From: Siphonodentalium dalli
Taxonomy: Eukaryota > Mollusca > Scaphopoda > Gadilida > Siphonodentaliidae
Reading direction: 5' to 3'
Assembly: GCA_032622095.1 (NCBI GenBank)
Contig: CP136062.1
Span: 14,785,710-14,849,709, forward strand
Length of the DNA stretch: 64,000 nucleotides
The notes below the pieces were generated by a model, which was not told the DNA's origin, searched no databases, and was given only the letters and a program-made list of their open reading frames with translations. Position 1 is the first letter of the stretch. The number at the start of each line of letters is the position of its first letter. The position numbers and the translations under genes are program-made. Shown one piece after another: positions 1-64,000 of this stretch.

Positions 1-3000
1 TTAAGCCTATAGTTTCTGACTTCGTTCTCTCGACCAGTTTTCCTATTAAGCCTATAGTTTCTGACTTCGTTCTCTCGACCAGTTTTCCTATTAAGCCTAT
101 AGTTTCTGACTTCGATCTCTCGACCAGTTTTCCTATTAAGCCTATAGTTTCTGACTTCGTTCTCTCGACCAGTTTTCATATTAAGCCTATAGTTTCTGAC
201 TTCGATCTCTCGACCAGTTTTCCTATTAAGCCTATAGTTTCTGACTTCGTTCTCTCGACCAGTTTTCCTATTAAGCCTATAGTTTCTGACTTCGATCTCT
301 CGACCAGTTTTCCTATTAAGCCTATAGTTTCTGACTTCGTTCTCTCGACCAGTTTTCCTATTAAGCCTATAGTTTCTGACTTCGTTCTCTCGACCAGTTT
401 TCCTATTAAGCCTATAGTTTCTGACTTCGATCTCTCGACCAGTTTTCCTATTAAGCCTATAGTTTCTGACTTCGATCTCTCGACCAGTTTTCCTATTAAG
501 CCTATAGTTTCTGACTTCGATCTCTCGACCAGTTTTCATATTAAGACTATAGTTTATGACTTCGTTCTCTCGACCAGTTTTCATATTAAGCCTATAGTTT
601 CTGACTTCGTTCTCTCGACCAGTTTTCCTATTAAGCCTATAGTTTCTGACTTCGATCTCTCGACCAGTTTTCCTATTAAGCCTATAGTTTCTGACTTCGA
701 TCTCTCGACCAGTTTTCCTATTAAGCCTATAGTTTCTGACTTCGATCTCTCGACCAGTTTTCATATTAAGCCTATAGTTTATGACTTCGTTCTCTCGACC
801 AGTTTTCATATTAAGCCTATAGTTTATGACTTCGTTCTCTCGACCAGTTTTCCTATTAAGCCTATAGTTTCTGACTTCGTTCTCTCGACCAGTTTTCATA
901 TTAAGCCTATAGTTTCTGACTTCGATCGCTCGACCAGTTTTCCTATTAAGCCTATAGTTTATGACTTCGATCGCTCGACCAGTTTTCCTATTAAGCCTAT
1001 AGTTTCTGACTTCGTTCTCTCGACCAGTTTTCATATTAAGCCTATAGTTTCTGACTTCGATCTCTCGACCAGTTTTCCTATTAAGCCTATAGTTTCTGAC
1101 TTCGTTCTCTCGACCAGTTTTCCTATTAAGCCTATAGTTTCTGACTTCGTTCTCTCGACCAGTTTTCCTATTAAGCCTATAGTTTCTGACTTCGATCTCT
1201 CGACCAGTTTTCCTATTAAGCCTATAGTTTCTGACTTCGTTCTCTCGACCAGTTTTCCTATTAAGCCTATAGTTTCTGACTTCGTTCTCTCGACCAGTTT
1301 TCCTATTAAGCCTATAGTTTCTGACTTCGTTCTCTCGACCAGTTTTCCTATTAAGCCTATAGTTTCTGACTTCGATCTCTCGACCAGTTTTCATATTAAG
1401 CCTATAGTTTCTGACTTCGTTCTCTCGACCAGTTTTCCTATTAAGCCTATAGTTTCTGACTTCGTTCTCTCGACCAGTTTTCCTATTAAGCCTATAGTTT
1501 CTGACTTCGTTCTCTCGACCAGTTTTCCTATTAAGCCTATAGTTTCTGACTTCGTTCTCTCGACCAGTTTTCCTATTAAGCCTATAGTTTCTGACTTCGA
1601 TCTCTCGACCAGTTTTCCTATTAAGCCTATAGTTTCTGACTTCGTTCTCTCGACCAGTTTTCATATTAAGCCTATAGTTTCTGACTTCGATCTCTCGACC
1701 AGTTTTCATATTAAGCCTATAGTTTCTGACTTCGTTCTCTCGACCAGTTTTCCTATTAAGCCTATAGTTTCTGACTTCGTTCTCTCGACCAGTTTTCCTA
1801 TTAAGCCTATAGTTTCTGACTTCGTTCTCTCGACCAGTTTTCCTATTAAGCCTATAGTTTCTGACTTCGATCGCTCGACCAGTTTTCCTATTAAGCCTAT
1901 AGTTTCTGACTTCGTTCTCTCGACCAGTTTTCCTATTAAGCCTATAGTTTCTGACTTCGTTCTCTCGACCAGTTTTCATATTAAGCCTATAGTTTCTGAC
2001 TTCGATCTCTCGACCAGTTTTCCTATTAAGCCTATAGTTTCTGACTTCGTTCTCTCGACCAGTTTTCCTATTAAGCCTATAGTTTCTGACTTCGATCTCT
2101 CGACCAGTTTTCATATTAAGCCTATAGTTTCTGACTTCGATCTCTCGACCAGTTTTCCTATTAAGCCTATAGTTTCTGACTTCGTTCTCTCGACCAGTTT
2201 TCCTATTAAGCCTATAGTTTCTGACTTCGTTCTCTCGACCAGTTTTCCTATTAAGCCTATAGTTTCTGACTTCGATCTCTCGACCAGTTTTCCTATTAAG
2301 CCTATAGTTTCTGACTTCGTTCTCTCGACCAGTTTTCATATTAAGCCTATAGTTTCTGACTTCGATCGCTCGACCAGTTTTCCTATTAAGCCTATAGTTT
2401 CTGACTTCGATCGCTCGACCAGTTTTCCTATTAAGCCTATAGTTTCTGACTTCGTTCTCTCGACCAGTTTTCCTATTAAGCCTATAGTTTCTGACTTCGA
2501 TCTCTCGACCAGTTTTCATATTAAGCCTATAGTTTCTGACTTCGTTCTCTCGACCAGTTTTCCTATTAAGCCTATAGTTTCTGACTTCGTTCTCTCGACC
2601 AGTTTTCCTATTAAGCCTATAGTTTCTGACTTCGTTCTCTCGACCAGTTTTCCTATTAAGCCTATAGTTTCTGACTTCGATCTCTCGACCAGTTTTCCTA
2701 TTAAGCCTATAGTTTCTGACTTCGTTCTCTCGACCAGTTTTCATATTAAGCCTATAGTTTCTGACTTCGATCTCTCGACCAGTTTTCCTATTAAGCCTAT
2801 AGTTTCTGACTTCGTTCTCTCGACCAGTTTTCCTATTAAGCCTATAGTTTCTGACTTCGTTCTCTCGACCAGTTTTCCTATTAAGCCTATAGTTTCTGAC
2901 TTCGTTCTCTCGACCAGTTTTCCTATTAAGCCTATAGTTTCTGACTTCGATCTCTCGACCAGTTTTCATATTAAGCCTATAGTTTATGACTTCGTTCTCT

Positions 3001-4834
3001 CGACCAGTTTTCATATTAAGCCTATAGTTTATGACTTCGTTCTCTCGACCAGTTTTCCTATTAAGCCTATAGTTTCTGACTTCGTTCTCTCGACCAGTTT
3101 TCATATTAAGCCTATAGTTTCTGACTTCGATCGCTCGACCAGTTTTCCTATTAAGCCTATAGTTTATGACTTCGATCGCTCGACCAGTTTTCCTATTAAG
3201 CCTATAGTTTCTGACTTCGTTCTCTCGACCAGTTTTCATATTAAGCCTATAGTTTCTGACTTCGATCTCTCGACCAGTTTTCCTATTAAGCCTATAGTTT
3301 CTGACTTCGTTCTCTCGACCAGTTTTCCTATTAAGCCTATAGTTTCTGACTTCGTTCTCTCGACCAGTTTTCCTATTAAGCCTATAGTTTCTGACTTCGA
3401 TCTCTCGACCAGTTTTCCTATTAAGCCTATAGTTTCTGACTTCGTTCTCTCGACCAGTTTTCCTATTAAGCCTATAGTTTCTGACTTCGTTCTCTCGACC
3501 AGTTTTCCTATTAAGCCTATAGTTTCTGACTTCGTTCTCTCGACCAGTTTTCCTATTAAGCCTATAGTTTCTGACTTCGATCTCTCGACCAGTTTTCATA
3601 TTAAGCCTATAGTTTCTGACTTCGTTCTCTCGACCAGTTTTCCTATTAAGCCTATAGTTTCTGACTTCGTTCTCTCGACCAGTTTTCCTATTAAGCCTAT
3701 AGTTTCTGACTTCGTTCTCTCGACCAGTTTTCCTATTAAGCCTATAGTTTCTGACTTCGTTCTCTCGACCAGTTTTCCTATTAAGCCTATAGTTTCTGAC
3801 TTCGATCTCTCGACCAGTTTTCCTATTAAGCCTATAGTTTCTGACTTCGTTCTCTCGACCAGTTTTCATATTAAGCCTATAGTTTCTGACTTCGATCTCT
3901 CGACCAGTTTTCATATTAAGCCTATAGTTTCTGACTTCGTTCTCTCGACCAGTTTTCCTATTAAGCCTATAGTTTCTGACTTCGTTCTCTCGACCAGTTT
4001 TCCTATTAAGCCTATAGTTTCTGACTTCGTTCTCTCGACCAGTTTTCCTATTAAGCCTATAGTTTCTGACTTCGATCGCTCGACCAGTTTTCCTATTAAG
4101 CCTATAGTTTCTGACTTCGTTCTCTCGACCAGTTTTCCTATTAAGCCTATAGTTTCTGACTTCGTTCTCTCGACCAGTTTTCATATTAAGCCTATAGTTT
4201 CTGACTTCGATCTCTCGACCAGTTTTCCTATTAAGCCTATAGTTTCTGACTTCGTTCTCTCGACCAGTTTTCCTATTAAGCCTATAGTTTCTGACTTCGA
4301 TCTCTCGACCAGTTTTCCTATTAAGCCTATAGTTTCTGACTTCGTTCTCTCGACCAGTTTTCCTATTAAGCCTATAGTTTCTGACTTCGTTCTCTCGACC
4401 AGTTTTCCTATTAAGCCTATAGTTTCTGACTTCGTTCTCTCGACCAGTTTTCATATTAAGCCTATAGTTTCTGACTTCGTTCTCTCGACCAGTTTTCATA
4501 TTAAGCCTATAGTTTCTGACTTCGATCGCTCGACCAGTTTTCCTATTAAGCCTATAGTTTCTGACTTCGATCGCTCGACCAGTTTTCCTATTAAGCCTAT
4601 AGTTTCTGACTTCGTTCTCTCGACCAGTTTTCCTATTAAGCCTATAGTTTCTGACTTCGATCTCTCGACCAGTTTTCATATTAAGCCTATAGTTTCTGAC
4701 TTCGTTCTCTCGACCAGTTTTCATATTAAGCCTATAGTTTCTGACTTCGTTCTCTCGACCAGTTTTCCTATTAAGCCTATAGTTTCTGACTTCGTTCTCT
4801 CGTAGTTCGTTCTCTCGTAGTTCGATCTCTCGAC
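1..4834. repeat. 45-bp satellite array, ~107 monomers
   Basis: Head-to-tail 45-bp monomers in uninterrupted phase from base 1 to about 4802, then two truncated remnants up to 4834. Only a few sites vary: C or A in the TTTMTGAC stretch, T/A plus a TCTCT/TCGCT choice after TTCG, and TCCTA or TCATA at the monomer end. Both strands carry stops in every frame, so it is non-coding. The array continues beyond the left edge of the window. Confidence 0.98.
721..4275. repeat. Higher-order duplication inside the satellite
   Basis: Reading the variant sites monomer by monomer, the 30 monomers at 721-2070 match those at 2926-4275 at every variable site, an offset of 2205 bp (49 monomers). The shared run includes the rare TTTATGAC monomers (766, 811, 946 against 2971, 3016, 3151). 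Beyond 4275 the match resumes with small changes. This is a recent block duplication of about 2.2 kb. Confidence 0.9.
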
Positions 4835-5149
4835 AAGGATTTGAGCCCCGTATGTTGGAATTGTCGCTTAGAGCCTTGACTTTGCTTTGCAACTTATCTA
4901 CTGCTAGTACAAGCAAATACATCCCACCCGTTAAGCAGCTGACAAACTACAAGAGGGATATCAACCAGGTTTACATCTCCTTGTGTGCGAAATATGTGTC
5001 ATGGAAAATAATCCGGAAAATGTTAGAATACAAAATCACGTTTCCAATAGAAATATTTTATTTTTGGGAGCAATAAAAAGGAGCTAAATTGGGAGGAATT
5101 TCTAGGGCGGGCAGGCAGGTGTGAGAAACAAACTACTTAATTTGCCTAA
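4835..5149. other. Unique spacer, nothing recognised
   Basis: Single-copy-looking AT-rich sequence between the satellite and the fold-back cluster. A 74-codon open frame at 4852-5076 shows no recognisable motif and is not called. Confidence 0.5.
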
Positions 5150-5980
5150 TCTTTTCAGAGAGGAGCATGCACTTCATTTAGCAATCAACTTTCAACTGAA
5201 TACATGTGTGACATTGTAGTTTGTGGTGAAGAATGCATAATGATAATCAACTTAAATGCCTGGAGCTTTGGTTCTGTTTTGCCCACAGGGGTCTGTAACG
5301 CGCTCCACTGTCCGCCCCCTTTTGCGCTGCCCATATACGCCGCTTCTATATATGTGCCTGCTTCATGCTAATGGTAGTATAATCGACACAAGGGTAACTG
5401 TAGATATTCACCCTTTTAACAGTGTTCGGACAAATTTAGCCCATTCACCCAACTAATGCTAACGATATAGCCACGGATGTATCGGCGAAGAATTCATCTT
5501 TCAATCAATACCACAAACTCCCATCAGAACCATTCATATACATAGCATTTGATAAATTTAGTAGAAACAGACAATCACCGCTCAGTATTAGAATCGAGGT
5601 CCTGGCTATATCGTTAGCATTAGTGGGGTGAATGGGCTAAAAGGGGGTGGACAGTAGAGCACGTTACAGGCCCATGTGGTTTTGCCTTATAAGTTCCCAG
5701 TTGTTAAGTTTAAACCAATAGTCCCCACTTGTACACACTGTAATTCATTGACTTGGTCGTGTTTGTTAATTTTGGGGATATGATACAAGAACCTTAAATT
5801 AATATTATCAGAGCGAAGCATGCATGTCATTTAGAAATCTACTTTTCAATAACAATACTTCTGTGGCAATTTAATTTGCTGTGAAAAAGATAAAGTTAAC
5901 AAACACAACCACACCAATGAATTTGTGTGTAAAAGTGGGGACTGTTGATTTAAACTTAAGAACTGGGAACTTATCCAAAG
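5150..5980. repeat. Nested fold-back elements
   Basis: Two inverted-repeat pairs lie side by side. In the first, the left arm (about 5283-5476, split by ~100 bp of extra sequence) pairs with 5603-5679. In the second, 5686-5768 pairs with 5896-5975. A diverged direct repeat (about 5155-5245 and 5810-5890, both carrying AGCATGCA and CATTTAG) surrounds them. The pattern suggests non-autonomous fold-back DNA elements inserted into or next to each other. No target duplication was identified. Confidence 0.7.
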
Positions 5981-6220
5981 CTCCTGACACTGTTGTTGAT
6001 TTGTAGGCCTATTGTACATTAGAGAAAATAGCCACAAAAGCCTTAAACATATTTCTCAGAGAGAAACTTACGCTCAGTTTAAAGACCCATCTCCTAATGA
6101 GTAAAAAAACTATGGCATTATAATAGTATTGTCATGTCAAAATAAACCAACACAGTCTGTGAAGAACAGCATCAATTATTATTATTTTAATATTCATAGA
6201 TTTTTGCCATTCTGACCTTC

Positions 6221-6400
6221 TTTGGTGGAAATCTATACAAATTACATGCTTTTGATGTGAGTGAATTTTATGATAACAGTTCTAAAGCTGAATTTGTAGT
6301 GAACGTAAGTTGTGCTATAATGTGGTAAATTCAACATTAGAACTGTATTGTAAATTTCACTCACATCGAAAGCATGTAATTGATATACATTTCCACCAAA
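6221..6400. repeat. 180-bp hairpin element
   Basis: The left arm from 6221, starting TTTGGTGGAAAT, is the inverse of the right arm ending at 6400 (ATTTCCACCAAA). Arms are about 66 bp with scattered mismatches around a ~45-bp loop. It is a small fold-back MITE remnant with no coding capacity. Confidence 0.8.
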
Positions 6401-6606
6401 TTCCACCAGAAACATTTAATTTAAATTCTGCATCTCCATAATCTGTCTACACAGTTTAGGGAAAATTTAATAGCCTGACTTGCAGTATGAGACTCTCCAG
6501 TCTGCATTCTAAATTATCTAATCATTATTTATATTGAGACATGCAGACCTTTGGATTTACTAACAGACAATGTTCATCAAACATTGTGCTTACTGAGGTA
6601 TTAGCG

Positions 6607-6689
6607 AGTTTGCGATTTCAAACCGGTACGGGTACCGATACGCGTACGGGTAGCTACCCGTACCGGTACACGTTTTGAAATCGCAAACT
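6607..6689. repeat. 83-bp palindrome with CGGTACGGGTA core
   Basis: The 16-bp outer arms AGTTTGCGATTTCAAA (6607-6622) and TTTGAAATCGCAAACT (6674-6689) are exact inverses. Between them, GTACGGGTA and TACCCGTAC motifs pair again. The centre is GC-rich in an AT-rich neighbourhood. Confidence 0.85.
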
Positions 6690-7186
6690 GTTTTACCGGT
6701 AGAATTCGTCACATCGACTGGTAATGTATGGTGAGCCAACTGCAACAAAAAAGATATTATGATATAGATTGTTATTCGCGTTATTGGCCTATGTTATACT
6801 TAGCGTTATGGGTTGTTGGAAATATGTATTTAGATTAGATGAGCCCCATGATAATCAGTTGCTTTCATCAAGGACGAGCTAGGTGGCAGTTGGAAGAGGA
6901 CGTTGCTTTTCTTTCACTCATATTGGTAACATTTTCAACAATTGGATTATACAAGTCATAGACCGATCGAGTGTTGACAATAAATCGGTTGGAATTTTTA
7001 AACTTAGAAAATAGATTATGATAGCTCAAATATACAATTACGTTATATATAGTTAAAATGTCCAACCAATATTCGGTGTAAAATGTATTGTTTTAGACCA
7101 AGGGTCTAATATTGTCCTACATGTACTTTCAGTTCGATATAATACCGCACTTGTCCCTTATTTTAGTTGGGGAATATTTAGTCATA
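6690..7186. other. AT-rich spacer, nothing recognised
   Basis: No coding signal or repeat match to the rest of the window was noticed. Confidence 0.4.
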
Positions 7187-7581
7187 TTAAAGATGCATAA
7201 TCCGAATTAACGCTCCCAAGTTACTATTTTTTTTTGGCTTCGGGGGTAAAACTAAATATTTGATTCGAATCGAGGAACCCACCAGCAAAGCGCAGAGTGA
7301 TCAGATATCGATTTTTGAAGTTTGTTATTTCTTGAATTGTGTAATTATTTGCGGCCCAGAAAAGAGTCATCAAACCAACGGTCTCGGACAAAATTGCGGA
7401 CGAAGATGCTTAACTCTAAAATCAAGTGGTAATGCGGCCAAAATTTTATACTATAGTTGACAGCAGTTAGCATTATTTTGTTGTAATTAATCGATTCTGA
7501 TAACAAAAGCGTATTTTGAAGAAATGTTCTTGTTGTAACTTTATGATATTGGGACCGTCTGATCGGTTTGAGTAGATTTAA
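7187..7581. mobile_element. TTAA MITE, family 1 (AGGTACTCAATC ends), diverged copy
   Basis: It is flanked by TTAA at 7187 and 7578. The body shares GGCTTCGGGGGTAAAA, TTGATTCGAATCGAGGAACC and CAGATATCGATTTTTGAA with copies at 43669, 48121 and 32786. Its termini have drifted from the AGGTACTCAATC consensus. It is non-coding, and the ORF inside it is incidental. Confidence 0.8.
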
Positions 7582-8091
7582 GTAACCCTTGTTTGGAATC
7601 TTTCAACAGATCGAAGGGTCGGCCCGTCGGGGCAAGGGAATATTTATCCCAAGAAATGGGATTGTTGTCGGGATCTAAACCCGGAGGTAGGTTGGAATGT
7701 TTAACTTGGTAACAAAAAAGGTGTCAAAATGTAGTCTGTTTATTATACGGATTGAATAAAGAGCGTTTCCTTCACTTCTGTGCGAAACACAGAAAACAGC
7801 TGAAACTCGCTCTGCTTATATGCTTAGATTTTGTAGAGTATGTATAGGTATTTCGTGTATTTGGCGACCTATATTATCCCCACTACAGTATACACAAGTA
7901 TTGTGGTTCAAATGCGCCATGTCCGTTCAGATAGTAAATATATATTAAAATGAGAATTCAGTCCCCACCTACATACGATAAGGTAACTAAACGGTAATTG
8001 TATTCAAATGTCCCCGGAGTGAAGGTTTTTTTAACCGAAAAAGGTCCCCGGTGGTCGGTCATTACAAGTGCACACACACACATATTTCCCA
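7582..8091. other. Unassigned spacer
   Basis: No gene recognised. A CA-rich run at 8072-8082 precedes the duplicated zinc-finger upstream segment. Confidence 0.4.
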
Positions 8092-8464
8092 AAATATATA
8101 TATAACTACGTATTGTGACATTGTTCTATTCTACTCTCCGCTGCTTAAGACCACTTTTTAAAATGATTTTTTCGTGATAGAACCATTTTTATTTCCTTTG
8201 GCACGTTTTATGCGAAAGTATCTTAACATAACTGTGTAGATCATCTTTTCGATAAATATAACTATTGTATGAGTTGTTCTGTTAGTTTTAGTCAGATAAT
8301 TCACGTTAAGGTCAGCAGTGGCTTCTGAACGGAAACGCAACAGTAAACTGTATCATTGTATTTCGTACATCTATGGAGTCATCGAATTGAACATTGTTTT
8401 GTTATTAAACCAGTGTAAACTGTTAAAGTGTGGTAAACCATAGAAACAGGTGAACACCTTGACT
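8092..8464 (+). repeat. Upstream segment of zinc-finger module, copy A
   Basis: It is homologous over about 370 bp to 13737-14105 and begins with TATATATAACTACGTATTGT in both copies. Both copies run directly into zinc-finger coding remnants, so this is probably the promoter/5' region or an intron of the duplicated gene family. Confidence 0.8.
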
Positions 8465-8792
8465 ACATATACATGTTGTAGAGGATCCACATATGGTGTC
8501 GCCCGCATCAATGCGATGTATGCGGGGAAACAATTGACTCAATCAAGAAGGCATTCGTCCAGTCGAGAAGGCTGATAGCGGTACACACCGGGGACCTCCC
8601 AGACCATATACATAGGAACCAAGACTGTATTAGTGTGATCTGTGCTAGAATGTAATTATCCAGCCGACGAAGCCTGGTACACACCGGGGATCTCCCATAC
8701 CATAGACATAGGAACCAAGACTGTATTAATGTGATCTGTGCTAGAAGGTAATTATCCAGTCGAAATTATTTAATATTCACTCGAGTAGCCTG
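8465..8792 (+). pseudogene. Degenerate 5' zinc-finger repeats of copy A
   Basis: Translations in shifting frames give recognisable but broken C2H2 pieces, such as a CDVCGE start near 8510 and twice-repeated VHTGDLP linkers near 8583 and 8670. A ~100-bp unit is itself repeated (about 8575-8660 and 8663-8755, both with ACACCGGGGA and AACCAAGACTGTATTA). Stops (TAA) follow each unit. These look like older fingers upstream of the intact run. Confidence 0.65.
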
Positions 8793-9755
8793 ATGAAAAC
8801 CAAGAGGATCCACGCGGGTGATCGGCCATTCCAATGTGATGTGTGTGAGAAATCATTTACTCAGTCTAGTATCCTGGCTACACATAAGAGGATCCACACA
8901 GGGACTCGGCCGTATCGTTGTGATGTGTGTGAGAAATCATTTACTCAATCTATTCACCTGGCTATACATAAGAGGAACCACACAGGGGATCGCCCGTACC
9001 AATGTGATGTGTGCGAGAAATCATTTACTCAGTCGAGTGACCTGACGAAACATAAGAGGATTCACACGGGTGAACGACCGCATCAATGTGATGTGTGTGA
9101 GAAATCGTTTACGCAGAAGGGTAGCTTGACGAGACATAAGAGAATCCACACGGGGGATCGCCCGTATCAATGCGATATGTGCGAGAAATCATTTACTCTG
9201 TCGAGTAACCTGACTACACATAAGAGGATCCACACGGGGGATCGCCCGTATCAATGTGATGTGTGCGAGAAATCATTTACTCAGTCTATAGGCCTGACTA
9301 CACATAAGATGATCCACACAGGGGATCGCCCGTACCAATGTGATGTGTGCGAGAAATCATTTACTCAGTCGAGTGACGTGACGAAACATAAGAGGATCCA
9401 CACGGGTGAACGACCGCATCAATGTGATGTGTGCGAGAAATCATTTGCTGACTCGAGTAGCTTGACGAAACATAAGAGGATCCACACCGGAGATCGCCCG
9501 TACCAATGTGATCTGTGTGAGAAATCATTTACTCAATCTAATCCCCTGGCTACACATAAGATGATCCACACGGGTGATCGGCCATACCAATGTGATGTGT
9601 GCGAGAAATCATTTACTCAGTCGAGTGACCTGACGAGACATAAGAGGATTCACACGGGTGAACGACCGTATCATTGTGATGTGTGTGAGAAATCATTTAC
9701 TCTGAAGGGTGACTTGACGAAACATAAGAGAATCCACACGCGGGATCGCCCGTAA
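8793..9755 (+). CDS. C2H2 zinc-finger protein, 11 fingers
   Basis: A 320-codon open frame consisting almost entirely of eleven 28-residue C2H2 fingers ([21 protein letters not shown]) joined by TGDRP/TGERP linkers, variants of the canonical TGEKP. This family normally binds DNA in the nucleus, with each finger reading about three bases. The residues that contact DNA vary between fingers (SSIL, SIHL, KGSL, SSNL, SSDV, SNPL), as expected for a sequence-specific array. ATG 8793 is the first in-frame Met, just before finger 1. No KRAB, BTB, SCAN or ZAD domain is visible in frame. The frame ends at TAA 9753, where the next finger would have Tyr (TAC), and fingers continue afterwards. It may be a truncated family member, the last exon of a longer gene, or a young pseudogene. 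Confidence 0.75.
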   Translation: MKTKRIHAGDRPFQCDVCEKSFTQSSILATHKRIHTGTRPYRCDVCEKSFTQSIHLAIHKRNHTGDRPYQCDVCEKSFTQSSDLTKHKRIHTGERPHQCDVCEKSFTQKGSLTRHKRIHTGDRPYQCDMCEKSFTLSSNLTTHKRIHTGDRPYQCDVCEKSFTQSIGLTTHKMIHTGDRPYQCDVCEKSFTQSSDVTKHKRIHTGERPHQCDVCEKSFADSSSLTKHKRIHTGDRPYQCDLCEKSFTQSNPLATHKMIHTGDRPYQCDVCEKSFTQSSDLTRHKRIHTGERPYHCDVCEKSFTLKGDLTKHKRIHTRDRP

Positions 9756-10340
<585 letters not shown>

Positions 10341-10410
10341 ATGTAAAATTTTATCATCTGGTATTCTTTGTTTTATGATGCACGTTTTATCAATACAACA
10401 GTCAAAATGT

Positions 10411-10942
10411 TTAAAGGTGGATTATCTCTTTGTAAACATGTATTATATAGTTACCGGGGTATAAAATGTTAGATTTGAATCGAAGACTCCTGTCCGGAAA
10501 TGCTTCAATCGATTAATAATAATTTTATTTCGAATATTTTCTGGTCTAAAAAGGTGTGTTTGTTCAGCTAACGAACAATAGTGGTTACTGTTAACAGAGA
10601 CCAGAAATTATATTGTGCAATTTTGTCACAAATAAACGTTAATTATACTCATTATCGCTTATATCTGTGGAACAAAACAATACAAGCAACCAATTTGTGA
10701 CATTTGACATTCGTTGCGTAGCCGTAGGAACAGCCCAGCGCTCTATATCGCAATACGGTCTCATCCGAATGGTCGGTTCTAGAAATAGTAACATAAACGG
10801 GCCCGATTTAATATTCGAAATAAAATCAATATTAATTGATAGAAGCTTTTCCGGACATAGGTCTTCAGTTCATATCTATTATTTTATACCCACGCAACTA
10901 TTTAAAATTTATTTGTTATTTAAAGAGATAATCCATCTTTAA
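10411..10942. mobile_element. TTAA MITE, family 2 (GGATTATCTCTTT ends), complete
   Basis: TTAA at 10411 and 10939. Termini are AGGTGGATTATCTCTTT and the inverse AAAGAGATAATCCATCT. The body is the reverse complement of the copy at 14876-15404. The matching empty site is at 12597-12600. The 91-codon ORF inside is not conserved as a gene. Confidence 0.9.
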
Positions 10943-11443
10943 AGGCACATGAGGCCTTAGTTGTCGAAATTATTAATATTTGTTCCAATCACCGTAAACA
11001 GAAAAACATTAAAACGTATACAGTTTCGTTCATATATGCCATGACCATCGCGTAAACAGCATGTTATCATAAAGATTTACTATATTTTACCTAAGCAAGA
11101 GCCTGATTATGTTACAGAAGACAACACAATGCTGCTGGCTAATCACACACAAATGGCATAAACGCTCTTTATTCGTTCCATATCAGGAATTCACCCACAA
11201 AGAACGCCTTTCTTTATGTTTACCATCATAATATAAACAAACACCAGAAAAGTAACATTTTATGCTTTTGTTTACATAACAATGGTAAAAAATATGACAA
11301 TAATATACTGTTTATGCGATATTTATTATTTGTATACGGACAAAGGCTGTCTACATTTTGTTGTTCTTTCTGTTTGTGGCGGTTTTTGACGGGTGGAAAT
11401 ATTTTCACAGGATACCCACCGCCAAGGCCAACCGTACCTTTAA
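10939..11443. mobile_element. TTAA-flanked element, family 5
   Basis: It abuts the family 2 element and shares its TTAA (10939), ending at TTAA 11440. Ends are AGGCACATGAGGCC and the inverse of AGGTACGGTTGGCC. A diverged, opposite-strand copy lies at 51131-51500 with common words such as ATAAAGAGC and GGCGGTGGGTA. It is non-coding. Confidence 0.7.
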
Positions 11444-11449
11444 ATATAA

Positions 11450-12512
11450 TGAAACATAATAATATACATATGTAATAATATACACATCGTAATGATATAC
11501 ACATCATGTAATAATATACACATCATGTAATAATATACACACCATGTAATAATATACACACCATGTAATAACATACACACCATGTAATGATATACACACC
11601 ATGTAATACTATACACACCGTGTAATAATATACACATAATGGATTACACATCGTAATGGTATACACAGCATGTAATAATATACACATAATGGATTACACA
11701 TCGTAATGGTATACACAGCATGTAATAATATACACACCGTATAATAATGTACACACCATGTAATAATATACATCATGTAATACTATACACACCGTATAAT
11801 AATGTACACATCATGTAATAATATACACACCATGTAATAACATACACATCATGTAATAATATACACACCATGTAATAATATACACACCATGTAACAACAT
11901 ACACATCGTGTAATACTATACACACCATGTAATAACATACACACCATATAATAACATACACATCATGTAATAATATACACACTATGTAATAATATACACA
12001 TCGTGTAATAACATACACACCATGTAATAATATACACACCATGTAATAACATACACACCATGTAATGATATACACACCATGTAATAATATACACACCATG
12101 TAATAATATACACACTATGTAATAATATACACACCATGTAATAATATACACACCATGTAATAATATACACACCATGTACTAATATACACACCATGTAATA
12201 ATATACACACCATGTAATAATATACACACCATGTACTAATATATACACCGTGTAATAATATACACACCATGTAATAATATACACACCATGTAATAATATA
12301 CACATCATGTAATAACATACACACCATGTAATAATATACACACCGTATAATAATATACACACCATGTAATAATATACACACCATGTAATAACATACACAC
12401 CATGTAATAATATACACACCATGTAATAATATACACACCATGTAATAACATACACACCTTATAATAATATACACACCATGTAATAATATGCACGTCATGT
12501 AATAACATACAC
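11450..12512. repeat. 19-bp minisatellite, long array 2 (~55 units)
   Basis: Units of consensus ATGTAATAATATACACACC with one- or two-base variants. Because 19 is not a multiple of three and the minus strand lacks stops, all three minus frames are open and read the same 19-residue period (MVCILLHGVYIITWCVYYY). The ORFs here are by-products of the repeat. Confidence 0.95.
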
Positions 12513-13155
12513 ATAATGGATGTAAAATGTTATCATCTGGTATTCTTTGATTTATGATGCACGTTTTATCAATTATGTATAGAACAGTCAAAATGTTTAA
12601 ATATTATGTAAATATTACTTTTGTATAAACGTATTTTATGGTAAAATATGAATTTTCTAGCAGCTTGGAAATGACAGCTCTCCCGTCTACAATATACGAG
12701 CGTGGTCCACAGTTATTGATCTATAATGAACTCGAACAAACTGGTATTTTATCAATTTCGTCATAGCAATAAAATAGTCTTTTTTCTTTGGCGAAATAAC
12801 CAGAAATTTCAAATAATTGACAACATTTTGCTCAATTCCTCCCCAAGGCAAGAACAAATATAAAAACTCATTCAAGATGGATTATCTCATTAAATAACAA
12901 ATTTGAAATAGTTGCGTGTGTATAAAATACTAAATATGAACTGAAGACTCCTGTCCGGAAAGGCTTCTATCAATTAATATTGATTTTATTTCGAATATTT
13001 TATTTGGACCGTTTATTTGTCTATTTTTAGAACAGATCATTGGGATAATACCACATTGTGGCGTAGGGCATTATGCTTTTCCTATATATTGGGTATATAC
13101 AATAATGGTAGTAAAAATGAAGTAAAACTGTCATAATGATAAGAATTCATAAAAT
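12503..13155. repeat. Module 3' flank, copy A (matches 22838-23485)
   Basis: About 650 bp nearly identical in order to 22838-23485: the ATGGATGTAAAAT segment, TTTCTTTGGCGAAATAACC, then a partial family 2 element (from 12871, CAAGATGGATTATCTCATT) and the shared TATATTGGGTATATACAATA tail. It marks the right side of the duplicated zinc-finger module. No gene is seen. Confidence 0.85.
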
Positions 13156-13356
13156 TGTAATAAGCGGGGAAATGAGTAAAATGTGAACTTCACGACGGCG
13201 ACTTTAACCCTTTACCCAACAAACCGGCCAAAACCGGCCAAATAAAGCTTCAACAGCCTAAAATATCTTCGGTCTGTCTCAATAGAACCATACAAATATG
13301 GATATCATTGGAACCGGCTCCTTGACCACACTGTGATGGTTACAGTTATGCCCTGT

Positions 13357-13425
13357 GCCAATGCATTCTCTTATATATGCGAGTCGACCATAGGTCGCCT
13401 CGCATATATAAGAGAATGCATTGGC
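13357..13425 (-). repeat. 69-bp near-palindrome, copy 1
   Basis: Arms GCCAATGCATTCTCTTATA and the inverse flank a centre with one conserved mismatch (GAGTCGACC against GGTCGCCTC). The mismatch gives the element an orientation; this copy is inverted relative to copy 2. Confidence 0.95.
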
Positions 13426-13505
13426 CTAAAAAAAAGTCTTTTTTTAACACTTTTTACCATTTTTTCTTACATTCTTTAACAATTTTATAATTTTTAATGT
13501 GTTAA

Positions 13506-13574
13506 GCCAATGCATTCTCTTATATATGCGAGGCGACCTATGGTCGACTCGCATATATAAGAGAATGCATTGGC
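13506..13574 (+). repeat. 69-bp near-palindrome, copy 2
   Basis: Same hairpin as copy 1 in the opposite orientation (GAGGCGACC...GGTCGACTC). Confidence 0.95.
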
Positions 13575-13736
13575 ACAGGGCCGTTCTGTTGGGTAAAGGG
13601 TTAAAGTATCATTAAAGTATTAAAAACCACGCTACTCTCACCTTCGGTACATGCACAACTCAATGATGACAAATCCGGCATCGTCTGCATTCTGACTTCG
13701 TCTTCGGTGTTGTAAAGTTTTCAAACTATATATGTA

Positions 13737-14433
13737 TATATATAACTACGTATTGTGACATTGTTCTATCCTCCGCTGCTTGAGACCACTTTTTAAAATG
13801 ACTTTTTCGTGATAGAAACATTTTGATTTTCTTTGGCACGTATTATGCGAAGGTATCTTAACATAACTATGTCGATCATCTATTCGATAAATATAACTCT
13901 CGTATGAGTTGTTCTGTTAGTTTTAGTCAGATCATTCAAGTTAAGGTCAGCAGTGGCTTCTGAACGGAAACACAACAGTAAACTCTATCATTCATTGTAC
14001 ATGTATGGACTGACCAAGTGATGGAGCCATCGAATTGAACATTGTTTTCTTATTAAAGTGTGGCAAACCATAGAAACAGGTGCACACCTTGGCTACGCAT
14101 ACGTGTAAGAGGATCAACACTGGGTGTCGCCCGTATCAATGCGATGTGTCCAGGGAATCATTTACTCAGTCAAGAAGGCATTCGTCCAGTCGAGAAACCT
14201 GATACACACCGGGGACCTCCCATATCATAGACATAGGAACCAAGACTGTATTAATGTAGTCTGTGCTAGAAGGTAGTTGTTATCCAGTCGATGAAGCCTG
14301 ACTAAATGTATATATGCACTGATCAACGCCGGCGGGAGTATCCGTACTAATGCGAGAAATCATTTACTCAGTCGAGTTTTCTAACGAAACATAAGATGAT
14401 CCAAAGTGCATTGAGTCCAGCGGAAGTAGGGGG
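13737..14433 (+). pseudogene. Zinc-finger module copy B, upstream region and decayed fingers
   Basis: 13737-14105 matches the upstream segment of copy A. 14105-14400 contains broken C2H2 pieces (CGATGTGTCCAGGG, a HTGDLP linker, an AATCATTTACTCAGTCGAG finger start and ACGAAACATAAGATGATCC). No finger is complete in frame. It runs into the left end of the DNA transposon at 14434. Confidence 0.75.
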
Positions 14434-14875
14434 TAACCCAAAATTCTCTGTTATAGTTTGTTTCTTTGCTGATTATTCATGGGGAGGGTCTCTGTAATGA
14501 TTTCTAGTGTGGCGTGGACGTCTCAACCTTGAGCATTTTTAGAAATCCAAGATGGCGTCTAAGATGGCTACCGGATTTCGGTATTTTATGTAATCGGTTA
14601 ATAACTTTCTCGAATTGAGGTTTAATATGTCAATTTATGATAGGAATCTTATATTATATGTGGATCGAACTATGTTTCACATTTTCGATGCTTGATTATA
14701 AAGATGGCCGTAAAAATGTCCGCCAAATACATGAAAATTATGCAATATTGCAATATATAGATTATTACAATAATTTGTTTTATCAAAAATACAAATAAAA
14801 TCCAAAGAAACGAATACAAAGCCAAAAGAAACCAATACGTCGCCAGTCGCGCGAATTTTAACAACAAGCGTGTTA

Positions 14876-15404
14876 TTAAAGATGGATTATCTCTTTAAAT
14901 AACAAATTTTAAATAGTTGTGTGGGTATAAAATATTAGATATGAACTGAAGACCTATGTCCGGAAAAGCTTCTATCAATTAATATTGATTTTATTTCGAA
15001 TATTAAATCGGGCCCGTTTATGTTACTATTTTTAGAACCGACCATTTTAGATGAGACCTTATTGCGATATAGAGCACTGGGCTGTTCCTGTGGCTACGCA
15101 ACAAATGCCAAATGTCACAGATTGGTTGTTTGTATTGTTTTGTTCCACAGATATAAGCGATAATGAGTATAATTAACGCTTATTTGTGACAAAATTGCAC
15201 AATATAATTTCTGGTCTCTGTTAACAGTAACCACTATTGTTCGTTAGCTGAACAAATACACCTTTTTATACCAGACCATATTCGAAATCAAATTAATATT
15301 AATCGATAGAAACATTTCCGGACAGGAGTCTTCGATTCAAATTTAATATTTTAAACCCCGGTAACTATATAATACATGTTTACAAAGAGATAATCCACCT
15401 TTAA
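14876..15404. mobile_element. TTAA MITE, family 2, nested in the DNA transposon
   Basis: TTAA at 14876 and 15401. Ends are AGATGGATTATCTCTTT and AAAGAGATAATCCACCT. It is the inverse of 10411-10942, with conserved inner words such as TTAACAGTAACCACTATTG. The insertion postdates the host transposon. Confidence 0.92.
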
Positions 15405-15532
15405 ATTATACGAATTGACCATACTGCATCCTCTATCTGAAGCATATGTTCCAAATCAATGTTATTCTCGTTAACATCACAGTGTTTTGTAAACTCGTTA
15501 AAACAGTTAAGCGCACCTTGACACGAACATAA

Positions 15533-18500
15533 TTACGTGCACGACAAACCAGCACGAGAGCACCCACATCTCTTTGATGAGCAAGGCGAATTGCTGGTGC
15601 ACGAACACCGTATCAGCTTCAGTATGCTATCCGGGGCCTTTGGTATGTTGTCGGCAACCGTGGTTGGAACGAGTTCGTCGCCATCTTTAGACCAACCACA
15701 ATTTGTTGCCTCCATATCCGACCAAGTAGCAACTTGAAAGTGAGCACGCTTTATATTTTCAATGAAAGCTTCGGTGGTTGGGGTTAACGAGTTCAATTTT
15801 GGATCACACGCCATTGACCGTTCAACTTTTAACGACCACATTTTCATTCTTGCTTCTGTTGTGCTCTTACAATTTTGGAGACCATAACACGTCAAAATGA
15901 AAGGCAAGACTTCGTCCACTACATCACTTATATTTATATGACTATTCCCGAGCATACTCAAAGGGTGCTTTCCACTGCGCAGAGTTTTTAGTGCCCAACA
16001 CTTCACAATACCAAAGTATATGATGCAACGGTGTCGCGCCCTGTCAATCCGTGCATCGCTAGCAGATCAGCGATAATTTTGCTATGCGTCTGGTAAGTTT
16101 TGTTTATGTCGATCGTAGTCTGACCTTTAGCTGGGGAAGCCATCCGTACACGTCCAGAAATCTCACCCACGTGCACGAAATGCAGAAGCATTATAAATAT
16201 GTCGGTGTCGTCAGCTTGGATGAGTGATCATGATGTTGAAATATTTGCTACCTGGTTAATGATGACCGTATCGGCTTCTTCCTGTGTTGACTTGAGGTCA
16301 ATTCGCGAACTATCAAACCTTTGGGGTTTTCCAGAGGCACTGGATCTTCTCCCGTAATGACCAATTTGTGTTGAGTTTCCTTCCAATCGTCAACGTGTTT
16401 CTGAAGGTCTTGGCAGATAAGATTAACAAGCTGTGCTTTGTTATGTGTAACAGTAAGAATTACTTTTTGGGATTGAAGTCGGGTAGTTGTCTTCAGTGTG
16501 TGCATCCGACTTGCATCTTGGTCTCGTCCGATTCCTTCGTGCTTCCTGTAATGTATCGATCAAGTACAAGGTAGACATATGTGGTCTTCATCTGGTTACG
16601 AATGTACAATCTAAACCAATTTAGATAATCCCGAGCAGCGCCAGGGGATGACCATCTGGCTCGAACATAGAAGCTGGAAATGGAGCGAGTTCGTGAGACA
16701 ATATGTCATTAATATCTACACTACGGGAGCTGTCATGCAGGCCCCATTGCGCCGACATATATGATTTCGGGGTAAAATATTTTCCCATCGTCTATCTTTA
16801 TATGCTTGCGGGACTGTTCCTTTGTATGCGCGTCACGGGTTATTTTATTGTGGAATCCGTCTGGCAAACTCTTCTCAAACTCTTGCATTTGCTTCAAACC
16901 CAATGCTCTAGAATTGTCAACATTCACAGTTTTGTCGCTAACTATCTTGCCCGAATCGATATTGATAAGACCATCGGGGTGCTGACTTGGTTCAAGGGGA
17001 TCAATACAAATCTCCAGTTTAGCTCGCAAAGCTTCCCTGTCGACAGCATCAAGTTTAATTCTGGACGTTGACTCTTCCTTGTGGTTTGTGAGATTGATTC
17101 GTATCACAATTTTGCATTGATTCTAAATCTTTTATCAGACCATTGCATGTGTGTAAGCTGTATGTCCAGGTTTTTTGATGCCCTCTGGCTTTAGTGTTAT
17201 ACCAATTATTCCAGAACGTCCGTGCCCATATCTCATAAATGTAGTTGCGATGGCCATGTCTGTCCAAATTCCATTAAAAATTCCAGTGTTGTGGTGCATT
17301 GTGTGCTCGCCCTTCACGAAGTGTTGGCCGACATGTTCGGGCAATGATTCCATTGAACGTAAATAATACAAGGCATAGCTGGCATATTGGATATGACCGG
17401 CTGCAAAAAACAATAGAATCATATCACTGACCGAATGTAGATGTAATGGCCAATCCGATTCACGCTTAGCACGTATGTATTTCAACATAAGAAACACTGA
17501 TCTCAACAGACAGTCAATCCACAGCTTAGACGTTCTACTTTGAAGTGCCAATCTGTCCAATGTCATGCATGCATTCCATTTCGAATTTGCGAAATACAGG
17601 ACACAACACTTATTCAGCCAACATTCGAGAGCACGAACATTTTGCAAAAATTTCTTTCCTGTGAGCATTTTCAATACTCCACCAAACTGTACAATGAGGA
17701 TTTCCACCAAACCACTTTCCGCCATCAACGAACCTATCGAGGCACAGTAACTCATCAGAAGATGCTTGCCCCGATTCGCAGATACACGTCATTAAACTTA
17801 GTATGATTGTCCCAAGTGTCGTGCAAGTCAACACGATATAACTGTTGGTCTGCAGTGAATATGACAAAGGCTTGTCCAGCTGATCGAGACAAAGTCTGAG
17901 CTGTTGTCATTGCAGCTATCATTTTTCTGTGAATCTGCTGATTGTCTGTCTATCAGCGGGAGATAGACAATATTTGTCTTTAGTCTAGCAGACTGTCCCT
18001 GTTCCCGACACAAATTGGTATTGTATTTATTATATTCGGAGCAGTTGTCCTTGTAAATCACAACCTCAAAGAAAGACAAATCGTTTTCACCTGCCCGCCG
18101 CCGCAAAATATCTTGATGGTGGCTGAATTTACGTGAAACGGTGGATTTGGGAACACTGTTTATTACAGTGTCCTTAGAAATTTTGTTGAATTGAGATTCG
18201 TCAATTGTATGTTCATCTATCGTGGTATTTGGAAGGTCATCTTTCTTCAAATGAGGAATTGATATCGCAGCGAGGAAAGTCATCAATGTGCAGTAAACAG
18301 ATTCTCCAATGGATATCCTATCAACTGAATATTGTATTCCGATCTGTTGCTGGTAATGTTTTTGCATTCCTCAACCACATGCTTAGCAACTGTTGTAATA
18401 TGCGGTTCTAAATCGTCTTCACTTTCTTCCTTTACCAATCTCAAAACATTTGCTGTATTTTGATGGAATGCTAAGACACTTGCATTACCGACAGCAGACA

Positions 18501-19266
18501 GTGTAAGGATTTCGTCACAAACGTGACGTTTCAGTTCAGTGATCGGCTGTGGCCGTGCCAAAAGACACCCATCGTGGGCTTTATATGCGTTGTGCAGTTC
18601 AACAGAATTCCAAATACGTTTCTTGTTGCTCGCGACTACATTGATGACATGCTGTAAAGCTGTATCCGCATGAGCAGTCACTGTGTGGTCAGATTCATTT
18701 GGCGTAAGGCTTCTTTTCTGGACAAATTTTGTCATACAATCCTTATGATAACGCACATCAACTGCATGAAGGTCAATCAGCGCACTTCCAATCCTACAAC
18801 GAACCTCCTGTCCCCAAACATCCCCTCGAGCATCACATTTTTCTAGTAGCCCTATCCTATATGACTTTCCCTATTCTGTGTGAGTCGAGCGACAAATATA
18901 TGCAGAGAGCCATCTTTCTGGGTTTGTATTATCCTTATTAACCATGCACTCCTGCCCACAATACAAACAATGCAATTGGAGCTGGAATCCAGAAACCGAT
19001 CGGCGAGATCTCTTAGCAGGTGATGCGTCCCTTCTTACAACATCCAAGTTGGTTTTTGACGTATATCGAGCAATGCAGTTCCTATGAAAGTTTAAGTTTT
19101 CATCTTCCAAAAGTTTGTCCTCTAAAATTGCATGTAGGTGATCGTCATAAACTTTACTTGCATTAATAATAGTCAGAATTCTACTTGTATTAGCATTAAC
19201 CGAACATAGGTCTGTCGAAATACACCTGTCGCCATACCGAAATTTAAAAATGCACTCTTCCGTCAT
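15533..19266 (-). pseudogene. Decayed transposon-type gene with PIN/XPG-like nuclease region
   Basis: Read right to left, successive open pieces in changing frames form one long protein. 19266-18871 has HRNC and CLYCGQEC clusters. About 18860-18283 contains RYHKDCMTKF. 18367-17828 is low in motifs. 17755-17135 contains MRYGHGRSGIIGITLKPEG. 17107-16733 contains HKEESTSRI and VNVDNS. 16505-16248 contains KLVITGEDPVP. About 16310-16003 contains EEADTVIINQ, DDTDIFIMLL and LTGRDT, the acidic motifs of a PIN/XPG-like fold. 16006-15533 ends in a Cys-rich CSCTSNSPCSSKRCGCSR tail. Frameshifts separate the pieces, for example near 18870, 18340 and 16005, and a TGA interrupts the run just before DDTD. 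The same domain order is widespread in uncharacterised, multicopy proteins of aquatic invertebrates. It is not functional as it stands. Confidence 0.75.
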
Positions 19267-19269
19267 AGT

Positions 19270-19745
19270 TCATCTCACACGAGTCTGAAACTGAAAGGAA
19301 AGACATTAATTTATATACAAACTCCGAAAATATATATATCAATCAATTAGTAACTCAGTCATCAACCAAGAGTATAATATGTGACACGAATGTGATTGCC
19401 GAGAAAATCTCAGCTGAAACAACTTAATCGCATTCAAAACAATTATAAAATAATGATGTGTTAATGACATAACACTCCATATTTGAATATACATGGGCAA
19501 TCACATGTAAAATAACCAATTGAACCACATCATTGCAGCTCCAAACTCAGTTATTTTAGCATATCGTTATATTTTTTTTATATTTTCACATATTTGGCGG
19601 CCATTTTGGCAGCCATTCTTAATTCATGACACCGACATTCCATATTAGCACTCAGGTAATATATTAGGTTATGTTTAGGGACCAAATAGCAACCGTACAG
19701 TTATTTGGAAAGAAGATATCAGCTTCAAACTAAAACTAGCATATT
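19270..19745. other. Transposon subterminal non-coding region
   Basis: It lies between the decayed gene's start and the right inverted end. It contains GGCGGCCATTTTGGCAGCC, mirrored on the left side by AAAATGTCCGCCAAATAC. It probably holds the element's promoter, but no core promoter was identified with confidence. Confidence 0.4.
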
Positions 19746-19904
19746 TTGGCAGCCATCTTGGACGCCATCTTGGATTTCTCAAATTGCTCAATGGTGAGGG
19801 GTCCACACCACCAAAGAAAACGTTACATAGACCATCCCCATAAATAGTCAGCAAAGAAACAAACTATAACAGAGAATTTTGGGTTAGGCCAAAATTCGAC
19901 ACTT

Positions 19905-21275
19905 GGCTGCTGGACCGCCCGTTTCAATGTGATGTGTTCCAGAAATAATTTAATATTCACTCGAATAGCCTGACGACAGCCAAGATGAACCACGCGGGAG
20001 ATCGACCATACCAATGTGATGTGTGCGGGAAATCATTTGCTCACTTGAATGACCTGACGAAACATAAGAATATCCACACAGGGGATCACCCGTATCATTG
20101 TGATGTGTGCGAGAAATCATTTACTCAGTCGAGCAACATGACTGCACATAAGAGGATCCACACGGGGGATTGCCCGTTTTAATTTGATGTGTGCGAGAAA
20201 TCATTTACTCAGTCTAGTAACCTGACTTCACATAAGAGAATCCACACAGGTGATCGGCCGTATCGATGTGATGTATGTGGGAAATCATTTACTCAGTCGA
20301 GTTCTCTGGTTACACATAAGAGGATCCACCCGGGGGATCGCCGGTTTCAATGTGATGTGTGCGAGAAATCATTTAATCACTCGGGTCAATTGACTAAACA
20401 CAAGAAGAACCACACCGGAGATCTCCCGTATTGCGATGTGTGCGAGAAATCATTTGCTCACTCGAGTAATATCTGGTTACACATAAGAGGATCCACGCGG
20501 GGGATCGCCCATATCAATGTGATATATGCGATAAATCATTTACTGCGTTTGGTAACCTGACTTCACATAGGAGAATCCACGCCGGTGATCGCCCATATCA
20601 ATGTGATGTGTGCGAGAAATCATTTACGCATTTGCAAAATCTGACTACACATAAGAGGATCCACACAAGGGATCGTCCATATCAATGTGATATGTGCGAG
20701 AAATCATTTAAGCACGAGAATCCACGCGGGTGATCGCCCATATCAATGTGATTTGTGTGAGACATCATTTACTCTTTTGCAAAATCTGACTACACATAAG
20801 ATGATTCACACGGGTGATCGCCCGTATCAATGTGATATGTGCGAGAAATCATTTATTCAGTCTTGTGACTTGGCGAAACATAAGAGGGACCACACGGGTG
20901 ATCGCCCGTATCAATGTGATTTGTGCGAGAAGGTATTCGCCCGGTCGAGTAATCTGGCTGCACATAAAATGATCCACACTGAGGACTATCCATATCAATG
21001 CGATATATGCGAGAAAACATTTACTCAGTCGACGTTTCTGACGAAACATAGAATGATCCACACTGCACGTGGAGCGGCCGTATCAATGTGATGTGTTCCA
21101 GAAATAATTTATTCCCTCGAGTAGCCTGATGATAGTCAAAATAATCCAGACGGGAGACTGCCCATATCAATGCGACGTGTGCGAGAACGGATCATTTACG
21201 CTGTTGAATGACCTGATGGAACAAACTGGGACCCACACCAGGGATCGCCCATAACATTGTTATTTACAAGTCCAA
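19905..21275 (+). pseudogene. C2H2 zinc-finger pseudogene, module copy C
   Basis: An array of at least twelve finger units of the same type as copy A, but disabled. Two fingers (19985-20182) end where Gln became TAA. 20189-20460 is open. A two-base insertion near 20469 shifts the frame, and fingers continue in the other frame to about 20710. There, most of a finger's helix is deleted (AAATCATTTAAGCACGAG). Four good fingers follow (about 20740-21058, ending TFLTKHRMIH). After that the pattern dissolves into partial fingers up to 21250. The start region at 19914-19990 matches copy A at about 8760-8810. Confidence 0.85.
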
Positions 21276-21296
21276 GAGGAGTAGGAGGTAACCTAT

Positions 21297-21594
21297 TAAA
21301 GGTACTCAATCCGATCCTATAGAGAGCCCCACACAGACTGAGCAGACGACACTCTGTAGTGCATGCTTCCATCTGTGTGAGGCTCCATGTGGGTTAATTT
21401 TTATTTTTTATGAAATTTGGAAGAATAGTAAAAAATTAATAAAATTGTAAAAAATTGTAAAAAATATTAACAAATGATGAAAAATTGTTAGGCCAATGCA
21501 TTCTCTTATATATGCGAGGCGACCTATGGTCGACTCGCATATATAAGAGAATGCATTGGCACAGGGTATATGGGTTGATACAAAAATCGGACAA
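21297..21594. mobile_element. Composite: family 1 end plus palindrome-bearing element
   Basis: It starts with TTAA and the family 1 end AGGTACTCAATCCGAT. It then switches to GAGAGCCCCACACAGACTGA, an A/T-rich spacer, the 69-bp palindrome (21492-21560) and the tail GGGTTGATACAAAAATCGG, the same tail as at 32441-32475. It looks like one element inserted into or recombined with another. Confidence 0.6.
21492..21560 (+). repeat. 69-bp near-palindrome, copy 3
   Basis: Intact copy with the same central mismatch orientation as copy 2 and followed by ACAGGG. Confidence 0.93.
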
Positions 21595-21736
21595 GATGAG
21601 CTTTCTGATTATTCATGGGGAGGATCTCTGTAATTATTTATAGAGTAGTGCATATGATATCTCACTCTTGAGCATTTTGAGAAATCCAAGATGGCATCCA
21701 AGATGGGCACCGGAGTTGGATATTTTAGATAATCGG
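21595..21736. repeat. Second copy of the DNA-transposon left end
   Basis: CTGATTATTCATGGGGAGG, TGAGCATTTTGAGAAATCC and AAGATGGC words follow the same order as 14473-14600. The first part, GTAGGAGGTAACC at 21282-21294, is separated from it by the composite element. It is interrupted on the right by a family 2 MITE. Confidence 0.7.
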
Positions 21737-22127
21737 TTGAAGATGGATTATCTCTTTAAATAACAAATTTTAAATAGTTGTGTGGGTATAAAATAATAGA
21801 TTTGAACCGAAGATCTATGTCCAGAAAAGCTTCTATCAATTAATATTGATTTTATTTCGAATATTAAATCGGGCCCGTTTATGTTACTATTTTTAGAACC
21901 GACCATTCGGATGAGACCGTATTGCGATATAGAACACTGGGCTGTTCATATGGCTGCGCAACCAATGCCACATGTCACAGATTGGTTGTGTGTATTGTTT
22001 TGTTCCACAGATATAAGCGATAATGAGTATAATTAACGTTTATTTGTGACAAAATTGGACAATATAATTTCTGGTCTCTGTTAACAGTAACCACTATTGT
22101 TCGTTAGCTGAACAAACACACCTTAGT
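21737..22127. mobile_element. TTAA MITE, family 2, right-truncated
   Basis: AGATGGATTATCTCTTT at the left, preceded by TTGA (decayed TTAA). The body is colinear with 14876-15265 and stops at ACACACCTTAGTCCC without a right end. The empty site for this insertion is the TTAA at 14598 in the other copy of the transposon end. Confidence 0.8.
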
Positions 22128-22305
22128 CCCATAAAACATCTTTAAAATATCAATATTGCATCTACATAACAATTCGCATTATCATGCGGAATCTGATATG
22201 CCATATTCGAAACCTGTACATGAAATCAGAACTGTCTGACTTACTACTGATTTGAGACATTATTTCTCCCGTGTTTGCGAATTATCAGAATAATATTCGT
22301 GTACA
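22128..22305. other. Short spacer
   Basis: No feature recognised between the truncated MITE and array 3. Confidence 0.4.
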
Positions 22306-22850
22306 CATCGTGTAATAATATAATGTAAACATGTAATAATATGCACATGTAATAATGTACACAGGTAATAATATACACATCGTAATAATAAACACATGTA
22401 ATATGCACACTGTAATGATATACACATCGTTTAATAATATACACACCGTGTAATATACACACCATGTAATAATATACACACCATGTAATACTATACACAC
22501 CATGTACTAATATACACACCATATAATAATATACACATCGTATAATAATATACACACCATGTAATAATATACACACAATGTAATAATATACACACCATGT
22601 AATAATATACACACCATGTATTAATATACACACCATGTAATAATATACACACCATGTAATAATATACACCCCGTATAATAATATACACGCAATGTAATAA
22701 CATACACACCATGTAATAGTATACACATCATGTAATAATATACACACCGTATAATAATATACACACAATGTTATAATATACACACAATGTAATAATATAC
22801 ACACCATGTAATAACATGCATATCATGTAATAACATACACATAATGTATG
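22305..22850. repeat. 19-bp minisatellite, array 3 (~28 units)
   Basis: Same unit as arrays 1 and 2. The left part (22310-22440) is degenerate and the rest is regular. It is followed by the module 3' flank. Confidence 0.95.
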
Positions 22851-23485
22851 TAAATTTTATCATCTGGTATTCTTTGTTTTATGATGCATGTTTTATCAAT
22901 TATGTATACAACAGTCAAAATGTATAAATATAATGTGAATATTACTTTTGTATAACGTATTTTATGCTGAAATTTGAATTTTCTGGCAGCTTGGAAATGA
23001 CAGCTCTCCCTTCTACAATATACGAGCATGGTCCACAGTTATTGACCTATAATGCACGCGAACAAACTGGTATTTTATCAATTTCGTCATAGCAATAAAA
23101 TAGTCTTTTTTCTTTGGCGAAATAACCGGAAATTTCAAATAATTGACAATATTTTGCTCAATTCCTCCCCAAGGCAAGAACAAATATAAAAACTCATTCA
23201 AGATGGATTATCTCATTAAATAACAAATTTGAAATAGTTGCGTGTGTATAAAATAATAAATATGAACTGAAGACGCCTGTCCGGAAAGGCTTCTATCAAT
23301 TAATATTGATTTTATTTCGAATATTTTATTTGGACCGTTTATTTGTCTATTTTTAGAACAGACCATTCGGGTAAAACCACATAGTGGAGTAGGGCATTAT
23401 GCTTTTCCTATATATTGGGTATATACAATAATGGTAGTAAAAATGAAGTAAAACTGTCATAATGATAAGAATTCATAAACTTGTA
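22838..23485. repeat. Module 3' flank, copy C
   Basis: Colinear with 12503-13155 at high identity, including the partial family 2 element from 23211. Confidence 0.85.
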
Positions 23486-23610
23486 GTGATAGTGTGTTGA
23501 GAGATGAGGTTGTAAGTGTATATTAACACATAAGAGCTTTTGAGTTGAGCTTTCATATATACATATATGTACACGTATATCTTTGTTTTGTTTTAACCAC
23601 TACTGTTCAC

Positions 23611-23671
23611 GCACGCACCCTCACACACACACACACACACCCAGGCACCCTCACCCTCACACACACACACG
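23611..23671. repeat. CA microsatellite, interrupted
   Basis: Two CA runs separated by CCCAGGCACCCTCACCCT. Confidence 0.9.
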
Positions 23672-24009
23672 AATATATATGGAACGCCATAGCTGCCTTC
23701 TATAGTTTATGAGACCAGACCCTCAAATTCGATGATTAAATTACAGGGAATTCATGTTGTTTGTATCGGATACTGAAAGTGGCATTCGTTGCGGCTGCAG
23801 CCGCGGTCATCGTTGTTCGAGATTCCTCTGATGTGGACATGCGCAGACATATTTCAGATATCGGTTGTGGCCGAAGCTGCAGACGATCTCGAAGTCCCTC
23901 TTAAATTCATAACAATTGAAACATTGGCATTCCGAAGGAAAATCGCGTAATATGCGTTGACCCATTTTGGTATATTTGTGGAACGCCATAGTTGCCTTCT
24001 ATTGCCGAT

Positions 24010-24215
24010 TGTCATATGTAGATACTTTGTCATTATATGCAGACACTTTGTCATTATATGCAGATAGTTTGTCATTATATGTAGATATTTTGTCTATATA
24101 TGCAGACACTTTGTCATTATATGCAGATACTTTGGCATTACATGCAGATAGTTTGTCATTATATGTAGATACTTTGTCATTATATGTAGATACTTTGTCA
24201 TTATATGCGGATACT
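24010..24215. repeat. 21-bp tandem repeat in the left arm
   Basis: About ten units reading DTLSLYA in the plus frame. The inverse repeat (KVSAYKD in the plus frame, four units) is at about 24600-24690. Confidence 0.9.
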
Positions 24216-24533
24216 TTTTACTATACGTTCGTTCCATGATATTATATGTTGTGTCAATTTTGCGGAAGCCAAGACTGAAGAAAAACGGAACCGATCTCAA
24301 TCCAGGTGGCTGACTGAAATTAAAGTTCTGTTTAAGTTCACCATTTATTGTTATCACTATTTGCCTAATGTGTATAATTATCAGGCGATAATATTATTAT
24401 GCGAATCAATAGTTCAGTTTTGTGTCAATTATGATATACGTGGAATTTTCTGCACGTGGTCCGTTCCGTGACGCGCTCCACTTTTTTATTGCGACTTATA
24501 GTTCCGGGAAAAAAATGCGCTTAAAATCTGAAA

Positions 24534-24896
24534 ATGGAGCTTGACGAAAATATTCGTAGTATTCTTTGTACTCTCGGGATGGAAAGTTTGGGGCCTGCAT
24601 ATATTAACAAAATATCTGCATATAAAGACAAAGTATCTGCATATAAAGACAAAGTATCTACATATATTGACAAAGTATCTGCATATAAAGACAATCGGCA
24701 ATATAAGGCAGCTATGGCGTTCCACAAATATACCAAAATGGGTCAACGCATATTACGCGATTTTCCTTCGGAATGCCAATGTTTCAATTGTTATGAATTT
24801 AAGAGGGACTTCGAGATCGTCTGCCGCTTCGGCCACAACCGATATCTGAAATATGTCTGCGCATGTCCACATCAGAGGAATCTCGAACAACGGTGA
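24534..24896 (+). CDS. Candidate 120-residue protein in the fold-back right arm
   Basis: ATG 24534 to TGA after QRNLEQR. Residues 1-23 are non-repetitive. Residues 24-52 contain the 7-residue repeat (KISAYKD, KVSAYKD, KVSTYID, KVSAYKD). Residues 60-120 form a Cys-rich stretch (ECQCFNCYEFKRDF, CRFGHNRYLKYVCAC). The last 60 residues occur again, with a Ser/Arg change, on the minus strand of the left arm (23989-23807). I do not recognise the family. The frame is open across unique sequence, loop and arm, so it could be a captured gene piece or the element's own small gene. Weak evidence for a real gene. Confidence 0.35.
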   Translation: MELDENIRSILCTLGMESLGPAYINKISAYKDKVSAYKDKVSTYIDKVSAYKDNRQYKAAMAFHKYTKMGQRILRDFPSECQCFNCYEFKRDFEIVCRFGHNRYLKYVCACPHQRNLEQR

Positions 24897-25000
24897 CCGC
24901 GGCTGCAGCCGCAACGAATGCCACTTTCAGTATCCGATACAAACAACATGAATTCCCTGTAATTTAATCATCGAATTTGAGGGTCTGGTCTCATAAACTA

Positions 25001-25472
25001 TTTAGGGTTATTTGTTGATCAGACCCAATGATGTATATTTTATATTTTAAGAGCATCAATAAACATTATTTTATAGAGGCCTAGGCATCGACGTATAGAC
25101 TGATGGCCGAGGAATATAAAAAAAAACATCGAATTATCTATAAACTCCACCTTTCCAAAAATAGTTTCATAAAATTAGATAGATAAGTGTTTTAGTAAAA
25201 TAACCATCGAGCCCAAAGATAAAAAAATACACATTCACTTTTTTCATTCATTCAATCATTGTCCGCCTTTTTCGTTTATTCAGTCCGCCATTTTGGATAT
25301 GATCGGTATAGTATGGGAACTCGCAACCAGGATTTGGTGGAAACGTGACTTCACATATCCTGGTCATCGGTAACTTCGAGGTCCCATCTCCGGCTGCGAC
25401 TAGCTGCAGCGTTCTCGATGTCACTCAAAATGACGATCAGTCATGGACAAGAAAACCACAGTCAGAAATGGT
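25001..25472. other. Unassigned spacer
   Basis: No gene or internal repeat recognised. Confidence 0.4.
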
Positions 25473-25815
25473 ACCCATATAAAAATCCCCCTTGGTACCA
25501 CCATGGTAAAACACCACGGTAAACCATGGTAAAAACACGAGATATATTGGCCACCTATCGTGGTGTCACCATGGTGGTTTACAATGGTTTACCGTGGTGG
25601 TAACACCGTGGTGGTTTACCGAGGTGTTACCACCGTGATAAACCACCATGGTGACACCACGATATAGGTGGCCAATATATCTCGGTTTTTTTACCATGAT
25701 TTACCGTGGATTTACCGTGGTGTTATCATGATGGTATACTGTGGTTTACCGTGGTGTTACCATGGTGGTATACTGTGGTTTACCGTGGTGTTACCATGGT
25801 GATATACTGTGGTTT
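25473..25815. repeat. CCATGG/ACCACGG-rich fold-back array
   Basis: It begins ACCCATATAAAAATCCCCC TTGGTACC, then many short ACCATGGT/ACCGTGGT words. An inner hairpin has arms 25539-25582 and 25640-25685 (GAGATATATTGGCCACCTAT and inverse). The first ~25 bp are the inverse of 28856-28880. Confidence 0.8.
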
Positions 25816-26830
25816 TGCCGCAAACTAATTTGCATGCATTATAAACGTTTTCACAGCAGATAATTGTTTGCGGAAAGCGTGCAACAAATTACTCAGCTTC
25901 CTGCATACTTACTGCAACCAACTCTTGAGCTAAATAAGGTGAATTTCAAACAAATGTATAAAACAAGAATCTAAGACCAAAGAAAAATAAAGGTTTGGGT
26001 CAAGTTACATGTCAGAAAAATTGGGACCAGTATGGTATAGGCAAGCTTGAAATATAATTTTTTTATATAATTTTGACATTCTTATGATTTCGTCTCTTAA
26101 TGCATGATTTTCTTTGTATATAAAGCGGCAATAAACACAATATGCTTTGACAGATACCAAAGAGTCCATTCTGAATATCTGAGAAATTAAAATTATTTTT
26201 CAACAAAATTCTTGACACCATGAAAATCTGGGGGTTGGTGTGTTTAGAATAGGCTGGGCTGGTATAGGGAAACATGAACCACAAACATTTTTGAGTACAT
26301 AGTTAGCATTTTAATGTCAGACTCTGTCATACTAGGAAGAATGTGTGCAGGTCAACATGTGGCCTGTAAATTTATGCCAAGGATAATCGCGGATAACAGA
26401 TACAAGAAATAACCAGGCACCATTTAAATAATAATTATATTAGATCTAAATTTAATTCAATTGCAATATTGTTCTACGTAAATAATGTGCACACACACAG
26501 GTCTGTACATAGGTCATGTCATGAAACTCTACTTTGGCTATGCCCGTACATAGAGATCGTATTCCATCATTTGACATATGGGAACTTTTTGATGTTCTGT
26601 TGGGGGAACTTCATACATGTATGTGTAAAACATGAACATGTACCTAGACAAACATCTACTGGAACTTGGATTCTGAACTTTCTGAAGCAGCATGTGGATC
26701 AGCAATCTGCGAAGGCGGTCACATATAATTGAATTTGACATTTTGTACCATCGTTTGTCCATGTACTAGCAGTAGTAGCTAGTACGTACATATGCAAAGT
26801 CGTTTCATTGTATGACTACTAGTAAGTACC
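25816..26830. other. Unassigned AT-rich region
   Basis: Short open frames only, with no motif or window-internal repeat recognised. Confidence 0.4.
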
Positions 26831-26838
26831 GGTACTAA

Positions 26839-27337
26839 GGCCGATGGGGTCATTGTCACAAGGCTCCGGTCACATTCGTAACGGTATATAGCCAGCTTTT
26901 TAAATCGATCACAAATGTAGCCAGCTTTTCACCGGCGATCACATTCGTAGCCAGCTTTTCTAATCGCATGCTTTATATGGCACGAAATATGACGTCATCG
27001 CGTTTATGACTAAATGTGGACATCATGCTCCAAAACTGACTTTGTTTATCAACTTAAATTACATTAATGGCATATAATTCGAGCATTCTAACGACATTGT
27101 TCGGAAACCTCTCAGGTTATTAGACAGAACTATTAAATATCAATTTAAAGTTAAGTTGTTTTTCATCCACCAACTCAGAAAAATTACCGTAGATTATTTA
27201 TAATCTAATCATGCTCGCATGATTATGAAAAGCTGGCTACAAATGTGATCACCATAGAAAAGCTGGGTACATTTGTGATCGATTTAAAAATCTGGCCACG
27301 ATTGTCATCAATGCCTTGTGACAATGACCCCATCAGC
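26839..27337. mobile_element. hAT-like MITE with 8-bp target duplication
   Basis: The inverted ends share GATGGGGTCATTGTCACAAGG, shown here as GATGGGGTCATTG plus TCACAAGG. GGTACTAA occurs immediately outside on both sides (26831-26838, 27338-27345), extended to 9 bp by a preceding C. An 8-bp duplication is the hAT hallmark. Subterminal copies of ATCACATTCGTAGCCAGCTT on the left and inverse AAAGCTGGCTACAAATGTGA on the right fit transposase-binding repeats. There is no ORF. Confidence 0.9.
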
Positions 27338-27345
27338 GGTACTAA

Positions 27346-28444
27346 CTTGAACATGACACAGGATTTATAAGATGAACAATTTTAAAAGAATGTTCCTTGA
27401 AGTTTAAGACCTTAATCGTCATCAAGTTCCATGGCTTCTATGCATGATCCCTGGGGAAAATCAATTCAAGTTCAACTTATTCAAGGGCAGCCACCTGCAC
27501 TGCAGACAGTGTCAGTATACTGGTACCTGCACTGTGCCCAGTGGCATCGCCATCAGAACTTCAGTACCAAAACGACTCATGGCAGTGTCGGCTTGGGCTG
27601 GCCTAGATCCTAATATACTTGAATGTATATGGAACATCACTGGAATTTCATGGTTGATCAACTGAATCCGAATTGCATGGTCATTGAATTTTCCTATCCA
27701 GTCTCCACTGTTCATCCCATTCAAAATTGACGAGATCGCCGGTTTTCGTGTCAGCACACCATTTCACTTCGAAGTTTGAGTTGAAATTTGGATGTAATTG
27801 TAAACAGTACTATTTCCTTCACATAATAATGATCAAGAATGATTACGGTATTCCAATTTATTAGTTTCACGATGTGCATAAACTGTCATAATAATCATAT
27901 TCCATATAATTAATTAATTGAATTCCTCAATGTTCCATCAACTTCAACAGATCCACTGAATCATGGCAGCGGCCGTTTATAATTTCAAAAATAGACCGCT
28001 CAAATTTCGCCTGTTTGAAAAGGCCGCTTGCAGAAAGAAACGGATCGTTGAGGTTGTTTTATGGGTATTTTGTTTCATCTGGATTATTTCTACACAAAGT
28101 ATACACAATCAATGATTTACATTGGCATTATATTAATAACTGATATATCTAAAACTGCGCACATTTTGTATGACTCAATTCCATATTCCAGTTCCCGCTT
28201 CACTTTTTAATCTTATAACTTTCGATTTCAAAGGGCACATCCGCCATGATATATTTGTTTTGTTTTCATGATTACAAACCCAGGATCGCGACAATAAATA
28301 TATCCGGCAATATAACTGTTAAAGACACATGAGGTACTGAACCTTTTAAAAATATTATTTGGAATTTTGTTTGTCCATAAATTGCATAATCCATCGCTTG
28401 TTAGATCGGAATTTAAAAAAAATTATCAGCCCCCGAAATTGGTA
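27346..28444. other. Unassigned region
   Basis: Overlapping frames at 27431-27757 are open on both strands (the longest is the minus-strand 81-codon frame at 27757-27512) with no family recognised. The rest is AT-rich and featureless. Confidence 0.35.
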
Positions 28445-28880
28445 CCTTGATTGAAAAACTTCACTATTGCTGTGCTACCACCGTGGTTATACTTGGTGCC
28501 ACCATGTTTTCACCTTGATAGAAACACTTTACTGTGCTACCACCGTGGTGATACCTTGGTGTGACCTTGGTAGAAAAACTTTACTGTGCTACCACCATGG
28601 TGATACCTTGGTCAGGTTTGGTGCCACCATGGTTTCACCTTGGTACAAAAACTTTACTGTGCTACCACCGTGGTACCACATTGGTGCCAACATGGTTTCA
28701 CCTTGGTACAAAAACTTTACTGTGCTACCACCGTGATACCACCTTGTACCACCGTGGTGTTTTCACCGTGGTACCACTTTACTGTGTTACCACCATGGTG
28801 AACCAAGATGTCACCATGGTGAACCAATGTGGTACCTTGGTGAAACCATGGTTTCACCAAGGGGGATTTGTATATGGGTA
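28445..28880. repeat. CCACCGTGG/CCTTGG-rich tandem array
   Basis: Irregular 50-65-bp units with AAAAACTTTACTGTGCTACC followed by permutations of CCGTGGT and CCTTGGT. It ends CACCAAGGGGGATTTGTATA TGGGT, the inverse of the start of 25473-25815. Confidence 0.85.
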
Positions 28881-29007
28881 ACGCCACCAAGATCATAGTA
28901 TTAGCCATAAATATAAATTATAATATAAAATATATTGGTTACATAAATGCACCGCCTCAGAATTCCGTTAAAACAACTAATCCTTCAAATTATTACAAAA
29001 AACTACG

Positions 29008-29325
29008 GCTTATTTCTGCTGAAGGGGGTCACTCTCACCCACCAAAAAAAAGTGCTGAAGGATACACAGGGTTTGAAATGTCATTATAAAGGACATTCAG
29101 TCTTCGTATCTGCCATGATTTCTGTCAGAGAATAATTGTTTACGTTCCAATGAATATTAAAATATACTGAAAACAAACTGCTAATGGGCGCCAGACTTTC
29201 ATAAACACAATTTATGTAATGGTGTTATTGCCGATCACAAACCCTGTGTACCTTTCAGCACATATTCAAACCCTGTATACCCTTCATCACTGTTTTGGTG
29301 AGAGTGAACCATTCAGCCTTATTAC
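29008..29325. repeat. Fold-back element
   Basis: 29008-29078 (GGTCACTCTCACC, GATACACAGGGTTTGAA) pairs with 29264-29325 (TTCAAACCCTGTATACCC, GGTGAGAGTGA). An extra partial copy of the arm lies at 29231-29262. Confidence 0.75.
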
Positions 29326-29781
29326 TGCAGGTTTTTCATTCACCAAACCAGAAAGCTTCTAAATGCGGATAAAAAATTGTGTTCCCGCCATAAAATCTTC
29401 AAGTGTGCATGACCCAGCCATTGTTCATACCTAAACTTCGAACGCAATTAACGCGTCATAATACATGTAGTTACATACTGCAACTATAAGACATCCAGTG
29501 AATACACACCCCACGAAAACCCGAAATGTGATGTCCTGCGAGATATCCCATCGCTATAGCTCAATTTGACACGACCAGATTAGCTTTTCTACAATATCCT
29601 AAAACATATAGCTTCTCAAATCATCGGCATAGTCAATAGAACTTTCACGAACTTGGACATTCCAACTACAGCTTTTACCGAACTCGGGGTCGCAGTACAA
29701 CTTTAACGCGTCCCAAAATAACCGGAAAAACCAATTATCTATTTATAAAACATACATAGGACCATGGATTTCTATAAACAG

Positions 29782-31460
29782 TATACACCGGTGGCGTTAA
29801 TGATGAAGTCATCACGAGTCTCGATTTCATACAGCAATTATCCAAGGTAAATGTGATTAACCAGGAAGTCGTAGCATGCTATGACGAGTGGGCACGGTCG
29901 TCATTGGAAACATATGATCAGGTGAGATTACACATTGAGTCTGATCCCATGCTTAAACAGTGTGTATTCCATGTAAAGTCAATGATATATAGAGGATCGC
30001 AATTCTATACGAAATTTATAAACCGAGTGCTCTAAATTCGATTCGAGCCGAGTTAAATTTCCTATAGAATCGCGACGAATATAAGATCCATTTTATCACA
30101 TAATCATAATTTAGCAAGGACTAAAGGCAGTTAAATTTTTTTATATTGATGTCATTATCACAACCAAAGACACCTTCAAGAAAAAAATATAATTGCATTA
30201 TAAATGTGCATGCCTATTCTTGTTGACAAAATTGTTCAACCACCATTATCACCAAATAACCCAACACAAATCGAATATCATAATTTTATTCTAATTAACA
30301 TAATAATAAAGTTCCGGCAATGACATCGACATCATTGCGCTAAGCTCTTACGACACCCATGTGTCTTACTAGAATATGAGGCCGGGTTTAGTAGCTAATT
30401 GTGTGATAAATACAATTACAAAACCAGTGAAAACAGGTAGATAAAAAATGAAATATCTGCACTACAGTATGCCATGTTACCCCATGTATAAGGGAACTTT
30501 GACCATTTGAAGTTGAAAAAGGCTTAACGCATCGCCGGTGGGACTTTCAGTTAACACTGCATGTCACCTATATATGGACAATAATTAGTTGTTTGTAACC
30601 AACAGTTCTTGGAACCAAACATTTAAGGTGCCCCAGAAATTGCTGCTGATGCTCTTGCGAAGTTCTACGGCGACAATGCACGTGACGTTGTGCTCCTTGG
30701 TGTGGCAGCCGGAACGGGGAGAGTCGGATACGATGTAAAGAAACCATTTAAAACAATGTTCCTACACATATCTATAGTTTACTGATCACGTGAGCAATGT
30801 AATCTTACTTCCTAAAATGCGAGTGACATAAATTGAATCAGACATGCACCCAACAAAAATTGGCCGAGGGGTAGTAAAAATTTACATTTTGGCGTCTACT
30901 TAAGGCGAAAAGTTGAAAAAAAATCGTCCGCGTTCTGACTGAATATTGAGATTTTAGCGACTAAGGCGTAAATTTGGGAACGGAAACATATCAGTCAGCA
31001 AACACGTATCCTCTGATAAAGCAGGTGGACACTCGGAATGTGATTTGGGGTATATTGATTGGACAATATTAAATTGAACATGTTTGATAAACGTGCACGG
31101 CCATGATGATATGGAACATCGGGTTCTGTCACACCCAGAAGCATGTGCAACTCTGTAACTTTTGCTCCGCAGATTTGCATGGAAATCCCCATTCAAAATT
31201 GTTCACTTGACCTCACCCTTCTTTGCTGTTTATGTGCAAATATGAATAAAATTAGTATACTGACCAAACTGTCGACATTCGACGTCGTGTGTAAATTGGC
31301 GTCCTCGTTTAGTGTCACATTTTTGTGGTTATTTCAGCTCCGAAAACGCGGATTCGAAACAATGGACGGGCTCGATCCATCTCAATCCATGCTCTCGCTG
31401 GCTGAGTCAAGAGGCGTTTACCGGCGTTGGTGCGAGAATCGATCACCGATAAGCAATCAA
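29782..31460 (+). CDS. METTL27-like methyltransferase, partial, possibly broken
   Basis: Three exon-like blocks match the order of METTL27 (WBSCR27) S-adenosylmethionine-dependent methyltransferases. Block 1 (about 29782-29921, donor CAG|GTGAG) has LSKVNVINQEVVACYDEWAR and ends TYDQ. Block 2 (30629-30734, donor GAT|GTAAAG) reads APEIAADALAKFYGDNA then LLGVAAGTGRVG, the SAM-binding glycine loop. Block 3 (31338-31460, acceptor TTTCAG) reads LRKRGFETMDGLDPSQSML and SRGVYRR. Blocks 1 and 2 are out of phase, so a short exon between them is missing or not recognised. After VYRR, the +1 frame (LVRESITDKQ, ending at GTAGGT) looks more family-like than the open frame, which suggests a frameshift. The C-terminal half of the family is not found. 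It may be a gene fragment or pseudogene. Confidence 0.5.
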
Positions 31461-31809
31461 GTATAGCATTGGGTAGGTCACATTCATCACGTGACGACCA
31501 GACAAAGTGGGTATACAGTTACTTCCAGTCTACGTTTGTAATCACCCCATCCCAAACCCACCCACGCTCAGGCATGTGGCCATCTGGATATGCCTTCGGC
31601 ATATCGTGCTGGGATTGAAAAAATGTGCCACCGTTGTGCCCAAATTAGACAAATCTAAAGGCCTGTTGGTTGGTGTTGCCTCCCAATGTTGGAACTTTTA
31701 ATGATACACAAACACACAGTACAGTACACCATACATGCACATTAAGCATAAATACATTCACAAAATGTGGGAGAATTACAATCATGAATCAATCTCACTA
31801 GTACAATAA
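31461..31809. other. Spacer without recognised features
   Basis: No further methyltransferase exon could be recognised here. Confidence 0.35.
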
Positions 31810-32225
31810 AACATTCCAATTCTTATATAATCTGGATAAGTATTAAACATCCGATTTGCACACTGCTCGTATAATAGTATTTAGGTGACAGTACACTCTC
31901 TCTCGAAATCCATATACACACTTACGTCAGAACATACTAAAGGAGGCCATTCGATCACAAACATACCACTCACACTACATTTACTTTAATATCCCAGAAT
32001 AATTCTATACGCATTATTATAACAGACATTAAGTTTATTGATATATTTTTTAGCATAATTTGACCACAAATGAGCACAATATAATGGAGAAATATAGCAC
32101 TGAATTTCAAAGTTTTGGGTAAGAACGTCATTGCAACTGTTTTAGTGGTATTAAAAAGTAAGACCAATAGTAACAACGGCAACTGACTCACAGACATTGA
32201 GAAGACGACGAAGACCATTCACAGA

Positions 32226-32488
32226 CATTACCCTACAGGGAGCCCCACACATATATAGAAGCATATAGAAGAGTGTCGTCTGCTCATGTTTGTCTGTGGC
32301 TCTGTATGGGTGAAATTATAAAATTGTTAAAAAATACAAGAAAAAATTATTAAAATGGTAAAAAATTGTTAGGCCAATGCATTCTCTTATATACGCGAGG
32401 CGACCTATGGTCGACTCACATATATAAGAGATTGCATTGGCACAGGGTATATGGGTTGATACAAAAATCGGTCTTGGCACTCAAATGG
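32226..32488. mobile_element. Palindrome-bearing element inserted in the LINE pseudogene
   Basis: It runs from CCCTACAGGGAGCCCCACAC through an A/T spacer and the 69-bp palindrome to GGGTTGATACAAAAATCGG. LINE sequence is present on both sides as a ~75-bp direct repeat (about 32148-32225 and 32492-32562, both with AAGACCAATAGTAAC and AAGACGACGAAGACC), an unusually long target duplication. Confidence 0.75.
32373..32441 (+). repeat. 69-bp near-palindrome, copy 4
   Basis: Near-intact copy with three point changes (TATACGCG, CTCACATA, GATTGCAT). Confidence 0.92.
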
Positions 32489-32785
32489 TTAAACGTAAGA
32501 CCAATAGTAACGGCAACTGACTCACAGACCTTGATAAGACGACGAAGACCCTTCACATACGGTGCTATCAGACACATATCATCAGCGAAACAAAAATTAT
32601 TCAAAGTACTGTTACCAATCATGCATCCAGCATTCACCTCATTCAGCACTTCACTCATACCATCTATGTACAGATTAAAAAGATAAGGACTTAGAATAAT
32701 ACCGTGTCTAACCCCAGCATCAGGACAGAAGCGGTTTGATAGCTCGGATCCCCATCTGACTCTGAATTTCTGGTTTCGGTACCAG

Positions 32786-33273
32786 TTAAAGGTACTCAAC
32801 CCGATAAAACTCCTCTCAATTACTATTTCAATGGCTTCGGGGGTCAAAAATATTTGATTCGAGTCGAGGAAGTCACCCGTCAAAGCTCAGATTTGTTAGA
32901 TATCGATTTTAGAAATCTATTATTTTTCATTATCGGGAATTGTTTCTGGCCCAGAAGACAGTAAAAAATTCGTTGTTATTACCCACTTGATCATAGAGTT
33001 ATCCATCCTTGTCTGTTTGAATATAATTTTGGCGTAAAATCTCGAGCATGTTACCAAATTGACGGCAGTTATTGGTACTCATCTCGAGAACATAAGAATT
33101 TTCAAAAATCAATATCTAATAACTCTGAGCTTTGTTTGATGGGTTCCTCGACTCGAATCAAATATTTTTTACCCCCAAAGCCAAAGAAATAGTAATATAG
33201 GACCCTCTGATCGGATTGTTGTTGTTGGAATCTGTTGAGATGGGGACCCTCTTTACGGGTTGAGTACCTTTAA
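32786..33273. mobile_element. TTAA MITE, family 1, fold-back variant, inside the LINE
   Basis: TTAA at 32786 and 33270. Ends are AGGTACTCAACCCG and inverse ACGGGTTGAGTACCT. Unlike the other copies, both halves carry the GATTCGAGTCGAGGAA segment in opposite orientation, so it folds back. Taking out the element plus one TTAA brings the LINE frame across the junction back into register. Confidence 0.9.
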
Positions 33274-33644
33274 CTAACAGTCTTACAATTATCGGAGGTA
33301 CCTCGCGTTCTAACAGTTTTTTTTAACAAGACGTCATGTTGAAATCGGTCGAATTAATTAATGCCTTTGCTGGCATCGAGGAAACAAGCAAACACAGGAG
33401 TGTTTTTGGACACATAGTACCTCACAGTTTCTTTCAGAGCAAAAATGCACGTGTCAGTAGAATTCTCACGCTTAAATCCGAATTGATTTAGTATGAATTT
33501 GTTGTTTTAAGACTAAAAGGCGAGTATCTTCAAACTTTCGCTCAAATTATTTGACTGAATTTAAGATTGTAGACAACAGATTAAAAATTGCAATGCAAGG
33601 GGTTGTAAATGGAATTTTCCATGATTTATGATTATGATTCTGGA

Positions 33645-34235
33645 TTAAAGGGGTACTGTACGCCAAATGTTGTTGTTGGTTTCTATAGTCTCCGAGTCGG
33701 AGAATAAGGTAACAATTTTTTCATTATTTGAAAGTCTGTTGAGTACGAAGTAGTGTTACGGATGACAAATTTACCGGAATGCAAAAATACAAATTGTCGT
33801 TGTCGAGTAATTTTTGTACAGTTTTCAACCAAATGAATCAAATAAAAGTTATATTATAGGCATACTAGTCCCATATAATCATTTAAGTTATTGTATCGTC
33901 GCTAGTCAGTGAGTGGCTTGAGTGTTCTCCCCGTATCATCATAATATTTTAAGCGATCGTGTGTGCGATCGGTTTAACAATCCAGTATCCCTCAATTACT
34001 TTATTTGATTACGCAAATTCGTAATTTAATTGACGCCATTTTATGGCTCCAGTCATAAATTCAATTTATATCAAATTATTAACTTTTAAATTATTAAATT
34101 TTAAGATAGCCTATTAACCTGAGCGTTTACAGAATACATCTTCGACTCAAATTACTTATGTTTCTATATATTATCGATATTAGATCGTTGTTGTCACCGG
34201 AAATTTAATGAAAATGGCGTACAGTACCCCTTTAA
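33645..34235. mobile_element. TTAA MITE, family 4 (AGGGGTACTGTACGCCA ends)
   Basis: TTAA at 33645 and 34232 with exact inverted ends AGGGGTACTGTACGCCA and TGGCGTACAGTACCCCT. There is no ORF. It is the only copy in the window. Confidence 0.92.
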
Positions 34236-34496
34236 GTGGTACTGTTGGAAATTCTAAGTTGAAGACCATCTATAGTCACGTACTTGGTCACATTACCACT
34301 GTACATCATGATATCTCCAACATTATGGTTATTTAAGTCATAGTATTAACTTCACCCTTGATTATGTGGCAATGGACGTGGTCAAATTGTGTTGGTACTC
34401 ATATTTTCGGTGCTATGGGCTACGTGCATCCAAATTAGGAACATATGTGACCCGCCATATCAAATCCAGTCGGAAGTCGGGATTTTTTTACCCTGT

Positions 34497-34565
34497 GCCA
34501 ATGCATTCTCTTATATATGCGAGTCGACCATAGGTCGCCTCGCATATATAAGAGAATGCATTGGC
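34497..34565 (-). repeat. 69-bp near-palindrome, copy 5
   Basis: Intact copy in the orientation of copy 1. Confidence 0.95.
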
Positions 34566-34651
34566 TTAACAATTTTTTATCATGTTTTTTAAATAAATGT
34601 TTTTTACAATTTTAGGACATAAAATAAAAAACATCCATTACTGCATTACCC

Positions 34652-35323
34652 TGCAGGGAGCCCCACACATATATAGAAGCATATAGAAGAGTGTCGTCTG
34701 CTCATGTTTGTCTGGGGCTCTGTATGAGTGAAATTATAAAATTGTTAAAGAATACAAGAACAAATTATTAAAATTGTAAAAAATTGTTAGGCCAATGCAT
34801 TCTCTTATATATGCGAGGCGACCTATGGTCGACTCGCATATAATTATAAGAGAATGCATTGGCACAGGGTAAAAAAAATCCCGACTTCCGACTGGATTTG
34901 ATATGGCGGGTCACATATGTAAATCTAGCAGTTCTCTGCTGATAAACTTCTACTAAATGAACTGATTTGAGTTTGAAACTCAATGGTCTTAATTCTTGCA
35001 TTTAGTAGCAGTTTTTGGAAGCAGAGAACCGTTTTATTTAAGTTTGAAACTCTCTTTGAGTAACTGTTTCATTTAGTAGTAGCTCGGAAGTTAACACTGC
35101 TGCTGTTACAAATGAAACTATGTGTTCTAAATTCGGATGCGCATATCACCTAAAATACGAGAAACAAAGCAATTTTGATCCCGTTCCTTGCCACATATGA
35201 TTGATTTAATTTGATTATGAGTAGGGTGGCGATATGGGAGGGAGTTCAGGGCCCGGGTGAGGCAGGTTGAAGATGAAGGCGGGTGGCGATATGGGAGGGA
35301 GTTCAGGGCCCGAGTGAGGCAGG
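34652..35323 (+). repeat. 672-bp direct repeat left of the LINE
   Basis: Nearly base-for-base identical to 39479-40150 (offset 4827). One difference was seen by eye, G for A in CCCGGGTGAGG near 35255. It contains half of a fold-back element, ~300 bp of unique sequence and the first two units of the 57-bp minisatellite. Confidence 0.95.
34791..34863 (+). repeat. 69-bp near-palindrome, copy 6
   Basis: Intact except for a 4-bp insertion (CATATAATTATAAG) in the right arm, shared with copy 7. Confidence 0.93.
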
Positions 35324-35826
35324 ACACTTGTAACCCTTCGAGTAATATTAGCTCAAGTGAATCACAGGATAGCATTAACAGTGTGACTGTGGTTCTCTCA
35401 CCTAGCATGCTGAGCTCATCTAACCGCACCGGGACAGGCGCTCATTCTGGTCCTGCGGCCGAACAAAGTGACGACAAGCGCCCAGTCCATAACTGTGATG
35501 ATGCTGGTTTCACTGGAGTGCCTCGTAGAAGGAGAACACAAAAACATTTTCTTGGTCGCATTGGACCACATACTAACGCTGACAACATCGCCGATTTTCT
35601 CATTAATAGAGGACTTAATCCAATTTTCATCAAAATGATGAAAAGCAGTATCAAAGGAACTCAGTCTGCGCAACTGGTCCTGCCAGCGGACGAAAGTGGT
35701 CTTCTTAGCGAACGTAAATTTCTGCCTCGAGGAGTAGTGTGTCGCCCGTGGAGTTCAGACCCCCCTCGTCACACAACGCCAGACAATGGTCAAAATTCTG
35801 ATTCAGACTTTAACCACCAACGATAA
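35257..35826 (+). CDS. LINE ORF1, 5'-truncated, fused to minisatellite frame
   Basis: The open frame starts in the minisatellite (MRQVEDEGGWRYGREF) and crosses into the LINE at 35324 without a break. Residues about 85-165 (RRRRTQKHFLGRIGP, NADNIADFLINRGLNPIF, GTQSAQLVLPAD, LPRGVVCRPW) resemble the C-terminal domain of ORF1 proteins in invertebrate LINEs, which bind element RNA. A polar Ser/Asn-rich stretch precedes it. The first ~22 residues are an accident of the insertion site. It ends 44 bp before the ORF2 ATG. Confidence 0.7.
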   Translation: MRQVEDEGGWRYGREFRARVRQDTCNPSSNISSSESQDSINSVTVVLSPSMLSSSNRTGTGAHSGPAAEQSDDKRPVHNCDDAGFTGVPRRRRTQKHFLGRIGPHTNADNIADFLINRGLNPIFIKMMKSSIKGTQSAQLVLPADESGLLSERKFLPRGVVCRPWSSDPPRHTTPDNGQNSDSDFNHQR

Positions 35827-35870
35827 TACAGTCTTCCATAGTGTGACATGTGCTACAATTATCTTCGACT

Positions 35871-37703
35871 ATGAACTTACAACTTATTACATGGAATGCC
35901 ACTGGGGCAAAATCGTCTTCCCTTTATCTCGGTGAACTGCTCAAATCTAATTGTTATGATGTACTCGGCCTATCAGAACATTGGCTGGACGAACAATCTC
36001 TGTCGTTCTTAGACTCTCTTACAAACAATTACGTGTCAATCGCGAAACCCGGGAGAAAAATAACTACTTCTTCAGGAGTGTCTTTTACCCGCGACGGAGT
36101 TGCCTTCCTAATCAGTCGAAAACTCGCAGGTTCGTGTTCCGTGCTGGAAACGGATAATGCAAGAACTATCGCTGTGCAGCTAAAAATTGGAGACACATAT
36201 CTCATTCTAATACAGGCTTACCTACCCAGCACAAACCACGGAGATGATTACTTTGGCGAATGTCTGACTTCGCTGGATAACTGTATCGCTAAATTCTCCG
36301 AGTTCGGTCACGTGATAGTGATGGGAGATTTGAATGTCCATTTAAGCGATTCCCGTCGACTAACATGCCCACAGAGACATGCTGACCGTGTTGTATTATT
36401 CACTAATTTCCTGGACGACCTGAATTACGTCTCTCTGTGTGCATCTTCCAGATTGACCAGAGACAAACCAACGTTCATTCCATTCGCTACTGTGGCCAAT
36501 CCAACGGTTATTGACCACATACTTGTGCCTTCAATTATTTCTGACATGTTCGCATCGTGCACAGTCTTCGACGACGACGCTTCAAATACATCATGTCATG
36601 TGCCAGTCGCTTATTCGTGCACCATTCCTAACTCAAGTGGTTCACTCGGAAACCCAAAGCCACTGAATAAGCCAGTATTTAACTGGAAAGCACTTGATGA
36701 ATCTATGTACAATTCTCACCTAGACGCTTGTTGTGGCGATTTTGAATTTCTTCAGACCATACGCATGTGCAAAACTTTGATCGATCTCACATATGACCGC
36801 ATTGTGTTAGCATTACTAAAGGCATCCGAATTTGCCGCAGGATTTCGCAAACTTCATTCTAAACTAAAGCCTTATTGGAACCCTTCCCTGACAGTTATAC
36901 ACAATGACGTGAAGTCAAAGAGAATCTCATGGATTAAGGCTGGTAAAAATCACTCAGAAATATCACCTACCTATATAGCCTACAAGCAATCAAAGCGTCT
37001 GCTGCGAAGAGGAATACGGTTAGCAGCCGAACAACACCAACAACATATATATGATGAACTTGAGCGATTCGCCACATGCGATCAAACTGCTTTCTGGAAA
37101 CTCTTGAACCAATCCAACAAGGAATCGTCACCTCTAAGCTCAGCAATGAAATTCCATGATACTATTGTGCGCGATCCTTGTAATATAGTATCTGGATGGA
37201 GAGACTATTTTGAAAACCTGTATTCTCGCAGTGAGCACGTTGACACCAAATTCGAAACAGAAGTCGAGAGAACTGTCGAAGTACTGCTTTCAAACACCAG
37301 TGACAACCACCACGTGCCACCTGAACCTATTTCTATGACCGAGATACGAGCAGCTGTTCGTTCACTTAAAAGGGGTAAAGCGGGCGGAGCAGACGGGATA
37401 GTGAACGAGCACCTCATATTCTGCAATAAATCTTTCCTGCGAATTCTCTGCTTCTTCTACAATAGCATGTTCGATATGACATATATCCCACATAAACTCA
37501 AACTCGGTCTCATCATTCCAATCTACAAAGGAGAACCCAAACCGAAAGAGCAACCCGATAGCTACCGTGCAATAACATTACTATCCGTGATATATAAAGT
37601 TTATGAGAGCGTCCTCCTAAACAGAATAATCAACTCACCATTTATTTCTGGATTCCACATTCGCTACAGAATGGATTCCAGAAAGGAATCAGCTGTGAGA
37701 TGA
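35871..37703 (+). CDS. LINE ORF2, N-terminal part: APE endonuclease and RT fingers
   Basis: ATG 35871. The AP-endonuclease-like domain has its signature residues in order: TWNATGAK (Asn), LSEHWLD (Glu), IVMGDLNVHL (Asp, Asn) and IDHILVP (Asp-His). It nicks target DNA to prime reverse transcription. A basic linker follows. The reverse transcriptase begins with LKRGKAGGADGI, IIPIYKG and DSYRAITLLSVIYKVYE. The frame then departs from the LINE pattern after NRIINSPF and stops at 37703. The continuation lies in the next frame (37700-39349), so a single-base indel near 37640-37660 has disabled an otherwise full-length ORF2. Confidence 0.9.
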   Translation: MNLQLITWNATGAKSSSLYLGELLKSNCYDVLGLSEHWLDEQSLSFLDSLTNNYVSIAKPGRKITTSSGVSFTRDGVAFLISRKLAGSCSVLETDNARTIAVQLKIGDTYLILIQAYLPSTNHGDDYFGECLTSLDNCIAKFSEFGHVIVMGDLNVHLSDSRRLTCPQRHADRVVLFTNFLDDLNYVSLCASSRLTRDKPTFIPFATVANPTVIDHILVPSIISDMFASCTVFDDDASNTSCHVPVAYSCTIPNSSGSLGNPKPLNKPVFNWKALDESMYNSHLDACCGDFEFLQTIRMCKTLIDLTYDRIVLALLKASEFAAGFRKLHSKLKPYWNPSLTVIHNDVKSKRISWIKAGKNHSEISPTYIAYKQSKRLLRRGIRLAAEQHQQHIYDELERFATCDQTAFWKLLNQSNKESSPLSSAMKFHDTIVRDPCNIVSGWRDYFENLYSRSEHVDTKFETEVERTVEVLLSNTSDNHHVPPEPISMTEIRAAVRSLKRGKAGGADGIVNEHLIFCNKSFLRILCFFYNSMFDMTYIPHKLKLGLIIPIYKGEPKPKEQPDSYRAITLLSVIYKVYESVLLNRIINSPFISGFHIRYRMDSRKESAVR

Positions 37704-39349
37704 CTTCCTTTATACTACAGGAAGCTGTTGCACACGCTAAAGATAATAGTTCTCGCGCATATGTATGCTTCTTAGACTCACAGAAAGCCTTTGACAAGGT
37801 GTGGCACTCTGGACTTTTACTGAAACTGCATAACCTTGAGATCGAAGACAAAATGCTTCGGATAATACACAGCATGCATACTGATTGCAACAGTCGTGTT
37901 ATATCTAACGGATTCATTTCGGTACCACTGAAGATATGCCAAGGAACGCGACAAGGAGCCGTGTGCTCGCCGTTTTTCTATTTAGTGTATATAAATGACC
38001 TAATCAAAGACCTCTCATTCACAACCGATGGCTTAAAAATGCATGGAATTTCTTGTGCTGCTCCCACAACCGCTGATGATATAGCGTTACTATCATTAAC
38101 AAAGAGTGGGTTGGACTCAATGATGTCTAAATGCTTTGAATACAGCGCAAAGTGGAGATTCACGTTCTCTTCTACAAAGAGCCAAACCGTTGTATTCAAC
38201 GAATCCACTCAGAAACACGACCGTTCTAATAGAGTGTGGTCTCTCGGTGGGACGATTATCCACGAGGGCATAGAATGCACCCACCTCGGTATCCTGCAAA
38301 CCAAATTCAAAACGGCGACAAAACGAGCAGAACTTATGTCACAAAAAATGCGTCGGTCATATTTTTCCTTATCAGGGAAGCAGAAATTACAGGCTAGCAC
38401 ACCCACAACGATGATTAAGCTCTTCAAATCAATTGTGCTACCAAGAGCTCTATATGGTGCGGAACTTTTCCCACTTGTCAATCAGTCCGCCATACAAACT
38501 ATTGAGAAGTCTTTCCGTTCGTGTATAAAGAACTGTCAGTCTTTACCAACTCGAACAAGATCATATGTTTCTCTAGGTCTTCTCGGCATTATGCCTGTGT
38601 CAAGAGAACTACACGTGAAAAAACTTTTATTCGTTGAGAAGCTTGTTCATCTTCCACAGGGCCATCAGATTCCACTGCAACTATTTTTGCTAAAATTGCA
38701 CCAATATGTCTTCTTCAATCGACAATCTTCTGGGTTCGTCGCAGATATCATGCCCTTGCTCCGCCAGTACGACCTTCTCAATGTTCTCCTAGAATACATG
38801 GATACTGGTTTCTTCCCAAGTAAAATGGAATGGAAAAAACTTGTGAAATCTTCAGTTGCAACTCACTACAGACTGGAATGGTTAAACTCTGTTTCATCTG
38901 ACACTGATCTCTCTTTATTTCTGAAATGCCACGCCGATCCGCTGTCTTCCTGGCGAATATGGTCTCTGCTTTCGCACAACCGTCACCGATCGAGAGAGCT
39001 GCGTCATCTGGCACTTCTATTAAATAAAACCACATATCCAAATAGACTGTGTTGTGCTCAGTGCGGTTTATTTTACGACAATGAGATTACCCACGCGCTA
39101 TTCTCCTGCAAAGCAAGTATTGTGATACATCTACGTGATATCTTTTTGGAGAGAATTATTGACGTTTTCGGGATCCGGGCTTTCGATCGCCTGCAATCCC
39201 TGTCATGTCTGAACCTAACGGCGCTACTTCTAGGAAGTACTACCCTGTGTGAATGGATAGATGTATGTTGTAACTCCGGGGAACTGATCGTAGACGCCGC
39301 TGTGTTCCTTCTGCACGCGTGCAACGTTATGCAGGGCATTCGTTCCTAA
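37700..39349 (+). CDS. LINE ORF2, C-terminal part: RT palm, thumb and Cys motif
   Basis: It is in frame with LQNGFQKGISCEM just upstream of ATG 37700. It contains YVCFLDSQKAFDKVW (first catalytic Asp), CQGTRQGAVCSPFFYLVYIN and PTTADDIALL, where the usual Tyr/Phe before ADD is Thr. The thumb follows, with the LPRALYGAELFPLVN region. Near the end CCAQCGLF and THALFSC form a CCHC-like cluster usual at LINE C-termini. No RNase H domain is seen. The function would be target-primed reverse transcription of the element RNA. The frame shift upstream probably prevents full-length protein. Confidence 0.9.
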   Translation: MTSFILQEAVAHAKDNSSRAYVCFLDSQKAFDKVWHSGLLLKLHNLEIEDKMLRIIHSMHTDCNSRVISNGFISVPLKICQGTRQGAVCSPFFYLVYINDLIKDLSFTTDGLKMHGISCAAPTTADDIALLSLTKSGLDSMMSKCFEYSAKWRFTFSSTKSQTVVFNESTQKHDRSNRVWSLGGTIIHEGIECTHLGILQTKFKTATKRAELMSQKMRRSYFSLSGKQKLQASTPTTMIKLFKSIVLPRALYGAELFPLVNQSAIQTIEKSFRSCIKNCQSLPTRTRSYVSLGLLGIMPVSRELHVKKLLFVEKLVHLPQGHQIPLQLFLLKLHQYVFFNRQSSGFVADIMPLLRQYDLLNVLLEYMDTGFFPSKMEWKKLVKSSVATHYRLEWLNSVSSDTDLSLFLKCHADPLSSWRIWSLLSHNRHRSRELRHLALLLNKTTYPNRLCCAQCGLFYDNEITHALFSCKASIVIHLRDIFLERIIDVFGIRAFDRLQSLSCLNLTALLLGSTTLCEWIDVCCNSGELIVDAAVFLLHACNVMQGIRS

Positions 39350-39478
39350 TGCAGTGCGTTCTTTCGCACGTGTTCCGCTTGACTTTGTTATGTATCCTTG
39401 TGCATATATTATATTTTCTATACGTGTACAGTGTATATAAGCTGACTCTCCACAGAGGAGGTATTAAAGATATATCAA

Positions 39479-40150
39479 TGCAGGGAGCCCCACACATATA
39501 TAGAAGCATATAGAAGAGTGTCGTCTGCTCATGTTTGTCTGGGGCTCTGTATGAGTGAAATTATAAAATTGTTAAAGAATACAAGAACAAATTATTAAAA
39601 TTGTAAAAAATTGTTAGGCCAATGCATTCTCTTATATATGCGAGGCGACCTATGGTCGACTCGCATATAATTATAAGAGAATGCATTGGCACAGGGTAAA
39701 AAAAATCCCGACTTCCGACTGGATTTGATATGGCGGGTCACATATGTAAATCTAGCAGTTCTCTGCTGATAAACTTCTACTAAATGAACTGATTTGAGTT
39801 TGAAACTCAATGGTCTTAATTCTTGCATTTAGTAGCAGTTTTTGGAAGCAGAGAACCGTTTTATTTAAGTTTGAAACTCTCTTTGAGTAACTGTTTCATT
39901 TAGTAGTAGCTCGGAAGTTAACACTGCTGCTGTTACAAATGAAACTATGTGTTCTAAATTCGGATGCGCATATCACCTAAAATACGAGAAACAAAGCAAT
40001 TTTGATCCCGTTCCTTGCCACATATGATTGATTTAATTTGATTATGAGTAGGGTGGCGATATGGGAGGGAGTTCAGGGCCCGAGTGAGGCAGGTTGAAGA
40101 TGAAGGCGGGTGGCGATATGGGAGGGAGTTCAGGGCCCGAGTGAGGCAGG
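39479..40150 (+). repeat. 672-bp direct repeat right of the LINE
   Basis: Partner of 34652-35323. It runs directly into the expanded 57-bp minisatellite. It includes palindrome copy 7 (39618-39690) with the same 4-bp insertion as copy 6. Confidence 0.95.
39618..39690 (+). repeat. 69-bp near-palindrome, copy 7
   Basis: Duplicate of copy 6 through the 672-bp repeat. Confidence 0.95.
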
Positions 40151-41932
40151 TTGAAGACGAAGGCGGGTGGCGATATGGGAGGGAGTTCAGGGCCCGAGTG
40201 AGGCAGGTTGAAGACGAAGGCGGGTGGCGATATGGGAGGGAGTTCAGGGCCCGAGTGAGGCAGGTTGAAGATGAAGGCGGGTGGCGATATGGGAGGGAGC
40301 TCAGGGCCCGAGTGAGGCAGGTTGAAGATGAAGGCGGGTGGCGATATGGGAGGGAGTTCGGGGCCCGAGTGAGGCAGGTTGAAGATGAAGGCGGGTGGCG
40401 ATATGGGAGGGAGTTCAGGGCCCGAGTGAGGCAGGTTGAAGATGAAGGCGGGTGGCGACATGGGAGGGAGGTCAGGGCCCGAGTGAGGCAGGTTGAAGAT
40501 GAAGGCGGTGGCGATATGGGAGGGAGTTCAGGGCCCGAGTGAGGCAGGTTGAAGATGAAGGCGGTGGCGATATGGGAGGGAGTTCAGGGCCCGAGTGAGG
40601 CAGGTTGAAGATGAAGGCGGGTGGCGATATGGGAGGGAGTTCAGGGCCCGAGTGAGGCAGGTTGAAGATGAAGACGGGTGGCGATATGGGAGGGAGTTCA
40701 GGGCCCGAGTGAGGCAGGTTGAAGATGAAGGCGGGTGGCGATATGGGAGGGAGTTCAGGGCCCGAGTGAGGCAGGTTGAAGATGAAGGCGGGTGGCGATA
40801 TGGGAGGGAGTTCAGGGCCCGAGTGAGGCAGGTTGAAGATGAAGGCGGGTGGCGATATGGGAGGGAGTTCAGGGCCCGAGTGAGGCAGGTTGAAGATGAA
40901 GGCGGGTGGCGATATGGGAGGGAGTTCAGGGCCCGAGTGAGGCAGGTTGAAGATGAAGGCGGGTGGCGATATGGGAGGGAGTTCAGGGCCCGAGTGAGGC
41001 AGGTTGAAGATGAAGGCGGGTGGCGATATGGGAGGGAGTTCAGGGCCCGAGTGAGGCAGGTTGAAGATGAAGGCGGTGGCGATATGGGAGGGAGTTCAGG
41101 GCCCGAGTGAGGCAGGTTGAAGATGAAGGCGGTGGCGATATGGGAGGGAGTTCAGGGCCCGAGTGAGGCAGGTTGAAGATGAAGGCGGGTGGGGATATGG
41201 GAGGGAGTTCAGGGCCCGAGTGAGGCAGGTTGAAGATGAAGGCGGGTGGCGATATGGGAGGGAGTTCAGGGCCCGAGTGAGGCAGGTTGAAGATGAAGGC
41301 GGGTGGCGATATGGGAGGGAGTTCAGGGCCCGAGTGAGGCAGGTTGAAGATGAAGGCGGTGGCGATATGGGAGGGAGTTCAGGGCCCGAGTGAGGCAGGT
41401 TGAAGATGAAGGCGGGTGGCGATATGGGAGGGAGTTCAGGGCCCGAGTGTGGCAGGTTGAAGATGAAGGCGGGTGGCGATATGGGAGGGAGTTCAGGGCC
41501 CGAGTGAGGCAGGTTGAAGATGAAGGCGGTGGCGATATGGGAGGGAGTTCAGGGCCCGAGTGAGGCAGGTTGAAGATGAAGGCGGTGGCGATATGGGAGG
41601 GAGTTCAGGGCCCGAGTGAGGCAGGTTGAAGATGAAGGCGGGTGGCGATATGGGAGGGAGTTCAGGGCCCGAGTGAGGCAGGTTGAAGATGAAGGCGGGT
41701 GGCGATATGGGAGGGAGTTCAGGGCCCGAGTGAGGCAGGTTGAAGATGAAGGCGGGTGGCGATATGGGAGGGAGTTCAGGGCCCGAGTGAGGCAGGTTGA
41801 AGATGAAGGCGGGTGGCGATATGGGAGGGAGTTCAGGGCCCGAGTGAGGCAGGTTAAAGATGAAGGCGGGTGGCGATATGGGAGGGAGTTCAGGGCCCGA
41901 GTGAGGCAGGTTGAAGATGAAGGCGGTGGCGA
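40051..41932 (+). repeat. 57-bp minisatellite, ~33 units
   Basis: The unit starts GTGAGGCAGGTTGAAGATGA and ends AGTTCAGGGCCCGA. It is 19 codons long and open in plus frame 1 (VRQVEDEGGWRYGREFRAR) and in minus frames. Several 56-bp units (GGCGGTGGCG) lose a base and break the plus frame at about 40508, 40562, 41074, 41128, 41360, 41530, 41584 and 41925, so it is not a maintained coding repeat. GC-rich in an AT-rich setting. Confidence 0.97.
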
Positions 41933-42959
41933 CAACACAGCGAGCAAATAGTGGATAACTATTTCAATAACGGGGAGGGAATTGTTTTGTTGTATAAAAC
42001 AAATTGATTTTGGAAATTAACTGTCATTAGATTACAAAATATCATCCATCACTTTATGACCATTGTCTGATCAACCGACCGCATGGCTATCGTGGCTTGT
42101 GCAGGTCTAAAACAAATACTTCTAATTTTTACTGAAAATGAAACCTTCTTGCCAAGTAGTTTTAATTGATGGGAATCATCGCATTCAGCGAAAACGGCAG
42201 TGCGCCTGTCCAAAAATCTCATTTTAAAGGCCCACTTAATTTTTGACCCCCCCCCCCCCCCCGATCACATTATATAAATATGCCATATTGATATACCATT
42301 TGAAAGAGGAAGCTAATAAACTACGAACATGTAGTTTTCGTTGAGATATCGACGTCTGTTCCGCGTTAAAGTTTCTGCACAAAGTCGATTATTTTCAATT
42401 TCATTGCAAATAAACATTCTGGGAGCCATAACGGAGAAAATGATTTCATGATTTCAGCTATTTTCTATTACTCTATATGGGCACCTGTGGCACAGACGTT
42501 CCAAATGGTGATGAATTATAGTATTTTCATCATATTTCATGGCATAGATTTTTATTAAAACCGTATACCAAGGCACTATATAAAAAGAATAATCGGTGAC
42601 TCGAAAATTATGTTGGCTTTAAACTTTTATTCAGGCAACCAGTGTTTCAAAATCAAAACCTTTGGCTGTCAGTTTCGTCTGATATGCACGCGCCATGTGG
42701 GTCCATCACTCAGAACATTAATTTTGTGCAAAATAATTCTATTTCTTTGAATGAATTTCGAAACGTCGATCAATTGAACCGTGTAATCAAATATATACTA
42801 ATTCACGATTATCGTGTATATTGGAGATATACTATGCATCACATTGTGTTCTATGCAGTTTATTGTGAACGTGCATGGGTGTTCCAATCGGCGTAACTAG
42901 ATTTAAAAAAACAGGTTTCTTATATAGCGCCAAATCCCATTTGGCTCAAGGGGCTTTAA
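41933..42959. other. Spacer with a C homopolymer
   Basis: No gene recognised. A run of about 16 C at 42247-42262 follows TTTTTGA and may be an unreliable length. The ORF at 42642-42896 has no motif. Confidence 0.4.
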
Positions 42960-43070
42960 TGTCGTTGTGTGGAATTTATGTTACATTTATTATAAAAAAA
43001 AAACATTAACCTATATTTGATAGCCGGAAATGTTCAACAGATGCTGTTTCGAGACATGAAATTACATGTG
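42960..43070. repeat. Empty-site paralogue of a family 1 insertion
   Basis: GTCGTTGTGTGGAATTTATG, an A-run, ACATTAACCTATAT and TTCAACAGATGCT. The same sequence at 43620-43672 plus 44089-44140 is split at the TTAA by the family 1 MITE. Here the TTAA (43006-43009) is unoccupied. Confidence 0.9.
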
Positions 43071-43668
43071 CCAAAGAGGAAATGGTGCTTGAATGTTTCG
43101 ATTAACATCTATCAATGACTCTAATGTGTGTAAACCAATAGAAAAATTCGGCTTTCAGTGATTGTGTCTGCGGTTGATTGTAACTCTGCATGACGTCACA
43201 TATTACGTGATTCTACCCTCAGTTGTTTATAAGCGATTGATATTTGAATGAGGTGGATATTGCGAGTACGACTTCCTGTATTTGTAAATATACGCGGGGT
43301 ATAGTTCTATTTTAAAAATATTTTGTTCCAAATATATGTTTCTGCATGGATGGATTGTTGATCAAAACCCTATAAACATGGCCATTGTATATATCCGAAA
43401 AGTGGTTATATATGTAGGCAAATATTTGACTCTTGGAATCCACATACTTGGCGCTAAATATCGGTTGGAATTTTGGAACTAATACGCCTCGTTACTATTA
43501 TATTATTATTTCAGTCTGAAATTTCGAAATACTGAATAATCTTGTTTCAGGCAATTATGTGAGTATTTTACCAGGCAATCGGGACCACCTCTGCTTTGCT
43601 AATAAACCATATACATTAAATGGTCGTTGTGTGGAATTTATGTTGCATATATTATATTAAAAAAAACA
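43071..43668. other. AT-rich spacer, nothing recognised
   Basis: It lies between the empty site and the occupied site of the small duplication. No open frame with a recognisable motif. Confidence 0.35.
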
Positions 43669-44092
43669 TTAAAGATGCATGATCAGAATTAATGCTCCCA
43701 AATTACTATTTCTTTGGCTTCGGGGTAAAACATATTTGATTCGAGTCGAGGAACCCACCAATCGAAGCTCAGAGTGATCAGATATCGATTTTTGAAATTT
43801 GTTATTTCTCGATATGTGCATGCATTTATTTGTGGCCTAGAACAAAAGTCATCAAACCGACGGTCTCGGACACATTTGCGGATGAAGACGGATAACTCTA
43901 AAGTGATAATACAGCCATATTTCGTTGAACAATATGTTTATAAATAACACGTTTTGGGAAATTGTAGTTGACAGTGGTCAGCATTGTTTTGTTGTAATTA
44001 TTTGATTCGGATAACTAAAGCGTATTTTGAATAAATGTTGTTTTTCTAACTTGATGATATGTGGACTGTCTGATCGGATTGAGTACCTTTAA
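43669..44092. mobile_element. TTAA MITE, family 1
   Basis: TTAA at 43669 and 44089. The right end GATTGAGTACCT is intact and the left end has drifted (AGATGCATGATCAG). The insertion point is proven by the empty paralogue at 43006. Confidence 0.95.
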
Positions 44093-44608
44093 CCTATATG
44101 TTGTAGCCTCATATTTTCAACAGATACTATTTGGAGACATGAACATTGGGCTTTAAATGGGGAGGGAGTTATTTGTCTTTTTGACAAAAATCTTGTAATT
44201 AATAGCTAGGTATCCTCGCTACAATCATATATATAGTACTCATATCGAATCATATACAATATGGAAAATCACGTGCTGGATTAAAAGTCACATGTAACTA
44301 TAACCAACATATTGAAAACACTTATAAAGAGCCTTGGTTTTAAGACAACATATTCTGGGTGTGGTATCATGAAGTGATATAAAGGTTGAAATAATTTAAT
44401 AGACAAGTACAAAATTACGTAAGTAAGTTATCAACACAGAGATATATAGTATAGTTTCACAAGTAACTTCAAATTAACATGGCAGGCAATGCTAAATCAG
44501 ACATTAAGTGTGATCCAAGGTTTGCACTTGGCCAGTTGCATATCCAGCCAGTACCGTCTATTAATAGCAGATGATATGCATTCTGTTCTATGAGCTATGT
44601 GATATTTG

Positions 44609-44700
44609 CAGAATGATGTCCCCAGAGGGTTAATTTGGTGATGCTACACAGCATAGCAGGCTAGCTTCACCAAATTCATCCTCTTGTGACCGCATTCTGC
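44609..44700. repeat. Hairpin pair member 1
   Basis: GCAGAATGATGTCCCCAGAG and its inverse (CCTCTTGTGACCGCATTCTGC, 20-bp arms) flank a short loop. A diverged second copy with the same neighbours (TCTGATCCAAGG upstream) is at 45325-45417. Confidence 0.65.
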
Positions 44701-44940
44701 TTAAGCCTCATATTCTAGGAAGTATCTAGTCTCAAATTAACTTTGTTTTTAGTTACTTTCCCTTCTGTTAACCCTTTACCCAACAAAGCGGCCAAAACCG
44801 GCCAAAACCGGCCAAAACCGGCCAAATAAAGCTTCAACAGCCTAAATTATCTTGGGTCTGTCTCAATAAAACCATACAAATATGGATATCATTGGAACCG
44901 GCTCCTTGACCACATTGTGATAGTTACAGTTATGCCCTGT

Positions 44941-45009
44941 GCCAATGCATTCTCTTATATATGCGAGTCGACCATAGGTCGCCTCGCATATATAAGAGAA
45001 TGCTTTGGC
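44941..45009 (-). repeat. 69-bp near-palindrome, copy 8
   Basis: Intact but for one change near the end (TGCTTTGGC). Confidence 0.94.
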
Positions 45010-45088
45010 TAAAAAAAAATCTGTTTTAAACACTTTTTACCATTTTTTCTTACATTTTTTAACAATTTTATAATTTTTAATGTGTTAA

Positions 45089-45157
45089 GCCAATGCATTC
45101 TCTTATATATGCGAGGCGACCTATGGTCGACTCGCATATATAAGAGAATGCATTGGC
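45089..45157 (+). repeat. 69-bp near-palindrome, copy 9
   Basis: Intact copy followed by ACAGGGCCC. Confidence 0.95.
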
Positions 45158-45324
45158 ACAGGGCCCTTCTGTTGGGTAAAGGGTTAAGTTTCTATATCCC
45201 ATAATTTGCAGAAGATAAATTGCATCATCGAGGGGACTAATGAGTGAACATCACCAACTTCAGCTGAGGAACTTCAATCTGATCCAAGGTCTACCATATC
45301 AGTTGAGGTCTAGCAGAATGAGGT

Positions 45325-45417
45325 TCCCAGATGGTTAATTTGGTTATGCTAGCCCGCCGTATGGGATAGAGTCACTAAATTCACCCTCTGGTGTCCTTAT
45401 TCTGCAAATGACAGAAA
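45325..45417. repeat. Hairpin pair member 2
   Basis: GCAGAATGAGGTTCCCAGAT and inverse arm (CTGGTGTCCTTATTCTGC). Diverged copy of 44609-44700, on the other side of the family 3 MITE. Confidence 0.6.
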
Positions 45418-45619
45418 CACCTATTTCAAGGCTTGGGGCTATACCTCTTCAAACAGATGGTTCATGTAACAGTTTTATTCGTAACAAGTCATAATGACAT
45501 GTTTAGTCAAACAATGAAGGAAGTTGTCGTCGTCGTCCTACAATCAGTTTTTTGTGGTACAACTTGACCATACACACCTCTACACCGTGTATTTATTTCT
45601 TAAATAATTCGGATACAAT

Positions 45620-45790
45620 AAATAATGCAAATAATAAATACCAGGTAAATCAGGGTAGATGTAAGCAGATTTATAATAAATACCAGGTAAATCAGGGCAG
45701 ATTTATTGTCTTATAGGATTTCAGTCATTTCAATTATCTTATTATGCCCTATGTGATATGCCCTATGTGATAAGCCCTATGTGATAAGCC
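45620..45790. repeat. Short tandem repeats
   Basis: A ~38-bp unit (ATAATAAATACCAGGTAAAT) occurs twice at about 45628-45710, and CCCTATGTGATA three times at about 45745-45790. Confidence 0.75.
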
Positions 45791-46132
45791 GCCGTAGTTG
45801 TAATAATTTGAAGGTTTGGTTGTTTTAACGGAATTCTGAGGTGAAACCAATATAGTATATGTTATAAGTTATATATATGCCTAATAATATGATATTGATG
45901 GCGTTACCATTTCTGACTATGGTTTTCTTGTTATACATCTGTTGCGTCTATGGCCCGTACGATATCTAGATGTGCATGCCTGGCGTTGATATTCGATGAC
46001 ATTTCTAATTTCGACCTCCGTTATATGATTAGTATGAGAACATAACCATCTTTACATCCAGACATTCTAATTGTGCGTCTCCTGGTATATTTGGCACCAT
46101 GATAATCCCGAGCCCAATCTAGATGTTGGTCT

Positions 46133-46594
46133 TTAACCCTTTCATGACTGGAGCTTCCTGAATTTTTGCGAAAACCCTGTGGCAATGCATCCTCTGATAT
46201 ATGCGAGTCGACCATAAGAGAAAGAATTGGCCTAACAATTTTTATATTATTTTTATAATGTAAGAACAAAATTTAAAAAAGAAAATTATTTGTTAAAGAA
46301 TGAAAGAAAAAATTTATAAGAAATGTAAGAAAACAATGGTAAAAAATCATAAACTTGTTATAAGAATGTAAGAAAAGATGATAAAAATTGAAAAAAATGT
46401 TAAAGGATATAAGAAAAAAATTATAAAAATTGCTTTTGAATGTAAAAGAAAATGACAAAAATTATTTAAGAATGTAAGAAAATTGATATAAAAAAAAAGA
46501 TAAAATATTTTTAGGCCAATGCATTCTCTTATATATGCGAGGCGACAGGGTCTTTAATGTTGCGCCAGCGCAGCTCCCATCATAAAAGGGTTAA
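46133..46594. mobile_element. Family 3-related TTAA element, degraded
   Basis: TTAA at 46133 and 46591. Ends are CCCTTTCATGACTGGAGCT and the inverse of CCCTTTTATGATGGGAGCT. A partial palindrome (46182-46231) and a half palindrome (46514-46546) flank a ~280-bp A-rich core that gives spurious ORFs. Confidence 0.75.
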
Positions 46595-47530
46595 ACCTGT
46601 ATTACCAGCCCTATTATGTTTGAGAAGACCAAATGAAATCCACACCTCATGATCACGGTAAGTCAAAGGGACATAACTCTATTTACTTGTGTATATACCG
46701 AAATTCAAGACAGAATCAGTCCCTTCGTTACACTGGTCTGAACACTGCCATCGCATTACAGAATGTGAAGAAACCTTACAGTTTTTGTTATTTTTTATTT
46801 TAAGACTTTTGTCGGTTATATGAATTGATTGTATCACACAAACAATCTGTGTACGGACATTTTCTGCAGTGGTCAGACCAGCGCAGCGAGGGGACTGGAT
46901 ACTGCTTTGCAGTTTAATTCAAAACATGGTAGTTTATAATATTTTGAGTTGTCGCGCTTGCTTTGACTTTAAAATTTTCAGTACTGACTATAATATATCT
47001 AAACTAGTGTCGACTGCGCGTGATGTCTGCCGATCACGTGTCCATCGGCGGCATAATATATAAATATAATAACATAATTGCGAAGGGAGAAGTTCTATGA
47101 TTTTAGCATTGAAAAAATGATTATTCAGTAAAGGAACGTATCCCATTCAAACACTCTGAATCTGCTCGTGTCAACTTTTCAACTTCAGGTTTCGATCTTT
47201 AACATAAATGTCTTTGGTCATCCGCAGATTAACATAGGAAAGACTGCTCCTCAAAAAGCGTAAACAGTTCAGTTGGTGGAAAATCCCTCATGTGTATGAG
47301 GAGCACCCCAATATGTTGTATTACATTAAAAAAACTTAGTAGTGAATAGTGTCAGTCAATTAAAAAGTCAAAACTATGAATATTTGATAACCATGATAGT
47401 ATTGGATAAAAGTAGTTCCATGCGCAACATGTATTTAGTGTTTACGGTCAAGGTCACGCGTTTGATTGAGAAGCAGTCTTTCTTGGAACATAACACAAGT
47501 CGCTTAGTGATAGCGTTGATGCGATCCTTA
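46595..47530. other. Spacer downstream of the P450 gene
   Basis: No gene recognised. It presumably includes the P450 3' UTR near 47400-47530, but no poly(A) signal was assigned with confidence. Confidence 0.35.
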
Positions 47531-50500
47531 CTATGATGTACTCTCCAGTTTAGAGAATTGTGTTGGAAGACCATCAGTCGGGTGTGGTACAGGTAAATAT
47601 TTTATCTCCGGATTCTTGTTGATCAGACTCCACTCACACTTAGTAACCAGTTCTATTGTCAGTAGTTTAAGCACCATTTTTGCAAACTGTTGCCCCACAC
47701 ACATCCTTGCACCGCCTCCGAATGGAAGAAAGTTGTATTTCTCCGGTCGACTTCCGTACCATCTATCGGGATCGAATGTATCTGAATTCTCGAATGCTGG
47801 TGATGTGTGCTGTGTTTCCCGGATGCTGTATACAATCGACCAGCCTTTAGGAATCTGGTAACCCTGAAATCACACATATAAAGCAATTTAAAAGTCTGAT
47901 TTACGAACCCATCCCACAAGATTTTTCTCAATATTGCAAACAAAAATAATACTTTTTATTTGACTGGTTTGTGTTTATTAAAATATGAAGCATGCGCGGT
48001 CACAGTGATTAAGAAAATATTTGACGGTAGACCCTATTTTTGGGGGCTTTCACCTTCATATATATAATCTTTGTTTGTTCCATCTCGGAACAGGAGTTCT
48101 TTTTTTGGTGGCATAACATTTTAAAGGTACTCAATCAGAATTAACGCTCGCAAACTATTATTTCCTTGGCTTTGAGGGTAAACAATATTTTATTCGAGTC
48201 GAGGAACCCACCCATCACAGCTCAGAGTAATCAGATATCGATGATTGAAATCTGTTATTTTAATTTAGGTGGCCCAATAGACAGTCAACGAGAAGAATTT
48301 CATTGACCAAATTGCGTGTAAAGATGGATAACTCTAAAATCAAGTGGCTTTTTGTGTCAAATATTTGACAAACCGGCAAAATTTCGTTGAACAAAATGTT
48401 GATAAATAACAGGTTTTGTGCAATTTTATACTATAGTTGATTGTGCTTTTCATTATTTTTGGGCAATTAATAGATTCTTATAACTGAAGCGGCATTTCAC
48501 AAAATGTTGTTGTTGTTGGAATGTGATGATATGGGGACCCTCTGATCGGATTGAGTACCTTTAAGGTTGGACTCGGATGCAGTTTTCTAATCTTACAGGA
48601 GTAGATATTTCTCTTGAATAAGAGAATAGACAAATATGTTATAATTTCATTCATGTTTTCACTGATTTTTCCGAATATTATGAGATTTAGAAATTGAGAT
48701 TTAATCTATCCTTAGCAATTCTCTAAAATTGCAATAAAATAGATTTTGTTACAGAACATTCATAAAATAAATGTAGATATGTTTCTTTTCATGTGAGACA
48801 AAAAGTGCACTCCACCAACATCAAGCTAAATCAACAGGGCCCATCAATACTACGGGGCCTCATGAGGGGGCTATATAAATTCAAATACTTACACCAACGT
48901 CAAATGTCTCGAGTGCTTTTCTGAATCCCCCTCCGATGGGTGGTAACATGCGTAACACTTCGTTGATAACATTAGATAGGTACGTGAGCTTCTGTATGTC
49001 AATGAATGTCAATCGCTGTTCATCGTCACATATTAACCCGTGATCTGCCAGCTCATCTCGAAGTTTATCGATGACGTGTGGATGCTGCCCGAGAAGCATG
49101 ACCATCGACGTCGCGGCGCTGGCTGTCGTTTCATTCCCCGCGAACATGAACTCCACTCCCATTTCTAGCGCTTCTCGTTTTGATTGTTGTTTGTTGACTG
49201 TAGAGAATATGTCATTGAACTCACTGGAGTGGTCGCATTTCTCCTTCTCTTTCATGCACTCGTCAATCATGCTCATCAGTTTCTCCTTGGCGTCTATACC
49301 CTGTGAAAGCATTATAAAAAGTAGTTATTTAATGTTTTAGGCAAAATTTTACGAAACATAATTGGCTTTGTATTTAGTGATTGAACTAACATTTGTCTGT
49401 AATTTAATATTTCCAACCTGCTGCAGATATTAGTGTATATAATGGGGAGTTTGTAACATTTTGAATTCGCTCGTTAAAGAGCTACATGTAGGAACAATGC
49501 TATCTTGTCTGGATATTAACTTCTGTGCTAATTGATCAGGCATTCGACAGTAGGTTCCCAACGATTGACATAATTAACTTAGTTTTACAATTTACAAACG
49601 CGCCATAGTTTTAGGAAAACCATGTCATGTCAAGTCGGAGTATTTTGTGTCGCTCCGCTCGCGAATGCGAATTGTAGAGTTATGTCTCTTTGTGTTTACC
49701 GCGAAAGTTTGCCGTGTACTATTTTGATACTTTTATCACACATTATTTTTCTCGCGAAAAAACAATGACCGCTCAAACTAATGCTGATTTTTTTTAAGCC
49801 ATATTTTGCTATTTACCTTAGATAGTCCGAGTCCTGGCATTTTGTATGGCAACGAAAACAAGTTGTTTACATAATTCTTTAGATGTGCGCTGAAATCATC
49901 TATTTCATTTTCAGACATCGGCATTCCAGTCAGAATATGAAAGGACACGGCAAGCGCTAAGCGCTTCATCTCTGGATAGACTAGTGTCCTGTCATTTTGC
50001 TGCCAACTTTGAACAAATCTGCAGACGACAGATTTGACGAACGGGAGGTAACTGCTGAGAGCGTCATGGCTGAACGCCTTGGTGAGGATTCTGCGGCGGG
50101 ATTTATGCTGGTCGTCTGCTGACTGCGACAAGGTTCCTTCTCCCATTATGATCCTCGTGCTTGTCGGCCACTGTGACGTCACGTAGGTGTGTTCCGTTTT
50201 CAGAATTTTTCGGACATTTTCAGGGCCAATGACACGAACTGTCGGTTTACCGAATAGGTGGGTCCGGTAAACGTGACCGAATTTCTGCCGCCTTGTTGAG
50301 AAGAAGTCATTACCCTACAATTTCAAAGAGATAACGTTATAAAATACAGTCAGGTTGTTTATGTTTGAACTTGCGTCATTAGAATGCCGCTGATCGGTTA
50401 AAATTGCTCTCATATAGAGTCTAGTAAAACCGGATATTGTTGGTACTATAATCAATTTAATCGTCCGAACTCCAGTCCCAATTGTGACCCAAAAGATGGA

Positions 50501-51040
50501 CGTTTGAGAGTCTAAAACATGAAATATGCAACAAGAGACCATAAAGAAATAAAAACAATTTTACACGTATTTTTAAAAGTAATTATTATTCAGCGATTTC
50601 CAATAGTCGGCAAGTACGCAGACGTTATATCGATTTAAGTTAACCCTTTGTATACGAAAGCATTGATGAGTAGTTATCCCATTGGAAATGTTCAGATAAT
50701 AAGTTCAACAAATGTTGTTGATTTTATTGTCTAAACATTTCCCTCAATAAATAGGACTCCTTCTGTACTTGTATGTATCTGTCGCTTGCTTATATTACCT
50801 GTACATCCCTGAAAATAAATAATAGACCCTTCCGATGTACACTTTTAACTTATACTGGGATAATCCATTAAGCATAGATAGGGTTAAAGTGTAGTCGCTT
50901 GAACTCACCCCAAATATTAGATGGAACGTTTCTCCTATGAACGGCAGACCAGCGCCACCTGGTGGTAGAGGAAACTTGCTGTTGGAATCTTTACTGAGCT
51001 CGACGTATGTTGCCCATAACTTCATTATTATGTAAATCAT
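47531..51040 (-). CDS. CYP26-type cytochrome P450 (retinoic-acid hydroxylase-like), four exons seen
   Basis: Exons on the minus strand, all with consensus GT-AG borders in phase 0: 51040-50909 (or longer), 50314-49817, 49300-48893 and 47863-47531, about 456 residues. Features in order: an N-terminal hydrophobic segment (IIVQISMIYIIMKLWATY, ER membrane anchor), FPLPPGGAGLPFIGET, HLFGKPTVRV, YPEMKRLALA and the I-helix FAGNETTASAATS. Then EVLRMLPP (ExxR), GYQIPKGWSIVYSI, FDPDRW and the haem loop FGGGARMCVG with the ligand Cys. Motifs and length fit the CYP26 clan, which hydroxylates retinoic acid in vertebrates; the mollusc-type substrate is unproven. No in-frame ATG precedes MIYIIMKL in the open stretch. 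A good acceptor (TTTCAG) near 51108 suggests an upstream 5' exon. A family 1 MITE sits in intron 3. Confidence 0.92.
48121..48564. mobile_element. TTAA MITE, family 1, in P450 intron 3
   Basis: TTAA at 48121 and 48561 with AGGTACTCAATC/GATTGAGTACCT ends, the best preserved pair in the window. It lies mid-intron (48892-47864), away from the splice sites. Confidence 0.95.
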
Positions 51041-51130
51041 CGATATTTGGACAATTATTGAAAGCACAGCAACTGTGAACCATTCTGTCTCTCGGGTGCT
51101 GCTTTTCCTGAAACTATAAACAAGATCGTC

Positions 51131-51500
51131 TTAAAGATACGGGCGGCGTTGGCGGTGGGTTAAAGATACGGGAGGTGTTGGCGGTGGGTATATGTTGTTA
51201 AAATATTCACCTCAGTCAAAACACGCCATAAACAGAAGGATTAGTAAAATATAGACAGTATGTTATTGTCAATTTTTCCCCTTTGGTATGTAAACAAACG
51301 CAAAAAACGTTACGTTTCCTGGCTTTTGTTTAGATGCGGATATGGTAAACATAATGAGCGTTATTTGTTACTGTTTTCCTGATATGGAAATAATAAAGAG
51401 CCTTTATATCTGTTTTGTGTGATTAACCAATAGAATTGCGCTGTGTTATGTAAGCAGAAGCACAACTTCTGTAACACGAGCAGTCTCTTGTTTACGTCCA
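51131..51500. mobile_element. Family 5 relative at the P450 5' edge
   Basis: It begins TTAAAGATACGGGCGGCG, with a 31-bp tandem repeat of this end (TTGGCGGTGGGT twice). The body is the inverse of 11160-11443 with shared words (AATAAAGAGC, TGTGTGATTA). The right end is not recovered. It lies immediately upstream of the first P450 exon seen and may interrupt its 5' region. Confidence 0.6.
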
Positions 51501-51589
51501 CCACCGTACGTCTATATAGTAGAGGCTCTTATGTCCATTTTTTGGCACCCGTGTGCATTTTGTGAAGAAATATAGCCACTATGCTCATT

Positions 51590-53090
51590 ATGTTGCTTGA
51601 TATCTGGGGCACCAGAAAACAAATGTTAGACACCTGGGGGTCGCGACTGGGTGGATTTATGACGTCATCAAAATGGCCGCCATCCAACATTTCAGAGTAG
51701 GCACTGAATCAGTTTGATTAATAGCTAGTAGTGAATTTATGGTAGGAAGTATAATATTTCTCTACTGTTGTGATACTATGATAACAGGCTTCACTTTGGC
51801 AGAAAAATTGACCACATTTAACCAAGATGGCCGCCAAAATGGCGACCGAAGTTCGGGGAAATGATGAATTTTCACACATGTCTCTTAAAACATTCACGGT
51901 TGTTTGAAATCGGTGGCTAATAGCAACTTAATTTTAAATAAATTTGAATACCTAACCATTTGAACATGATAATATGTCATACCTTGGGTCTTATTCCTAC
52001 AAAATGTCGTCAAAATGTGAATTCATAAATATGCTATGAAATTTTACCAAATATCGATTTTGTAATTCAAGCCAAGTGTTAGCCAGAAAATAGTTGAATT
52101 TGATGACAAACATTTGCAACAGGTTTAAACGTATAGATTGCCATATAATTACATCTGTATTCAAGATGGCGACCAAAATGGTTGCCAAAATTGATCAATC
52201 ACTAAAATTTGTCAAATTTTCTTTGATATCACCCCTAATGTGCGATTTAGTGAATATAGGTGAATATATTTGCTCCGTGTTGGTGTAATAACATGGAAAT
52301 ATGAAACAATATGAATAGTTTGTGAACAATGGCTGTTTATACTCAAGAATTCGAGAGAATGAAACGACGAAAATTAGATGAAATCATCAAAATGGCAACC
52401 ATGAACAATTTCAGAGTTGGCATTTAGTCTGGGAGGAAAATTTAGATAGTGAAATGATTATGTTTCGCGACCAATAATACCATTGGATCACACTTCCTCT
52501 TGACGGTGCAATTTGGACCTCAAAATCCAAGATGGCTCCCAAAACGGCGACCGAAATTCTAATAATTGATGATTTTTCACACTCGCCTCTTAAATTATTC
52601 ACAGCGGTTTGAAATCGGTGGCTACTAGCAACCTTATTTTGAATGAATTATACTATCTAATCATTCGACAACCATGATATGTTAGATTAATATATTATTA
52701 TCCATATTAATCTAAATTCAGGATGGTGACTCAGATGGTTACCAAAATGGAGAAATCATCCAAATTTGCTAGTTTTCATTGATAACGCTCCTAATGTCGG
52801 TTTCAGTGACTACTGGTAAACACATTTGTTCCCCTCTTGACAAAAGTGCCAGGCATGCTGATACAATATGAATATTTTGCGAACAGTAGCTGCTTATATC
52901 CGAGATTTCATGAGAATGGAAACAGAAACCATGAACAGTAGATAAATTCATCTGATGTTGACCTATTTGAAAATATCCAAATCTGAATATATGCTGATTA
53001 CATCCATCATTACATGTACATCGGAAATGTCCTGATTGGGTGACTCGACTGGAGAAAAATCCATACCTCAACAATAAGGATGTCGGTATT
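51590..53090. repeat. Two diverged ~730-bp direct repeats with AAGATGGC motifs
   Basis: 51650-52370 and 52380-53090 are colinear: ATCAAAATGG, AAGATGGC(C/T)CCC AAAA, TTGAAATCGGTGGCTA, then a second AAGATGG segment and a GAACAATGGCTG segment. No coding capacity is consistent between the copies. Confidence 0.7.
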
Positions 53091-55829
53091 GAGCCAATAC
53101 TTTAATTACTTCCCATTGATATCGCCCCCCTTATGGGGTTTGGCTAAGAATGTTTCACTTGACTCCTGTATTGCTCATGTAATGCCATCATACTAAGTCA
53201 ATTCTACCGAAATTCAGCTGCTCACGGACATTAATTGAATGGACATCACACAATGCAGTACCCAAAAACAGTAGCGGCATATAATGCGTTGACATTACAG
53301 ACATCTTCCATGTTAACAAGCTTAATAATTAGTGTACACTAAGTCCAAATATAAGAATAAGAGCTAATATTTGTGTGATTCGTTCTTATTAATATACATG
53401 TACGAAAACACAGGGTATACTTTTGTGAAACTGAGAAAATTTACAATTGCTCGTCCTTGAATAACATCTAGTTCATATTGTGTGTGCATCAGGGGATTAT
53501 ATTACATTAATTGCTTTGTCGCAGACTACCAAACGAACGCGTTCAGATGTGAGCTCTATGTGTCTGCGAAGAAGAATCGCATTGGCGGATTTCTACCAGA
53601 CCTCAGCTTATTACATGCGATATAGAGCGACTAGAGATAAATTATGTTCAGGTTCGTACCAAAACAGAAAATGCTGTGGAGCTCTGGACAGCTCATAGTT
53701 CAACTCACTGACTCCACACCCACGATTTGCGAAGCGTGGCTGATTTTGATCAAGCTAGGATAGGAAGATAGCCTCATATAATGAGTTCAATTGGTATACA
53801 TGTGTATTTGAGTTCCACATATATAGTTTTCTGGACATCGCAAATACTGCAAGTTCGTTCCGTGTTTGATCCCCATCTTCCGGTGCAGAACTTATGCACT
53901 TTATGTCATATTTGTCACATGTGTTATCGAAGTTATTTCATGCCTGCGTTATGCGGTCTCATCAAAATGTCATACAAGAAACATATTCACACCAAATTTT
54001 CTTTAAATGCCTGCATTTCTGTAATAGTATCGGCTATCGGCAATGTTCCAGATAAAATTGATAATAATTTCTCGTACAAATGCACAGTTCGGCTTGGCTG
54101 TAGAGGCAATTCAACTCACCGACATGTTGAGGTACATGTATTATTATTGGGTGGAAAGTTTGTAGAATTCTTCCGGATGTTTTATACAGGAACATTTGAT
54201 ATCCCACTACAGTGAAATCAGGTCTGCAGAAAACTCAGGTCGTTAAACGTTGTAATCTTATACCTTCCTGAGCAATAGTTGAAGTAAATTTCAGTTATGG
54301 ACTCTTCAAATAGCTAACAATTCACAATATTCTCTCAATTCAAGCATAACATTGTTATCTATTACTTCCAAATTTTGCGCAGTATCTATATTCCAAGCTT
54401 GTTATTGGCCTACTTGTGGATCCGACTATTATGGTTGTACGGTTTGCCAGCAAATTCTATAAACTACATTTGTTCGATGGACAATTAAAGGATTTCGTTC
54501 GAGATTGCGGGGTTTCTGTGATTCGAAGATCTTTACTTTCTGTGAACTAACAGTTGATGTATAATGCTAATGAATGTCCCCATGTGGACGTTTTGCAAGA
54601 AATCTTAATAAACGTTCCATTAAATGACCTTGATGACCCGTCACTGTATTCATTACTTCGACGCACCATCATATGGCATGGGCCAAATATGAGCTTCTGG
54701 TGTTTCGATGAGGTATTTCATCACTAAATATCCAGGTACTAGGCATAGGCATTTTGATTTCACGATATTTTTTCGTTGACAATCAGGAAGAAGTTGAGGA
54801 GCCGTTATTGTCACTTGCTGGACTCGACATGGAGAATGCCAAACCTTAGGCTATTTTTGCCCGATACTGATGTTTTGATATATGTTAGACTACATCGAAG
54901 TGAACATGCAATGTATCTGCTATGAGGTCAGCGGCAGTATTGACATTTATTTATTAAATCTGTATTATGGACTCTCCATTCCACAACCGAAGCAAACATT
55001 CTATATGGAGTCTCTGATATGCAGTCGGAGAGTTTTGTGGTGAGCTCTGTTAGCTTGCGAGATGAGTTTGTAATTCAACTGTAGTTGCTGGGGTGAGTTG
55101 GTTGTAGATAGACTACCATCAAAGTGACCATCTATTGGACGATGTAACAAGAGTGGTACATGTGCTGACACACGTCTTGAGAAGTGTGACAATGTCTCAA
55201 CTATTCAAACGAATTTCGGGTAATGAAACACATATATGCCAAAAACAAGAAACTGAACAATGCAATCTCCCCTTATTGTATCTTATTAGACACAACTGTT
55301 TCATAATTATATACGAAATAATGTTTGCACTAACATGTAATGCCTGTGTAATTCTAAGTTGATCAATTATATTTCCCGGTGGCAGTATGATAGCAATGCA
55401 ACTTCGACTTCGATGAAGTCAAGGTGTTATATTTTTCCTGAATCTTCTAAATTTTTGTGGCCGGGCGAAATCAACGTGGTCTACAATTCATCAAGAATAG
55501 GCAACGAATAAAGCAGATCTGCCCCAAACGAAATAATATAGCCATAAAGTTGGATTTCTGCCTGTATTATGACTGCAGGGATTCTTTTGCGTTCGAGTAC
55601 TCGTTATGCTCTTATAATGATACAGTCAGCACATATCCGGTTTGACTTCCTACCCAGGAAAAGGGCAGGATCGTTCAAATTATATTGGGCAATTTCATGT
55701 TAGGTTTCTAAGAGTCCATTCTGATATATTCTCGATTATAAACAAACTATGTCAAACATAGTCACAATATACCTTAACATGATAGTATATAATTTAGATT
55801 GGGCGAATATATCCAACTCCTTTGCTAAA
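53091..55829. other. Region without recognised genes
   Basis: The longest frame is 53781-54215 (plus, 144 codons). It has a Cys-rich start (LCTLCHICHMCYRSYF) and a second half reading NACISVIVSAIGNVPDKI. I do not recognise it, and no splice or repeat context supports it. A short exon-like stretch at 54783-54849 (EEVEEPLLSLAGLD) is equally unsupported. Confidence 0.3.
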
Positions 55830-56880
55830 TGCCGTTTGAGAATATACACATTTGTCACATTTTATAACTGAGTTTTCGCGGCCATTCTGGCGACCATCTT
55901 GGGTCAAATAGATCAATGTCGAGTGTAATTGAATGACACTAACGATATTTAAAACTGTGTACACTTTTGTTTATTTTATTATGCCTATTTCTGTCCAATG
56001 TTAATCTACATGTAGAACTTCGAGAAGCAAGTTTATTTGTGAAATTACATAGCGCATTATTTAATTACCATTTTTCGGAGTATGGACAACAATTAGACAC
56101 AAATTACAGCATACTATGTTTTCCAAAGTACTTGGTGTCATGACTGATAAAAACAAAGACAAGTCCTACTCGCCACAGTTTACAAATAATCGAAAATGAT
56201 GTAAGGGGCATGTGTAACAATTCAACACATTTCTATATTTCGGTCGCCATTTTGACAGCCATCTTGTTTTTTTCTATCAATCTTGTTCTTTCAAACGGAA
56301 GCTTGGTGCAATTTTATCATTGCCGTAGAAATATTTTTCATTTTCTGTGTTAAATTTTCTTCCTCACTCAGTGCCCATTCTGCAATTTTGTGTGGCTGCC
56401 ATGAAGATGATTTGACTTAATTTTCGTGTATAATTCTGTTGAATTCTCGGGTATAAGCAGATATATGGTTCACCAAATTTACAAATCATTCCATAAGTCG
56501 ATGGATGTCCGCGAAAAAGTAGCACATATTCACATATATTTACTTTTCCCCAACACACGAGTGATATCAATAAAAATTGGACAGATTTTTGTGATTTCTC
56601 CATTTTGGCAACCATCTTGGCCGCCATCTTAAACGAAAATGCAATATTTTCAGTGTAACTATATGGCAATTCACATATTTAAAACATTTTTACATTATCT
56701 TCATCAAATTCAGTTATTTTCTGTTCAACTCTTGGCTAGAATCACATAATTGAATTTTGGTTAACTTTCATAGCACATTTTTGAATTCACATTTTAAAGA
56801 TAGATGGCAGGAATGAGATCCGAAATATGACATATTATGTTGTAGAAATGGTTGGATACTAGAATTTATTCAAATTTAGG
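55830..56880. repeat. Inverted, diverged copies of the AAGATGGC repeat
   Basis: Minus-strand counterparts of 51590-53090: GCCATTTTGGCAACCATCTTG and neighbours near 56250 and 56600. The minus reading around MAAKMVAKMEKSQKSVQFLL resembles the plus reading at about 52160 (MATKMVAKIDQSLKFVKF). Confidence 0.6.
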
Positions 56881-57296
56881 TCTTTATTCGTTACAAATTT
56901 CAAACATCGGTTAATGATTGATGATACCCCGCCTGTTTGGTGCCAGTCTAGACAGGTTGACCTACATTCTCCGCAGTACATGGAGTTTGACCTACATTCT
57001 CTGCAGTACTACCGTTGGAGTTTGACCTATATTCTCCGCCCACGCGTCGGTCTATTTGTATACCGGTTGGACATGTCCGGACATGACCCGCTGGTTATAT
57101 CCAGATTTCTCCATATGAATGGTATATTATCTACATGTATATCACGTGATGATCTCGGTGTAGTAGCTTCAGTCTTGAATATTAAAGGGATACTAGTCTC
57201 TCACGGGGGATGATTATTAAAGTGACACTCACTATGGATGAATGTTAAAGTAACACATGGCGCACACTGTGGGATAATGTTAAAGTGACACTCGCA
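56881..57296. repeat. Short tandem repeats
   Basis: Three ~30-bp units (TTGACCTACATTCTCCGC) at about 56956-57040, and a loose ~40-bp repeat of GTTAAAGTGACACTC at 57205-57296. Confidence 0.6.
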
Positions 57297-57480
57297 TTGA
57301 AAACTTCCAAAAAGTTCAAAAAGGTCAAAAAGTTCAAAAAGTTCAAAAAGGTCAAAAAGTTCAAAAAGTTCAAAAATTTCAAAAAGTTCAAAAAGTTCAA
57401 AAATTTCAAAAAATTTCAAAAAAGTTTAAAAACTTCAAAAATTTCAAAAAACTTAAAAAAACTTTTCAAAAAGAAACAAA
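57297..57480. repeat. A-rich simple repeat (AAAAAGTTC)n
   Basis: Imperfect 9-10-bp units. Both strands are open only because of composition (KFKKVKKFKK and FELFELFEIF readings). Confidence 0.9.
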
Positions 57481-57714
57481 AATGAAAAACTTCATAAATT
57501 AAAAAAATATGAAAAACTTAAAAAACTTCAACTTTTTCTAAAATTCAAAAATAATTTAAAATTAAATTAAAATTAACGGTCTTTTAATATATCTAACCCA
57601 CTGCCACTTCTGAGGGTTCCACACTACACCTGAGGGGATATTGAGTGGTCTACACACGTCTCCTAAACCCTAGAATAAGATCCAGCCCATAAGAAACTCT
57701 GCCTCCTGCAATGC

Positions 57715-57835
57715 CTGTCATTCGAATCTGACGCAATCCCTACTTCTGGCGCAATGCCTGAGTCATTCGAATCTGGCGCAATCCCTACTTCCGGCGAAAC
57801 GCCTGAGTCATTGGAATCTGACGCAATCCCTCGTG
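57715..57835. repeat. 45-bp tandem repeat, ~2.7 units
   Basis: Unit TCATTCGAATCTGACGCAAT followed by CCCTACTTCTGGCGCAATGC CTGAG. Reads PESFESGAIPTSGET in one frame, but is short and without a gene context. Confidence 0.8.
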
Positions 57836-59870
57836 AAACCTACCGGCTGACTCCACACCCATCGGCTAAGCGTTGTATCACATGCTTATTATTTGATCAT
57901 ATCGTGGAAATTCAATGTTTTGTCATCACTCATGAGATATAACCCATATCCACTGAAAAAGGGTGGATATCCTCTATTTATTCATAATTTTTCTTTGTTA
58001 TCTTTTTTTTATCCCTCTTTTTTATCTACCACTTCCTGTTTTTATTCGCTCTTCTTTTTCTTACAACTTCTAATCCCTCATAATCTTCGAATATCCACTT
58101 TCATCTCCAAGTTTTTGAAAAAATTCCTTGTTTAGTAGCACCACCAGATGGGCTCTATAGAATTTGAACGAAGCATCCATCTTGGATATTACTCTTTCTA
58201 TGACTAAATCCGTTAGCACGCGCTACATATGTCATATAGGTAGCACGCTCTACAGATGTCATATAGGCCTCTTCACATCTTGTTTTCCATAATTTATTCA
58301 TTCCTAATCGCTCCATTGACTGTAACAAATTAAATTACCCCTCCCCCTGTATTGAGAATACATCCTTGATTATTAATATTTCCTCCTTTCATGGTGTGCA
58401 TGTTCCTTGGGACATCTTTGCTAATGTGAAGCCACACCTATTATATACAACTTTAAAAGCCCGCGAAAATATTACTCATATTATAGACTTCCCTTTGAAG
58501 ACCTTTGTCTGTGACAATGATCCGTAATATTGTTTCTAAGTGACACTGGCCAGTGAAACTGATACTACGGGTATGAACTAGCCAACTTCACATCGTAACA
58601 ATAATAAAAGGGACACTTCATCTATATCAGTCTCAAAACGTGTTGGTACACATCTGTGTGGAAACTAAAACCAATCACTCTTCGTCCGTCATCCGTACAT
58701 CATTATAATATAATTTTCTCAGAAACCACGGGATCCCTTTGGCTGAAATTTGGTCTCAACATGGGATCAGAAATTATCCATGGAAGACAACAGTGTCTGT
58801 GTGGGGAGAAGCTTCGTAGTGTTTCGCTGTCACCATGGTGTTTGTTTGGGTATAGGCATGGGTGGTGAGTGTGGTGCTCATATGGTCTGAACTAGCCTTT
58901 ACTGACTGAGGTCATTTAGTGCACATGTCATCACTTCACTGATAACCATTATATGGTCAAATCCCTACACTATCAAACGCAATGTTTCAATAATGGGTTT
59001 TCTTAAAATTTTGACTAAATATTGGTTATATTATACGCATCAGCGATCCTTCTTAATAACGCTCTGTATATTTTCAAACGCATTGCACTAAATGGGTTTG
59101 GAATAGCCACACATGAAAGGAGAAACTGAGGTCCTAGGTAGGTCGACTGCATATAGCAGTATATATGGGGTACAGACATGGACAGCAATGGGTTCCTCGT
59201 GGCTTCTGGTCTACACATGACATATTAAAGTTAACCACACCCATCGGCGCGCCTTTAATGGGCTATGAAGCGCCATACAGGCTCGAATCATGGCCTTCGC
59301 CATGTGTTTCTATTTGAACCCACATTAGTAACTAAATAAAATCTTTCTCTCCAGGTTGTTTCACGCCATAACCTTGATTTGGAAAGCTTGAAGGGCTAAT
59401 TAAGCTTCAATTTAAATCCCAACATTATTTGAAGAACGTATCTGGTTAAACATGTCCACCATAGTAAGCTCATTTAATTCAAAGAGCTTCACACATAGTC
59501 CCACTAGTAATGATGTGTCGTTATTTACTGCAGAAATGGTCATATATATAAAATACAATACAACACATTTTGGTCACATACCTTAAAGGTGCACGTCACT
59601 TTCGCAAGATATCTAACTGACCATGTATAGAGTGGAATGACATTTCGTGTATCAAATGTATAATCAGTTCCAGTATTTCGTCCATAAGGCAGTATTGGTT
59701 GTAACATCATTGTGTATGACGGTTCATTCATATGATACCTTAGCGGTTGCACACGATACTGTCTGTTGTATTTTATGTCTTATATCATGTATATTAATTG
59801 CTCCATGGATGGTAGGAGTATGGCATTGGTGTCTGGTTCTTCGATGTATTCTAGTCATAGTTCATTCATA
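57836..59870. other. Region without recognised genes
   Basis: Short incidental ORFs only. 58670-58860 (CGTCCGTCATCCGT, TTCTCAGAAACCACGGG) has the look of a dispersed invertebrate repeat, but no second copy is in the window. Confidence 0.3.
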
Positions 59871-61060
59871 TTATTACTCTAAAATCTCCATTAAATGGAG
59901 AAACTAAAGAGCCCATATTATGTAGACTAGTGTATAAATACTTACTTCATGCATTATTTTCATCAATTATATGTATTATAACTCCCATCAAGATAGGCTG
60001 TTATACAGAGGAAACAAAGCATGTACCAAGTGACAGTCTGTACCAAGTGACAGTCTCATGTCACGAAAGGCCTACTATGTGGACACATGTTCTTATCAAA
60101 ACGCTCTATTATGTAGGGGGGTTATCAACCATCGGTCTGGAAAAGGCATACGAGCGGAACGCGTGTATACACATTTATTCGATGTACTCTTTAATCTTCG
60201 ATTTCTCTTTATTGTCGTTAATTTATAGCATTATTAGTAGGAATCTAAACTCGCCGTTATATTGAGAAAATAATGCGTCAATACCAGTCAATACTGCTTT
60301 ATTGGCGGTAAATGAAATTATTGAATCATGTATCGCAGCTAAACAAGCGAGACAACTGATCACAACACAAAAATTAGTAATATTGCTGAAGCCTTGAGTG
60401 GTTTGTAATACACAGTGTAAATTTTCATTATTGCTACCATTTAAGGAAACATGCCCCCGATAGGGCTACTATGCGAACACATGTCTATATTAATTTCACA
60501 TATTCCTTACCGTTTATTCATATATACTCCAAGCTCTCTGTTAATACAGAGGCATCAAAACATTGGTCTGGAAAAGACCTACTATGTGGATGCGTGTATA
60601 CATATTTACTTGATGTATTCTTTAATCGTTCATTTCTCTTTATTATCGTTCATTTATAGCATTATTAGAAGAAATTTAGTCTAAAATCTCCATTACATGG
60701 AGACAATAAAGAGCCCATATGGTGTAGACTAATGCATAAATACTTCATGTATTCTTTTCACCAATTATATGTATTGTACATCCTATACATTTAGTCTGTT
60801 ATACAGAGGAAACAAAGCATGTACTACGTGGCAGTTTCATATGACGATAAGACCTACTATGTGAACACATGTGCATATTAATTTCACATATTCTTCTCAA
60901 AACGCTCTATTTTATTCGGGGGTATCAAACATTGGTCTGGAAAAGGCCTGCTATGTGGACGCGTGTATACAAATTGACTTCATATATGCATTCATAGTTC
61001 ATTTCTCTTAATTGTCGTTCATTTAATAGCATTATTAGTAGAAATATAGTCTAAAACCGT
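59870..61060. repeat. Diverged ~390-bp tandem repeats
   Basis: Starts at about 60066, 60460 and 60853 share CTACTATG(T/C)G(G/A)AC, TTGGTCTGGAAAAG and TTTATAGCATTATTAG. A flanking segment (TCTAAAATCTCCATTA, CAGAGGAAACAAAGCATGTA) is repeated at 59878 and 60681. The ORFs inside are repeat by-products. Confidence 0.8.
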
Positions 61061-62510
61061 CGGTATATGGATAATATATAGCGTCAATACTGTTTTATTG
61101 TTGGTAACTCAAATTATTGCATCATGTATCGCAACTAAACAAGCGAGACAACTCATAAATTCTTAATAGTTCTGATGTCTATGGCAGTTCACAGAGTGTA
61201 TATTTTCATTGTTGTTACCATTTTAGTGCATAAATTACTGATTTCTGTGTAAGAACGCTGGTCTCCATTGTTGTTATGATTGTGCCTATAACTGTCCATA
61301 TTCTTAAAGCAAGTACGGTACCTCTATGTGATATGATGTATAAAAATTTCCATTTTCACAGGTAAATCACGTATAAACGCTCTTTAATGTATAGTTAAAC
61401 TGAGTTTTCACATGCAGGGCTATGTCTTTGTGGACTATATACGTGGTATACTTCAGTATATACACGAAGTGAATGTGTTCTAAGTATGCGTATCTGATTT
61501 ATGTATACGTCCGTGTTTCTTAAAGCAAATCCAATACAAATTAGTGCGTTATATTATGATGTACATTAAGTGCCCTTTTCACTGTTAAATCAAGTAAAAA
61601 AGCCCTCTACTATAGTTAACTATTCAGTTCCACATACGCTATAAGCTCTATGGTGGTCCGGTGTGTCTTATCAATATGCCATTATATTCACGAATGTAAT
61701 GTGTTCAAATATGTGGGTTATGATGTATACTTTAATGTTAAAGTATATAAGCACTCTTTAAGATATGCATATGCAGAATGTTGCCTCTTTACACCGACAG
61801 AAAAAAAAGGAATATATAATTTTGAGTACTACTCTTCATAAAACGTTAGAAAACCATAATCTAACAACGAATATCGATGAACAATGTAATTACTTGATAA
61901 GCATTGTAAATATTTCGTCTGTTTTAAATAAAATGGAAATATTTCGTCTATTTGAAATACAGTTGGAAGCAACAATCAAGTATTTAAATGAAATTTGGAC
62001 CAAACTCTTATAATTTGAGAAAACGTATATAATTTCTATCGAAGTCTTATAATAAAGGAAGGCTTTGTGCGAATCCATTCGGTCTAATGTGTGAATGTGT
62101 TCATCATCGCAAATATAATGATGCAGAAATGAATATTTCCTAGAAAAATGTTAACATAGCTTGTATTTAACCGAAATAATATAGCATTTGAGTTAAAATG
62201 TTTCATATTAGGACCATAACGAACCAATGCATAAAAATACAATATTTTGTTTTTCATTCTCGATCAAAATAATGCAGGGTTGTCAATTATCAACAAAAAA
62301 CAAATACTTTGAAACAAAAACGATGACATAAGAACGAATATCCAAGAGCTAGTGTGAAAATAACCCTCACATTTATAAAAAAAAAACAATAAAAAATTCA
62401 GTTTTCGAGTAAGTCCTTCAAAATTATTGAATGTTTTCGTCTATGTTGGATCAAATTTGACACAAAAATCAATTAGCTCACTAACAGTTCGCGCAATATC
62501 TCATATTTTG
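61061..62510. other. AT-rich region without recognised features
   Basis: Weak echoes of the preceding repeats continue to about 61200. Beyond that nothing was identified. Confidence 0.35.
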
Positions 62511-63690
62511 AGAAAACGTTTGCAATTTTAGACAACAATATTGCTAGTGAAGGTGAATATTTCATCCTGGAACTCATGAAATATGATAAAAATAGATGTA
62601 AAGACACTTCACGAGACCTCATATCTTTGAGTTATGAACATAAAGTCATCTCATAGTGCCAATGTACCCCATAATTTGGTCAGGAGAAATATGTATTTCA
62701 TATTTGACCCTTCATCTATGGTAAAAAATGAATTAAGGGACATGGGAGTGGTGTCCTAGACATTAACCTAGAGCATAAATTGACTCAATTTTGCAATTTT
62801 AGGCAACATTCTTGCCAGGGAAAGTGTATATTTCATGTTGGAACTCATCAAATGCGATAAACATGCATCAAAAGGCACTTACTGAGCTCTGATGACTTTG
62901 AGTTATGACAACAACGGCATCTCATACTAGATTGTAAGCCATAATTTGGTCAGGAAAAGTGTAAATTTCATATTTTATCCTACATGTGTTTTAACAATCA
63001 ATGTAATTACACCCCATCGGTCGCCTAGACACAGCGTAAATGTTCTCAAGTTTTCAACTGTAGGCCACAATGTCGGCAGTGAAGGTAAACATTTCACGTT
63101 GGAACCCATGAAATGTGATAAAATGGATAAAAAGACACTTCATGAGTACTTATGACTGAGTTATGAACATAAAGGGACATCATAGTGTATTGTAGGTCAT
63201 AATTTGGTCAGGAAAATTGTAAATTTCATGTCTTAAGCTCCATGTGTTTTAAAAATATATTTAATTACAGCCATTGGGTCCCTAGAGATCAATCCACAGT
63301 CCATATGTAGTCCATATGCAATTTTAGGGAACAGTATTGCTAGCGAAGGTGAACATTCCATGCTGGAACTCATGAAATATGATAAAAATAGATGAAAAGA
63401 CACTTTCTGAGGCCTTGGTCAGGAGAAATGTGTATTGTATTTTGACCCTTGATGCGTGGTAGCAATCAATGAAATTACACCCCATGGTATCCTCAGATAT
63501 GAAGCAACATCATAAATGCACTCAGTTTTGGCAATTTAGAAAACATTGTTGATAGGGAAGTTGTACATGTCATGTTGGAACTGGTGAAATGTGATAATAA
63601 TTGATCAAAAGACACTCGATGAGCCCTGATGGGTTTCAATTATGGTCATAAAGGCATCTGATAGTGTCATTATACAACGGGGAAATTTGT
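62511..63690. repeat. Diverged ~265-bp tandem repeat, 4-5 units
   Basis: Unit starts at about 62521, 62791, 63055, 63319 and 63529 (GCAATTTTAG-CAACA). Each is followed by GGAACTCATGAAAT, AAAGACACTT, TGAGTTATGA and ATAATTTGGTCAGGA. The fourth unit has an internal deletion. Confidence 0.85.
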
Positions 63691-63925
63691 GAAGCGCTAA
63701 CAAAGCGTATCTACACGGTGTTATACGATCCAAAATGATCCTGATATAAGAAATGCAATCTAGATCATACTCAGTATCTTCGTATCGACTGAATATATCG
63801 TTATTCGATGGTGTTCCCGACATACCTCCGTCTTTACTTTTCTTATGCCTTTGTAGATTGTAGTTCGTCGATAATATATTTCTGCACAAATGGCACCCGT
63901 GTATTGTCTCGAATCATGGGAAGAA
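63605..63925 (-). pseudogene. Zinc-finger-like fragment at the right edge
   Basis: The minus frame reads CHLCRNILSTNYNLQRHKK, the first three ligands of a C2H2 finger. The second His expected after QRHKK is absent (SKDGG follows). Downstream residues (LDCISYIRIILDRI) show no known domain. It differs in type from the array fingers at 9-21 kb. It could be an exon of a gene extending right of the window. Confidence 0.35.
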
Positions 63926-64000
63926 CTATCGTCCTTATACCAGCGAAAAGATGAGCGAATATGGTGTGGTATTATAAACTCGCCGCCTTCGTACCTCTAT

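Follow-up and report, generated by a model that had tools for sequence, protein, structure and literature searches.

Our analysis supports a model, to which we assign a probability of about 0.84, in which the element described here is a degenerate member of a family of autonomous DNA transposons that encode a transposase-nuclease, with AcademX as the best-fitting known kind. The window, the whole stretch of 64,000 nucleotides of the Siphonodentalium dalli genome that was analyzed, contains one damaged copy; other copies in the genome define its ends, its target duplication and its protein. The gene enclosed by the element is the element's own product and not its cargo, and by fold this product carries a predicted PIN/XPG-type nuclease.

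The window copy and its boundaries

The sequence-only reading had placed a transposon bounded by terminal inverted repeats at 14434-19886, with 39 identical bp at its tips. A DNA transposon with inverted repeats is indeed present, the 39-bp identity was found (arms 14434-14472 and 19848-19886), and the claimed similarity of the arms over about 135 bp was borne out at 136 bp with 87.5% identity or, for longer arms (14423-14587 and 19733-19897), 165 bp with 82%. The repeat is not a product of chance, because a genome search with its left 134 bp gave matches at 93-100% identity for 40 of the 40 candidates scored, of 380 in all. The 39-bp repeats are, however, subterminal and the proposed ends internal: outside them, other copies share a further 21 bp on the left and 31 bp on the right, and the element therefore spans 14413-19917 (Table 1). 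A further 10 full copies served to set these ends. At other sites of the 2.2-Gb genome, copies carry the termini TAGTCC(A/G)G...C(T/C)GGACTA; in the window copy both terminal TA pairs are gone, the plus strand reading GA and CG in their place, and no target duplication survives.

Table 1. Coordinates of the element and its parts in the window
Feature	Position	Strand	Remarks
Whole element, window copy, 5505 bp	14413..19917	-	sits in a C2H2 zinc-finger array gene; ends from 10 full copies
Outer terminus, gene 3' side	14413..14433	-	TA (14413-14414) is GA here, followed by GTCCAGCGGAAGTAGGGGG; common to independent copies
Inner (subterminal) inverted repeat, left arm	14434..14587	+	first 39 bp equal the right arm exactly
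Nested MITE, ~517 bp	14884..15400	.	edges good to a few bases; own inverted repeats of ~100 bp
Broken transposase-nuclease gene	15455..19266	-	aligned to intact copy L009/P0001 by tblastn and blastn; several frame changes
Cys-rich C-terminal tail	15455..15640	-	weak CXC (TCR) match here in the intact copy
FEN/XPG-type nuclease domain, remaining part	16018..16654	-	residues ~1047-1262; EEAD, DDTD, LTGRDT; fold predicted from the intact copy
Transposase-like core and following part, what remains	16742..18274	-	residues ~458-971; fold predicted from the intact copy
Inner inverted repeat, right arm	19733..19886	-	
Outer terminus, gene 5' side	19887..19917	-	canonical TA (19916-19917) is CG here

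The decayed gene read from the letters lies on the minus strand, with its Cys-rich tail and its EEAD, DDTD and LTGRDT motifs, and Cys/His clusters are present in the N-terminal part of the encoded protein. This copy is damaged by frame breaks, by the insertion of a MITE and by two deletions; in the numbering of the intact protein it lacks residues ~338-457 (including D427) and ~1003-1046 (including D1037). The arms of the MITE (14901-15003 and 15278-15380) frame an insertion that is absent at the same place in copy L005 and other copies. A zinc-finger pattern matched 3899 places and a MITE pattern 5196.

The encoded protein and its likeness to Academ

One copy (L009) retains a single uninterrupted frame of 1457 residues (protein P0001) and no other sense-strand frame of at least 150 residues. 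Structure models cover residues 270-1457. The segment from 936 to 1457 was modeled as a FEN1/EXO1/XPG nuclease fold, matching EXO1 (Z 11.7, 249 residues aligned, rmsd 4.0), FEN1 (Z 10.9), XPG (Z 10.2) and, in Foldseek, 6c33 (E 6e-4), with identities to EXO1, FEN1 and XPG of ~9-16% among the matches listed; the PIN/XPG-like nuclease of the sequence-only reading is thereby supported. The order of the nuclease motifs agrees with FEN1, and the fold is joined here to a transposase-like core within a mobile element. That core (residues 270-935) was modeled less confidently (pLDDT 63.8, moderate) as RNase H-like. Its closest structural match is the Drosophila P element (Z 9.1 over 345 residues, rmsd 6.6), and the first non-transposase match follows at Z 6.5. 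Foldseek gave the core model no match at E ≤ 0.001; its top 14 matches are all RAG1, though weak (best E 0.03, probability 0.41), and Transib ranks 29th. D427, D598, D799, E803 and most acidic residues of the nuclease are conserved among up to 13 loci, the exceptions including D1201, which is G in 3 of 12 (L019, L023 and L028), and D1078, which is Y in L019. From this conservation we assign the putative catalytic residues.

Sequence searches of Pfam, PDB and PHROGs found no transposase. The whole intact protein had no Pfam match at E ≤ 1, nothing significant in a PDB sequence search, and in PHROGs one family of unknown function (E 0.027); its Cys-rich tail matches PF03638 (CXC/TCR) at E 0.0031, below the Pfam cut-off. 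Eight frames from the window gave weak, unconnected Pfam matches only (best E 0.0031, below cut-off). A PDB sequence-profile search returned 15 matches with a best E of 0.062, all of them proteins that bind fatty acids or lipids, and a second returned none. In viral contigs, two stretches fit a pattern and neither is a relative by tblastn; in a viral structure library the core model drew 138 matches at E ≤ 10, the strongest at E 0.14 with a probability of 0.05 and not one at E ≤ 0.001.

Academ, already named as the nearest superfamily from the letters, is the best-fitting one by features, the nuclease and the 3-bp duplication above all, in a comparison made by description and not by sequence. 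The AcademX nuclease is of the XPG type. AcademH, the other Academ lineage, differs in having a helicase and 9-10-bp duplications. The part of PMC10045372 that describes AcademX gives it a nuclease together with a transposase and target duplications of 3 or 4 bp. In our family the nuclease is predicted by fold, the duplication is 3 bp, and a DDD/E core is suggested by the P element and RAG1 matches and by conserved D427, D598 and E803, in a model of moderate confidence that has no sequence match. The 10 full copies span 5.39-5.56 kb, close to the mean of 5565 bp that a portion of PMC10294476 reports for 100 curated bivalve Academ elements. We regard the family as a new one of a known kind; the pairing of a transposase with a nuclease, together with duplications of 3-4 bp, fits on features what has been described as AcademX. 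A literature search for Academ with flap endonuclease, or for Academ with XPG and a 3-bp TSD, found no paper.

An improbable alternative is that these elements form a DDE-plus-nuclease superfamily separate from Academ that arrived at this duplication length and set of domains by convergence. The descriptive nature of the Academ likeness, the closeness of the core to the P element and RAG1 and the empty Pfam search all leave room for it; the agreement of nuclease, duplication and length with the cited portions of PMC10045372 and PMC10294476 argues against it. Added nucleases also accompany the DDD/E transposons KolobokE, D and P, according to a section of PMC9587614, with folds that differ from the nuclease here.

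Copies, gene linkage and target duplications

Terminal patterns found 67 gene-start and 65 gene-end ends in the genome, reversed-pattern controls finding 0 and 0. These ends form 34 pairs, 4.0-14.1 kb apart, and a listed gene match lies inside 30 of the 34 elements so delimited, from a search with one 217-residue piece as query in which 150 of 1573 candidates were scored. The proposal that the element accounts for the multicopy gene thus holds in this genome. Among paired ends, termini and gene are not generally apart, but 33 of the 67 gene-start ends and 31 of the 65 gene-end ends are unpaired. In a second family, whose protein is 43% identical, the gene and similar termini also stay together.

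This linkage bears on a model in which the nuclease gene is a passenger and the transposon is moved by a transposase encoded elsewhere. Four paired-end elements without a listed gene match would suit it, although given the 150 candidates scored the gene may be there, as would one second-family end pair just 2.2 kb apart. Set against these are the 30 elements with the gene, its retention in the second family, and the intact copy, in which the only large sense-strand frame also holds the transposase-like core. We consider a passenger very unlikely, and the sequence-only reading's view of the gene as cargo is abandoned in favor of a transposase-nuclease of the element's own.

The search with element ends that had been advised led to an uninterrupted copy and to a target duplication. 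Exact 3-bp duplications flank 23 of 31 copies, against 35 of 930 mismatched flank pairs, and 13 of 20 copies of the second family, against 17 of 380 in the control; 8 of 31, including the window copy, and 7 of 20 are without one. The 23 duplications comprise 13 different triplets, GGG and GCG among them, and 0 of 31 copies extend to 4 bp. Four joined flank sites match the window across the junction, and three of these informative sites fit a 3-bp duplication best: L059 and L067, compared with zinc-finger repeats, are free of gaps only when a 3-bp duplication is assumed; L016, compared with a MITE, has fewest gaps on the same assumption. The fourth, L063, has 3 gaps under a TA rule, 5 without duplication and 8 under the 3-bp rule. 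A Tc1/mariner-like element with a TA target duplication would suit L063 and the TA that flanks GTCC...GGAC on both sides in 26 of 31 copies, but it is barely credible and we rejected it, since taking TA as part of the element yields the 3-bp duplications of both families, and for L059 and L067 the TA rule requires 5 gap positions where the 3-bp rule requires none.

The duplications also set the family apart from other superfamilies. The P element and its superfamily make 8-bp duplications, against 3 bp and a fused nuclease here, and we know of no FEN-type nuclease in the P element. PIF/Harbinger duplicates TWA/TNA and Kolobok TTAA, unlike the varied triplets here, and we rejected the P superfamily, PIF/Harbinger and Kolobok on these grounds. 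Transib duplicates 5 bp.

Proposed mechanism and implications

We envision a scenario in which a family protein of ~1460 residues would recognize the termini (TAGTCCRG and the subterminal inverted repeats), excise the element and join it to a target with a 3-bp stagger, producing the 3-bp duplications. The N-terminal part of this protein is rich in Cys and His; a predicted RNase H-like DDE core that carries a helical insert comes next, then a predicted nuclease of the FEN1/EXO1/XPG type, and the tail is Cys-rich. We infer that the core carries out strand transfer, that the nuclease processes intermediates of the element or of repair, and that family members are, or once were, autonomous. More speculatively, and less likely than not in our view, one polypeptide could hold two DNA-cutting sites, the DDE core cutting and joining 3' strands and the FEN/EXO1-type domain removing 5' strands or flaps. 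In Tn7, TnsA and TnsB split the work at the element ends. If true, this division of labor would be a eukaryotic counterpart of TnsA-TnsB, and a nuclease-only mutation would convert cut-and-paste into copying with unresolved joints.

Of the 67 gene-start ends in the window element's family, 64 fall into ~64 Mb of two chromosomes, whereas members of the second family are scattered across all nine contigs. This concentration of the young family in two chromosome regions may mark an unusual part of the S. dalli genome. A large gene family that Pfam does not recognize as a whole can be placed in a transposon with precise ends and a target duplication, and its protein has a structural model of two domains; such genes could be annotated as transposons instead of unknown host genes. 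The fusion of transposase and nuclease also makes the role of a transposon's own flap-type nuclease directly testable.

Ends of the element and its target duplication

The sequence-only reading had taken two 39-bp inverted repeats as the tips of the element. The repeats are real, and the inverted repeats of the window copy show 87.5% similarity over 136 bp, but they are subterminal, since sequence common to other copies extends 21 bp beyond the left 39-bp repeat and 31 bp beyond the right one. Near the element ends lies GTCCAGC/GCTGGAC. A genome search with the left 134 bp gave matches in 40 of 40 candidates scored out of 380. Across the assembly (2.23 Gb in 9 contigs; the window is C2:14785710-14849709), the outer-end patterns occur at 67 gene-start and 65 gene-end places, while reversed controls gave 0. 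With a pairing limit of 25 kb, 34 of the 67 gene-start ends have a gene-end terminus at 4.0-14.1 kb, leaving 33 and 31 ends unpaired, and 30 of these 34 paired elements enclose a listed gene match. The gene search scored 150 of 1573 candidates; family size is therefore a lower bound, and the four elements lacking a match may still carry the gene.

Features of the window, with the element and its surroundings
Feature	Window position	Strand	Description
Whole element, window copy	14413-19917		5505 bp; ends set from flanks of other copies
Broken gene of window copy	15455-19266	minus	several frame changes
MITE	14884-15400		downstream of broken gene; inverted repeats of about 100 bp
Further MITE stretches	10557-10825; 21850-22050		
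C2H2 zinc-finger arrays	8802-10188; 19912-21123		84-bp units
Uniform tandem array	1-4802		45-bp unit, about 107 copies, 97%
Uniform tandem array	40051-41932		57-bp unit, about 33 copies, 98%; G-rich on + strand

The window copy is inserted in a C2H2 zinc-finger array gene whose 84-bp repeat is present on either side of it. Such arrays, whose unit pattern occurs at 3899 places genome-wide, hold at least 3 of 31 examined copies (the window copy, L059 and L067). Another copy, L016, is inserted in a copy of the MITE, whose end pattern occurs at 5196 places genome-wide.

Besides the window copy, these 31 comprise 10 full copies and 20 taken from the remaining 24 pairs. TA stands on either side of the element in 26 of them, and a TA target duplication was therefore first suspected. 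When TA is counted as element sequence, however, 23 of 31 copies have identical 3-bp flanks, a match seen in 35 of 930 pairings of mismatched flanks. These 23 cases represent 13 different triplets, and a 4-bp duplication was found in none of the 31. The window copy has no target duplication and carries GA/CG in place of TA. We also joined all 31 flank pairs under three rules (3-bp, TA or no duplication) and aligned them to the window, obtaining an alignment across the junction for four sites. Those of L059 (193 bp) and L067 (122 bp) matched the zinc-finger repeats with 0 gaps only under the 3-bp rule, where the TA rule required 5 gap positions and the no-duplication rule 3; the L016 site matched the MITE copy with 1, 6 and 4 gaps, respectively. 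L063, a copy with neither a TA pair nor a duplication, behaved oppositely (8, 3 and 5 gaps), and the joined sequence of the window copy aligned to nothing but that copy's own flanks. We rejected the TA duplication in favor of a 3-bp duplication outside TA, given its frequency and the three sites best joined under that rule.

One protein with a transposase-like core and a predicted flap-nuclease domain

Besides having paired ends and 3-bp duplications, the family codes for a single protein that unites a transposase-like core with the fold of a flap nuclease. The intact copy, L009, has a single open frame of 1457 residues with no stop; nine other close full copies (L010-L018) were counted as broken or shortened because their longest open frames span only 458-1044 residues. 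In the numbering of the intact protein, the window-copy gene lacks residues about 338-457 and about 1003-1046 and has therefore lost D427 and D1037.

Searches of the whole protein against sequence libraries returned nothing significant. In Pfam searches over 24 rows of an alignment of family copies, one row showed a weak CXC tail (E 0.0031, short of Pfam's cut-off) and three rows a 5'-3' exonuclease N-domain (best E 0.058). Two structure models were built, using aligned copies taken from this genome itself. The model of residues 936-1457 (pLDDT 61.2 overall, mostly 70-92 over about model residues 100-390) resembles flap and XPG-family nucleases, with a Foldseek match to 6c33 (E 6e-4, probability 1.0) and structural matches to EXO1 (Z 11.7, 249 residues, rmsd 4.0), FEN1 (Z 10.9) and XPG (Z 10.2). 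This predicted fold of the intact copy supports the PIN/XPG-type nuclease gene proposed by the sequence-only reading. Among loci with a residue at the position, the nuclease acids are kept at D1037 (13/13), D1078 (12/13), E1175 (11/11), E1176 (12/12), D1178, D1198 and D1199 (each 12/12), D1201 (9/12) and D1257 (11/11).

The model of residues 270-935 (pLDDT 63.8) points to P element transposase as the nearest structure (Z 9.1 and 8.8), followed by an unrelated ribosomal protein (Z 6.5), Hermes (5.9) and ISCth4 (5.8). Foldseek gave no match to this model at E <= 0.001; its first 14 rows were RAG1 (best E 0.03, probability 0.41). The catalytic residues are probably among the conserved acids D427 and D598 (11/11) and D799 and E803 (13/13), with D565 (12/13) another candidate.

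Genomic distribution and a second family

Most ends fall in two regions that together span ~64 Mb of 2227 Mb: C3:11-66 Mb, with 55 of the 67 gene-start ends and 51 of the 65 gene-end termini, and C1:264-273 Mb, with 9 and 11; 3 of each lie elsewhere. Nine of 11 full copies share 97.0-99.3% identity. The window copy (94.7-95.5%) and L014 at C1:112.9 Mb (95.1-96.9%), both located elsewhere in the genome, are the most diverged. Clustering of so young a family could possibly be explained by a low-recombination, non-recombining or sex-linked region.

Two copies of equal end-to-end length (5468 bp) lie in opposite orientation ~0.64 Mb apart at C1:271837337-271842804 and C1:272479188-272484655, and C3 holds three similar pairs of equal length; segmental duplication rather than transposition may account for some copies. 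At C3:42219811-42235519, eight gene-end termini on one strand are spaced by ~2240 bp, where an element end seems to have been captured in a tandem array. Two facing gene-end termini ~6 kb apart with a gene match between them (L004 and L008, C3:31095490-31101479) belong to a rearranged element in which one end is present twice.

A second, distant family, represented by L019, shares 43% protein identity and the same overall plan. Its inverted repeats (477 bp, 93.7%) follow outer ends of TAGTCCGG. Exact 3-bp duplications flank 13 of 20 pairs of ends chosen among the places listed (control 17/380), or 12 of 18 non-redundantly, as the 20 include two pairs with identical flanks. The end patterns occur at 352 and 166 places genome-wide, and among the first ~100 listed of the 166, gene-end termini are on all nine contigs.

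Proposed mechanism and relation to Academ

We envision a scenario in which the element protein binds the subterminal repeats and the core cuts the 3' strands and attaches these to target DNA at positions staggered by 3 bp. The nuclease might trim 5' strands, flaps or repair intermediates.

In the part of the literature consulted, Academ duplication lengths are related to the helicase and nuclease encoded, at 3 or 4 bp for AcademX and 9 or 10 bp for AcademH (PMC10045372), and 100 curated bivalve Academ elements have a mean length of 5565 bp (PMC10294476). As far as these accounts go, the 3-bp duplication fits AcademX and the 5505 bp of the window element fits the bivalve mean. We file the family under AcademX by features only, as compared with published descriptions.
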